The notes below the pieces were generated by a model. That model was not told the DNA's origin. It did not search any database and saw only the letters and a list, made by a program, of their open reading frames with translations. DNA of 64,000 nucleotides from Tricholoma matsutake (lineage: Eukaryota; Basidiomycota; Agaricomycetes; Agaricales; Tricholomataceae). This document shows positions 1 through 64,000 of the stretch, piece by piece; position 1 is the first letter of the stretch, and each line of letters opens with the position of its first letter. The DNA is taken from contig AP026538.1 in the NCBI GenBank assembly GCA_026075535.2, forward strand, positions 11,222,001 to 11,286,000, written 5' to 3'. The translations under genes were made by a program, and so were the position numbers.

Positions 1-119
1 ACATGAAATCTGAATGTGCCTATCTCTATGTGTACTGTATTCTGTGCCAAACTAAAGAGCTTGGTTCTCTACCTTTCTCCACTTGGGGCAACTTTCAAGC
101 AGAGTTTGTACACCACCTT

Positions 120-777
120 TGTGTCCTCAATGAGCACCACTGAGCAGTGACATGGCTTGAGTAATCCTCTTACCATCAGGCATGTCAATCCATGGACAAT
201 TATATCAATGAGTTTAAGGACTTGGTGGACATGGCAGGATATGGGAGTAAGCTACCAGTGGTGGTGAAGTTCTGATGGGGCCTCAATCAAGAGATTCAGG
301 ACCAGAGTGCACAGATATTGGAAGGGCACCCAGCAGATGATGATATCTATGCTTGGTATGAGGCTGCTTCACTCTGTGGTGAGAACTGACTCACAAATGT
401 GGCATTTAATGCTGCATTCCATGCTCCAACTACCACTCATGCACCCTACACCTTCAATAAAACCCTCCCCTGCCCTAACCCCATTCCTGTCCATCAGGCT
501 CCTGCACCAGCCATCAATGCCCCTGTACCAATGGATGTTGATGCAGCCCATAGTCGCACACATATGTTGGATCTCTGCTACCACTGGGGAAACTGAGCAC
601 ATGGCCAGAGTGTGTCCCCATCATCAAGATATCCACATGCTCACCCCCGAGGGGCGAGATGAACTCCTCCAGGACCTGTTGGCGCTTGTAGATGTTGAGG
701 AAGTGAAGGATCAGGTTGCAGAGGAGATCAAGTCAGAAGTTGTAGAGGAGCAGGATTTTTCTATTTGCAGAAAGTGA
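120..777 (+). pseudogene. Ty3/gypsy gag (capsid and zinc knuckle), broken
   Basis: Readable in pieces in two frames. Segments such as SMDNYINEFKDLVDMAGYG and QEIQDQSAQILEGHP match the capsid (Retrotrans_gag) pattern of fungal chromoviruses. The zinc knuckle is split by a frameshift near 590: CYHWG is in one frame and EHMARVCP in the next. Several TGA codons interrupt the reading, and the start lies upstream or off the window. Gag would form the virus-like particle; this copy cannot. The family assignment rests on the order of domains with the protease and integrase that follow. Confidence 0.7.
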
Positions 778-936
778 ATCATATGCCCTTGCTGCCTGTC
801 CATAACCACTTTGAAGTTTTGTCAGTTGAATCCCCAGAGGATGAATCTAATTCCATGACTGTTCTCCTCTCTGACCATTTGAAGATGTACCTGCTCTTCC
901 TATCTCTCCCTCCGTCACACACCCCAAAATTGAATC

Positions 937-1490
937 ATGGGAGTGCAAACTACCACAAAATATATTGTTGCATCCACTCCCTCTACACATTCCTTGAACC
1001 TAGCAATTGAACTACAGACTACCGACACTCGACAGATACTTGGTGTCTCTGTGCTCCTGGACTCTGGTGTGACTGGTCTCTTCATTGATGCCCATCTCAC
1101 ACAACAACATTGCCTGAATACTCGCTCACTCTCACATCTGATACCTGTTTATAATGTGGATGGGTCCCAAACAAAACTGGTGCCATCTAAGAGGTTGTAG
1201 ACCTGGTCCTCTGTTACAAAGATCATAGTGAGTGTGCCCTTTTTGCTGTCACTCAGTTAGGAAAGCAGAAGGTGATCTTGGGCTATCCATGGCTTCGAGA
1301 CCATAACCTAGAGGTCAACTGGCATACTAGGGAGGTTAGTGTCCATCCCACTGTTGCACTTGTTTCATGGAAGCCAGACAAGAATGCCATGGACAAAGGG
1401 CATCAGCATGATGCACTTGGAAGTGTCATGCCAGACCCCTGCCTGTGCCTGAGAGAAGAGTATGGAGGGACTTGGGTTAAGTTCGGATGA
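937..1490 (+). pseudogene. Ty3/gypsy aspartic protease, broken
   Basis: The motif LLDSGVTGLFID (about 1056-1091) is the retropepsin active site (D-S/T-G). ILGYPWLRDHNLEVNW (from about 1275) is the conserved C-terminal part of the same domain. The two halves are in different frames (937-1200 and 1272-1490), so at least one frameshift separates them. In an intact element the protease would cut the Gag-Pol polyprotein. The reading frame runs out into the LTR remnant, where the reverse transcriptase should begin. Confidence 0.75.
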
Positions 1491-1966
1491 GACCAGAACT
1501 TCGGAGAGAGAACTAGAGGTTGAGTCAAATGAAGTTTGGACTCTTAGAGGTCAGAGGTAGGAGTAGAACAAGATTGGATTGGCAGATTTATGTTAAGTCT
1601 TTATCGAGTCTTTGTCAAGTCTATGTCAATATATGAACTGAGGAATACAAGTCAAAACTAACTAAGCTTAAATACTGGAGTCCAGAACCAGAGCAGAACA
1701 TCTCAGTAACTGCGGCAGTGTCTCAACTGCATAAATAAATTACTTAGTGGGGGCCACACAGGAGTCCATAGTTGAATTTGCAAAAGAGACGGCAGCCTTG
1801 GGAAGGTGGCCATGGGTGCTGTACAAGGCAGCCTGGTGCACAGCAGTGTGGGCAATGCAAGGCAGTTGGGAATGAAAGCAGGAGGAGTTGGTGAATGTCA
1901 GGTTTGAGATGCAGAAAAGAGTTGGACAGATGTGGGTTCCGATTGGGCAAGGAATGGTTCTTGACA
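1459..1966 (-). mobile_element. Truncated LTR remnant of the 39.8-48.4 kb chromovirus family
   Basis: Read on the minus strand this stretch matches the LTR at 39810-40517 over most of its length. Shared landmarks are the block around TCAATATATGAACTGAGG, the GAGTCCAGAA block and the end TTCTTGACA at 1966, which is the inverse of the LTR start TGTCAAGAA. The other LTR end (TTAACA) is absent, so the left side near 1459-1466 is truncated and no target duplication is visible. It sits exactly where about 2 kb of reverse transcriptase and RNase H should be. Confidence 0.8.
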
Positions 1967-1971
1967 GGATG

Positions 1972-3504
1972 GCAGCAATGACAATCAAGACATTGTGTTG
2001 TTGCAGCCAGACCCTTTCACCATCTGGGCATTGGAAGGCATCACACCTCAGGGCAAGGAGTGTGACATCCTACATGACATTTGTCATGCAAACCATAGCG
2101 GTTTACATGAGGATGTTGTTGCCCAAGCTGTTAAAGAACTGAGGAAGGGATCCACCCTTTCCTTGCATGCAGCAAAGTGGGCTGAAAGGGAGGACTTGTT
2201 GTATTTCAGGGATCACATCTATGTCCCCAATGACCCAGACCTTCACCAGCGCATCATATCCCAACACCATGACTCACAGATTGCCAGTCATCCTGGATGC
2301 TGGAAGACCTTGGAGCTCACCTCACAGAATTATTGGTGACCACAAATGTCATGGCTCATTGGTCAGTATTGTCATACTTGTGACCTTTGATTATGCACCA
2401 AGATTCCTCATCACAAACCCATTGGTGAGCTACACCCTCTTCCTGTTCCAGAGAGTCATTGGTATGTTGTCAGTGTCAACTTTGTGGTGGAGTTGCCAGA
2501 GTCAAATGGGTTTGATGCAGTGATGTGCACAGTTGATTCAGTGGAGAAATGTGCTCACTTCATTCCCACTCACACCACTGTCAGCACCCTGGGTACTGCC
2601 CAACTCTATCTCCACCATGTGTGGAAATTACATGGACTTCCTGGTGCTTTCCTCTCTGACTGTGGCCCTCAGTTCATGGCAGAGTTCACTCACAAGCTGT
2701 ACTGACTTCTGGGGATCAAACTCCTTGCTTTGACTGCCTATCACCTGCAAACTGATGGCCAGACTGAGCAAGTCAACCAGGAATGGGAGCAGTACATCTG
2801 CATCTTCATCAATGAGTGCCAGGACAATTGGGATAATCTTCTCCCCTTGGCTGAGTTTGGATACAACAACCACATCCATGCTTCCACTCAACAGACCCCT
2901 TTCCTCTTAGACATGGGATGGCATCCCACAAGGGATTCAAACCTCACCAAACTCCCTCACACATTGAGACAGTAAATGAGTTCACAGAAAGCATGAGCGA
3001 TAGCTTGGAGGAGGCAAAGGCAGCCTTAGCGAAGGTGAAGGACAACATGGTGTGCTTTTACAATCAACACCATTCTCCAGCCCCTCAGTACAAGATTGGT
3101 GATCAAGTTTATCTTGACTCCAGTGACATCTCCATCACACATCTGTCCAAGAAACGTGCCCACCACTTCCTGGGACCTTTCCCCATTGTCAAGTGTGTTG
3201 GAATGCATGCCTATCTTCTGTGCCTCCCAGCCTCCATGTGCAGACTCCACCCAGTCTTCCATGATGTCAAACTCCTTCCAGCTCCCCCAGATCCATTCCC
3301 AGGATGCCATTCACATCCACCACTGCCACCTACAGTGATTGAGGGAGAACCCCAGTACAAAGTTGAGTCAATCTTGGACAGCCAATTGCATTGAGGAAAA
3401 CTCCAGTATTTGGTCCACTGGAAGGGTTATGGGTATGAGGAGAACTCATGGGTCGAGGAGTCCAATGTGAATGCCCCTCAGTTAGTCAAGGAATTCCACT
3501 GACA
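1972..3504 (+). pseudogene. Ty3/gypsy integrase with C-terminal chromodomain, broken
   Basis: The order is a zinc-binding region (DLHQRIISQHHDSQIASHPG), the integrase core, and the chromodomain. The three catalytic residues can be seen: Asp in VMCTVDSVEKCAHF, Asp in FLSDCGPQF and Glu in DGQTEQVNQEWEQY. The chromodomain begins near 3345 (GEPQYKVESILDSQLH) and continues with [20 protein letters not shown] stops lie at about 2337, 2703, 3392 and 3499, where relatives have Arg. Frameshifts are also present. The protein would have inserted the cDNA, with the chromodomain steering it to heterochromatin marks. Confidence 0.85.
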
Positions 3505-3584
3505 GCACACTGCTGCACCATGCTGGATTCAAGTCACTGACTTTGGTTGTATGTGATTCTGGATGCATCAGGGTGATGCATCTT

Positions 3585-3597
3585 AGAGAGGGGGGGA
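3585..3597 (+). other. Polypurine tract of chromovirus copy 1
   Basis: A run of purines (AGAGAGGGGGGGA) ends directly at the TG of the 3' LTR at 3598. This is the standard position of the plus-strand primer in LTR retrotransposons, and it fixes the LTR start. Confidence 0.75.
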
Positions 3598-3649
3598 TGT
3601 AAGGGGACTAGGGGGTGCCCTGTGTGTTTCTCCTATTTTTTATGTTCAT

Positions 3650-4790
3650 TGATGGTGCTTAACCCAGAAACTCAAACAAAACCCAAACAAAAGGTTCTGA
3701 ATGATCTAACACAAGTAAGAGGAAGGGTGCAAGGTGGTACCAAATATCACCACACCAAACCAAGAGGGAGGGATGAAGGGCAAAGGCATTTGAAGTGCTG
3801 CAAATACTGCAAAGCACTACAAATATATGCAAATATGTTTGCAAGGTCACAAATAAGTTTCAAAGGCAATAATGGGTTTGGAGGATATTGAATGGTGATA
3901 GGATATGATAGTGACAAACAATGATAATGACAATATAATGATAGATGAGAGACAATAGATGATAGATGAGAGACATTAGATGAGAGACAAGAGACAAGAG
4001 ACAAGAGACAAGAGACAAGAGACAATAGATGAGAGACAAGAGACAAGAGACAATAGATGAGAGACAATAGATGAGAGACAATAGATGAGAGACAATAGAC
4101 AAGAGACAATAGACAAGAGACAATAGATGAGAGACAATAGTTATGAGATACCAAATAGCAGAATGAAGAAGTTTGCGGTAAACTGCAGAGCTTTGGACTA
4201 AGACTGGAGCTAAAACATAAGAATTGAACTCTTAAATTGGATGATAGACAATCAGTGAAGATGATTTCTTCTTGAGACAGGTAGATAGTACAAGGTTATA
4301 TATGTTTTTAAAGAGACAGTACTAGAAAAGGAAAAAGGCCATGAGGCAAACATGAGGAAGACATAAGACAGTAAAAAGGGTGTCCAGATCATGAAGTAAA
4401 TGAGAAATGATGAGGAGGAAAACATGCAAGGTCATAATATATCAAAGCCCTTGTCCTGTTGTTCCAATAAATCAAGAAAACATTGAAAAGCACCTCAATG
4501 CACTCTAAAGTGCTAGCTGTCATATCTCCTCATGTCTAGCATGCCTGGAATGTGACACATAAATGTGTAGAATGTTGGGAACGTGTGTCCAAAGTGCAGT
4601 GTGATATGAATATGGCAGCCAGAGACATTTGAAGCAGTACAAAGTTGTTCAAAACAATTCAAAGTGTTGTGATGTTGTTTTGTGTGTTTGTAAGCATTTG
4701 TAAGTGGTCATGAAATTGGAGTGCATTGTGGGGAGTGTGTCAGAGTGTGTTGTGTCATTTTCAGAGCTTAGCTGCAAGGTGGCCCTATCA
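3650..4790. mobile_element. Unclassified 1.1-kb insertion in the LTR
   Basis: It is bounded by TGATGG on the left and CCTATCA on the right, an imperfect TG...CA-type inverted end. It is flanked by the 4-bp direct repeat TCAT (3646-3649 and 4791-4794). The copy at 6696-7113 gives the empty site. It has no coding signal and contains a minisatellite. It may be a solo LTR of an unknown family; that identification is a guess. Confidence 0.6.
3950..4145. repeat. Minisatellite of GAGACAATAGAT-type units
   Basis: About 200 bp of tandem, slightly variable 7-14 bp units built from GAGACAA and TAGAT. Minus-strand open frames over it are made only of repeated Leu/Ser/Val/Cys and are artefacts. Confidence 0.85.
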
Positions 4791-5181
4791 TCATCCTATA
4801 TTTTTCCTCACTTCATTTCCTCCTATTCTTCATTTTCTATGATTTTTCCTTATTTTATTACTAATTTCCCTTTCTATCACATTTGTGCATGTTGACAGTT
4901 TTATATTTAGAGGCAGAGTACCCTTTCCAACATCTATCCCTTGGTATGACATCATTTGGCAGCCTTGATCTGCCTATCTCTGCCTTTTCTATTTTTAGGC
5001 TATTATTTGATTTTTGCAATCTTCACATATACTGGGCATTGGCAAAGGGGTCCTTAGAGTTTCTCTTTGGATTTCCCTTTGCTAGGTGCACCTCCATTCC
5101 CTGTAATATGTACCATAATTTTAACTTCGGATTTTCCTTTGCTAGTCCACTAATTAAGTGGCCTCTAAGGTTGCCCTTACA

Positions 5182-7540
5182 GTACCACTTGGCTGGACAG
5201 ATTGTAATGCAGACTTACTTCTTGATGGATTAAATGTTTCCCCAGAACCTGTTGAGCCACAGACACCAGCACAATGGAGGTCTGCAGTCACTAGAAAGCG
5301 CGCTGAGATTCTTGGAGAAAGAGTCCACTACTTACCTGCCAAAGTCAGCTCTGGAGCCTCTGGTCCTGAGGCAGGATTCATCCCAAATGATGTGTGGATT
5401 GTTGATAAATCATATGTGAGTCACTTGTTTGTCTCTCAAGAGTGGCAGAATACAATTGAAAGTGTTACCAAACAGTTTTTTTAAAACATGGAACAGGATC
5501 ATGCATTCTGCATTGTAGCCAACCATGGTTGCTCTCCAGATTCTGCAACTAAAGATGAACATTGCAGGAATGGCAGGTCCTGGGAAGACACAGGTCTTAA
5601 AGGCTTTTGTTGAATTTTTTAGACTAAAGAGAGAGTCTCACCATTTCATTATTGTTGCACCTACTGGCAGTACTGCTGCTCTTCTCCAAGGTTCTACACA
5701 TCACTCAATGTTTGGCATCAATTCAGATGGAAACCATACATCTGGCATTCAGCTAGCACAAGTCAAGGAAAGAATGGAGGGAGTAGATTATATATTTCTG
5801 AATGAGGTTTCCATGCTCTCCTGTCATGACATGTACCTCATAAGTGCCAGGCTGGCTCAAGTAATGAATAACCTTGACTCAGCTTTTAGTGGTTTGAATA
5901 TGGTTTGTGTTGCACAGTTGCCTCCAGTAATTGGTCATGAACATGCCTCACTAGATAGTCACACTGTCAAAATATGAGACAGTGAACACAAACAGCAGAA
6001 GATGCAAAGTTCCATGAAGCACTAATAAATATGAGATACAAGGCTTGTACTCTAGCTGATAATATCCTTTCTTAGATCATGCATTTCAAGTGAACAACCT
6101 GGCCACAGTAGTGTGAACAAGAAACAGTTTAGGAATGCTTCCATAATAACAAACCTTAACTTGCCAAAGGATGAAATCAATTGACTAGGATGTGAGAGGT
6201 TTGCTGCAGAAACAGAGCAAGAGCTGACACACTTTTTCTCAATTGATACTGTCCCCTCCAATGATTCTGATGAAAATCAACAGCAAAACAGTGCTTTCTC
6301 TACTAAGAAACATTCTGTAAAGCATAGTTTGATCCCACAAAAAATACAGCATGTGCTTTGGGAGCAACCTACCTGTGCAAATACAAAACTGATTCCTGGA
6401 AAGTTGTCAATATACCTTGGTATGCCTGTCATGATCCACAATAATGCTGCCATGGAGATGTATATCACCAAAGGTCAAGAGGGTGTTGTGCATGCATGGG
6501 ATTCACACAAGGCAACAGATGGAAAAGATATCTTGGATACCCTGTTTGTCAAGCTCACAAACCCCACAACTCCAGTTAAGCTAAGTGGCTTGCCATTGAA
6601 TGTTGTTCCCTTAACAGGTACCAGTGTTACCATATGTTGTCAGCTCCCAGATGATTCATCTCTCACAGTGTCACAGAATCAAATAGAAGCTCTGCTATAA
6701 GCGAAACCTTAGCCTCTAGCAAAGGGAAATCCGAAGTTAAAATTATAGTACATATTACAGGGATTGGAGGCACACCTAGCAAAGGGAAATCTGAAGAGAA
6801 AACTCTAAGGACCCCTTTACCAATATATGTGAAGACTGCAAAAATCAAATAATAACCCAAAAATAAAAAAAGGTGGAGATAGGCAGATCAAAACTGCCAA
6901 ATGACATCATACCAAGGGGTAGATGTTGGAAAGGGTACTCTGCCTCTAAATATAAAACTGTCAACATGCACAAATGTGATAGAAAGGAAAATTAGTAATA
7001 AAATAAGGAAAAATCATAGAAAATGAAGAATAGAAGGAAATGAAGTGAGGAAAAATATAGGATGAACATAAAAAATAGGAGAAACACACTGGGCACCCCC
7101 TAGTTCCGTTATATCTGCCAAATTTTGCAATGACTGATTATGCATCACAAGGAAAGACATGCCCATACAATGTTGTTGATCTTAGTCAGTGTCATTCCCA
7201 TCAAAGCTATTACACTGCTCTCTCCTGCAGTGCAACTGCAGCTGGAACCCTCATACTTAACACTATTCATTGCAGAAAAATCACTGGGGGTGCATCTGGA
7301 GCATTGCATCAAGAATTTCAAGAGCTTGAGCTGCTTGATAACATAACAACTCTGAGATTTGCCAAACAAGTTGCCCCAGAAAGTCACTATGGGAGATCGC
7401 AGAAATATTATCTATTCCAAAAATACAAGCCCAAGAGTTATATACCCTCAACAATGCATCCAGCTATTTGATGGAGTAAATTGGATCCATTTCTGGAATC
7501 AGAAGATTGTTTTGACTGGTGGTTAATTGATTCAAAGGTA
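5182..7540 (+). pseudogene. Helitron Pif1-like helicase, C-terminal part, broken
   Basis: This is the helicase half of a Helitron Rep-Hel protein. Upstream segments (IPNDVWIVDKSYV, EQDHAFCIVANHG) lead to the Walker A motif GMAGPGKTQ near 5567. Next come VAPTGSTAALLQGSTHHS and the Walker B region VDYIFLNEVSML, in which the catalytic Asp is replaced by Asn (near 5801). The middle helicase motifs follow at 6329-6700 (PGKLSIYLGMPVMIHNN), and the C-terminal motifs from 7122 (FAMTDYASQGK, SYYTALSCSATAAGT). Between MVCVA and QLPPV the usual GDF motif is deleted. Frameshifts and TGA stops occur. The Rep nuclease part is not present in the window. A solo LTR splits the gene at 6695. Confidence 0.85.
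6696..7113 (-). mobile_element. Solo LTR (chromovirus copy 1 family) in the Helitron helicase
   Basis: It is an inverted copy of the 3598-5181 LTR without its insertion. It is flanked by the perfect 5-bp duplication TCTGC (6691-6695 and 7114-7118). Both ends have decayed from TG...CA to TA...TA. Removing the LTR and one TCTGC rejoins the helicase frame as QIEALPNFAMTDYASQGK, which fits the family. Confidence 0.95.
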
Positions 7541-7589
7541 GATAACTTCAACATTGGCCACACCTCAGTACAGGATGATGCATGTCCAC

Positions 7590-8839
7590 ATGCTGTTCAG
7601 CTGCCCACCACCCAGAGTGCACAAAGATGATGCTGTAAAACACCCTCAAGCCAGTTATGCATAAAACCTAGTACAACATGTTTGACTGGATCCCAATATG
7701 GAAGATTATGCAGTGGAGTCCATTGCACACCAGTTGTCTTTTGCAGAGCATTTCGACCAGTTTTGGTTGTCTGATGCAACCATGCCTCTGCCTGTGCTCA
7801 CACCTGTGCACCATTACAGAGTTCCCAAGATTGAATATTGAGATCCTCTAGCTGATCACTGGTGCAGAGGCAGAAAGAACAGAACATTGTAGCACCATGT
7901 CCCAAAAAGCCAGTAACCTTGTGACTTCCCTCAAGATCAGCAATCACGATGCAATTTTTGCTTTCACAGAGATGCCATCAGGATGTCTAGATATTGGCAA
8001 ATTTTGGCCTGGTGCAGCACCATACTTGGCAACAGATTTAATAACAGGTTCAAGAAGATGAGAGATGGTTGTGGGGTCAGGAAGATGGGGAGGAGGTGTG
8101 AGACCAACAATAAATGTATTCTCAAATCAATACCAAAGATGAAAAGGTAAGTTCAAGCAATAAAGCAGGATTGCTCCACAAGACACTTTGTTGCCTACAT
8201 ATAAAATAAGCTGTGTCATAGTCTATGCAGAATTTGTTAATAACTTACCAGCAATCTTATTGGTATAAGGATTGAACCAATCAATATAGATTCCAAATAT
8301 TAGATGATAAGGAGACTGTAGAAAACCCTGCAAGTCATCCCAAGCAGGACTATCCTGGATATCATTCATAGTGGCACCAAAGGCAGCTGGTATATGGTTT
8401 CTGTGGTGGTTGAAAGCCTCATGAAGGCTGTCTTCAATGACCTTGGAAGATAAAAAGAACTGAAGCCAAGAATCAAAGGATTGTGTAGTGTATAGATGAC
8501 ATGGGACCCATTTAGGCCCATTTGGAGTATTCTGAGTTGTCCAGAGTTTTGTGTTACAGGATTGTGATCTTGGGGATGCCTTCCACTGACATTGCCAAGG
8601 AATAGGATGAGAAAAGAGGGAAAATCACTTGGGGCAGCATGCTGTCCAAATGATTTCTGGCTCTGAGCAGTGAAGCCGATATGCTGTATAGACATCATGA
8701 GGAAGTTTGATGTTTGGAAGCTTGACATTGAGTCCAGATGATGAAAGAGCAACCTCGACAATAGAGAGAGTCACAGAAATAATAAGTTGAAGTCCTTGTA
8801 GAATTTTGTTGGTGATAGAATGACTCACACCAGCTCTAT
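7590..8839 (-). pseudogene. Tnp2-like transposase, downstream portion, broken
   Basis: Minus-strand segments in several frames read as one degenerate protein: LPHDVYTAYRLHCSEPEI, then KWVPCHLYTTQSFDSWLQFF, then FGIYIDWFNPYTNKIAGK, CLNLPFHLWYGFENTFIVG and finally WDPKVKHVVLGFMHNWLEG-like sequence near 7610-7700. This pattern is familiar from transposon proteins of mushroom genomes usually labelled Tnp2 family (CACTA/CMC-like); I recognise the pattern, but no search was done. Frameshifts and stops are frequent. The upstream part lies at 16834-17165, beyond a retrotransposon inserted at 8839/16834. Confidence 0.6.
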
Positions 8840-9478
8840 TGTTAAGGGCAAAGCCTCAACTGCTCAATCTAGTCGATGTTGTTTGATGAGGTGCTTCCTC
8901 GACAAGTCGTTCGGCACTAGTCTTACTCGGAGCATCTGACATAAGATGGATAGTGCACTCTAGCAGGCCTTCTGCATAGAGTTGTTTGGGTTCACACACT
9001 AAGGGGCTTCCTTAGTGGTTTCGAGTAAGTTCGCAAGTTCACAAGTTAAGGCTGTAGATTGCCTAGATCTAAACTAAGGACATCCCTACTACGAGTTGCA
9101 GTACTTATACTAAGAGGGAGGTCCTTATTGTCCAATCAGAAAGGTAGATGTGTATCAGGTAAGAATAGAAACAATAAGCCTCATGCCTTGCATGAGGCAT
9201 CCAATGTCAATCATGAGAGTCTGACATCACGGACCTCATGTCAAAGGGTTGTCATATCACAGCATGTGTGGGAATGGGTTTGGGTGCATGGAGTCACCAT
9301 GCGTCAAGGGTGCCTTCCACGGGAAGGGGATCGAATGCATGTTGTCGGCATGCATTGTGTGTGTGTCTGGTGTCAAGGGCATGCTCTAAGGATGAATCAG
9401 GAGTGCCTCCTGTCTGGAGGGGATCGTCGGGTATGTTGGGTCGGTTGGGTTCCATGAGTTACAAGGAAAATTGTAACA
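8840..9478 (-). repeat. 3' LTR of chromovirus copy 2
   Basis: 639 bp, TGTTAAGGGC to TTGTAACA on the plus strand. It contains a 9-bp-arm palindrome (GCCTCATGC / GCATGAGGC, 9178-9198) also found in the other LTR and twice in the solo LTR at 43702-44543, so these LTRs are related. Confidence 0.95.
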
Positions 9479-9628
9479 TTACTCCCTCGTTATGGTTGAA
9501 AGTTCCACACTTTGACCTAAATCTTCATCTCTCTTCCGTGGTCTGATCAGTTTTGGTCTCAATATGTGGGCAGGTCAGGGTCGAGGGGTGCAGTGGAGGA
9601 ATAGTTCATGTCCAAACTTGGACCATGC

Positions 9629-10612
9629 TCAGGTTCTTCTAGTTTGTGCTGCCCTAGGCAGTGGTGTCAAGGAGTCGGTGGTGTCATCGAAAGGGGGGCA
9701 TTGCAGGATGGCAAATTCAATGTCTGTAATTGGGGGTTTGGGTCTCGGTCGGAAGATCACATAGAGGCAAAATGCAAAGTTTAGGGCTGCTGCTGCAGCC
9801 AGCATTGTGCCAATGATGATGGTGAGGATAGTGATTCCTGAAAGCATGGGTCCATTTCTGTCATGGTGTTGTCTTGGCCTCGCTTCTTTAATCCTTCTGT
9901 AGGGTTCTCCCGTCATGTTTCCCATTGCGTCATCATCAAAATCATTGTATCCTGAGTCAAAGAAGAGCCGCCATCTGTGCTTGGCTTCTCTTTGATCAGT
10001 CTCTTGATCTTTCCGAGGTTTCTCCAGGCAATTCATTCTATAGTGTCTGGGGCCTCATTGTTTGCAGTACTTGCAAACGTATCACTGGCAAATCAGGCCG
10101 AAGTGGCCTATCTTTTGGCAGATGAAACATCTGGCATGTCTCATGTGTGGAGAGGACCAAGGCAGTTGGGTGGTCTTTGGTTCGGGTTCGGGGGTGGTCA
10201 GATCAATTATTTTGGGTGCCCTAGGCATGATCTTTGGGTTCTTCATAGAATGGGAGGAGTCTCCAGAGGGAGCTCATCGTTCGTCTCTGTCGTTCTGCTC
10301 ACTGAATGGTGAGAGCGAGGTTGGTGGTTGTCTGTGTCGATCTAAGGGGGTGTGAGGTCTCTCCTCAGCTATTCTCAGTCTGTCCAACCATGGTGCAATC
10401 ATCTCCTGGATCGTCTGTTCAATCCCTAGGGTGTCTGCATTGTTCATTGCTTCTTCCAGATTTTGTTCCCTCTGTTTGATTGTGCTTGCATAGTAGAAGC
10501 ACATCCTGGCAAGATGGTATCTCGGTGGGTCATGGGCAAGGTGAGCGTGAAGGGCATCAGCGTTCAATTGGTTTCATAGGTATTCTCAGGTGAATCGTCA
10601 TTCAGCAGGCAT
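9629..10612 (-). pseudogene. Third ORF of chromovirus copy 2: double zinc knuckle plus membrane segment
   Basis: One 328-codon frame on the element's coding strand, starting 48 bp after the pol stop with MPAE and ending before the 3' LTR. It is broken only by about six TGA codons, all plausibly from CGA. The N-terminal half is helical and charged (NQLNADALHAHLAHDPP). An acidic linker has IIDLTTPEPEP. Then come a knuckle CFICQKIGHFGLIC (C-x2-C-x4-H-x4-C) and a second Cys/His set CKYCKQ-x4-H-x4-C. Near residues 260-288 a hydrophobic stretch (ITILTIIIGTMLAAAAALNF) looks like a membrane helix, followed by a Pro-rich tail. It is not gag, which lies at 14986-15885. The function is unknown; the position is that of an env-like gene, but no envelope homology is claimed. 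Confidence 0.75.
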
Positions 10613-10660
10613 CTTTTTGGGAGTGTCATAGTGGGAAAAAGGGAGGGTTCTGGGTTTTCA

Positions 10661-13600
10661 TCAGAGGTGGTACCTCCTTTTATATGCCGTCAGGATCTCA
10701 GGGGCATTCTTCAAGTTTGATTCAGGTTCCCATGTGTTTTCAGATGTTGGGTAGTCAACCCATTTCATGAGGTAGCGGTGTGTCTTGCTGTGCTTCTTGT
10801 GTGCAATGATCGCTTCCACTTTGTACTCGTTTTCTCCTTCCACAAGGTCGGGTGGTGGAGTCAGGAAGTTTTGCCCATGAGTGTTGTTCTCATGGTATCA
10901 CATGAGTAAAGCCACATGGAATACCGGGTGGATCTTCCATCTCGGCGGCAGTTTCAATCGGTATGTTGTTCTTGACAGGGCATCTTCAATCATGAAGGGC
11001 CCTTCTTGTTTTGGCACCAATTTTCTCATTGGGTAGCCAATCTTCAGGTTCTTGGAGTCAAGCCATACTTGTTCTCCAACCTTGAACGGTTTGTATCACC
11101 CTTTTGTTCAGGCGGCCATAGCCTGTCTGGCCAGTTCGTGTGCAGCAAGAGCTTCCCTTCTCGCAGAGAGAAGTTCTTGAATTCTCTGTTTGGCAGCCGG
11201 CACATTTGTCTTTTTGTAAGGGGTAAGGATAGCGCATGGTTGATATCCCATCATCAAGTAAAATGGTGAATGTTTTACTGCAGAGTGCATCTTCTGGTTG
11301 TGCACAAATTCTGCCATTGGGAGATAACACTCCCAATCTTTGGGTTTGTTTGAACAGAACATGCAGAGGTAAACCTCTAGCTCTTGGTTTACTCGCTCCG
11401 TTTCTCTGTCAGTCTGGGGGTGATAAGTGGTGCTCATAGATAGCTTGATCCCAAGCAGTCATCTGAGTTCTCGGAAGAGTTTGGACGCAAATCGAGGGTC
11501 TCTGTCTGAGATGATTCTTCTGTGGAGTCCAAATCTTGTGTATACATGGCACAGGTAAAGGTCTGCGGCGCCAAGTGCATCGATTGTCTTTGCGCAAGGG
11601 ATAAAAATTACCCCCTTTGTAAGACCATGGTCTACCATGACCATGATTGAGTCAAATCCATTTATTATGGGCAGGTCTGTAATGAAATCTGTCATTACCA
11701 GCTCAAATGGTCTGCTGGCATTGGATGATATCGGTGTCGGTGGTGGGGTCATTGGGTGTGTGTTGATCTTCATTTGCTGGCATTTTGTGCAGCCTTCAAC
11801 ATACTTCTTTATGAAGTTGGCCATTCCTGGACACCAGTAGTCTCGTTGGATCAGTTCAATCATCTGCCATTGTCCAGGGTGCCCTGTCATGATGCTATCA
11901 TGGTATTTCCATATGATCACTCGGCGGAGCGTTTTGTCCTGTGGCACATAGCATCTGTCTTTGAAAAAGAGCAGGCTGTCTTCAAATTTCCAGTCCTCCA
12001 ATGCAGACTTGATTGGGGGAGTTCCATTGTTTTTCAGGGCTCATAAAGCATCATTTACGAGGTCATCCTTCATTATTGCTGAGACCAGGGCTCCCTGGAG
12101 TTCAGCGTTGATCATTTTCACAAATAATTCATCTGCGAGGATGGTCTTGTCCTTGCTATCAGTGTCTTCTTCAGCTATATGATCTGCTCTCCTCGATAGG
12201 GCATCAGATTGTACCATCTGTGATCCTGGTACATGTTGTAGCTTTAGGTCAAATTGTGACAGGTAGATGCTCCATCTAGCCTGTCATTGGTTCAGTTTCT
12301 GTGCCTGACAGAAGTATGTCATGTTCTTGTGATCGGATAGTACCATCACAGGGAATGGCGTCCCCTGTAGGTAGTGCCTCCATGTTTCCAGCACTTGGAT
12401 TACTCCCAGTAGTTCCCTGTCATATATCTCATAATTTCTTTCTGCTTCATTGAAAGAATGAGAGATGTATCCGCATGGGTGCCAGTCTCCATTGGCATCC
12501 TGTTGTCTGAGTACTGCACCTGTCGCAAATTTTGAGGCATCAGATTCCACCACAAATGGTTTCATTGTGTCTGGCATCAGCAGTACTAGGGCTTCATTGA
12601 ACTTCCTTTTTAGTGCATTGAATGACTGCTGGCAGTTGTTCATCCATTTGAATTTCTGGTTCTTCTTCATCAAACAAAGAAGAACCAAATCATTCAGCGG
12701 TCTGGCCAGATCTGCGAAGTGTCCAATGAATCGTCGATAGAAGTTTCCGAATCCTAGGAAGGATCTTACATCCTTCACTGTCTTTGGCGTGGGCCAGTCC
12801 TTGATCCCAACCAGTCTTGTGTTGTCCATTGCAAGTTCGTTGGGCCTGATGATCATGCCCAAGAAGTTGACTTCTTGCATGTTGAACTTGCACTTCTCTA
12901 TTTTCAGGTAGAGATCGCATTGTCATAGTCATTCGAGGACCCTTTTGGTCCTTGTCCTGTGTTCTTCTTCCATCTTTGAGAAGATCAGGATGTCGTCCAT
13001 ATAGATGATGAGCCATCCTTCATCTAGCATGTCTCAGAAGAGATCATTCATCATGGCCTGGAATGTTGCCAGTGAGTTGCACAGCCAAAAGAACATCACC
13101 ATTGGCTCAAATAGCCCTCGGTTAGTCTTGAATGCTGCCTTCCACTTGTCTCCTTTCTTTATCCATACATTATGATATCCCCATTGAATATCAATTTTCA
13201 TGAAAGATTTCACTCCCTTCAGCTTGTCCAAGAGGTCTCCAATCAGTGGCAGGGGGTAGTTGTTTCAGATCGTTCCTTCATTCAGATAGCAATAGTCTTG
13301 GCAAGGTCACAGAGTGTCAGAGTCCTTCTTTGACACAAAGAAGAACGGGGATGCCATGGGTGATTTTGATGGTTGGATGTATCCTTTCTCCAGGTTTTTG
13401 TCTAGAAACTCGTTGAGTTTCTCTTGTTCCTTCAGTGTCAGTGGGTATACTTTGCAATCCTTTGGTACAAAGCCTTCCTTTAAGTCGATTGCATGATCCC
13501 ACGGTCTTGATTCCAGGAATCGTTCAGATGCAGCTTTCTCAAATACCTGTCTGTATTTCTGGTATTCCAGTGGCAGTAGGTCATCCAGGGTCTGTTTGCT

Positions 13601-14990
13601 GGCCTCCCTCCCCTCATCTTGCTCATGCGTGAGTTGCTGGGAAATGGATGTCTTTGCTCTGATCCATGTGCTCTTTGAGAATATATATCGTGGGGAGTCC
13701 TTGGCTTTTGTAATCCTGGAGATTGTGTTCATTTTCCATATGTACATATGGGTCAGTCCTCGGTGTTCCTTGGTCAGGGGTGGTTCTTCTGGTGGTTTGA
13801 ATATGCCAATGACCAGTTCTCCTCATACGTATGCAATCAGGAGGTCTGTCACATCTTGTTTGTGGGTTTCTCCCATTGCTCGTATTTCCATGCCAGTGTC
13901 TGCCAGTAGTTCCTCATCTGGTACTTCTTTGACCTTTACTTGAGGGGGAGTCTCCCTGGGCACAGGTACTTCAGCATTGATGGTACTGTGATCTGGGGTC
14001 CTAATATCGTGGGATGGAGTAGTCCCTTGTCAAGGGTTGTTTGTCCTGTTTTGTGGTGTCATTTTCATGTTCCTTTTGCCGGTGCTTCCCTCCACTGTGG
14101 AGGTTAGCAATTCTTTCATCTTTTGCAAGATTCATTGTGTCCTGTCACATTCATTGTATTTGCCCTTCTCCAGTTGTTCTTTCTTCTGGTTTTCTCAGGT
14201 CTTGGCAAAGGCACATCTTGCTGCTTCAAGGTTCCTCTCTTCTTTAGGAGTACCCCTGTTCTTAGTCTTTGCGATGGCTTTCTGGACTGAATTCAGTTCT
14301 TTTGCTTTCTTTTCAGAAAGCCTTTCCTTTGTCTTTGCCATGGCCAGTCATGCTTGGGCAAGGTTTCTCTCCTTCTCTTCGGAGAGCCTCTGTCTTGTCT
14401 TGCCTACAATGCATCAAATTTGTGCCATTCTGTCATTGAGTGCCTCCCTTTCAGTGTTGACCCTGGGGAGGTTTAGGGTGTTCAGGAGGGCCTGTTCAGC
14501 TCTTCTTGTCTTCTCCAAGATTCGTTGGATTTTAGCCCATTGTTCTTTGTCTTGGAACTCAAGAGTTCCCTTCTTCCAGTCGATGATTGGGTTTACCTCC
14601 CACAGCCATGACAGGCCCAGGATTACTGATTCCTTGCCTAGTCCAGCAACTAGGTATTCCATTGGGTAGTTCCTTCTGTTGATATGGAGCTTCCCCTTAA
14701 TGTATCTCATGATTGTTCCCTGCTTATTTGGGGTTCCATCCACATTTGTGGCCCAGATGGTATGGCCTAAGGGATATGTTCTGATCCCTTCTCATTCGAT
14801 GAAGTTTGAGTCAATAAAGACTCCTCCTGCTCCAGAGTCGAGGAGTGCGTTCATTGCGATGTCTTTCCCATTGTCTGACTCAGCTACCCAAATAGACAGG
14901 TGCATAGATTGTCTATTCATGGTAGCTAAGAGTACAGATCCTATGGAGACTTCAGCAGTGACTGGCGTCATATCAGGCCGCTGTTCTAAA
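10661..14990 (-). pseudogene. Ty3/gypsy pol polyprotein (PR-RT-RH-IN-chromodomain), broken
   Basis: The protease motif LLDSGAGGVFID lies near 14826-14850 and ILGLSWLWEVNPIIDW follows. A coiled-coil repeat region (14200-14415) and an acidic linker lead to the RT, which begins near 13520 (LEKGYIQPSKSPMASPFFF) and has the YMDDILIF active site near 12990. RNase H covers about 12600-12280 ([16 protein letters not shown]). The integrase has a zinc-binding region (KYHDSIMTGHPG...CTKCQQMK) and catalytic D (MVMVDHG), D (IISDRDPRF) and E (RETERVNQELE). The chromodomain (10661-10843) reads YKVEAIIAHKKHSKTHRYL. TGA stops at Arg positions and a few frameshifts inactivate it. Confidence 0.9.
14200..14415 (-). 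repeat. Three imperfect coiled-coil repeats between PR and RT
   Basis: About 70-bp units encode variants of a 23-residue Lys/Glu-rich segment: GKTRQRLSEEKERNLAQA, AKTKERLSEKKAKELNSV and AKTKNRGTPKEERNLEAA. They look like an internally duplicated coiled coil in the linker of pol. This is unusual, because the PR-RT linker of fungal chromoviruses is normally short and unstructured. Confidence 0.65.
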
Positions 14991-15885
14991 AACCCAATTC
15001 CTCCATGAGGTTGAGGGCTTGCTCTTTCTCTTCTTCGTCCAGTTCATCCAGCATTGTGTGGATCTTCTGGTAGGTGTCCACCCCAGTCTTTTTCTGGGTG
15101 AAGTGGTTTCGGTAGGGAGGGGGTGCTGACCCCATCTGGGTGGGGCTTTTCCCATCCTTGTGGTCGGACAATCGGTGTCCTGGTTGGTGACAGATGAAAC
15201 ACAATCTCTTTTGGAGGTGTTCCACACATTTTTTGTTCATCAGTTGGTTGATGTCAAGAGAGGGCTGTCCTTTCTTTGTCATTTCTTTTGTCTTCTGGTT
15301 CTGCCTGGTCTTTCCCAGGATTGCCATGGCCCATTTCAATTGGCCTTCATACTTCGAAGCTGCCTTTATCCAGCCTTTGAGAGTGTTGGGTACTGTCTCC
15401 ATTGTGTGTACCCTCTTCAGTAATTTGGGGTGCAGTCTGTCCATGAAGTACTCGATCATGGCTGCATCTTCAGTGATTCCCGTCCTGTCTTTCAGGATGC
15501 AGAAGTTTGCCACATATTCTTCGAGGTTCCCTGAACCTTGTTTGAGATTCTTAGTCTCTGTCTTTGCCATTCCAGCATCGTCGATTGGTGAGAAGGCTTC
15601 TAGGACCTTCTGTCAGAAGTCTGCATATTCTCTGAGTCCCTCAGATTGGTGTTGGTTGACAAATGCCTGCACCCAGGCAGCTGCAGTCCCTCCATTCATG
15701 AAGGACAGCATGAAGATGATCTTCTTGTCATTCATGTCGTAGACCTGGTCATTGATTTGCAGGTACAGGTCTATCTCCTGCAGGAACTTGGCAGTCTTGG
15801 TCCACTCTCCTGAAAAGTCTGTGGGTGATTGGATTCGAATGTCCTTTGCAGACATCATTGGTGTGGTTGTGGCGGGTTCAGACAT
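14986..15885 (-). pseudogene. Ty3/gypsy gag of copy 2
   Basis: Starts at MSEPATTTPMMSAKD. Capsid-type sequence follows (FLQEIDLYLQINDQVYDMND, FMNGGTAAAWVQAF), and after one TGA (near 15613) it continues in the same frame with LKQGSGNLEEYVANF and MDRLHPKLLKRV. The zinc knuckle is CFICHQPGHRLSDH, with the last Cys replaced by His. A single C-to-T change at Arg explains the stop. The product would be the structural protein of the particle. Confidence 0.85.
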
Positions 15886-16188
15886 CTTGTTATAGAGGTC
15901 GTCAATTTCATCTGTTAGGAAGTGGGTGGATGTTTCGGGTGGGGGTGTGTGTGGTTGTTCAAAGTCTTTGTCGGTGAGGAAATCTCCTTGTTGTCTTTCG
16001 GTTGATCTGTAGAACCAACACTGTGCTGGGGTCGAGTAACAGACTAGTCTTCTGTTGTATCGGTACCAAGATGAACCTGGCTGTGGTTCTGCTTCTCTTG
16101 GTGGTCGGTCTGGGGTTTGTCTAGACCCAGGTCATTGTGGTGTGTTTCAAGACATATTGCCTACACCTAGGTAGGTGGGCTAGCAGAC

Positions 16189-16199
16189 AGTTTAGATCT
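16189..16199 (-). other. Self-priming primer-binding site, copy 2
   Basis: Two bases inside the 5' LTR lies AGTTTAGATCT (plus-strand reading). Its exact inverse AGATCTAAACT is in the LTR at 16427-16437, so the transcript's 5' end could fold back and pair over 11 nt, as known for Tf1. No tRNA-type TGG site is seen after the LTR. Confidence 0.65.
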
Positions 16200-16201
16200 T
16201 A

Positions 16202-16833
16202 TGTTAAGGGCAAAGCCTCAACTGCTCAATCTAGTTGATGTTGTTTGACGAGGTGCTTCCTCGACAAGTCATTTGGCACTAGTCTTACTTGGAGCATCTG
16301 AAATAAGATGGATAGTGCACTCTAGCAGGCCTTCTGCATAGAGTTGTTTGGGTTCACACACTAAGGGGCTTCCTTAGTGGTTTCGAGTAAGTTCGCAAGT
16401 TCACAAGTTAAGGCTGTAGATTGCCTAGATCTAAACTAAGGACATCCCTACTACGAGTTGCAGTACTTATACTAAGAGGGAGGTCCTTATTGTCCAATCA
16501 GAAAGGTAGATGTGTATCAGGTAAGAATAGAAACAATAAGCCTCATGCCTTGCATGAGGCATCCAATGTCACAGATCCAATGTCATGGACCTCATGTCAA
16601 AGGGCTGTCGTATCACAGCATGTGTGGGAATGGGTTCGGGTGCATGGAGTCACCATGCATCAAGGGTGCCTTCCATGGGAAGGGGATCAAATGCATGTTG
16701 TCGGCATGTGTCATGTGTGTGTCTGGTGTCAAGGGCATGCTCTAAGCATGAATCAGGAGTGCCTCCTTCTGGAGGGGATCGTCGGGTACGTTGGGTCAGT
16801 CGGGTTCCATGAGTTACAAGGAAAATTGTAACA
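16202..16833 (-). repeat. 5' LTR of chromovirus copy 2
   Basis: 632 bp, with the same ends as 8840-9478. If the self-priming match marks the RNA start, U3 would be 16833-16438 and R-U5 16437-16202. Confidence 0.95.
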
Positions 16834-17165
16834 TCTATTGTGGAGCCAGATGACAAGGAGGCAGATCATCTTTGTGATAAGTACTGTAGAAAAGTTGATA
16901 TCTGCATAATTACTATTAGTCTTGATCTAACAATAACAATGTAGCACTTACCTGTGGGAGAATTAGAAGCTCTAGAACATTTTGGTGATGGGCTTGTGGA
17001 TGATGATTGCTGCTTCCCCTTTGCCAGTTGTGAAACAGGCCATTTATCCTGTTTCTCATGCTTCAAACGGGTAGAACCATCAACATACTGTCCTGGCTGT
17101 TCAACACCATTGATGAAGATGGTTTTTGTGCTACAAATTGTGCAGTTACATATGACTGGAGGCAT
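16834..17165 (-). pseudogene. Tnp2-like transposase, N-terminal portion
   Basis: Starts MPPVICNCTICSTK, a Cys-rich opening seen at the N-terminus of many mushroom Tnp2-type transposases, and continues GQYVDGSTRLKHEKQDKW. It then meets a probable intron and the chromovirus insertion at 16833. The rest of the gene resumes at 8839. Together the two parts describe one gene split by an 8-kb retrotransposon. The family name is from pattern recognition only. Confidence 0.6.
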
Positions 17166-17424
17166 GGTGAACTTGATGAAGCCTCAGTGAAGGAAAAGAG
17201 GGGGAAAGAATGACAGTTGTTTTGAACCATTTTAATAGAAACATCAAAATTGGTTGCTATTGTAACTGATGCACATCCTCTAACCATCCCATGCGACAGT
17301 CTGATGCCTGTCACCATAGTCACTATCATGAACCTATTGATTTAAACAGATATTTGTTCATAAAAGGAAGCATCAATCCAAGTGCTCAATTTGGTAGGAT
17401 TATGTAACAAGGTACAAACTCCAG

Positions 17425-17962
17425 TCAACCATGAGTCAACCGCAAGTCAACTGCCTCAGAACTTGCCCATTGTGTAAGCTTGGCAATGTGGTGTGTGATT
17501 TGGTCATATGAGAGGAGTTCACTGTTGGGATGTGCAATTTTGATAGCATTGATAGAGTCTGTGTAAGCTTGCTGCGATGAATTGAGCTGTGCTAGAAATA
17601 AATGCAAACATAGTAAAATGTCCTTGTCATCATCTTCATCAAGATGTAAAGGTTCCAAAAGAGGGTTTGAAAGTGTGTACACCTCATCATCCATCAGATC
17701 TCCATTGTCAAGCAAAGCATGTTTCAGTGCTTCAATGAACTCTTGCGCTATTTGTACATTATCAATACAAGAAAAAGTTGTGGGAGTTTCATCTGGATCT
17801 GTGTTGTTTGGTGCCACTGCAGCAGGATTCAGGGTAGTCATGTCATCTACAAGGCTACTGGGGCCAACAGATGTGCTGGAGCCAGCATGGTTCGGAGATG
17901 TGGCAGGTGGAGGATCCTGCGTTTGTTCAGGACAATTGAAAGTGATGTTGTTTGGTTGCTGT
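17425..17962 (-). pseudogene. Unrecognised exon or ORF upstream of the Tnp2-like gene
   Basis: A minus-strand frame of about 180 codons, probably an exon: a splice acceptor (TATAACAG on the minus strand) sits just upstream of its opening INNITFNCPEQTQDPP-like sequence. It continues MTTLNPAAVAPNNTDPDE, an acidic stretch with EPLHLDEDDDKDILLCL, and ends ASSEAVDLRLTHG. I do not recognise the product. The composition is protein-like, not low-complexity. It could be the first ORF of the same transposon or a separate gene fragment. Confidence 0.45.
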
Positions 17963-18108
17963 TATAGGAAGTTATGCGGTATGCATAGATAATGTACGAG
18001 CACATACCAAAATGCCATCAGGTTCAATCGAGCTCTCCATCAGGCCATTTCACTCCACACATTCTATGTGTGGGCACTTTTCAGGTGGTCATCCGATACC
18101 ATCACATC

Positions 18109-19139
18109 TAGTGATGTGCAGGGCCTGGCTTGGCTTGAGTTGCCTCAGGCTTTGATATATTGTGAGCTGGGCCTTGGTACCAGGCTCAGGCTCAGCTCGG
18201 CTTGGCTCAGGCTTAGGCTGGGGCTTGAGGAGGGGATTTGAGAAACTGGTAATGAATGTCAATATAACAATAGAAATCCATCGAAAAGTCATAAATATGA
18301 GAAGTTATGGACATTAATATACTTGCTACAACTCTAATGCCAATGTTATGTTGTCATAGAACTGGGAGTTGCCAGATATCCATCAATGATGCACTTCAAC
18401 ATGACTCGTCTGCATCTTCAGCTTCAAGGATGCAATGTAAGTCAGTTTTTCACTCTTCTTATCGCTAATACTAACTTATATATATTTTTCCCATCCAGAT
18501 TGTTCTATTTCTCTATAATGACAATAGTTCAAGACTATGCAAATGGAATGTGTGTCAAACACATAATATATCACGAAGTGATGCATTAGAGGTGCTGGGA
18601 GACCTGTGAAGCAGGATACCTGCAAGGTACGCACACAGTAATCCCTATAACACTGCCTACCCACTGACCACACTATGAAATAAGGCTGTGTCACCACATC
18701 ACCACAGGACAACAGAATTGCGGGCACTAACTGAGTTATGCACTCATGATGCAGCGGATGACATGTCTGCTGGTCTGCATCACTTGCATGGATTAGGACA
18801 CAATGTTTCTCGTGGGCTTGACTTTGCGTCACTCATCACTGTGCTCCTCGCTTGTGCTGCCCCTCACTCCAACCTCATCTGAGCAGCTCCTGTAAGCCAG
18901 ACAGCAAGCAATTGTTTGCTGCTGTACAGCAGGAGCTTCCAATGGACAAAGGGAGGAGTAGAGATGGTGCATGATGATCCTCACTGATCACAGACACAAA
19001 GCCAGGGCTTAAGGGCTTCAGAAACATCGAGCTGAGCCCTGAGCCCTACCAAGCCTGCTCCAAGGCTCAGCTCGGCTCAGGCTTCTAGGGCTCAGCAGCT
19101 GGGGCTTGAGGGCTTTGGGCTGAGCCCTGCACATCACTA
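18109..19139. mobile_element. hAT-like non-autonomous DNA element (MITE-like)
   Basis: The ends are perfect 16-bp inverted repeats, TAGTGATGTGCAGGGC, and subterminal blocks of GGCTCAGGCT/GGCTTGG repeats continue the inverted symmetry. The flanks ATCACATC (18101-18108) and ATCACATT (19140-19147) form an 8-bp target duplication with one C/T difference. An 8-bp duplication and the TAGTG start fit the hAT superfamily. No transposase is encoded; internal ORFs are short and unconvincing. Confidence 0.85.
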
Positions 19140-19547
19140 ATCACATTGTCCCAGTTCTCTTGCTGCGCTGGAAGAAGCTTGTCCTGTTGACGACTCACAA
19201 TACTGTCGGTGACTATAGTAAGTTGCCTTGGATACAGCCTTTGTTGTCTTGCGAAACCATGGGCAATCACAGTAGTATTGCCTTTGCTTGCCACGCTGAG
19301 TATGTCACATCATCAATCTGGGGGAGTTCACTAGAGGGGAGCTTGACACAGAAATTGAGTGAAGTTGACTTGATTGCAAAATGTAGATTACATCGAACAA
19401 GGTGTTGATAAACTACATTTGATGACATTGGATGATATCACAGTATAAGATGTGAAGATGTTGAGCTTTCATTTGAAATGGCTTGCTTGGTTTTATTTGG
19501 CTTGAATCAGCTTGATCTGGCTCAACCAACTTTTCGCTGGGCATAAG

Positions 19548-19630
19548 TGTCAGTAGTCTAATGGTTAAATGTTGGCTCATGTGTGCTTAGTAGCTGTACA
19601 ATTGTGAAGTTTTGAGTTCAATCCTGGCAT
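19548..19630 (+). repeat. tRNA-like sequence (SINE-type)
   Basis: A box-like TAGTCTAATGGTTAAATG and B box-like GAGTTCAATCC are spaced as in a tRNA. The outer TGTCAG (19548-19553) can pair with CTGGCA (19624-19629). The anticodon arm does not fold convincingly, so this is a tRNA-derived repeat rather than a working tRNA gene. Confidence 0.5.
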
Positions 19631-19734
19631 GTTGTATTTTTCTGAATAGGGAAATGTTGACTTTTTTTCTCACAATGTAACTGACAAATCCTCAGACACC
19701 CATCTCAGTTTGAATTCGTCCATCTAATCTCCAT

Positions 19735-20870
19735 ATGGGTGATGACTTTCTTGATTTGGCATCTGTCCCGCATTTTGTCGAAGCAGACTGGATTGGCCTT
19801 GGGAGATGGTATTCAACAACCAATACACCTTATGAGATACATCGGGCTAAGCAGAACCTACTACAAATCCCAGTAACTGAGGAAGCACATTTCCCTCTTC
19901 CCAGTTTATCAGTAACTCAGTTCCTCCAACTCAACCTATCCCCACAATCTGCCAAGATAATCATTACATGACTGCAGACATGGTTCAGTTCCAATAAGCC
20001 ATGCACTGGTACTGCAGTTCTGATGTCAAGGCCTATCCCACCAAAACATTTCTTAGAGATCTCAACTTTGATGCCCTGGTGCATATGTGACACTCACATC
20101 AAACACACCAAGCTGCCAAGGGAGTAAGAGCTAAACTCTCACAAGATGTTCCAGACAGTGACAAGAAGAAGACAACAACTCTGAAGAAACAGATTATTAC
20201 TCATTTCCACAAGGCATTGAGGGAGTCATGGCTGTTGACATGGGGTATGAATGTTCAGCCCGATGGCAGGCGCCTGTGTGAGGGGCACACAGCAGCAAGA
20301 TTGATGGATCAACAGTAGATCCACTTCCAAGTGGCAATGCTGCGAACACTGCTGTGACTGCATCTGCATTAGCAAAGCAGGTGGAACAAATGTCTGCCAC
20401 TGAGCTCCATACTAACTAGTGATATTCTTACCTAGGTAGCTGCTCAACGCAAAAAGATATTCACACAGGCCAAGGTTCCTCTCCTCAACAAAGTAATTGA
20501 TGGAAGAGTGACCATCCTCAGGCCACTCAAGCTTGGAGATTATGGGATTATATTCATGGACACAGGTCTTCACATTGGCTGAGGTATGTCACAGTGTTTC
20601 TCATTCTGAATGACAACTTACCTAGTCACTCAAGTGATTGCATTATACTCAAAGACTGGCAGCAAAAATGGCAAACATGAATCTGTATCAGATTCTTCTA
20701 GCATCTGTGCAGTCTCAAATGTTGCTGTCCAAATCTTTGAGCATATGCATGCACACCAATTTTGCTCTATTCCTGAGGCAACATCACTCTTGCAAACAAG
20801 CCAGTTTGCTTTGTTCGGCTCACATTCATTCCTCTGTCTGCTCTCTGTCATGCAGGTGTTCCCCCCCTCC
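19735..20870 (+). pseudogene. Decayed multi-exon gene of unknown family
   Basis: Plus-strand coding pieces in changing frames with intron-like gaps: VPHFVEADWIGLGRWYS, VRAKLSQDVPDSDKKK, VDPLPSGNAANTAVTASALA, IFTQAKVPLLNKVIDGRVTI followed by LRPLKLGDYGIIFMDTG, and after an intron VIALYSKTGSKNGKH and VQIFEHMHAHQFCSIP. The style resembles proteins carried by mushroom transposons, but I cannot name the family. The stops are mostly TGA. No intact product is expected. Confidence 0.5.
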
Positions 20871-20934
20871 ACCCAGTCATCTTCAATTCCTCTCTCTCGT
20901 TGTCAGCATTTTGTCGCATCTGTGACCTACCATT

Positions 20935-21450
20935 CCATGAGCAGTTGCTCATGGTGGCAGTGTGCACTGGCTTGTTCCGTGGTGTTGTGAGTGTCTGTGG
21001 CTCCCTAGCATCGTCCTCCATCTGCAGTACCCCTCCATCCCCCCATCCCCCTGTCACTCTCGCACCCTGAGTCCACCCCATGAGTAGTTACTCGTGGCAG
21101 AGGTTGGGGGCGCTGCTGGGGTGGTGGTGGTGGCCATGGCTGTGATCCTCCTTATTGTCGTCTTCCTTTCCACAGCATCAGTTCATTGGGGTGTGGCCTT
21201 CATCCTCTTGGCCCTGGTTGTTGTTGTTGTTGTTTTTGTCAGCTGTCTCCATTGTTATCAGGTAATGGTGGTGCTGGGTTTGTGGTTGATCTAGGGGTGG
21301 GTGTGAGTCACAGTTGGGGGTAGATGGGAATAGGGGGCGTATCTGGCAGGCCGCTCCTTGGGTCTCCTGACACCCTTCTGTAGTTTCCTATGCCCAAATG
21401 AGAGCCTCACATCTGATTTGGATGGGGAGGAGGGTGGTGTTGCATTGTGT
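20935..21450. repeat. Palindromic repeat block, copy A
   Basis: Contains CCATGAGCAGTTGCTCATGG (20935-20954) and a variant at 21078-21097. It shares the pyrimidine-rich surroundings and a GATGGGGAGGAGGG block with 31480-32220. It seems to be a partial second copy of that sequence. Confidence 0.65.
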
Positions 21451-22290
21451 GCATTGTCGGCTTTTGTCAAGCTGAAAACACTGTAACCTAGGACAAAGAA
21501 CATTTTACTAGTGATAGTTAAAGAGAAACAAACAAAAAATGTACTATTTCAATGGTTGGAAGTCGACATGGTAGCTCTAGTGAGAATACAAGTTATGATC
21601 TAGAAAAGGAGAAAAGGATATTATTAGTAGTGAAAAGAACAAGAAAAGGAGGAGAAATATGTAGGGAACCTTTTAATTACTTACTAGGGGGAGTATGCGT
21701 GTGGAGGGGTGGTAATAACAACGTTGATCGAGTTCGATATCGATCATTGATAATCGTCAGTGGTCATGGTTGTCAGTCATGTTCCCATGGTCTCAACACT
21801 TTGCAACTACTAATACTTGACTACTACTACTCGCATTTTTTGTGTGCAATAAGAATTTGTAGTACATAGCAAGTATGTAGTGTGTCAGACCATTAAACCA
21901 TGTAACTATCTATATACCATTTAACTACTGTATACGTGGCTTTGGTGAGAAGGGGGTATACATAAACGTAAACATATATGGTATAATCAAGTTTAAAATC
22001 CATTTACACAAGTCCAATGACAAAAGTTTTTGAACGACGCAAGATGATTGCACCGTGTGCCTACCATATGCTTTACGGACACTGCTGATGGCACCACGTG
22101 CCCGCTGTAATGCTTTACAATCACAAACAGTTCTCGCAGAACTGTTTTTCTGTTCCGCTGTCTTACTCCTATTTACTAGTACAGTAGTGTCTTTACCAGT
22201 AAGACACCCCTTTTCCTGGGGTTTCCTCTTGCTGTCTCACTCCTACTACAGAGTAGTTTTTTGTTCTTTGAATCTAACATTGTTCCTCAT
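21451..22290. other. AT-rich stretch without a gene; one hairpin
   Basis: No coding signal seen. A perfect 10-bp-stem hairpin, AAACAGTTCT-CGC-AGAACTGTTT, lies at 22125-22147, about 140 bp before the DIRS gag start, and is followed by a T run. Whether it is part of the DIRS terminus is unknown. Confidence 0.5.
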
Positions 22291-23200
22291 ATGACCAGTG
22301 AACACATTGACCATTTCAGACAGTCGCGGCCTCACACTCTCCCCAAGGGAGATGGAGCACCAGCAACAAGAAGAAATGAGGACAATCCCTTTGGGTCGAA
22401 CTCTACTTTCATGGCTGTCAGACCCAAATGACAGATGGGACCTGAACAACAGCAAAGAGGAGGAGAACAGGACCAAGAATTCAGAAGAGACCTTGTGGCA
22501 AGAATTGACCAGATCATCCATGACTTCAGAGACAAAAAAGTTGCCAAAATTGAGACTCTTTATCAAATCCTGCGAGTCGCCCAAGAAGCAGATGTCAATG
22601 AACAAGTCAGACAAGCAGCCATCAATGACTATGCTACACAGGTTGACCTCATTGATGCACAGCAGTGAAGTGCCAAGCAACAAGGTGAACATGCAGCTCA
22701 ACTGGCTGGAATCAGCGATGAGAGAGTTGCCACAAGAGAACCAATCAGAGGTGGACCCTTACAAAGGGAGACCCAACAAGAGGAATCAGATGATGATGAT
22801 GTTGGGAGATTCTTGCGCAACCTACGAAGGAAACTCATGAAGAAACGTAGACATCATAGTCCAACCGACTCTTCTGACTCAGATGGAGATTCAACCACAG
22901 TGAAGGGAGAAGGGGAGTCAAATAAGAAGAAGCATCTATACCAGTCACAACTCCCATGGTACATGGTTGAAACTAATGCACAGAACCACAAGATTGACGA
23001 GAGCCGAAAGAAGACAAGAGAAATCCTCAGGATTCTCCAACGAGACATTACCTTTGCAGAACGAGATGTACAACGCTCAACTACTGCGCCCCAAGGATTC
23101 CCTGACTCAGAGTGGCGACACATCTTCTGTGGTGAAGCAGTCAATCTTGACGTTGTCCTTAGCAATCTCCACCACGTTGCCCCTCCTAAGGAGAATGTTG
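22291..23200 (+). pseudogene. DIRS gag-like ORF, 5' portion
   Basis: ATG at 22291 opens MTSEHIDHFRQSRPHTLPKG. The frame continues to the transposon junction with only two TGA codons (22429 and 22666), both at likely Arg positions. Features are a helical segment (FRRDLVARIDQIIHDFRDKK), a Ser/Asp-rich part (HHSPTDSSDSDGDS) and FPDSEWRHIFCGEAVNLDVV, a pattern common in ORF1 of mushroom tyrosine-recombinase elements. After 23200 the frame runs on into the inserted transposon for about 30 codons, which are not part of the protein. The true continuation is at 36823. Confidence 0.8.
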
Positions 23201-23227
23201 CATCAGGAAAAACCTCATTTACAAATG
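23201..23227. repeat. Left terminal inverted repeat of the Plavaka element
   Basis: CATCAGGAAAAACCTCA, then TTTACAAATG. The first 17 bases are identical to the inverse of the right end. Confidence 0.88.
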
Positions 23228-25157
23228 GACATCCATTAGTAGAAACTTGTTTTACTTTACCTACAATTTGTTGTATAAATAGGATTTTTGGCAATTACTG
23301 AAATTCCCTGCATTAGTAAATTTTAAACTGGTCCTTCACAGAGTAATGTCTAAAGCAGGGTTCTTTAGTGCAAATTTTTGGGAAATTTGCACCTTCAAAG
23401 TCAATATTTATCAGATTTCTAGGCTTTTCAGACAGGTTCAATTATGGCAAAAAAAAAAATTGTGCCAACTAAAGACAATAAATAATGTAATGAGCAAGTA
23501 ACAAGTTATGAGGTTTAACGAGACAAGACAGACACCATCAGTAAATAGGGTATGAGGTGGCCAGAAGGGATTAAAAGGACAGTAACAGGTATATGGGATG
23601 GGTATGTGGAATCTGATCATACAAAGCTGCTGAGATCTATAAGCTCAAGAGCGTCTTCACTTCCCTCAGTAGTCACTTTCTTGCTAAAGGAGCTCTTCAG
23701 TAAACCGTGACAAGGCAAAGGCTAGTGAGGACAGACTTGCATCACACGCAGGTAGAGCTCTGACATGATTGCATGGTATGCTTTTACATTCTGGGCCTTG
23801 ATTCCCTCGAGATCCCTGCAAAGTGCCTTGTAGATCATAGCAAAAACATTGCCCTCAAACATGGCAGCAACTTTTGATCCAGTTTTCCATTTGTACAGAG
23901 CAGCATATATCTATAAACAAAGGTCAAGGCATTGAAGAAAGGGGTTACCATGTAGGAACGAGACATACCCTGGTTCCTGCAAGTGCAACTATTCTCAATG
24001 GTAGCTCTGGTTCATCGTGGCCATCTAAGCTTGAAACACAGTCTGAAAGGATCAAATAACCAGGTGCTCATGGGGTGTTGAAAAAGCTCAACCTTAGCAC
24101 ATCAGAAATTACTGAGATAAGAAAAGGTTTGTCCACCTTATATTTCCATTGCTGTGGTGAAATATATTAGACAAAGCAACATAAATTAGAAGATCATACC
24201 TCTTTTTTTGTCTTTGGGTCAATTGTCCAAGATCCAGGGAATATGTACACCTTGCAATCATAAAGTGCCTCAACACATTCTATGCACCTCGAACCTACAC
24301 CCAGCTCATACGCCGCTATTTCTACTGAGGCATTTGTCTTGACAGGGCCTCAAATAACAGGGAGACGATCAGTAACCTATGAGATATGTCAGTAATTATA
24401 TGATTAATTATCAACCACATACCAGTTTACCAAGAGTGTCACAGAATTGCGTATCAATTTTGAGATGGTTGTAGATATCCCCAGCAGGAGGAATAATTGA
24501 TCTAACTTTGCAGGCTGCCTGCAATAAAAGTACACGATAATAGTTGACTTTCTTGTCTGCATCAATAAATACATCATCAAGGAGAGTTTGCCTAGTGAGC
24601 TGAGTGATCGCGCCTCAGACAATTTGTCCAATAAAACAATGTTGTTCTGTGAGTAGAAGACCTTTACCCATGGGAGGGAGAACTAAGGTGGTGTGCATGG
24701 GCCATTCCAAGTTGGTAGTCGCAGCTGTTGAGTTCTTCTCCTTCTTGAACTTCAGCAGGACACTTTGCTGGACGCTTGGTTTCTATGTAGTAAAAATGGT
24801 TGTCAGTGATGAATAATTCTTGACTAAAAGCAAACACACTTCAGCAAGGAACACCTTACCATGTTGAGTCATATTCTAAAAGGAATGAAATTTGCAGTTA
24901 ACTACTATGGTGCTGAAATGTGTCCACATACCGCTGATACAGAGTGCCGATGTCTGACCTTTGGATCAGTATCAGGTTCATCACTTTCCTCATCTAATTT
25001 AGGCTTCACAATGTCCTGATCTGAGTCAGTTGTAGGTGGAACTGAGTAATGACTTGACATTGAAGAGCGATGGCTAGAATGTTCAGTGACAAGGAGCATG
25101 TTGACATCACTCTTGGATGAAGCTACCCCTTCCTTAGTGTTGTCAAAATCAAGATCA

Positions 25158-25423
25158 TGCTAAAGTCTGAGGTTGCCTTTAGTGCAGTTTAACCTAGCAA
25201 CTGTGAAGGGAGACTCAGATAGACTGAACAGCTGGAGTCCAGAGTGAGCAACTGAAGAGTGCAAAACTCCAGACTCTGCAGTCTACATACTGTGAAACAA
25301 ACAGTGATAAACATAAGGTGGAAAACTACTCTAAGTGCCCATGAGTGTAACTGCAAGTGATAGGACATGGAATAGAAATAGGATGGAAGTAAAATAGAGA
25401 GATGGTGAATCATACATTTAACA
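25158..25423 (-). repeat. 3' LTR of the copia element
   Basis: 266 bp. It is nearly identical to the right LTR apart from a 55-bp extra stretch in the latter. Confidence 0.95.
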
Positions 25424-25460
25424 CCCCCCCTTGATAAAGCAACTCTCAAAATCGCTGAAA

Positions 25461-28247
25461 TCACACCTTTAAACCAAGAAGAGTCCAGAATTTTTCCACC
25501 ATTACACAAGGTAGTGCCTTGGTAAGAATGTTGGCAAGTTGGTCAGTGGTGGGGATATAGACAGGGGAAATGGTGCCAGCTTCAACTTCATTGCATAGCC
25601 AGTAGTACTTGAGATCAAGGTGCTTCATTTGTCCATGGTGCTCTGGGTTTTTGTAAACAGTGAGAGCAGACTGGTTATCAATGAAGAGAGTGGACGAACA
25701 ATCAACAGGATATCCAAATTCCTGTAAAATGCTGCAAGTCCACTTGATTTCCTTTCCAGCCTCTACTGCAGCAACAAACTCAGCCTCTGTGGTGGAAAGC
25801 ATCACAAAAGGTTGTAACCAACTCTGCCAGTCAACTGCACCTCCACTGACACAAGTCAAATAGCCACCAGTTGAGCGACCATTATCCTTGTTACCACCAT
25901 GGTCAGCATCAGTGTAAGTTGTGAATAACTCACTACCATCCTCATCAGGTCCATAGACTAGTTTGTAGTCCATAGTACCCTTGAGATAGCAAAGTAGATG
26001 CTTGACTGCAAGCCAATGACGAGGACCAGGGTTGTGGTTGAAACGACCAAGTACACCAACTGTATAAGCAATGTCCAGACAGGTGGTGGTGGCAAGGTAC
26101 ATCAAAGACCCAACAGCAACCAAATAAGGAACATTGCGCATTTCTGCAACATCTTCCTCTGTTTTGGGGCACATGTCAGAAGTCAATGAAAGGGAGGGAT
26201 CCATGGGAGTCAAGACAGGTTTGCAATCTGACATACCAAAACATTCAAGCACATCAACAATGTACTGATGTTGGGAGAGGGAGATGGTGTGATTTGTGAG
26301 GTCATGAGTAATGTGGATGCCAAGTAGGAATTGAGTAGGACCAAGATCATGAAGTTTGAAATGGGATTTGAGATCTTCAACTACCTTGTCAATGGCAGAA
26401 GTAGAAGTCCCAGCAAGAGTAATGTCATCGATAAAGATTGGAACAATTACCCTGACTTCACCTCATGTGTAAATATAAACAGCATGGTCCGCTTCACAGC
26501 GTGTAAATCCCATAGCTGTCAATACCTCATGGAGGTGAGCATTCCAGTTGCAAGCAGATGGTTTCAACCCATAGAGAGGTTTACACAGCAGACAAACTGT
26601 GTTTGGGTTACCTTGATGGAAACCCTCGGGTTGGCGCATGTAGATGACTTCCTCAAGTTCTTTCCCAAGTAAGAAAGCATGGGAGATGTCAAGAGAGTAA
26701 AGGTGGAGGTCTTTCCTTGCAGCCAATGCAAGAATTAGCCAAAGTGAAGCAGGACGATAAACTGGGGAGAACGTAGCGTCTTCTGCATATTCAAAACCAG
26801 GGCATTGGGTGAAACCCTTAGCCACAACCCGACCTTTGTAATGCTCAATGGAGCCATCAGCATTATGCTTGATGTTAAAAACCCATTTGCATCCAACTAC
26901 CTTTGCACCAGGAGGTAACTCCATATAATCCCAAGTCCCATTCTCAAAATGATTGTTCATCTCTGCATTTGCTGCCTCCTGCCATTTTCATGCATCTGAG
27001 CACTTCATAGCCTCCTTGAATGACTGTGGGTCTGCATAACAAGTAGATAATGCAAGATCAATACTAGAATCTGAACCATCACCAACAACTGGACCAGACT
27101 CATCATCAGATGAAGGTTGATCGAATTGTGGAGCTGGGATTGGAGCAAGGGGCTCATTCCAAGCCTGTGGTGGCAATCCAGCATTCTTGCATGAATTAGC
27201 AGCTCGACGCTCTAAAAGTGGAGGAAGTGATGGAGGAGGAGATGAAATTGGGGTCTGAGGTGGAGATACAGCAGGTGTCTGAGTAGGAGGAGTGGGAGTG
27301 TGAGGGGTAGTATTAGCAGAAGGAGAAGAAGCAGGAGGAGTAGGAACAGGATCATCATCAAGATTAGTTACACCAGAAGGAAGAATTGCCTGTACAGGTT
27401 CAGGATCAATGTCACTAAGATCAGGAACCATCAAAGGTGTAAGATACTTGGACATGATGAGAGGGGAAGAGGGATCAACAGGTGGCTCGTTCCAAGTGTG
27501 TTTGAGACCAGGAAAATAGTGCTCATCAAATTCAGTGCGTTCACAGATCACAGTATGCTTGGTCACAGGATTGTAGAATTTCCAGGCTTTGTAACCCTCA
27601 GGGTAGCCAATGAAAGCACACTTCTCCATGTGAGAGCCAATCCCAGTATGCTTATCCTTCTGGATGTGAACATATGCAGCACAACCCCAAACTTGGAGAT
27701 TTGAGACATCTGGTTTACATTTATGCCAGAGTTCAAAGGGGGTTTTCTCTGAGAGGGAATGAGTGGGACACTTGTTCTGGACTGTGATGTATGCATTGAC
27801 AGTCTCACCCAAGAAAGAAGGAGGTAAACCAGCTTCATAAAGCATGTTCCTCAATACTGCAGTTCACTCATTCAGCAATGCCATTCTGTTGAGGTCGATT
27901 GCAAACAGTATGCAAATGTTCAATCCCACACTGATCCATGAATGCAAGGAATTCATTAGACATGTACTTGCCTCCCTTGTCATCAATCATAGCCTTGATT
28001 TTGCGATTCCAGTGATTCTCAGCTTTCGCTTTGAATAACTTGAATGCATTAAATGCCTGATCTTTGGTACGAAGGAAGTATTTGGAGCAGAAACGAGTAT
28101 TGGCATCAATGAAAGTGATCCAGTAATGATACCCAGAGTGAGTACGTGACCATGCAAATTGGAGTGGATGAGATCAAGGGGATTGGCAGCATGACTAGAG
28201 GAAGTGGGGAATGGATGTGCATTCATCTTGCCAGCTAAACAAGGTTA
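25461..28247 (-). pseudogene. Copia pol (integrase, RT, RNase H), protease missing
   Basis: The reading begins LAGKMNAHPFPTSSSHAANP, the end of the GAG-pre-integrase domain. The integrase core has WITFIDANTRF (Asp), MIDDKGGKYMSNEF (Asp) and RPQQNGIAE (Glu). RT follows from about 26960 (NGTWDYMELPPGAKVVGCKW) with SLDISHAFLLGKELEE and the active site IFIDDITL near 26430. RNase H has TYTDADHGGNKDNGRST and MLSTTEAEFVAA, ending LPCVMVEKFWTLLGLKV at 25461. Two TGA stops (near 27870 and 26463) replace Arg. The DTG protease and most of the pre-integrase region are absent, so the copy could not process itself. Confidence 0.88.
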
Positions 28248-29139
28248 TGGGTTGAGAGGAACGATAACTTGCATTCCCAGCAAACTCAGCCACTGAAGCG
28301 GCAGTAGCAACAGCTGCGCTTTCAGGAGAGGAGGGTGATGTGGAGGATGTGGTTGTAGAGGTGTTAGCAATGCGAGACTGCTTGGGTTTATGTGCCTCCG
28401 TCTTTGCAGCAAGGAATTTCCTGCACTGAGGTAGGGTATGACCTTTAAATCCGCAAAAGTTGCAGAGTAAACCAATAACTGAAGAGGTGGCTAGAGCAGT
28501 ACCAGATGTGGAGTCACTGGAGAACCCAGAATGACATTCACGGTTTAATTGCTCATTCCTGAACGCTTCATGAATAGTAGAGCGATCAAGATTGTCGATG
28601 AGCATGAGGGAAGAGATGAATGAGGAATATTCATTGGGAAGGGCACAGATGAGAGCCATGGAGTGGAGTTCATTGTCAAGGTCATCGAGGGTGAAGCCAG
28701 AGGGATGGAGATCCTTGATAGCACGGACCTTCTCAGAAACACAAGCTATGAGACCTTCCAGGCCCTCACTCTCTTGTTTCCTAACAGAGAATAAGTCATC
28801 ATAGGTATTGAAGCACATACCAGGCTTCTTTGATTGATTCCCTCTCTCCAACAGCTCCCACATCTTCTTTGGATCATCAAAAACCCCACCCAGGTGATGC
28901 TTCTGGTCATCCTCAACATGCAAATAAATGTCCCCAGCCCCCTTATCCACTAGTTGAAACCACAAACGATGTGCCTCTGCATCCCCAGGGCTAGGCTCCT
29001 GTATATCACCAGTCACAACCCTCCACCACCCCTGTTTACGTCCCCAGGCAGCCATCTGATCCTTCCAGGAGGCATAATTGTGATTGTTGAGCTTTGGGAA
29101 ATTAGGTGATGAGTTGGACATGTTTGCAGAACGATGCAC
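28248..29139 (-). CDS. Copia gag
   Basis: An uninterrupted frame, MHRSANMSNSSPNFPKLNNH or from the inner Met (MSNSSPNFPKL). It shows the UBN2-type capsid pattern: YASWKDQMAAWGRKQGWW, then DQKHHLGGVFDDPKKMWELL and later LPNEYSSFISSLML. The zinc knuckle is CNFCGFKGHTLPQC. A Ser/Thr-rich tail reaches FAGNASYRSS, where intact relatives go on into the protease; here the sequence jumps to the pre-integrase tail. The frame runs to 28195 but the last residues are a shifted reading of that next domain. Confidence 0.85.
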
Positions 29140-29593
29140 TGAGAAGCGAGCGTGGGCGCGATTGGGGTAAGCATAGGTGCATTTGAGGGAATGGAAGGTG
29201 CCGAATCTGCCTGTTGAATCCGTTCGACGATAGCATTTGAATTGGGCGTGTGCGAGACGATTTGAGCGAAGGGTGTAATTTGAGTGTTTGGTGTTTCAGA
29301 TTTGTGATGAGCGCTGAGCAGGGAACTGTAGGCATGTTCGACTATCGGTGTTAACGGGAGGTGGGGGGTATGTCCCCAAGTGTCCTAGAAAAAGGACTAA
29401 GCGATCTGACCAGTGGGCAATGAGGAACATTGAATTTGGTGGGAAAAGCATGATAACTCCAACAAGGGCTTGTTGACCAACAACCAAGGCACACAGAATG
29501 GAAATTGTAGGTGCTGGGGGGTTATTGAGGTCAGGGAATTCACTGAGAGTGGTTTCAGAGTGATTGGAGTTGATGTGAAGTCACTAGGGTGCA

Positions 29594-29605
29594 GGGCCCA
29601 TAACC
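29594..29605 (-). other. Primer-binding site of the copia element (half tRNA-iMet type)
   Basis: GGGCCCATAACC (plus strand) directly abuts the 5' LTR at 29606. It equals the anticodon stem-loop sequence of eukaryotic initiator tRNA-Met, so the element's RNA carries the complement. Priming from a cleaved initiator tRNA is known for Drosophila copia and yeast Ty5. Confidence 0.75.
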
Positions 29606-29926
29606 TGCTAAAGTCTGAGGTTGCCTTTAGTGCAGTTTAACCTAGCAACTGTGAAGGGAGACTCAGATAGACTGAACAGCTGGAGTCCAGAGTGAGCAAC
29701 TATATATTATATGAGACAATAAGGAGTACAGTACCTGGAGTCCAGAGTGAGCAACTGAAGAGTGCAAAACTCCGGACTCTGCAGTCTACATACTGTGAAA
29801 CAAACAGTGATAAACACAAGGTGGAAAACTACTCTAAGTGCCCATGAGTGTAACTGCAAGTGATAGGACATGGAATAGAAGTAGGATAGAAGTAAAATAG
29901 AGAGATGGTGAATCATACATTTAACA
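29606..29926 (-). repeat. 5' LTR of the copia element
   Basis: 321 bp. It is longer than its partner by a 33-bp AT-rich filler (29700-29732) plus a second copy of the 22-bp flank that starts CTGGAGTCCAGAGTG, a small post-insertion tandem duplication. Confidence 0.93.
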
Positions 29927-31142
29927 GATCAAGATTGTCAAAGAGACCCTGAGCAGAAGAACATTGTTTGTGTTCGAGGATGGCAGGTTGCTAGAGAGAT
30001 GAGCCTTAAGTAATCAATGATTGAAATATAGACAAGTCAACTCACCTCATCACCTAGCATCTTTTGTAAAGTCTTGCTATCAACATGCATAAGGTCGTCC
30101 TCATCCAATTCAAAAGACTGCAAATCCTCAGTTTCACTTTCGACAGCAGAGTCCGATTCCTCATTGGATGCTACCTTGTTGTTGACTTCTAAACTGCCAG
30201 TGTGAGAAGGGGCCTGGCAGTGCTGAGATCATGTCAACTTCAACATATTGATACCAGAAAATCTTCATCTTTGTAGTCCCTAGGCTGACATGAGGTTTGG
30301 AGTGGACTAGAACATGGTAAGGTTAGTTGAAGCTTGACAGCTTATGGAATGTGAAGATACATACCTCTGGGTGCAAGCACAACCTCTTGATCCTCAGATC
30401 CACTGTCACCATCAATTTGAGCAGCTGGGATGCATTGAACGTTGCTTGTTAACTTGCCAGTACTAGGCACTGAAACATCACATCATTAGTCAGATCAATG
30501 ATTGAATATACATGGATACACATGGATACACAACTCACTTTTCAACTTTAATTTCATCTTCTCCTTAGACTTTACGACCTTGAGCTCACTCAGTGCTTCT
30601 TTTACATCCTCTTCTTGGGATATGGTCTGCTTTGCTACACCTGTGGAAGATCATTATCTCAGATATTCGAAGATTGGGTGACTTCTTCACCTTTTGTTTT
30701 CTTTGACTTTTGGCGCTCCTTTGTCGACTCCTCAATAGGTGATGCAGCCCTCTTGTTTGATGCTGGGTTCCATACTGCTTATGGTCAGCAACAACCCCTT
30801 GTGATAGATCATAGGTCACCCTACCTGCATTGCTTAATGCCTTGGTTTTGGCATTATGTGTAAACTTTGCACTCCCCCCCATATTCCTATCAGAGTCCTA
30901 GGAGTCCGAGTTTTCCAATAAGAGTCCGATCGGAATCCAATAGGAGTCCTACTAGTCCGACAATAGTCCTAGGAGTCCAATAGGAATCCGATCGGAATGT
31001 ATCTTGATGACCATGTACTTTTATTTCCAAGAAATTCCTAGTAAATTCTGAGTAAAGTCCTATGCAATTCCAACAGGTAGTAGTCGGAATACCACACCAT
31101 TTTGGAAGACTTAACTTGATGAAAGTGCTTACAAAATAATTG

Positions 31143-31227
31143 GGCAGAGCAGGAATTGAACTCTAGACCTTGGGATATAAGTGACATGACTACCAAACAA
31201 GTGCTCAACCAGTTGAGCCACAGGAGC
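31143..31227 (-). repeat. tRNA-like sequence (SINE-type)
   Basis: On the minus strand: A box TGGCTCAACTGGTTGAGC and B box GAGTTCAATTC at tRNA spacing. The acceptor ends do not pair, so it is not a functional tRNA. Confidence 0.5.
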
Positions 31228-31622
31228 ATTAATAAATAAGTAATATAAAGTCCATTTAAAGCACTTAGGATTAGTTCACTTATTTTTAACCTCTCTCACA
31301 AGAGCTCGAAAAAAAACTGTTGAGCCCTCGCATCTTCGCGAGGGAGTAGATAACTAATATAGATTTTTAAAAAATTCCCCATGCAAATGCGAGGGGGAGA
31401 ATTGATTATACTATTTAATTATACTATTTTAAATTCTACAAAAAAAACCCACCCCCCCATTTCACAGGGGGGAGGGGGTGGTGGTGCGTCTCTCATCAGC
31501 CCTGTCCTGTTATTTCCCCTCCCTCTCATCTCCGTCATGTCTTGCCTCCCTCACCTTGCCTCCCCCGTGGCTTCCCTCCCCTCCCTCGTCTCCCCTCCCT
31601 CATTGTTCCACCCACCGTCCAC

Positions 31623-32052
31623 CCCACGAGCAGTTGCTCACGAGGCTGGTGGTGGGTGGTGCGTCGTATGTTGGTGGGGGTGTTTGTCCATCGTCCCCTC
31701 CCTCCCTCCCCCTCCCCTTAAACACCCTACAAGCAGATGCTCGTAGGCGTGCATGGGGCAGGTGTCACCATCGTCTCCCCTTCTGGTCATCGTCTCCCTT
31801 TCCCCTTGTCGTTTTGTCACCCTTGTCATTCATTCCCCTCATCGTCTGCACCCATGAACCACCCTATGGGCAGCTGCTCGTAGGCATGTCATTTGGTGCC
31901 GTCATTGTCCCTCCATGCCATTCCCATGTTCTCGCACCCCATATACGCTCCATGAGCAGTCGCTCATGGCAGTGATGGGGGGTGCTGGATGTCATTGGTG
32001 TCGTGGGGGGTCCATGCACTCATGATCCACCCTACGAGCAGCAGCTCATAGG
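31623..32052. repeat. Palindromic repeat block, copy B (five units)
   Basis: Variants of CC(A/T)ACGAGCAGNNGCTCGTAGG begin near 31623, 31726, 31862, 31950 and 32031, each about 20 bp and separated by 80-140 bp of pyrimidine-rich DNA. Sequence differences usually keep both arms complementary. Confidence 0.7.
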
Positions 32053-32629
32053 CATGGGGTGGGTGCATTGTCAGTTTGTCAGTGACGTGGCTCGAGGGGA
32101 GGGGTCAGGTGGTGCTTACCGGGCGGGTATTCCCCTTCTGGGGTCTCCTGGTGTTGCTCCCCATGCTCCTGACCATGATCGATACCCTCACATCCCATTT
32201 TGATGGGGAGGAGGGGGGTTGCCAGGGGCATCGTTGGGTGTGGGTTTGGCTCGCATCAGTCCATCGTTACTCATGTAGATTAGAACCTAGAAACAAAACA
32301 AATGAATTAGTTAGTTTACAAAAGTAAAAAATGAATGAAAAAAAAAACTTACTATGGCCCAAACAATGATTGCGTTGTTTGGGCATCGTTCGGCATCGAA
32401 ACCAGTCGTTTCCGGTCTTGGGGGCTTGTCTAGAGATGGGGGGTGAAGTGGTAGTGGTGGGAGTTGCTGGGTTGAGGTGGTTGAGGTGGGGGGATGGAGG
32501 TGGCATGCTTGTCGTCATTGGTGGTGGTGGTGGGAGTTGTGATGAGCTGGCAGGTGTGATGACGCGGCTATGTGCTTTGTCATCACACCCGCGGGAAGGT
32601 ATGTAGTGTAGTATGATCACTTACCTGTA

Positions 32630-32712
32630 ATGACTGTTTAGCCTAATGGTATTGTTGTCAGTTTATGCTTACATAATCTTCTGTAGTCAAGTGTTCAATT
32701 CTCGTGTGTGCA
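32630..32712 (+). repeat. tRNA-like sequence (SINE-type)
   Basis: A box-like TTAGCCTAATGGTA and B box-like GTGTTCAATTCTC lie about 50 bp apart. The sequence resembles that at 19548-19630 (TAGYCTAATGG, GTTCAAT). No full cloverleaf. Confidence 0.45.
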
Positions 32713-33192
32713 TTTAATTTTTCATACTATATTACTAAGCAAGGCTGCTTTCATTCCTATCGGAATCCTATGTTGTCTGATGTCTTAGCATAACTTCGGA
32801 CTAGTCCTATGTGATTTATATGATCGGAAATTCCTAGGAAATTCTGATAGTCCGATCGGACTCTGAGCGGACTACATCGGACTGGACTAGGACTAAATGT
32901 GCCATTTCATGTCAATTTGGCTCATGAAAATGACATCGGAATATGGTTGGATTCCGATCGGAGTCCGATCAGAATCATCGGAATCATTGGATTCCTATAG
33001 GAATATGGGGGGGAGTGTAAAGACCTCCATTATGTGGCCCTTGGTTCATCTTGTGAATAGTGTGGTATTCAGTGGTGGCATTGACTTACCAAGCGTAGAC
33101 TCTATCAACTTCTTGTTGGCCTCATCTTGCTGTAACTGGTTGTGCACCCTTGTAGCGGCTGCTTGCTTTGCTTTGTTGGTCTTGTCTGACAT

Positions 33193-33466
33193 TATGTGCA
33201 ATTAGAAACTGATGTGAAGGACAATAGAACTTCAAGTGAATGATGGGTAGTTGGAAATGGTAGATATGTTTAAAGGAAAGACTTTCGAGAAAGAGGGAAT
33301 ATGTTATGTTGTGGGGAAGGAAGGGAAAATTTTTCTGTGAGTGTGTGTTTGTTCAATGTTCAACTTTGCACAAGCTGACATTGCCCCAGTTGCTTACGAT
33401 AGCCAGTATTTCTAAATATCAAGTTCGATCAACTTAGCAATATTGTTTTGATCTCAGACCCCAACC
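33193..33466. promoter_or_regulatory. Shared gap between the two divergent Plavaka genes
   Basis: 274 bp between the ATG of the DUF6532-type gene (minus) and the ATG of the transposase (plus). It must hold both promoters. No clear TATA box; a pyrimidine-poor AT-rich stretch lies before each start. The call rests on position alone. Confidence 0.4.
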
Positions 33467-36400
33467 ATGGCCTCAAGAACCCAGTCATACATATGTTCTG
33501 CTTGCTTATCGGGCGGTTTCACTCAGACTGGCTTGCAATCACACTTACGACAAAGTACTGATCTACGTTGTACTGCTCTGTATGAGCAGATGATGGATCT
33601 GTCACTTGACAAGTCCAAGGACCAAAGTGAGGATGACAACACACTCAGTGGACCTCAGCCTTTTGCAGGCGACATGTTTGGAGGACCAGAAGACTATCTT
33701 GGTGACAATTTTGGGCAGGCAAATGGTGAGGAGGAAGAGGAGGAAGAGCATGTAGACCTTGAGGCTGACTGGGAGCCTGAGTGTCCTGGTGCACACGGAG
33801 CATCAGTAGCTGCTTTGGGTGACTTTGACCAAGTGCACGCTGAGGAGCATGCTGGTCATGAACTAATGCCTAATGGGCCTCAGTGCCAGGTGGAGAGTCA
33901 CATCACTGAGAATTCCTCTGTTGTTTGCTATTCCGACAAGTATCCCCACAGCCAAGCTGGAGCAGCTGTTAAGCAAAAGCAGCCAAGTGATGTGAAGTAT
34001 CGTGCAGACCTGGACAGCTCTTCAAATCTGTGGGCTCCATTTTCCTCCCAATTGGACTGGGAAATTGCAAAATGGGCAAAGCTACATGGGGCAGGATCAA
34101 CAGCATTTTTGGATTTACTTGCTATTGAAGGAGTAAGTGACATCCATAGGATTATTTACATACACTCATCATGATTTTTTCACAGGTTCATGATGCACTC
34201 AACCTTTCTTACAAGAATTTGAACGAGCTCAACAAAATTATTGATCAAAAGCTTCCTGGCTGCCCCACATTCCAATGCTGCAAAGTTATCATCACCGATG
34301 AAGCCTTCAAACTGTTCTCACATGATATCATAGAATGCATTAAGGCTCTGTGGGGAGATGTTGATTTTGCTCTGTATCTTGTGGTGGAACCAGAGCATCA
34401 TTATGCTGACGCTGATCAAACAATATTGCTTTACTTTGACATGCACACAGGAAAGTGGTGGTGGTCAACTCAGGTATGTTCATAAGCAATCAGTATCTCA
34501 ATAAATTCTAATCGGAATACCAGAAAGAGCTTGAGACCCAGACAGGAAGAACAGGATGCACGATCATACCTGTCATTATATCTTCTGACAAAACTCAACT
34601 CACCATATTCCATGGGAAATCAGCCTATCCTGTGTACATGACCATTGGCAATCTTCCCAAACACATTTGACGCAAGCCATCGAGGCAGGGCCATGTTCTC
34701 CTAGCCTATCTTCCCACTGCTAAACTTAGTCACATCTCAAACAAGTCTGCATGGTGTCGTACTCTTGGCAACCTGTTCCACATCTGCATGAAATATATTC
34801 TCAAATCATTAGAGAAAGCTGGCATTGATGGGATTGAGATGATGAGTGGGGATGGTATCGTGTGAGATTGCCATCCAATTTATGCCACCTTCATTGGTGA
34901 TTACATGGAACAGATTCTTGTTTGTGCCATTAAAAATGGAGAGTGTCCAACATGTCCTGCAGCTCATGATGAGCTTGGCAATCCCGAGAGCATTGGAGAA
35001 CCTTGTGAACTCGGAAGAATTCTCAAGGCATTCGATACCATCAGTCAAGGTCCTACTGAGTTTATGTGGGCATGCCACGCAGCTGGTGTCAAGCCGATAC
35101 AGCATCCATTCTGGGAAAACCTCCCATTCCTCAATATCTACCAGTCAATTGCCCCCAACGTCCTTCACAACCTCTATCAAGGTGTTATCAAATACCTGAT
35201 ATCCTGGCTTTGAACCATATGCGGCGATCCTGAGATAGATGCACGATGCCATAGACTTCTGCCAAATCACAATGTTCACATTTTTATGAAGGGGATCTCA
35301 CATCTCTCACGTGTGACTGGTACCAAGCATGACCAAATTTCATGATTTCTTCTTGGCCTTATTATTGATATCTGACTGCCCAACAACATGTCTCCAGTCC
35401 GTCTCCTATGTGCTGTGCAAGGCATCCTCAATTTTTTGTATCTAGCAAGATACCCTGTTCACACCAACGAAACACTTGACCTTCTCGATGCTGCCCTGAA
35501 GCATTTCCATGACAACAAAGACATCTTCATTGATCTTGGTGTTCATGCAGATTTCCACTTTCCCAAGGCCCATTTCACAGGACATTACCAACAATTTATT
35601 GAGCTCTTTGGCACTATGGATAATTATAACACTGAATACACTGAATGGCTACATATAGATTTAGCCAAGGATGCATATCGTGCAACAAATTTCAAAGATG
35701 AGTATCCACAGATGACTGCATGGCTTGAGCATCATGAAAAGATCCTCTGACATGATGAATTCCTCTGACGGCAGGCACCTACACACAACCCTCCTCTTCC
35801 CCGACCTCCACCCTGCTTGCAAGCTTAGGATGACAAAGCATCCATCTGTCTGCGGCATCAGTCTCGAGTCACTCAGGACTGACTACAAAGCCATATTCTT
35901 CAAAGCTGCTCTTGCTCATTTTATTGCTCAGTATCAAAACCCCAGATATACAAAGGCTCAGGTTGAAGTGGCATCATTGAACATCCATTTCCCATTCTGG
36001 AAGCTCCCTGTCTACCACCAAATCAAATTCACATCTCATGACCCTTACAGTCTTGACAATGTGGAGACTGTTGTCGACTCGGTACATGCTCAGCCAGCTC
36101 ACTCAGATAAGTACAGGAAGGAGATCTTGGGTCAATTTGATACAGTGCTTGTGAATTATAATGAAGGTGGTGTAACCGGTGTCAAAGGCTAGTCTTGTTC
36201 ATGAATCACTAGCATTGTATGGAATCTAATTGAGTTATTTCAGGCCACTGTGTAGGGAGAGTGCGTTGTGTGTTCACTCTTCCTTCTAATGCCCTGAGCA
36301 ATTGGTTTTCATGGCTTGGGCGGACACCTTCTAAATATCTCGCATACGTCAAATGGTTCACACCTTTCCCGAATTCACCCGATCCAAGCCACTTACTGTA

Positions 36401-36602
36401 CAAAATTTCCAAACTTTGTGTGCATGGTGAACAGCAAGCAAGCATCATCCCAGTTCAGTTGATTTGTCAGAGCATACATCTTTTTCCAAAATTTGGACCA
36501 ATTGTGCCACATGAATGGAAGTCCAACAATGTTCTTGATCTATGTCACACCTTTTTCACCAATCCATTTTCTGATTGTTTTCCTTACTCCAACTTGTACT
36601 GA
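33467..36602 (+). pseudogene. Plavaka transposase, broken
   Basis: Starts MASRTQSYICSACLSGG with a Cys/His zinc finger (C-x2-C, then H and C). An acidic region (GEEEEEEEHVDLEADWEPE) leads to the Plavaka core: LDWEIAKWAKLHGAGSTAFL, an intron (about 34132-34186), LNLSYKNLNELNKIIDQKLP, MHTGKWWWSTQ, IPVIISSDKTQLTIFHGKSA, NLYQGVIKYLISWL, ISHLSRVTGTKHDQIS and YNTEYTEWLHIDLAKDAYRA. The C-terminal piece at 36240-36602 has LAYVKWFTPFPNSPDPSHLL. Stops at 34668, 34863, 35212, about 35341, 35374, 35748 and 35767 are TGA at sites where Arg is expected. It would be the enzyme that moved the 23201-36820 element. Confidence 0.8.
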
Positions 36603-36793
36603 ATAGTATCATGAATACTTATGACCATCTTATCTTGTGAAATATCTGGATAATTACATTACACTCTTTGCTTTGTTAATGACATTTGCTACAATTACCT
36701 GGGAGTTAGTTAGATTTTGTGTTCATTCCTCCTATTACCTACTTTCCTTGGCTGTTAGTGACATTTCTAGTATGGCGGCAGAAGTTAGTGCTA

Positions 36794-36820
36794 AATTTGA
36801 AATTGAGGTTTTTCCTGATG
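36794..36820. repeat. Right terminal inverted repeat of the Plavaka element
   Basis: Ends TTGAGGTTTTTCCTGATG at 36820, the inverse of the left end. Confidence 0.88.
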
Positions 36821-36822
36821 TG

Positions 36823-37331
36823 GCCACGTTGGAAGAACAGAAATTTCTCTTGGAAGCGCATATCCAGTATGAAAGGTCCAAACAAGCAGTGATTGGACAG
36901 CTGCCTGGAATGCGACTGTCAAAGCGACTGCATATGCTTTCCCACACCGAGACAACGAGTTGTGAGAATGGGGGGACTATCTTTCATCTGAGTTCTCAGC
37001 CAGGCAAATCAGCGCCCACCACAAGCTCATTGCCTTTGACAAAGCAGTCAGAACTCGAGTCACAGGAGGACAAGCAATTTTGCTCACAGACCATAATGAA
37101 TTCACCTATCTCTACTTGGCTTTCCTCCTTCCTGATGGTATCCAAACAGGTGCCACAGGACGATGAGGTGACAGTGACCACAGAACCAGGACAGCATCCA
37201 ATGACATTTGCTGCAGATTCAACAGCGCAAATGGGTGCCAAAGCCCAGCAGGGACCTGCCGCTTCCATCATGCCTGTATCCAATGCAAACAATTGGGCCA
37301 TGGGAAAGAAAACTGCCCTCAGCAAGCATGA
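36823..37331 (+). pseudogene. DIRS gag-like ORF, 3' portion with zinc-binding end
   Basis: It resumes the frame left at 23200 (codon split G/GC): GHVGRTEISLGSAYPV, DWTAAWNATVKATAYAFPHR, SARQISAHHKLIAFDKAV. The end is Cys/His-rich: ICCRFNSANGCQSPAGTCRF then HHACIQCKQLGHGKENC, a CCCH-like finger plus a CCHC-like knuckle. The stop is TGA at 37329-37331. Internal TGA codons lie at 36870, 36963 and 37164, all where Arg is likely. The RT frame overlaps or directly follows in a different frame, as is usual in this class. Confidence 0.8.
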
Positions 37332-38616
37332 GGCATGTTATGGCTTGCACCCTAAATACCTCTGTTACAACATGTGGGAGGCACCGGAAAAGCGAGAGGA
37401 TGATGAACATAGTGATAAGCTCCAATGCCTAGCAGATTGGACTGAATGGGCCAGACCTCTCCCTTCAGTACCTACCTCCGAATACAAAAATGCAGCTGCC
37501 ATGCAGACAATCAATGGCCACCCCAATCTTTTCAAGATTGTCACACCAATCAATGTTGATCGCTTTGAAGCCCTGTTAGCCACACATCCAAATCGTCCGT
37601 TTGTTGAGTCCATCTGCAAAGGGCTAAGGGAGGGATTCTGTCCATGGGCCGATACCCACCACCAAGAATATCCTTCAACAGTTGATGAAGCACTGGATAC
37701 ACCCAAGTGTGGACCAGAAGCTGATTTCTTGCATGCGCAGCAGGACCATGAACAACTGGCAGGGAGATTCTCTGGCTCTTTCAGTCGAGATCTCTTACCA
37801 GGAATGCACACATCACCAATCCATGCAGTGCCAAAACCTCACTCAGACAAACTATGCATGGTGATTGATCAGAGTGCTGGCTTATATTCTCCAAATTCTA
37901 TGATCAAATGCAAGGACATCCAAGGATTTCCTTTAGACAACATGACACACCTTGGTGAAGGACTTATACGTCACCATCAAGCTGAACCTGACCAGTCATG
38001 GATAATTTACAAATCCGACATCACCGATGCATACCGACTACTTCCCATGCATCTGTTATGGCAGATCAAACAGATTGTCACCATCGATGGTGAACATGAT
38101 GTAGACCATGATAATTGCTTTGGCAGACGAGGATCGCCCAGGATTTACATCTCTTTCAATGGATTAGTAACATGGATTGCACAGAGGATTGAACTCATCA
38201 GAGATCTTTGGACCTACATGGATGACTCATTTGGAATTGATGAAGAGGGTAACCTTGTTTGGTATCACAGGTATCAAAAGCACATGCCTATGAACCAGGT
38301 CAAGCTTCTATCCCTCTGGGATGAACTTGGAATCCCACATCAGCCACACAAGCAACTTTTCGGGTCCACCCTCACCATCATTGGCATCCATGTCAACCCA
38401 AACAGTTTGATGTTCACCCTGCCTAAACAAGCTCTCGATGACCTCCTTCAGGAAATTGAAGAGTTCACGGTCTGGTCAGAGAACAAACATGGCATGTCAT
38501 GGACCCTGCAGAGGTGGCAACGACTCGCTGGATGGATCAACTGGAGTTTTAATGTCTTTCCATTGTTGAAGCCTGCACTCAATTGCCTCTATCCCAAGAT
38601 TGTGGGCAAAGACTGA
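37332..38616 (+). CDS. DIRS/Ngaro-like reverse transcriptase
   Basis: Open over its whole length. It includes FEALLATHPNRPFVESICKG, LLPGMHTSPIHAVPKPHSDK, IQGFPLDNMTHLGEGL, the first catalytic Asp in KSDITDAYRLLPMH, FISF-type ISFNGLVTWIAQRI, the active site TYMDDSFG, and KQLFGSTLTIIGIHVNP in the thumb. Residues upstream of 36821 in the same frame belong to the transposon end, so the 659-codon open frame there is a chance fusion. The real start is unclear; RT may be made by frameshift or reinitiation from gag. A frameshift near 38616 separates it from RNase H. Confidence 0.85.
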
Positions 38617-39145
38617 CCACTGACCAAGGTATGTGCACCTCACTGGGGATCAACCTTCTCTCCAGCATATCTTGGAATGTCGAGGACGTGGACGCCACCA
38701 TTTTCTGTGATGCATGCATGGAAGGACTAGCATCTTACTACCCAGATCAACTCATCGGTTACTACTCACCTATTCCCAACAACACTGCATGAGACATAAT
38801 TTTTTACTTTGAGGCTCTAGCTGTAGCCAGCACCTGCAATGATCTCAAGAACACATTCATGCATTGGTCCAAGATAGTCATATACACCGACAGCATGAAC
38901 ACAGTTGACATTTTCAACTCACTCAAGTGCCAACCCGAGTTCAACTGCCTCCTATGACACTGCATTGATGTCATGATCCTCAAAGAGTTTCAGGTCTGAG
39001 TCATGCACATCCTGGGAGAGCGTAACGCCATAGCCGATGCCATATCAAGGCATGATTTCAGTCAGGCACAGCTACTTGCACCTGGACTGCGCATCAAATC
39101 TTTTCAACCCCCACAACTGTCGACATTGGGGGCAGTGAAAAAATG
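38617..39145 (+). pseudogene. DIRS RNase H, broken
   Basis: Continues the polyprotein in another frame: LLSSISWNVEDVDATIFCDA, FYFEALAVASTCNDL, VIYTDSMNTVDIFNSL and HILGERNAIADAISRHDFS. The four acidic residues (D in FCDA, E in FEAL, D in YTDS, D in IADA) are all kept. TGA or TAG-like breaks at about 38790, 38956 and 38998 stop translation. It would remove the RNA strand during reverse transcription. Confidence 0.75.
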
Positions 39146-39189
39146 ATTACCTCCCACGTTCATGCCCAGCAACCGATGTGGGAGCCATG

Positions 39190-39809
39190 GTCACAAGAAC
39201 AGCTCGTTTGAGAACGAGCGATTGCGCTGGGTCAAGCCATTGACACCAGCACCTGGAACAACTATGGTTCCACACTCAACTCCTACCTTACTTTTGTACA
39301 CCTTCACAACTTTCCTGTAGAGCCCACCGCAGACATGCTCAGTCTCTACATGGTTTGGATGTGTCATCACATCAAGCCTGATTCAGTTGACAACTACCTT
39401 TCTGGCATCTGCCAGCAACTTGAACCCTACTTCCCACACATTCATGAACACAGAAGGGGATGCCTTGTCCATTGCACACTCAAAGGATGCAAACACTTAT
39501 GAGGAACACCAACGGTGAGAAAATGAGCTCTCACCATCAACGACCTCAACACTGTGTGCCACTCCTATGGTGACACAGGATCCCACAATGACCTTCTGTT
39601 TTGCACACAACTCTGCATTGGTTTCTTCGCACTAATGCATCTTGGTGAACTGACTTTCCCCAACAACATAGCCCTGCAAGACCCCCCTAAATTAACCAAA
39701 TGCAGCACCATACAATTGCACCCCAGCTACCTTCAGTTTTTCTTGCCTGGCCATAAGGCCGACAGATTCTTTGAGGGCAACACCATCATCATTTGTGAGA
39801 ATCCATTAC
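39190..39809 (+). pseudogene. DIRS tyrosine recombinase, N-terminal and first catalytic part
   Basis: Core-binding region: RAIALGQAIDTSTWNNYGST, LNSYLTFVHLHNFPVEPTA, DNYLSGICQQLEPYFPHI. The catalytic part starts FCTQLCIGFFALMHLGELTF; relatives read LLRLGEL here, so the first catalytic Arg is His. Two TGA codons (near 39499 and 39526) stand at Arg sites in KHL-x-GTPTVRK. The gene is cut at 39809 by the chromovirus and resumes at 48408. Confidence 0.8.
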
Positions 39810-40517
39810 TGTCAAGAACCGTTCCTCGCCCAATCGGAACCCACATTCTGTCTGACTCTTTCCCGCATGTCTAACCCGACATTTGTCTACTCCTCCCAAT
39901 TTGGTTCCTGGCCCCCTTGCACTGCCCACACTGCTGTGCACCAGGCCGCCTTGTACAGCACCCATGGCTGCCTTCCCAAGGCTGCTGTCTAGTTTTGCAA
40001 ATTCAACTATGGATTCCTGTGCAGCCTCCACTAGGTAATTTATCTACGCAGTTGAGACACTGCTGCAGTTCCCGTTTCCGTCCCACTTTTATTCTGGACT
40101 CTAGTAGTTAAGTTTAGCTAGTTTTGCCTTGTATTCCTCAGTTCATATATTGACATAGACTCGACTTTAATCTGCCAATCCAAACCTCCTTCTACTCCAA
40201 CCTCAGTTCTCTAAGAGTCTGAACTCCATTCAACTCGACCTCCAGTCTCCCTCTGAAGTTCTAACCTCATCTGAACTTAACCTAAGTCCCTCTGCACTCC
40301 TTCCCACGTTTACCTGCACTTTCCCGCTCCTACCTCCAAACCTCCAACTTGAAATTAGGACACCAGACGAGGTGAAGGGCGCAGATTCTTACAAGCTGAA
40401 GCCAAGTCCTTTCCATTTCCCCTCCTGCAGAATCTGCAACGACCCAACACCCTTCCATAACAACACCCGCAGTGTCCGATCGGATTCCGATGAACCTCTT
40501 AGGATCAGTTCTTAACA
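39810..40517 (+). repeat. 5' LTR of chromovirus copy 3
   Basis: 708 bp. It differs from the 3' LTR at few sites, several of them CG versus TG/CA (for example AACCGTTCC versus AACTGTTCC). Confidence 0.95.
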
Positions 40518-40519
40518 GT

Positions 40520-40530
40520 ATATATGAACT
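40520..40530 (+). other. Self-priming primer-binding site, copy 3
   Basis: ATATATGAACT begins two bases after the LTR. Its exact complement AGTTCATATAT is in the LTR at 40140-40150. The 11-nt length and the position match Tf1-type self-priming. Confidence 0.65.
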
Positions 40531-40557
40531 CACACTTCACTTGTCCATTTCCTCTCT

Positions 40558-41949
40558 ATGACCCCTACCAAGACCCACCAGCACACAACAAGAAATTCCC
40601 AATGCACCGGTACTATTCCAGGGATCTCTGCAATCCAGCAATCCACCCTTTCTGACCCTCGACCTGCCACTATGTCTGGAGTGTCTTCCAGACCCTCAAA
40701 CATCTTCCAACAAATTGGCTCAGGAGCCCCCTCAATCAGTGCCAATCTCATGTCCACCCATGCCCCGCAACCTTCTGGCAACCCAGAAGGTTTTCAATCA
40801 AGAACTCCCCTTGAGTATGTAGGGGGCATCGACCAGCCTGAACCCTTTGGGTTGGAAGACCCTGGTCTAGAGGACAGACCCCCCGGTGGACCCGACAACC
40901 CTAGCGGTCCTGATGGCCCTGGGGGTGACCCCGATCCCAATGATCCTGAGGATCAACCTCCTGCGGGGGAAAACCCTGACCCAGGGGATAGGTTCATAGA
41001 TGTCCTTTACAACCTCTTGGAGAGTATCTGCACCCTTCGTCAGAATAACACACCCAAGACCGAGAAAATCAAAGTTCGCAACCCCGACACTTTCAACAGT
41101 GCCAATCCGAAGAAACTTAGAGACTTCCTAGTCTCCTGCAATCTTCATTTCCACGACCGTCCACACGTATTTTCCTCTGATGAGAAAAAGATCATATTCA
41201 TCCTTTCTTATCTTAAGGGATCAGCTCTCAGTTGGTTTGAGCCTGGTCTGAATGACCCAACAGATTCCACACACTGGATGTGGGACTATGAAGCTTTCCT
41301 CACCGAGCTGGAAAGCAACTTCGGTCTGCACGACCCGGTCAGAGATGTGGAAAAAGCTCTCTCTGACTTAGCAATGAAGAAAGGTGGTCGTATCACGAAA
41401 TACAATGTTGACTTCTGGGAATTAGCTTCTAGGGTCAACTGGAATGAAGCAGCCCTTTGTGACCGCTATTTCCGTGGTCTTCTGCTCTGGCTTCGCATAG
41501 AAGTTCTCCGGGGTGGTAAACCCAATACTCTTGCAGAACTGCGCTTGAAAGCACAGGACAGTGATGACATCTACTGGATGCAAGAAGATGAATCCTGTTT
41601 CAAAACAAAGAATTCCAGTAACATCACTGACTCTAGTCGGAAGGACTCTTCCAAAAGCCCTTCCCCGTCGACAAACCAAGCCTCTTCAAACTCTGCCTGT
41701 GGTAACACCTCCAACCAGCAGTCTTCCGCGACAAAGAACACTTCCCGGGACAAGCCCAAGTCGTCCATCTCCAATAAGTTGGGAAAGAATGGCAAGCTTA
41801 CTGGGGAGGAACAAGAATGTCGCATGAGAGAACAACTTTGTCTCTACTGCAGTGAGGAAGGGCACGTAGCAGGAAACTGCCCGAAATCCAAAGCCGCAAA
41901 AGCCCATGCATCCACTGTTGTTCCCGAGACTATGGACTCGGAAAAATAG
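40558..41949 (+). CDS. Ty3/gypsy gag, copy 3 (intact frame)
   Basis: 463 codons without a stop. The N-terminus is Ser/Pro/Gly/Asp-rich (SGPDGPGGDPDPNDPEDQPP). The capsid (about residues 175-330) includes VRNPDTFNSANPKKLRDFLV, FILSYLKGSALSWFEPGLND and AALCDRYFRGLLLWLRIEVL. A Ser/Asn/Lys-rich linker follows, then the knuckle CLYCSEEGHVAGNC (C-x2-C-x4-H-x4-C). It would assemble the particle. An open gag contrasts with the broken pol next to it and suggests that this is the youngest of the three chromoviruses here. Confidence 0.9.
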   Translation: MTPTKTHQHTTRNSQCTGTIPGISAIQQSTLSDPRPATMSGVSSRPSNIFQQIGSGAPSISANLMSTHAPQPSGNPEGFQSRTPLEYVGGIDQPEPFGLEDPGLEDRPPGGPDNPSGPDGPGGDPDPNDPEDQPPAGENPDPGDRFIDVLYNLLESICTLRQNNTPKTEKIKVRNPDTFNSANPKKLRDFLVSCNLHFHDRPHVFSSDEKKIIFILSYLKGSALSWFEPGLNDPTDSTHWMWDYEAFLTELESNFGLHDPVRDVEKALSDLAMKKGGRITKYNVDFWELASRVNWNEAALCDRYFRGLLLWLRIEVLRGGKPNTLAELRLKAQDSDDIYWMQEDESCFKTKNSSNITDSSRKDSSKSPSPSTNQASSNSACGNTSNQQSSATKNTSRDKPKSSISNKLGKNGKLTGEEQECRMREQLCLYCSEEGHVAGNCPKSKAAKAHASTVVPETMDSEK

Positions 41950-41985
41950 TCTGCAACCCTCAGGATACAGCCATTGGGGCTGGGG

Positions 41986-44900
41986 GTTGCGTTGACCTTA
42001 CCCACTTGGCTGCCTATGTTCGTCTCAATGTGTCCACTCTTTCCAACCCTGACTCCCTAACCATTCTTTTAACCTTTCCCGACTCTTCCGCCCCTTTTGA
42101 ACCCTTATTGACTCTGGCTCCTCCCACTGCTTCCTTGACTCCTCTTTCATGTTGAATAACCAACTCAGCATGGAATCCATTAACCCAATCAGTTTACAAC
42201 TCTTTGATGGATCTTGCAACTCCACCATAACTCAGATTGTCAAACTTCTGGTCACCTTCCCTGCCGGCAAAGTATTCAATTTGTCATTTTATGTAACCTC
42301 ACTCGACTCTTCCTGTTCCACCGTACTCAGTCATAACTGGCTGAAGCAATACAATCCATTGATTGACTGGTCTTCAAGCCAACTTGCTTTCCTCATAGAG
42401 GTCCAGCACCCCTGATGTCACCTTTGTCCCTGAATCTTCCGGTAGAAATCCTTGACTCCTCCGCACTTTCTGAAACCCCCATTCCTCCTAAATTTACAAC
42501 CCCTGACATCTCCTTCATCAATGCTGCCGCTTATGCACGTGCTAGCAAACTTCCTGGGGCAGTAGCTTTTCAGATGACCTTCGCTCCAGAAGGGTTATCT
42601 GCCTGCTCTGCCCAATCCACTAACTCATCCGACCTCTCTGATATTCCACCCGAGTATCACGAATTCGCTGATGTCTTTAATAAGACTAAAGCAGATACCC
42701 TTCCTCTGCATCAGTCTTACGACCTCAAGATAGAGACAGAAGACAATACTCCTCCACCTCTGGGCCACATGTATTCTCTCTCTCCCTCTGAATTAGAAGC
42801 CTTACGAGTCTTTATTGACGAAAACATCCGCTCAGGTTTCATCCACCCATCCAAGTCTCTGCATGGCACTCTGATTCTCTTTGTCAAGAAGAAGGACGGT
42901 AGTCTCCGACTTTGTGTTGACTACCGAGGACTTAACCGTCTTATGAAGAAAGACCACTACCCACTTCCTCTCATTTCCGACCTACTTGACTCTCCCCACA
43001 AAGCCCACTTATTCACCAAAATAGACTTGCAGCACGCTTATCACCTAGTCCGCATTGCTGATGGTGATGAGTGGAAAACTACTTTCCGCACCCACTATGG
43101 ATCCTTCGAGTGGTTGGTGGTTCCCTTTGGACTCACTAATGCACCTGCAGCTTTCCAGCAGTTTATGAACAACATCTTCAGTGACATGCTGGATGTTTGT
43201 GTCATCGTATACCTCGATGACATCCTAATCTATTCTGATGACAAGTTCAACAGGGCTCATGTCAAAGAAGTCCTCTGCCATCTCCAGAAAAATGGACTTT
43301 ACGCCTCTCCACAGAAATGTGAGTTCCACAAAGACACCATCGAATATTTAGGTTTCATCCTTTCACCGGATGGACTGCGGATGTCCAAAGATAAAGTCAA
43401 AACCGTGCTTGACTGGCCCAAGCCTAGGAAGGTTAAGGATATTCAATCCTTCTTAGGCTTTTGCAACTTTTACCACCACTTCATTAATGGCTATTCAGAC
43501 ATTGTCATCCCACTCACCCGCTTGACGCAGAAATCTGCACCATGGGACTTCAACAAGAAGTGCTGCGACGCTTTTGAAAAGCTCAAACAAGAATTCACCC
43601 ACGCCCCCATCTTAATGCAATGGGTACCTGACTCACAAATGGTACTTGAAACCGATGCTTCTGACTATGCCCTAGCGGCAATCCTTTCGGTTTACACTAC
43701 GTGTTAAGACTATAGGTCCTTGACTCAGCCTCAGCTTCATATATCGCAGTTGGAGGCTTTCCAACTGTATCGGTGTCGCACTAGGAGACTTTCCTGGTGT
43801 ATCGGGCTTCCTGCCTTCACTTGGGTACTTCCTCAAGTAATCACGGCTATCTGTACTCAGAGGCTTTCTGAGTAGACTGTTCATTTGTGTATCACAGTTG
43901 GAGGCTTTCCAACTGTCGAGTTCAGGTTATCACAGCTAGGGGCTTCCTAAGCTGTCTAGTTCGGGTTATCACAGCTAGGGGCTTCCTAAGCTGTTGAGTT
44001 CGAGTGTATCACAACTAAGGGACTTCCTTAGTTGTCGAGTGTTCTGGTTGAGTCTAAGACCATTGGTTGAATTAGGTCAAGCTGGAGAATACACAGAGTG
44101 TAGCTACAGCTTATATACTGTTCTAGGACTACCTATTGTCCAATTGGAAGGTGAGATGCTTATCAGGTAAATATAGACAAGAACAATAGAGACAATAGGC
44201 CTCATGCCCCGCATGAGGCATCCAATGTCAAGGAGTGCTGTGGCGCAGCATATCAGAGAACAATAAGAGAATAGCCTCATGCCTGGCATGAGGCATCCAA
44301 TGTCACGGATCCAATGTCAAGGATCCAGTGTCAAGGACATGTTGCAGTGCAGCATGTTGATCGTGAGGGTCCGATGTCCTGGACCTCATGTAAAGGGGGT
44401 TGTCGTACTACGGTGCATGTGGGAGTGGGTTTGGGTGCATGGAGTCACCATGCGTCAAGGTGTCTTCCGTCGGAAGAGAGTTGAGTCAAATAAGAAAAAA
44501 TGAACTGCCCATACTTGCGGGTTCTTGTAGACAAATCATAACACTACGGATGGAGAAATCCATCTGATCGCTTTTCACTCCCGCTCCTTTAATCCCACTG
44601 AACTAAATTACGACACCCATGAGAAGGAACTCTTGGCCATCTTTGAAGCCTTCAAACACTGGCGGCAGTACTTTGAGGGTTCTGCAAACCCGGTTGATGT
44701 GGTCACCGACCACAAAAATCTGGAGTACTTCAGCACTACTAAGTTGCTCACCTGCTGCCAGGCCCATTGGTCTGAGTACCTTTCCCAGTTCAATCTCATC
44801 ATCTGCTTCCACCCCGGAAAATTAGGGGCCAAGCCAGACGTGCTCACTAGACGTTGGGATGTCTACTGCAAAGGGGGAAATAGCGACTTCACCTCCGTAA

Positions 44901-46467
44901 ACCCAACCAACTTCCAACCTGTATTCACACAGGAACAGCTCACCTCTTCCCTTCACACCACCTATTTCGCCACACCCATCCTTCGACAAGCAGTAATCAT
45001 GGATGTTGAGAAACTTCACCACGACATCCGCACCTCCCTACCTCTTGACCCCTTTTCATCTGCACATCTTCCGACACCTATCAATCCCAACTGGACCATA
45101 GATGAGCCAGGTCTCCTCCGCCACTTTGACCGGATTTATGTTCTGGACGTTGCGGATCTTTGCCTCAAGGTCCTTCAGTACAAACACGATCACATCCTCT
45201 CTGGCCACTTCGGACAAAATAAAACCCAGCAGCTTGTCCGCCAGGAATATGTCTGGCCAAACCTCTGCACCTTTCTGCAGGAATTCTGCAAATCCTGTAC
45301 CACTTGCAAATGATCCAAATCACCTCAACACAAGCCCTATGGGTTTCTAAAGCAACTTCTGGTTCTGGAACGACCTTGGAACTCCATCTCCATGGATTTC
45401 ATTGAGCAACTACCCGACTCCGATGGTCACACTACTATCCTGGTCATTGTTGACCATCTCACCAAACAAGGCATCTTCATCCCAACTGTCAATGAAATCA
45501 CAGCCCAAGAACTAGCCAACCTGTTCGTCCTTCACATCTTCTCCAAGCATGGTGTTCTGTCACACATCACTTGCAGCCGGGGATCCAAGTTTGTCTCCCA
45601 TTTCTTCTGCTCCCTTGGAAAAGTGCTCAACATGTGGATCCACTTCACTTCTGGTTATCACCCACAAGGTGATGGTCAGACAGAATGACTTAATCAGACC
45701 TTGGAGCAGTACCTCCGGATCTTCTGCAACTATCAGCAGGACGACTGGTCTCACCTCTTACCCTTGGGCGAATTTGCCTACAACAATGCTCCTTCCGCCT
45801 CTACAGGCATATCCCCTTTCTTTGCCAACAAAGGCTATCACCCAAACATTTCCATCTTTCCAGAACACGACTTAGCTTCACAGCGCGCCTACGAGTTTGT
45901 TGTCGACTTAGACAACCTTCATCAGGAGCTTCGGAAACAGCTTGCGGCCACTCAAGAGCGTTATCAAGGTCCTGCGGACAAACATCAGGCACCTGCACCC
46001 AAATTCAACATTGGTGACTCTGCCTACGTCACTGCAGAAAATATCTGCACCACTCATCCTTCCAAGAAACTTTCCAAAAAGCACCATGGCCCCTTCAAAA
46101 TCATTGCCCGCCCAGGCACTCACTCAGTCACCCTGCAGCTCCCAGATCACATGCGGGCCATTCACCCTGTTTTCCATGTCTCTCAACTAGAGAAACACTC
46201 CCCAAACACAATTCCAAATTGAGTACAACCTCCACCTCCTCTGATCACCATCGACAACAAGCTTGAATATGAGATCGCCAAAGTCCTCAACTCCAAAGTT
46301 GACAACCGACATCACTGCAAGATTCTCTACCTCGTCCGATGGGAAGGCTACCAGGGAACCAATGAGGAGACCTCCTGGCTACCTGTTACAGAGCTTGACC
46401 ATGCCCAAGGACTCCTTGTGGATTTTCACACTCACTACCTGCAGAAACCTGGACCATTACCCGCTTA
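41986..46467 (+). pseudogene. Ty3/gypsy pol, copy 3 (PR-RT-RH-IN-chromodomain), broken
   Basis: The protease site LIDSGSSHCFLD lies near 42104, after a frameshift. RT is open from 42415 to 43701: HMYSLSPSELEALRVFIDEN, KKKDGSLRLCVDYRGLNRLM, TKIDLQHAYHLVRIADGDEW, and the active site VYLDDILIYSDD. RNase H starts VLETDASDYALAAILSVYTT, is cut by the solo LTR at 43701, and resumes at 44549 (DGEIHLIAFHSRSFN, VVTDHKNLEYFSTTK). The integrase has HDHILSGHFGQNKTQQL, Asp in LVIVDHLTKQGIF and Glu in GDGQTE, but the second Asp is Ser in ITCSRGSKF (relatives: TSDRGSEF). TGA stops occur at 45311 and 45686. The chromodomain is at about 46262-46440 (KVLNSKVDNRHHCKILYLVR). Confidence 0.9.
43702..44543. mobile_element. 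Solo LTR in RNase H of copy 3
   Basis: 842 bp, TGTTAAGACT to AATCATAACA, flanked by the perfect duplication CTACG (43697-43701 and 44544-44548). It shares blocks with the copy-2 LTR, including the 9-bp-arm palindrome (twice: 44199-44219, 44273-44293) and GGAGTCACCATGCGTCAAGG. Several internal GGGGCTTCCTAAGCTGT-type short tandem repeats lie at 43770-44040. Removing it restores SVYTTDGEIHLIAF in frame. Confidence 0.95.
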
Positions 46468-46553
46468 AAGTCTATTCACGTTACTTATTCACTCAGTCTG
46501 AACTCAGAAACAAAATTCACTGAAAAGTTTTTTTTTTGGATCCGACCGGATCC

Positions 46554-47608
46554 CTACACTACCTCCGCTTCTCCCTCTCTGTCTTCATCACCCTCTCCCC
46601 CAACTTCGCCCTCTTCTCCACCCTCGTGTTTCTCTTCACCTTCCTCACCTCCACTCTCACTCTCCTCCCCGTCATCTGCCTGCCTTTTCTCCAGATACCT
46701 CTGGAAGGCCGCCCAGTCATCTCCAGACTTGTGGATCCCACGTCTTTCCCGCCAGGACTCTTGCACTGCTCGCTCCACCTCTTCATCACCCTCATCGCTC
46801 TCCTCCTCGGTGCTTTCTTCCTCCACCCACTCTGGGTCCAAAGCGTCCCAGATCTCCCCCATCGACTCCTGCACCACAATTGCCACCTCTCCAAACCCCT
46901 TCCTCACTGTTTTCACCAGCTGCTGCAGCAGCTCCGCCATCTCCCCACTGTTTTCCACTGGGCCCATCGTCCCTGCTATGGACCTCGCCTCCTTTGCTGC
47001 AGGGGCCTCTTGCCCCTCCCACACTACCTCCTCGCACTTATGTTTGATGCATGTGCCATTGTTGCACACGCGTCCCTTCGCACCCATCTTGAAACACGAG
47101 ACCTTTTGATATTTGCATCTGGGCCACTTGTCAGTAAGAGAACACTGAGAAGGAAAACGATTATGCACCTTTTGCAGGGCAACACGGCCTGCACCCACAC
47201 TGGACCCTCTGACTCCTCTGATTCCATTCATGCCTTCAACTTGGCGACTTTCTTCTTCTTCGGGGACTTGCTCCCCTCTGCCTCATCTTCCAAACCCGTG
47301 GCCGCTGCCACCCGCTTCTTCTCCATGCGTCTTGCGGCCACTGCCTCTTTTTTCCACACCTCTGCCTGGCGCGCCTCCTCAACCTTTGCAGCCTCCTCTG
47401 CTGCCTTTTGCTCCTCCTGCACCCAGTGTTCCTCCTCCCTTGCTGCTTCCTCTAGCTCCTTCATCTCCCTTTCCATCTGCTCCCTCAGTGCCCACTCCCT
47501 CTGTTCATGTTGGGCCTTCATTGCAGCCATTTTGATCTGCGCGGAGACTGCTGGGGTGGACATTTCTGATATGTGATGGGAGTAGGAAACCACATGAAAA
47601 TTTTTCAA
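46554..47608 (-). pseudogene. Antisense ORF between pol and the 3' LTR of copy 3
   Basis: It runs opposite to gag-pol. The N-terminal part (47608-47228) is a strong coiled coil (QMEREMKELEEAAREEEHWV) ending in a basic patch (KSPKKKKVAKLK). A TGA and a frameshift follow. The middle has a Cys cluster, PCKRC in one frame and QCSLTDKWPRCKYQKVSC in the next, resembling the Zn-cluster-like motif seen in antisense ORFs of other mushroom gypsy elements. The C-terminal part is acidic (EEESTEEESDEGDEEVE). The function is unknown; a DNA- or RNA-binding regulator is possible. Confidence 0.65.
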
Positions 47609-47685
47609 CCAATTACTGCATTCAGAAATTCAACCAACTTCCTCATTCAGACTCAAACTCTCATGTGCCTCGTAGGCTCGGCACT

Positions 47686-47698
47686 AAGGGGGAAATAC
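47686..47698 (+). other. Polypurine tract of copy 3
   Basis: AAGGGGGAAATAC ends at the 3' LTR start (47699). Confidence 0.65.
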
Positions 47699-48407
47699 TG
47701 TCAAGAACTGTTCCTCGCCTGATCGGAACCCGCATTCTGTCTGACTCTTTCCCGCATGTCTAACCCAACATTTGTCTACTCCTCCTGATTTTGTTCCCAG
47801 CCGCCTTGCACTGCCCACACTGCTGTGCACCAGGCCGCCTTGTACAGCACCCATGGCTGCCTTCCCAAGGCTGCTGTCTAGTTTTGCAAATTCGACTATG
47901 GATTCCTGTGCAGCCTCCACTAGGTAATTTATCTATGCAGTCGAGACACTGCCACAGTTCCTGTTTCTGTCCCGCTTTTATTCCGGACTCTAGTAGTTAA
48001 GTTTAGCTAGTTTCGCCTTGTATTCCTCAGTTCATATATTGACATAGACTTGACTTTAATCTGCCAATCCAAACCTCCTTCTACTCCAACCTCAGTTCTC
48101 TAAGAGTCTGAACTCCATTCAACTCGACCTCCAGTCTCCCTCTGAAGTTCTAACCTCATCTGAACTTAACCTAAGTCCCTCTGCACTCCTTCCCACGTTT
48201 ACCCGCACTTTCCCGCTCCTACCTCCAAACCTCCAACTTGAAATTAGGACACCAGACGAGGTGAAGGGCACAGATTCTTACAAGCTGAAGCCAAGTCCTT
48301 TCCATTTCCCCTCCCACAGAATCCACAACAACCTGACACCCTTCCATAAACAACACCTGCAGTGTCTGATTGGATTCCGATGAACCTCTTAGGATCAGTT
48401 CTTAACA
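47699..48407 (+). repeat. 3' LTR of chromovirus copy 3
   Basis: 709 bp, same ends as the 5' LTR. Confidence 0.95.
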
Positions 48408-48600
48408 GTTACCCTGCAACCCCTTGTGACTTTTCAGCCTCTACATCACATCCTGAGATTGTCACTTTCCACTTTCATCACCACTGTGGCTCACTGCCAA
48501 TGGGAAAGTGCCAACAAGAGTGTTCTTCATGCGCCGGCTGCGAAAATTGTTTGACAAGGATGTGGGGGGACAGTCAATGCGACACCAGAACCTGGCAGGA
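48408..48600 (+). pseudogene. DIRS tyrosine recombinase, C-terminal part
   Basis: Continues the 39809 frame: LPCNPL, then LFSLYITS, DCHFPLSSPLWLTANGKVPT, RVFFMRRLRKLFDKDVGGQS, MR. Two TGA codons stand for Arg. GQSMR holds the second catalytic Arg of the family. After it the sequence diverges at once (HQNLAG, stop); the conserved GGAT...GRW and the nucleophilic Tyr are missing, so the end is deleted. Confidence 0.78.
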
Positions 48601-50439
48601 TGATATATAACTAACTGTACTTACCATATATAGCATGGTACATGCACAAGTGTCATTAGAGTAAGGGTCAATATATCAAAACAACTGTAGTTGCATGCTC
48701 AGGTCGACACCACACATGACAACCAGCACAACCTACTAGTCATCGTCCCACCACTGTTTGTTTGCCCAGGGCCACTGTCAGGGTAATTATAGTTCACAGA
48801 TCTGTTTCCGAACAGTGCTTCATCGTGGATTGATGTGGGATTGATGAGCCTTCTATTTCCCCTCTATACTGCACCTGATGGTCAGTTTGACAGGTTACAA
48901 TTGTCTTTGCAATGACTTTATGTTTGGTTCCTGTCAGACATGTCAGATATGTATATCTTCTGCTTTCTAATGTTTTATGATATTTTATTTTCACTTCCTA
49001 GAATATACATATACCTGCCACATGGCAAAAGCTCTTTTACTCTCAGATGTATCTTCTACTTCTGTTTTGTGAATCTTTTTCTCAGCTTCTAGGGGGAAAA
49101 ACATATATTTTAATTTCCCTCAGGTGGGGGATGTTGGGCATTTACATCACCATGACTATTTAGATGTCTATAAGGTTCAACTCGTGCATCTGCAGTATCG
49201 ACACATGGACATCCACCTGGCAAAGCACATGCACAGCTTGGCCATCAATCTGATTACCGTCTGCGCAGCTCCACGTATCACCAGCACTCTCTTCCACATG
49301 CTGATCTCCTACAGGAATGATACCTGCATCTCTTACTCCAACAACAGAGCTTCCTCCTGCCAGCGACAGGCTCTTGTATGAGCTTTGCACTCCAACCGAA
49401 GCGCTGAACATCTCAATCAATATCAACATCAAAACCTCATGACGTGGAGTGACCATACATACCTTCTTGTATGGCTGGGCTGCTATCCCCGACCCCTGCA
49501 GTTCTCCAGATCCAGGAAATCACACATTGACCCTCACTCACTCCTTCTGCCTGAGCCACTGTCATGATATAGTATGGACGACATCCTCGACGAGAGGACC
49601 ATGAGCATGGAGATCCTTCGACTTGTGAAGAGATAAATAAGAATAAGTTTTAATGGTAGATAGCATGAACAACAAACTGATGTTGGGGCCATTGGAAATG
49701 TTCCCACGACTTGACAATGGAATCAACAATAATGGGAGCCTCACCATAGTCCAACACAGGCCTCCGAAGGTCTAGAAAACATTGGGATATGATTTTTTAT
49801 CATGTCAAAATGTATTACAAGTAGAATCTCACCAGGAACTTGAGAAATGAGTAAAAGTCAGATGAAATTGCCAAAAGTGAGATTAGTACTACACATTAGC
49901 ATGCAAAGGCAGGTTGACTCACTTGGGAACTTGCGAGGGCCTGTTCTTTTCTTGAGTCATGATCGATGCATGATCACCCTATCTCTGCTGTATCTAACAA
50001 GGGGGTGTCAGGACAGGAATTTTTCATATGATGTCAGTTTTTTTTTTTCACAGCTTGCCAGACCCCCCCCCCCCCTCCTGCCATATATGGTATGTTTTGA
50101 TCACATGCTGTTTGAAAACAATCCCATGATCCTTCCAACAACGATGTGGTTGCATCCTTCCCCACTCTCCCCATCATGCCCACCATCCCATCTTCTTTGT
50201 AACTGGCCATTTCAACCACTGCCGCACCCTTTGGCCTGGCTAAATAGCAAACCCCATGGCTACAAATGTGCCACTTCAAATGTGGTTTGTGAATTTGAGA
50301 CCATAGCCTGCATCACCCAAGGTCCAAAACAAAATAAGTTTTTTTCATTCACTGACTCTTTTAACTAATCACAATGTTTTTTCTGTAGGTTACAAGCTGC
50401 TGTTACCTACAATGATTAATGCCCATGTGGCCACACTTT
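48601..50439. other. Repeat-like DNA without a recognisable gene
   Basis: No product recognised. A plus-strand frame at 49124-49381 and minus-strand frames opposite it are short and without motifs. Runs of 11 T (50038-50048) and 14 C (50067-50080) are present. Confidence 0.4.
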
Positions 50440-51240
50440 CTCCCTGTCTAAACAGGAAATACAATGGGAGGCTTCTCAGAGGCTTGTGGAGTGGGATACT
50501 ATGAGTGAGGTATGCATTACACCCATGCAACCACCTTTTACTGCCCTGCATCTCAGAACAGGCAGGCAACTGGGGTGCTCATAGCCCTGCATCACACAAT
50601 GACAATGACAACACCGGGGCCATGAGACAGGTACCACGATCATCCACGACAATCCAACTAGCCAGGACGGTGAGCCTGCAGCAGCTAACACTGGGATGAC
50701 AACATCCCAAAGTGTGAGTATGTTTGTATCGACTCCGAGTCGGATGGTGCAGGAACCAAACCTGATAACGGTGATAAGATCTCTGGCCTGTCGAGAACAG
50801 TGATGACTGATGTCAGTGACCAGGTTGCCAAGGAGGTCCATTTAAATTTCCACCGGTGCTCAGTATTCATGGGCAGCATCCTCACTGGGTGGTATAAGTT
50901 CTAGCTTACTTACGAGAGTCATTTGAACTTTGAATTTATATATACTCGGTTCAAACTTCTGGTGGAATACTACTTGTAGTAGATAATATGTGTGATATAT
51001 GCTATTTGGTTGTTCCAGGACCCTAACCACAACAAAATAGCATTCAACGATGCCTATCGGCATCATTTTCACTATGGTCAAAAAAAAAAATTCAGCCTCC
51101 GGCAGGACCCCCTCCTCCTACGTCTGGTTCGGGATTCCCGTCCCAACACCCCCTTGGTATCTAACAACTTCATTCAGCACCAGAAAATGACTGAATTGCA
51201 ATTGGTATTTCAACCTAAGCATTCAATATTTTCCTGACAA
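50440..51240 (+). pseudogene. Fragment of an unrecognised multi-exon gene
   Basis: Plus-strand exon-like pieces joined by GT-AG gaps: KQEIQWEASQRLVEWDTMSE ending at a GTATGC donor (about 50514), then an exon after CTGCATCTCAG (about 50555), then ISGLSRTVMTDVSDQVAKEV to FMGSILTG (about 50782-50889), and after TTGTTCCAG (about 51017) DPNHNKIAFNDAYRHHFHYG. The last piece resembles 53190-53250 (AYNNKSDAYLRHYHIGNKK). Both are followed by the same 50-bp block. I do not know the family. Confidence 0.4.
51093..51144. repeat. 50-bp block, copy 1
   Basis: CAGCCTCCGGCAGGACCCCC then CGTCTGGTTCGGGATTCCCG. Nearly the same as 53250-53296. Confidence 0.8.
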
Positions 51241-53180
51241 AAATTGGAACTAGCCTGAGTGAATGTATCGGTTGTCCCATTTCTATGGGGTGGACTACTA
51301 CTATCATGGATCACTAATGCACCTGTGACTTACAAATTAACCCAAGAATGACAAGGCATTGCAAGGAGCCTATGTCATATATTCATAGTACACAGTGTTC
51401 CGAGTGGGTTTTCTGATTGCAATTGATGTGGCTGTCAACATTCCACATGAGCGAGACATGCAGACCCACTGGTCACAGAAATGATTGTGATGATCGCAAG
51501 TTCCTACTAGTATGCTGTGCTTACCAGTGGGAGCTATCTAAGAATGTGTCATCCGTGATGTCCATGTTTTTGGATTGACTCCGAGTCGTCCACTGGCACG
51601 CACCAATTTAAGTTGATACCAACACGTTGATGGGGCCCTCCCGAAGTAACAATGTAAGGGGAATGAGGCAGAGAGAAAAAAAGGAAGAACCCAAAAATTA
51701 ATATTTTATTTCCATGAAAATATATATCACCACAGCGGAACATACGAGGGAAGACAGTATGGAAGACTGCCAGTGATCGATCATCGCAACACAGCTATAT
51801 ATATCGCCAGTTTTCCCATCTACCTATTTTAAGAATTGTAACGGAGGAAGAAGAACCACGGATATAAAAGGGCATATTATGATGGCAGTGCGGAGAGGGC
51901 GCAACAATAGGCTGGTGCGCACAACGAGCAAGAAACCGCCTGGCCGCCCACCATTATCTGAACATCACGTGCATTCGTTATATATCAGGTAGACCTGTAG
52001 TTACAGTCCTGCATGTACCACGCTATGATCTGTCATTACAGTACGTTTATATATGAAAAGGACGTTATTGCCTGAATGCGAGCTGGAGGCGCTACTTCGT
52101 TGGCAGAAAATGGGGTCGCACCACACATCATCCAGGGAATCGGTCGTTGGGCTTCTGCGGCGTGGCAAATTTACATCCGCAAACACCCAGTGCTTTTACA
52201 AGCGATGCTTCACGCATGAACAGCTCCTACCTTCCACAGAATGACCGCCCTGCAGGGCACACCGTACCATTCACGCCTGCGTGCCGCGCGGCCTGCAACG
52301 ACTCCCCGCTGGGACTTTTCTTTGCTTCTTTCTATACGCTTCGTGAACGGACACAGACGCCTCTTTACTGCCACGCTTGCTTCTCAATGGACATATCACT
52401 GGACATGTCGACAGTCTACCCTATGTTACCAACAGATCCACAGACTTTTCTTCCTAGCTATTGGCTTACTATGTGTTTTATAAACGGACATGACATGGAC
52501 ATACTAACAACGGACATCTCCTTGTATCTTACACTCCTCACATCGTCACCTCATCTCACACTACACACCTTTCCGAGCCATATAGGACTTTAGGCATACC
52601 TTGACGATACCAATATGATGTCAGTCGTTAAGGCTGACCCTAAGGGTCGCCGAATGATTATTTTCTCCCTACTCTGTGCCCACACTGTAAACCTTCGTGC
52701 ATTGGACCGTGTAAAACGGTTATATAGATAGAACGGTTGGAGCCTTAGGCGCACCTACGAATGGGGTTATGAATGCAGATCAAAATTTGATCAAATTCAA
52801 AATGGGCTGTGGCCGGGGCGCGATAGGAGCAGCCCACCCATAAACACAAGACTATAATCATTTACTTATTTATAACTACTGTACCTTTGCGCATGGTTGG
52901 TCGTACAATAAGTATTACGTTTTGCTTGCACGTGTAAATTAATTTGTTATTCGCAATCGTGGTTCGACCGTTTCCTGTGGTTTCCCGCAGGCTGTGTCAC
53001 ATCGATTAGTATGGACCACATGCATACTACGTACCAGTACATAGTGATACCGCGTTTACATGCAGCCAAAATGCAGCCAGTGACCACTGACGAACAAAGA
53101 CTTAGTGAGGACTACTGGACTAGGCTGCCAGTGTATGATCCACCAAATGTATCTGTCGAGTCCATTGTCACAGGCTACCA
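51241..53180. other. Long stretch with no supported gene
   Basis: Plus-strand frames at 52053-52244 and 52147-52593 are open but lack motifs. Composition changes to a more balanced GC near 51900, unlike the mobile elements to the left. A 5-bp-arm palindrome GACCC/GGGTC lies near 52638. Nothing else stands out. Confidence 0.4.
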
Positions 53181-53249
53181 TTAACAGAGCCTATAACAAC
53201 AAATCTGATGCCTATCTGCGTCATTATCACATAGGTAATAAAAAATTTT

Positions 53250-53296
53250 AGCCTCCGGCAGGACCCCCCTACGGTCTGGGTCGGGATTCCCGTCCC
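53250..53296. repeat. 50-bp block, copy 2
   Basis: AGCCTCCGGCAGGACCCCCC then GGTCTGGGTCGGGATTCCCG. Follows coding-like sequence related to that before copy 1. Confidence 0.8.
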
Positions 53297-53561
53297 TTGC
53301 ATCAGCAAACTCTAATTTCAGGGTCAAAATTGATGCTACGCCTCACTAATCTCCCATAGTGCCACCAGGGATTTCTGATGGGCCGCCAAAGCGATGCCAG
53401 CACTTTGTGTGCCCCTGGCTTCGTAAGAGACTTTAAATCTTCATGCTTTCATGATCTTGTCTTCAGGAGGTGCTGGTCATCGCCTATATTCAACTTCTCT
53501 ATTACGACGCCTCTCGCTTACGACGCCTCTCTGCTTACGATCCCTCTCTGCCTACATCACC

Positions 53562-54597
53562 ATGCCTCTCCTTCACCACTTATCGATATCGTTCCTTCTA
53601 GCTTTTCTATTCTCGACCTCCAATGCATTGCCTATTACTGGGCCTCGTCCACCTCCCGATCATACTCTTACTCTCTTCCATGCAACATGTAACCAATATG
53701 CGAAATCAATAATGGGAAAAATTGACTTATCGAAATCTGATCATTCCGGGGATTTCAACTACAAACGTCCGTTTCGATTTTTTATTCCGTCGCACAGATG
53801 CCAATTGTCCTATAGAAGGTTTCTATCTCACCGACAGCTGGATACAAGCCGCCATATTTGTGGACTTGTTCGTGAAGTGTCCTGACGGGTATGCTGTCGT
53901 GCGTGCGTGGACCGCAATTGTCTCGATGATCTGTCGTATATACTGATGGGTTTTGCAGAATATCACTGGGATCCCAAGAACTTGAGGTCGATATTTCCAC
54001 CAAATTTATCCACTCACCAACAATACCTAATTATTTCAATTTTCAGAGTCTTGCATCTCAACAATACTGAAGAAGCCAAGGAGGTTCGCTGATATTCAAA
54101 AAGCTTAATACTGTTCCCATGTTTACCATTCGCACACTTACAGTTCTGCTGGGACAGTGAGATCATTCACGACAAACTTCAAAGTAATCCACCAGGCCAC
54201 TTGACACCGGAAGAAGAAAAAATAAAACAGGAGTTCGATAGTCATGATATGATTTGGGGGTGAGCTCTTTCGCGGTCATCAGCATTTTGATCCGTCGCAG
54301 AGCTTAACAACGAAACTTTGTAGTGGTTTAAACGATGAAGAGTTCCCATTTGCGCATATTACTACAAAGGAAAAGGTTTGTGGAAATTCAAATGACTCGG
54401 TGTTGTAGAACCTACGTTGCAATTTACAGTTCGATGTCAAAGTAAACTCCATACGTGATCGCAGCGTGCAATTGAAACAAGAAAACAAATTAGACCTTTA
54501 CAAGTGAGTTCTTTCGCAATCATTTCGATTCAGTTCAAAGCTTAGCTATGAACTTGAAGGAATTCAAGCTGGACAATGTCGTGGAATCAATTTGTGA
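53562..54597 (+). CDS. Eight-exon gene, signal peptide and ART/DUF3990-like domain (tentative)
   Basis: ATG at 53562 opens a signal peptide (MPLLHHLSISFLLAFLFSTS, cleavage near NALP). Then comes TLTLFHATCNQYAKSI, an FHGT-like start, with IDLSKSDHSGDFN and FYLTDSWIQAAIFVDLF, a pattern seen in ADP-ribosyltransferase-fold (DUF3990-like) proteins; this is a tentative call. Exons after the first block end or start at 53902/53959, 53986/54047, 54083/54144, 54259/54324, 54375/54430 and 54503/54546, all GT-AG and phase-consistent (for example NLR then VLHLNNTEEAKE then FCWDSEIIHD). The stop is TGA at 54595-54597. The one problem is a frame change between about 53766 and 53815: either a very short intron or a 1-nt shift. 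It looks like a host gene. Confidence 0.6.
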
Positions 54598-56061
54598 TTG
54601 CCACCGAGAAAGGTGAGTACCTTCAGTCCACTTCAAACCTTGAAGTGCTCAAGCTTCGAAATTCTGCCCCGTCTAGGAGTGGGAGGACTGTCAGCACCAG
54701 CGATTTTCGAAACTTTCACCCCCCACTCCAGATGGAATACTGTACATACTCCACAGTCACACCGATGACTTTGGGTGACATCGTTGTAACGTCCTATAAC
54801 ATAGGTGTAAGTGTTGTGTAAGTGCCTCATTTGTGTATGTACGGGAACTGGTTGCTCGCCGGAATGATCCCACACCCATCAATGCCAACATCCCTCTGAA
54901 TGCTCCAGCAGCCTCTCCCTCGTGTCCGCGCTCGGGTTCAGTTCTTAGATATCATTGAATGCCCCTTCCTTGAGCGCGCACTCGGATGTTTGTTCGACTT
55001 GGGAGAGCGTGATAATGATCGTAGTCTTGTTCTTGCGCCAGAGCTTCGAGTGCTTCCAAAAAATGGCAAGAGGTGGGCTGGGGTCCACTAGTGCGAAGGC
55101 AACATCAGCTGTTCAAATAACAGTCAGGGAAAACTTGACACAATTGCTCCCGCCTCCTGGACCATCTCCCTGAGAGCACCTGCCACCCCCAATGCCACAG
55201 GCCCACATTTTCAACGATAGTTTCCCTTCCAACAGACGTTCCCAATGCCTTTTCCAATTCAGCACACGCTCATGCCCAGAACCCAGCCCGGGTCCAACTA
55301 ATGGAAATGTGTCACATCCGAAGGAGGACCTGTGCGATGATCGAATTCCCATAAGTTCCCTTGCTCAACCCCAGGACATGGGGTCACCTGACCGGAATCC
55401 GGTTAGTTGAAGTACCGGAAGACGAAAGAGATATTATTACAAACACTATATAGACTACCTATAGCTAATATAACATACAAGTAAACGAAAGTTTACCCGT
55501 ACATAAATCGGTTTGACAGCGCGAACCAAACGGACCGTGCCGTGTGGAAAAGAAGCTTGGAACTGTATATTAGGTCAAGTGAACGCTATTCACCCAGCAG
55601 ATTGTGCGCAACACGTGATTTTCGGGAACAACTTGGGCTTTGTTTATTGGACGCATCACACAGCAAGGGAGACCACTATGCTCCCTCTTTAGTTTGGGCA
55701 CCTCAAGAATGTGCTTTGGACAATTATATGTTCTATGTAAATAGCTGGTCTATTTCTGTTTGCATCAAAGTTGGTGGTTGTGTGATTTTGATGAATTTTT
55801 CACACAAATAAGCCATGAATCTTCTGCAAGCCATATCTCAACAACCAGGCCACATTTTTACATGATCTTGTAGTAAACTTTTTACTAGTAATTGAGCTCT
55901 AGAGCACCTTGTAATTTGCTTATTTTCTGGTTGAGTTTTGAAAGAGTGAGTTTGAGTCCAGCCAAAAAGGTGTGTGCAAGTCAAGGGGGTGTCACATGTT
56001 CAAATTACCATATAGGGATGGTTAGTTAGTCCTGGCCTTGGGCCGTTAAAAAAAAATTGGA
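54598..56061. other. No supported gene; scattered short frames
   Basis: Several 60-90 codon frames on both strands, none with motifs. A GTAAAC-GAAA-GTTTAC hairpin lies at 55481-55496. The piece 55542-55800 looks open but unrecognised. Confidence 0.4.
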
Positions 56062-56247
56062 ATGTCACATGATTTGGTGCCAGAAGGCCCGGAGGGTCTA
56101 CCAGATGGGAAGAGAAGCCACAACTGTCCCCCATTCGGAAATAACGACCCAGAAAAACATGAAGTAGACATGTCAAGTACAGTGACATGCAATGACAGTA
56201 AGAAATTCCTCATGATGAGAAGGATGTAATCCATGGGTTAAATAAAG

Positions 56248-59200
56248 ATTCAGGAGGACCCACCAAATGCAGAACTGATAGTGGAGGATGGGCATGTGCT
56301 CTGTCCAGATTGCAAAACTCAAATCAATGTTGGGAAGGTTGGAATACAGAATTATTACAAGCAGCATCAGGGCAGTGCCCAGTGTGCAATCAACAGGAAG
56401 AAGCAAAGGGTCAAGGATACGGTAGAGAAGACAAAGCAGAATGCGCTGAGGTTTTTTCAGCCACGAGCACCCATGGTCACTTCACCTGCTCTCGTGAGCC
56501 CGCACCCACAGTCACCCCTAGCCTCTAATTCCTCCAGCGCACTCATAACACATGAACGTAGAGGTTCACCTCACCTGCCACCCAATCCCATGATTCCAGC
56601 AGGCTGCCCAATTGGGCATGAGCTGCTCTGGAAATTCCATGCACACATTGAAGCACTTCCTAGAGATGTTGGTGAGGCTGGTGAAAGGCACCCTCTCGCA
56701 GCATTTTCAGGAAACCCAGCTGGATGTGTAGGTGAAGGCGAGGATGCATGGGAGAAATTTGACAGACCACTGAATACCCTTCTTCAGAAACCACCAGAAG
56801 AGCTTTGAGACCTGGTCCGAGTAGGTGAAAGGGGCCTCATAGGGTTGTGTCGTCTGCTTGAATATCTTGTTACCTACCATCAAGTTAGCGGGGTTTTACT
56901 AGAGGGAAAACTTCAACGCTTGATGGATGCTATTGACAAAGTGTGAGTAACTATATTTTAGCGGTCAGGATGGGGAGCTCAATATGTATCAGATCACCAC
57001 CGCTTTATTCACCAAAAATCCAATCTCTGACGGCTGGTGGAGAACCCACCAACAACACCACAGCACCAAACCTAGAAATACCTCTATGCCCAATCCTGAT
57101 TGATGTTGATGCACTTGAAGACCTAGCTGATGATGTGGCAACAGCTATCACCTCATATACCAGTATGCAGAACAAATCGAAGCAGACTAGAAAGGAGCAA
57201 CAGTGCTGCGGGATTCGCGTCGACCTACCCCCTGGCAAAAGTCCCCACACATCATATCCATTCGGAATGCACGACAAGCTGGGGGACCCCTGGGATTATG
57301 CTGTTACCAGCAGAGTCTTGGTACTGCGTTCGAAAGGCTGTACCACAAACTCACAGCTAAATTCTGAACGTTGTTGGAACTGTGAGATGCTTACCAATAA
57401 TCCAAATCTAGAAGGTGTTCTTCAGCGGATGGAAACCGGTGTGCACGAGAACTCCCACCTGGTGTATCATAGCATTGGAGGGCTAGTGACATTAGTGAGG
57501 AGAAAGCAAGGTGAAGTGAAGGCTTTACGCTTGAGGAAGCTGAATGACGCATGCAAGTTGGCTGGGAAAGCCGTTGCAATTGATGACCTGAAGCGATGGG
57601 TAATGGCGGTGGGCAGTGGGAGGGTGGAACGTGTTGATCGTTTGGTCCGTGTGAACCTTGCGAGAAAGGGAGGGATTCGAAACTTGCTGGATTTATACGA
57701 TCGTGCAGCTCAGCAGATTTATCATCCACGGAACTATAGAGGAAGATGAGCTATGGGGGCTTCTGTTATGGCGACTGGGTGGCGCCCGAGTTGCAGGAAT
57801 TGCGCACCGTGCTTTGAATTTGCCATCGCTCAGCACACTTCGACGCCGAACGATTATCCCCCGGCTCCTCGTCTCCCCAACTATGCCCATAGCATCGGAA
57901 ATAGAGACAAATGTCTTGAGCTGCTTTGAAAGCATATCCGAGATCCTAGAAAGCCAACATGTTGTCCATCAAGTTTTGATGCTGGATGAGCTGAAAACAG
58001 AGGAGCGACCGCGATTAGATGACGAAACCAACAAGATTGTAGGGCCATGTCGGGAGCACGGCAAGAACACCAGTCTTGAATTTAACTCAGAGAAAGAAGT
58101 TGAACTGTTGCTCGAGGCTATTGAGAAAGGCGAGGTGCATCTTGCCACTGAGGTGAGTTTGGTTGTCGTTGACTGAAGATTGTCAGTTAGTGTCACTTCA
58201 AACTTAGGCAACTGTTGGTGCACTCGGCGTTCTAAGCGGTGAGACCCGTGTATATAGCGCGCGTCCGATCCTTATCTCAGGTTCTTGCAAACGCGAAACT
58301 GGGATGGAGCATGCTGCATTGATTAATACAGCCTATCTAGCCAGCCGGAAATCAAAGCTCAGAACAGTCAGCATCGCGTCTGATGGCGAGTCCCGACGTG
58401 GTGAAGCCCTTGTACGCTTGGCATTCAAACAAGAACTTGCACCCACATCTCCAATCTACGATATGTTGCATGCTCTTCCTCTCATGAATCTCAAGGTTGG
58501 GGATGACGATCTTACCGCCGACAAAGACTACAAACACGTGTTCAAACGCCTTCACAATCTCTTGCTTCGGGATAAGGGAGTGACTGTTCATGGGGTCCAT
58601 CTCAAGCCAGCCGTCGTTCGCTCCCACTTCCATGACAACAATATGACTCTGACACGCCTCAACTACCTTCTGAACCCTGATGACCGGCAGGATGTAAAGT
58701 TAGCATATGATATGCTTCGAGAAGTTTGGTCCCTTCCTGATTCAGGACCTGATGCATTACCAGGATTCCACCAGGGTCGAAAGTAATTCCAAACGCTTGG
58801 AGCGCTCTTCCGTCATATCTTGATACCCTACATCTGCATCGACCTCTCATTGTCTGAGCAGCTTGTTCACCTTAGTGCTGCTGCACATCTGCTCCTTGCG
58901 CTTTTCGCAGAAGATCAAGCTGGTCCGAAACTCATGCCTACCCAACTCTACATTGATATCATGATGATGATAAAGAATGTTTATTTTTGCGTTGCCAAGA
59001 CCAAAGCTGATGATCCGGAAGGGAGCTTTTGGATCATACTTCTTGGAACAGATCGCCTCGAGATACTGTATGGGATTTTGAGGACTATGGTTGGAAATGA
59101 TGCAAATCTTGACCTCCTGCAACTTGGTCTTCGCCTTACTGGAACTACAGAAGTCTCGACTATCCTGGCAAAGTATCCACATTGGGATCGAGCGCCACGA

Positions 59201-61654
59201 CGTTTAAAGCTCCCTGCCCTCTCCAAAGATGGACTAGTAGTTCACGCTCACATTGATCACATCAACCCAGCATCGTGGCGTGGCAACGTCAAGGTCTCTC
59301 GAGTTGTGCTTCAGACATGTTGGAAGCTTGGGAGACTCATGATCGAAGAAGATTTTCCTTTCCTTGCAGATATTCTTCGTTTCGCTACGGAATCATCATT
59401 TGACATCTTTTCCCCACTTGGCAAGGATCTGATTACGACCCCGCGAGATGAAGATGACTACGATGATACTGTGGACAATACCGATGGATCCCACTTGGGC
59501 ACAGAGCTGCCACCTGGTCCAGATCTTGAAGATGCCGTTGCTGAAGAACACCCATCTGGAAAGCATAGCCCGTACTTTGAACTGAACGGAAAGCAAATCT
59601 ACAAAGCTCGTTACCTTAATCAGGCGTTCGAGAATTACAAGAAACCTGGCTCCACAGATCGATTGAAGCGCGTGGCAAATGTCCAGCGTTACGCTGTGAA
59701 ATCAACCAATGTGTATGACACCGTGCTCGATCACGATCCCACATCGGGAGGGAATGTTATACAGATGGACTCACCTATTGCGACACTAGTCCGCTGTAGT
59801 GGTCATCTATTCCTGTGCATTGGCGAGGTGATCGACATCTCGGTTGACTCACGTCACACTGATCAGGTCGCAGTGGAGTATCTCACGGAGCCATCAGTGT
59901 TGATATTGTATCAGATGCTCTTCCTGGTCCCAGCAAGCGTTGAGGATGATCCCGATCTGAAGAACGATTGGCACTGGTCAGGTAAACGAGGAACATCGTA
60001 TCGGGTTGCTGGATGTCTCATCCAACCAATCAACCCAAGTATTTCAACCAAGGAACTTGGGAATCCATTTTATCTGTTTGAGAGTGGTGTTCTTATCGCA
60101 ATAGGAGCTTCCATTCTTGAACGACTCGAACGGCGTCACGGAATTTCCATCCCCGACATCAAAAAATCAGATAGGTTTCCTTATTGCGAAGCTATGGGTA
60201 AGTACACTAGATTTGTTGTCTGTGGCGCACAACTAACATTGTAAACAATCAGGTAAAGCATGTTTTCTTTGTGAAAACGAACATGCGACACGCAATGTAG
60301 GGGTTTCGAATGAATGTACTGCTTGCGTTCCTTCGGTCACACTTCCAAAGTCAGCACAAAGAGTCCTCGAGCACATGGCTTCACACATTCTCTTCGACTC
60401 ATCAGTTAATCGGAGTGCCAAGCCGTGTGGATTATGTCTTCGGACATCTCCCCTCTGTGCTTATTATCTCAAGAGAGGGAAGGGTGCAGGAGCTAGTGAA
60501 CAAGTTGATCCGGCAAAATCCGTGTGTGCTAACAAAATACCATTTGCATATGCCATTGCTGCCATATCAACTTCTTCCAGCCCATCGTCAAATGTTCCCC
60601 TCCGTTGCCCTATCTGTCCCACAGCTGCACCGTGCGTATGGAGATACAACCTTTCATATCACATGCGATCGAAGCATCCTGCCATTTCACTACAACCCTA
60701 TGAGTCTCTCTGGCAGATAACGAACGTCGAAAAAAGTCAGCTGAAGGAAATATGGAACAATCGTCACAAACATAAGAAGACGCGCAAGTCGAAGAAAAAG
60801 AACGCACCGGGTTTGATCATTTCGGAAGCTCATAGTTCATGTCTCACGTTACGGCAAGTCTCCCTAAAGTAGTTGATACCTCATACTGATGTTACGACAG
60901 GGATGTCAACGATGACATGGATGGTGACATGTCAGATACGGTGATCCTTGGTGGCGTGATACCTGAAGCTGAGGACTTGAGCAGCAGTGAGGATGAAGAT
61001 GGCGAGGACTTACTGATATTTATAGGAGTCCCGAGCATCTGTTGAACGAGGACCGTGTCATTTCGGCGTCGTTGGAAGACATTGAAGATAGGAACTCACC
61101 AATATCACCGCAATTATCGACATCGATTCAAGAAAGTCAAGTAGAAAGCCCTCCTATGCCTGCCAGTCCTCTAGCTGTACTAAATGAACCCATACCGCAA
61201 ACGGTTGTGACGATGCCACTCGTGGATCCTAGGACAGATGGCCAGTTCACTATTGATGCTCCAAAGACACGGGCAGGCCGAAAGCGGAAGGCGAGGGATT
61301 TGCATTCGATGCTGTACATGCGGGCTGGCTGTATTGGAGGGTGAGATATCGCGAAACGCAAACATTATCAAATGCAATCGTGCTGGATGCGAAACGAGTT
61401 GGGTGAGTCAAATTATCCATTTCGAGGGAGGCAGAACGAACTCATAAGTTATCCAGTACCATCTGCAGTGTGTTCAGCTTGAATACAGCATCAACGGATG
61501 GGTATGCGAGGCCTGTGATGCAAGTGGGAGTACAATGACATTGATATTGCCTTATTTGGTAATTAGTTCCCACAGTCAGTTAGTTAGTTCGCTGCTGGGC
61601 GGCTTAAAAAAACATTCGACCCGGTATCCTGACACCCTCTTCTTCGTGATGTAA
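56248..61654 (+). pseudogene. Large multi-domain gene of a mushroom-wide family (zinc finger, DDE-like core, PHD), broken
   Basis: The N-terminal finger is CPDCKTQINVGKVGIQNYYK with a later H-x5-C (BED-like spacing). Next are AAFSGNPAGCVGEGEDAWEK, HTSYPFGMHDKLGDPWDYAV and LLLWRLGGARVAGIAHRAL. The core has VLMLDELKTEERPRLDDE and, after introns at about 58154-58200 and 58282, LRTVSIASDGESRRGEALV, then VGDDDLTADKDYKHVFKRLH, SFWIILLGTDRLEILYGILR and KYPHWDRAPRRLKLP. An intron at 60196 leads to a Cys-rich part (ACFLCENEH, EPCGLCLR-like) and a PHD finger (CCTCG...KCNRAGC...WYHLQC...WVCEAC) ending at TAA 61652. Defects: TGA at 56806, frameshifts near 57744 and 61300, TAA at 58784. The start is unclear. 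The family is familiar to me but unnamed. Confidence 0.6.
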
Positions 61655-61701
61655 GCAAAAATGTAAGCACGTCAAATAATCGCGATTAGTGGACATAATC
61701 C

Positions 61702-62030
61702 GTGGATCTTCGCCCTACTTTGACCGCTACTAATGTGGGAACACAAAAGGACAAACATGAAGTTCTGAAGATCGACGACGACGATCTCTACGATCTCGAT
61801 GCCTCCACAGTTCTAATACCTGCAACCTGGATTAGCCACAGAAGGCCTCTCTATAGCCCGACGATGCAGCGTGTTTCGAATGTATACGCTAGAACGACAG
61901 ATGGTGGTTGACGTTGAAGCTTTGAAGGTCTGGGCCGTGATTGCGTTTCTAACTGCCAGGCTGGAATCCTAATGAGGACATAACTGACGGTCTCGAGCAA
62001 TGGTTTGTTCACGATTCGATCTATTGTCAG
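61702..62030 (+). pseudogene. Gene fragment of unknown family
   Basis: Plus-strand pieces: VLKIDDDDLYDLDASTVLIP and PATWISHRRPLYSPTMQR, then in another frame MYTLERQMVVDVEALKVWAV and, after a likely intron, WNPNEDITDGLEQWFV. They read like consecutive exons of one protein, but its start and end are missing. No function can be given. Confidence 0.4.
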
Positions 62031-62048
62031 CCCCCACTTTAAAAAGCC

Positions 62049-62055
62049 TATAAAG
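62049..62055 (+). promoter_or_regulatory. TATA box of the secreted repeat protein gene
   Basis: TATAAAG, 89 bp before the ATG at 62144, followed by a pyrimidine-rich stretch (62072-62110) typical of fungal transcription starts. Confidence 0.6.
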
Positions 62056-62143
62056 TCTTGACAAATTTCGTTTCAATTCTCCATCCTCCGAGTCTCTCTA
62101 GCACAAAATCACATTCTCTTATAAACCCACTCTCCTTTTATTT

Positions 62144-64000
62144 ATGCCGTCCTTTAAGAAACTCGCCAGCATGCTCCCTCTAGCTCTCCTCCTTGCCCGC
62201 TACTCCGTCGCCTCCCCTGTCAAACACCTCCAACGCAGCGTATATATTTCACATCTCATACCTACAATTATCTAATATGTCTCTCTCTCTGCAGACTCTC
62301 GACTCCGCAGCTCTGAATCCCCACCCCGATGTTTGCCCACTCTCGGTATGTATTCCGCTTCTAATGTCTACAAGCAACTGACATTTCTTTCTCTTTAGGG
62401 CACCTGTACCCCCCCCTCTGTCGTCTCTGCCGTCCATTCCAACCATTCACCCCGCCTTGTTGACAAACAAGACGAAGAGTGCTTGGCCCGTCTCCTCGAA
62501 TTCGAGCACCGTTTTGAAGAGTTCAAAAACACCTACGCCACCTACTCTCAATCCTCTCCACCCGTAGTCGACCAAGATGCGCAACACGAGATGGACAAAA
62601 GCGCCCAGCAAATAGAACGGGAGTACCAGATGATCAAAGGCATGTTCAGCCAATCCACTGGGAAGAAGGATGTGGATCCTATGGAGCGGGAGCGTTTGAT
62701 CCGGTCGATTGAGCTGGCTATGGCCTCGGTCAATGGCCTCTTTGAAAGGATGGTGAAGATGTTCCATGTTGACCGCTCTAGTGAACATGGTCCTCCTACT
62801 GGCGGTTCTCCTGCTAGCACCACTTTTGGTCGTGGAAGTCTTGGCGCTGTTGCTGCAAGTGGAAGTCTATCTGGTGGTGGAACTCCTGGTGGCAGCGCCA
62901 CTGGCAGTGGAAGTCCTGGCAGTGGAAGTCCTGGCAGTGGAAGTCCTGGCAGTGGAAGTCCCGGTGGTGCTTCTGATAGAAGCTCTGGTGGTGGCGCTAC
63001 TGGTGGTAGAAGTTCCGCTGGTGGAGGTCCTGGCAGCGCTGACCATCTCGATGGTGCTACAGGTGGTAGAAGTCCTGGCAGTGGTGGTCGTCCCGGTGGT
63101 GGTGCGGCAGGTGGTGGAAATCCTTCTGGTGGTGCTGCTCCCGGTATTGGTCGTCTCGAGGACGCTCTCGGGGGTGGCAACATTGCACATGGCAGTCCTG
63201 GTAGTGAAAACCTCAGCGGTGGAAGTCCTGGTGGCGGAGCTCTTGGAGGCGGAGGTCTAAATCTAGGAGGTCTCCGCATCAACCCCGCCGTCGGTGGTGG
63301 AGGTGCTTCAGGCGGAGGTGCTTCGGGTCCATCAGGAATCAACGTCAACACCAATGGTGTAGGTGCTTCGAGTCCATCAGGGATCAACGCCAACGCCAAC
63401 GCCAACGGCGGAGGTGCTTCAGGTGGAAGTGGACGTCCTTTGAGTGGAAGTGCTTCGGGTCCATTAGGACTCAACGTCAACGACAACGCCAATGGTGGAG
63501 GTACGCATGCTGGAGGGGCTCCTGGTGGAGGTGGAGGTGCTTCGGGTCCGTCAGGACTCAACGTCAACATCAATGGTGTAGGTGCTTCGAGTCCATCAGG
63601 AATCAACGTCAACGACAACGCCAACGGCGGAGGTGCTTCAGGTGGAGGTGGACGTCCTTCGAGTGGAAGTGCTTCGGGTCCATTAGGACTCAACGTCAAC
63701 GACAACGCCAATGGTGGAGGTACGCATGCTGGAGGTGGAGGTGGAGGTGCTTCGGGTCCGTCAGGACTCAACATCAACATCAATGGTGTAGGTGCTTCGA
63801 GTCCATCAGGAATCAACGTCAACGACAACGCCAACGGTGGAGGTGCTTCAGGTGGAGGTGGACGTCCTTCGAGTGGAAGTGCTTCGGGTCCGTTAGGACT
63901 CAACGTCAACGACAACGCCAACGGTGGAGGTACACATGCTGGAGGGGCTCCTGGTATAGGTGGAGGTCCATTAGGACTCAACGTCAACGCTAACTCCAAC
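62144..64000 (+). CDS. Secreted Gly/Ser/Asn-rich repeat protein (3' end off window)
   Basis: Exons are 62144-62239, 62295-62345 and 62399 to the window end, joined in phase by GT-AG introns of 55 and 53 bp. The start MPSFKKLASMLPLALLLARY is a signal peptide, followed by SPVKHLQRS. A helical, charged region (ECLARLLEFEHRFEEFKNTY to SVNGLFERMVKMF) precedes a long Gly/Ser part (GSGSPGSGSPGSGSPGG). From about 63317 come tandem repeats with ASGPSGLNVNINGVGASSPS and GINVNDNANGGGASGGGGRP. The frame stays open for 534 codons to base 64000. It may be a cell-wall or extracellular matrix protein; that is inference from composition. It looks intact and host-encoded. Confidence 0.8.
63317..63960 (+). repeat. 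Coding tandem repeat, 210-220 bp units
   Basis: Unit starts (GGTGCTTCGGGTCC) at about 63317, 63537 and 63747, encoding about 70-residue repeats rich in Gly, Asn and Ser. Smaller Asn-Val-Asn / Gly-Gly-Gly sub-repeats lie within each unit, and the repeats likely continue past the window. Confidence 0.8.

Follow-up and report, generated by a model that had tools for sequence, protein, structure and literature searches.

The locus described here raises the question of whether a DUF6532 gene lying head to head with a Plavaka transposase is an ordinary mushroom gene or a gene belonging to the transposon, and what its protein would then do there. PF20149 (DUF6532) has until now been treated as a mushroom gene domain without a known function, and the available part of PMC8955403 lists it among the domains exclusive to parasitic and symbiotic fungi.

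The element in the window and its two genes

The window is the whole stretch of Tricholoma matsutake DNA analysed, 64,000 nucleotides long, and the features concerned are the following:

23199..23200, no strand: target site duplication TG, left copy (flank reading, empty site)
23201..36820, no strand: PlavakaB-type transposon, 13,620 bp with both nested insertions (terminal inverted repeats, TG duplication, empty site)
23201..23217, plus: terminal inverted repeat, DUF6532 side, CATCAGGAAAAACCTCA
23687..33192, minus: DUF6532 gene, spliced, two insertions inside, 3′ end approximate (PF20149)
25158..29926, minus: nested Ty1/Copia-like retrotransposon (by eye from open reading frames)
30861..33028, no strand: nested terminal-inverted-repeat element with hAT-like flanks (76-nt arms, 80% complementary)
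33193..33466, no strand: spacer between the two start codons, 274 bp
33467..36602, plus: Plavaka transposase gene, spliced, inactive (PF18759, DUF6830, exon and stop reading)
36804..36820, minus: terminal inverted repeat, transposase side, CATCAGGAAAAACCTCA
36821..36822, no strand: target site duplication TG, right copy (flank reading, empty site)

The sequence-only reading had claimed 17-bp identical terminal inverted repeats and a TG duplication, and both were borne out: CATCAGGAAAAACCTCA agrees in 17/17 bp between the two ends, which are its only two matches in the 64-kb window at up to two mismatches (0.04 expected), and TG is found on both flanks. The joined target sequence had one match in a whole-genome pattern search, C5:9618616-9618638 (minus strand), which carries a single TG and, judged from those 23 bases alone, is taken as the empty site of the window element; the target joined across one TG did not give one open frame, and the evidence for an empty site is the C5 match by itself. 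The further claim that the ends enclose only two original genes holds once the two nested insertions are subtracted.

Both insertions interrupt the DUF6532 gene. The Copia-like element has LTR blocks matching at 100% (96 nt) and 98% (192 nt) and is flanked on both sides by GATCA. The second insertion has ATTATGTG on either side (8 bp, hAT-like), carries no assigned coding content and is missing from the C4 copy (L075), which aligns in three pieces at 95-99% identity. The transposase, with its stops read as X, matches PF18759 along the entire profile (1-325 of 325, E 1.7e-98) and, in its C-terminal part, DUF6830 (E 1.9e-5); an apparent frame change lies near 35800, and the exon starting at 34524 contains seven in-frame stops, TGA in 7/7. 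With these stops, and with the DUF6532 gene broken by both insertions, the window copy is inactive. The transposase translation contains CPTC, the PlavakaB criterion being C(2)C and H(3-4)H between the second D and the last E, and from PF18759, the CATCA..TGATG ends and the 2-bp duplication the element can be classed by sequence as PlavakaB-type.

The exons of the DUF6532 gene, joined by hand with X at stops, score 28.9 bits against PF20149 (Pfam gathering cut-off 24), and a search of the species' own genome placed a PF20149 match at window positions 23969-24385 with 26.7 bits. The start codons, at 33467 (plus) for the transposase and 33192 (minus) for the DUF6532 gene, confirm the 274-bp gap reported earlier between divergent genes; in other copies the spacer measures 258 bp (C11) and 274 bp (C4), and it is a possible bidirectional promoter.

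Pairing, shared ends and co-divergence in the genome

Among the matches listed, at least 37 of the 74 DUF6532 loci of the genome have a Plavaka no more than 10 kb away, about one being expected by chance, and the two genes are divergent in all of these pairs (37/37). The earlier suggestion that many DUF6532 genes are transposon genes, made for mushrooms at large, holds in the T. matsutake genome. Used for this count were 150 of 167 Plavaka genome matches; the candidates scored were 150 of 831 for KDZ and 123 of 786 for Plavaka, about 25 weak matches (E between roughly 4e-5 and 9e-4, the majority a single 66-71-residue stretch) being left out of the Plavaka list. At least 2 of the 74 loci lie near a KDZ among the KDZ loci listed, and 0/61 TET/JBP loci have a Plavaka within 10 kb among the matches listed, where a partner was also not detected for half of the DUF6532 loci or for the majority of Plavaka loci. 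Since 7/7 unpaired DUF6532 loci inspected resemble the transposon-paired ones, no clear DUF6532 host gene was seen (L055 and L058, second matches of genes already counted, were left out of this comparison). The pairs at C1:10.14 Mb and C1:11.57 Mb appear to be copies of one duplicated segment, by equal scores and spacings alone, and so do the two KDZ neighbours. No paper on the DUF6532–Plavaka pairing was found in the open-access literature searched.

With regard to the ends, both CATCAGG ends enclose both genes in 6 of the 15 pairs inspected on two sides, matching 2-bp duplications being present in 5 of the 6; besides the window element, ends starting CATCAGG occur in five copies, each with both genes. 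Copies with the same ends and no DUF6532 gene were to count against the pairing; the sole one read through, C3:2157536-2162815, lacks the transposase too, as expected of a non-autonomous derivative. Matches to the end motif are not always transposon ends: 6 of the 30 retrieved read CATCAGGAAGAACCTC, then always RTGGTAYAGATACC, and seem to belong to a different repeat. Of the 17 end motifs in the comparison of DUF6532 loci, one (L033) is unusually distant, at 1482 bp.

The two proteins diverge together, their distances correlating across 18 pairs (Mantel r 0.93) and over up to 77% protein difference; these are 18 of the 25 pairs with DNA of both genes, from 37 in all, the seven left out, the window among them, being too divergent for the exon profiles. 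Over the 32 of 153 possible comparisons within the dS and length limits, dN/dS is near 0.2 for DUF6532 and for the transposase, and both coding sequences look to be under purifying selection. The alternatives first offered, a long-term partner or selfish cargo, are in T. matsutake supported by the divergent arrangement (37/37 among the matches listed), the shared ends, the co-divergence and the selection; because dN/dS is about as low for DUF6532 as for the transposase, the balance leans toward a functional partner over passive cargo.

In summary, anatomy, co-divergence and selection suggest, with a probability of roughly 0.8, that PlavakaB-type transposons would carry the DUF6532 gene as a second gene of their own, kept by selection; in other words, DUF6532 looks like a transposon protein and not an ordinary mushroom gene. 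In such an arrangement the gene (i) would travel with the transposase inside the CATCAGG...CCTGATG ends and (ii) would be transcribed away from it, from the short common spacer.

What the second protein could do

The structure predicted for a DUF6532 family member from Mycena, modelled in place of the window protein, is all-helical (pLDDT 84.9). Searched by sequence against the PDB, DUF6532 gave 0 matches, and Foldseek against the PDB and viral libraries gave no match at E <0.001, which says nothing for a new fold; a short window piece used as protein query had two matches that led nowhere. No common subterminal repeat array, as TnpA-like end binding would use, was seen. By analogy with TnpA beside TnpD, the leading proposal, slightly short of an even chance, is that the protein would be a DNA-binding or regulatory subunit: it would bind the element ends or the promoter, help the transposase to assemble there, or tune expression.

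VANC proteins counter silencing in plant Mutator elements, and the next likeliest role, although an unlikely one, is that of an anti-silencing factor by which DUF6532 would shield the element from methylation-based silencing, as proposed for the TET/JBP of fungal transposons. Some PlavakaB families carry TET/JBP, according to the available part of PMC12730594, and therefore helpers of this kind have been used in the lineage; T. matsutake is reported to show CpG hypermutation (PMC6980582, in part), the in-frame stops of the window transposase exon are TGA in 7/7, and the role would be vacant, given the 0/61 TET/JBP loci near listed Plavaka. Against it, the family model is all-helical and has no confident enzyme match, so that DUF6532 would be no dioxygenase; the double-stranded beta-helix with HxE..H of TET/JBP dioxygenases (PE type) is absent from the Mycena model, which rules out a divergent TET/JBP.

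That DUF6532 would be a selfish passenger, a host gene captured by an ancestral PlavakaB and riding along without aiding transposition, is improbable: the C3 element keeps the same ends without it, and it was not detected at most Plavaka loci among the matches listed, but a passenger is opposed by a dN/dS of around 0.2, comparable to that of the transposase, by the fixed divergent placement, by co-divergence that extends to 77% protein difference and by the 7/7 unpaired loci inspected that resemble paired ones. Mere coincidence in transposon-dense DNA has a negligible probability even with repeats at 71.6% of the genome (PMC10211490, in part), chance proximity being ruled out by the roughly one locus expected and the KDZ control (2/74, loci listed), and the 37/37 divergent pairs listed, shared ends and co-divergence standing against it too.

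If the built-in second gene is generalized, PF20149 would in large part be a second protein that PlavakaB transposons cannot do without; it would form a new class of transposition cofactor in eukaryotes that evolves fast and is matched to its transposase, and most DUF6532 genes of Agaricomycetes would be living or dead transposon genes, a proposition for which the odds are even. A Pfam family of unknown function found in many mushroom genomes, with PF20149 matches in Mycena, Pisolithus, Suillus and Laccaria, would thus have a transposon origin, and DUF6532 gene counts, together with the listing in the available part of PMC8955403, may mirror transposon load. A directly testable second-protein system would be added to the CACTA-like transposons, and DUF6532 could serve as an annotation marker for PlavakaB elements.

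Comparison with known systems

En/Spm (CACTA) encodes TnpA and TnpD, which are products of alternative transcripts. The window element resembles it in having two element-encoded proteins and, through the CMCT clade, distantly related transposases (PMC12730594, in part), but differs in its CATCA ends, 2-bp duplication and divergent genes, where En/Spm has CACTA ends and 3-bp duplications; with CAT ends and a 2-bp TG, it falls outside CACTA/EnSpm proper (CAC..GTG ends, 3-bp duplication). The analogy between DUF6532 and TnpA would be one of role only, relatedness not being claimed. The two-protein Nuwa/Harbinger elements likewise combine a transposase with a separate protein, a Myb/SANT DNA-binding partner in their case (available part of PMC12730594), DNA binding being a possibility for DUF6532. 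The TET-carrying fungal transposons of the same source also bear an accessory gene beside the transposase inside a DNA transposon; theirs encodes a double-stranded beta-helix dioxygenase, whereas the DUF6532 family is predicted all-helical. PlavakaB itself (Kojima 2025, PMC12730594, in the part available) is defined by a Plavaka transposase, 5′-CATCA..TGATG-3′ ends and 2-bp duplications (published criterion 2 or 3 bp), all of which the window element has; the extra gene in some of those families is TET/JBP, whereas in the T. matsutake elements it is DUF6532.

The window transposon and its two genes

The window spans C1:11222001-11286000; its DNA transposon and the two insertions that cut the DUF6532 gene of that transposon are as follows.

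window 23201-36820: DNA transposon, 17-bp identical terminal inverted repeats, TG on either flank
window 25158-29926: Copia-like element cutting the DUF6532 gene, GATCA at both flanks
window 30861-33028: 2.2-kb TIR element cutting the DUF6532 gene, ATTATGTG at both flanks

The terminal repeats and TG duplication proposed from the sequence alone are confirmed. The target sequence with a single TG has its sole match (genome-wide pattern search, 0 to 2 bases allowed between target halves) at C5:9618616-9618638, on another contig of this genome, which on the strength of 23 bases is taken as the empty site; as TG lies on both flanks of the window element, this single-TG target indicates that insertion made the 2-bp duplication. 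The surrounding DNA (22669-23200 and 36823-38616) is an apparent retroelement, its right part a long ORF that is reverse-transcriptase-like by eye, for which Pfam returned RVT_thumb alone (E 0.15).

Within the transposon, the plus-strand gene encodes a Plavaka transposase (PF18759, E 1.7e-98) whose C-terminal part resembles DUF6830 (E 1.9e-5), and the minus-strand gene is DUF6532 (PF20149, 28.9 bits), so that the observation of a Plavaka transposon holding a divergent, that is, head-to-head, DUF6532 gene stands, as does the 274-bp gap between them, measured from start codon to start codon; two close relatives, one on C11 and one on C4, have spacers of 258 and 274 bp, respectively. The window copy is dead, and one exon of its transposase carries seven in-frame stops, all seven TGA, which taken together are read as putative CpG-type decay; CpG hypermutation has been reported in T. 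matsutake (PMC6980582). The LTRs of the Copia-like element are 98-100% alike in aligned blocks and unequal in length. The inverted repeats of the TIR element are imperfect and of 76 nt; an end sequence of similar look interrupts a C10 Plavaka copy (L063), and the C4 copy, with 95-99% identity to the window element in three aligned pieces, is without this insertion.

Pairing across the genome

The genome (161,040,721 bases, 13 contigs) was searched with the PF20149 profile (105 matches) and the PF18759 profile (best 150 of 167 matches used), and the matches were merged and then enlarged, by searches with the window proteins and those of relatives, to at least 74 DUF6532 and at least 143 Plavaka loci. 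Among the matches listed, at least 37 of the 74 DUF6532 loci have a Plavaka locus no more than 10 kb away, all 37 pairs being divergent; a first count gave at least 34 of 70, where 2000 trials of random placement averaged 1.2 and reached 6 at most. In the KDZ transposase control, at least 2/74 DUF6532 loci lie within 10 kb among the matches listed, both apparently in one duplicated segment. At C1:10.14 Mb and C1:11.57 Mb (L047, L048), a Plavaka-DUF6532 pair has a KDZ transposase about 5.4 kb off, with equal scores, equal spacings and opposite orientation, from which the two appear to be copies of one segment, duplicated in inverted orientation not far from the window. The accessory gene TET/JBP is abundant (61 loci, many with 189-aa open frames); genome-wide, among the matches listed, none of the 61 is within 10 kb of Plavaka, and at least two are within 10 kb of KDZ (150 KDZ loci among the matches listed).

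What tells against the reading of DUF6532 as a built-in Plavaka gene is that, for half of the DUF6532 loci and 105/143 Plavaka loci, no partner was detected among the matches listed. Seven of the unpaired DUF6532 loci were compared with paired ones; all seven resemble them, and therefore no clear host gene is seen among these seven. Behind two unpaired Plavaka genes, no DUF6532 was found in stretches of 5.0 and 4.5 kb, one of which holds reverse-transcriptase-like sequence; given these two and the many partnerless loci, DUF6532 is not necessarily in every Plavaka element.

Shared ends

Both sides were inspected for 15 pairs (four in stretches 9 to 9.5 kb long, eight with the transposase side added, two more, and the window). 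Both ends are present in six, every such end starting CATCAGG, and five of these have matching 2-bp duplications.

Plavaka-DUF6532 elements with both ends
window 23201-36820: duplication TG
C4:3077289-3083490: duplication TA
C13:5644569-5650756: duplication CA
C1:16262286-16268296: duplication TG
C1:1464954-1471654: duplication TA
C11:7777130-7788019: flanks TT/TC

Outside the window element, the inverted repeats are exact over 7 to 12 bases. The remaining nine pairs show one end, a one-mismatch version at most, or no end, which may reflect truncation, nested insertion or divergence. At 17/28 loci, CATCAGGAA lies at most 1.5 kb beyond the DUF6532 domain in closing-end orientation, and in three other placements it occurs at 2/28, 0/28 and 0/28. 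One same-end copy lacking DUF6532, of the kind that the sequence-only reading had named as telling against its proposal, was found, the 5,280-bp element C3:2157536-2162815 (18-bp identical CATCAGGAAAAACCTCAT ends, TG duplication), but this is without Plavaka too, as would suit the non-autonomous derivative that it seems to be.

Co-divergence, selection and known systems

Co-phylogenies of the two proteins had been proposed as a check, and their distances correlate (r 0.927 over 18 pairs, 0/10000 permutations as high; r 0.847 over nine dereplicated pairs, 3/10000). Of five window-type DUF6532 loci, four lie next to the four Plavaka loci with the best scores against that of the window (100, 78, 76 and 63% identity); near the fifth, C6:1.109 Mb, no Plavaka was detected. 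DUF6532 has a median dN/dS of 0.19 and Plavaka one of 0.17 (32 comparisons with sequences in common), and such a value in DUF6532 is not expected of a neutral passenger. In summary, the idea of DUF6532 as a Plavaka transposon gene is supported in the T. matsutake genome, and DUF6532 very probably belongs to PlavakaB elements as a second gene that is built in and under selection, any exact job assigned to it being putative.

Two-protein CACTA-like elements are known, as in En/Spm with TnpA and TnpD, and Plavaka was reportedly named by Iyer et al. in 2014. No link between DUF6532/PF20149 and Plavaka was found in the open-access papers searched, and an earlier description may exist; the one paper among them that mentions DUF6532 lists it together with Plavaka among the domains of two Ganoderma genomes (PMC8955403). 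The PlavakaB group of transposons is defined by ends of the form CATCA..TGATG and by duplications 2 or 3 bp long (Kojima 2025, PMC12730594), and the window element matches this group in both end sequence and duplication length.
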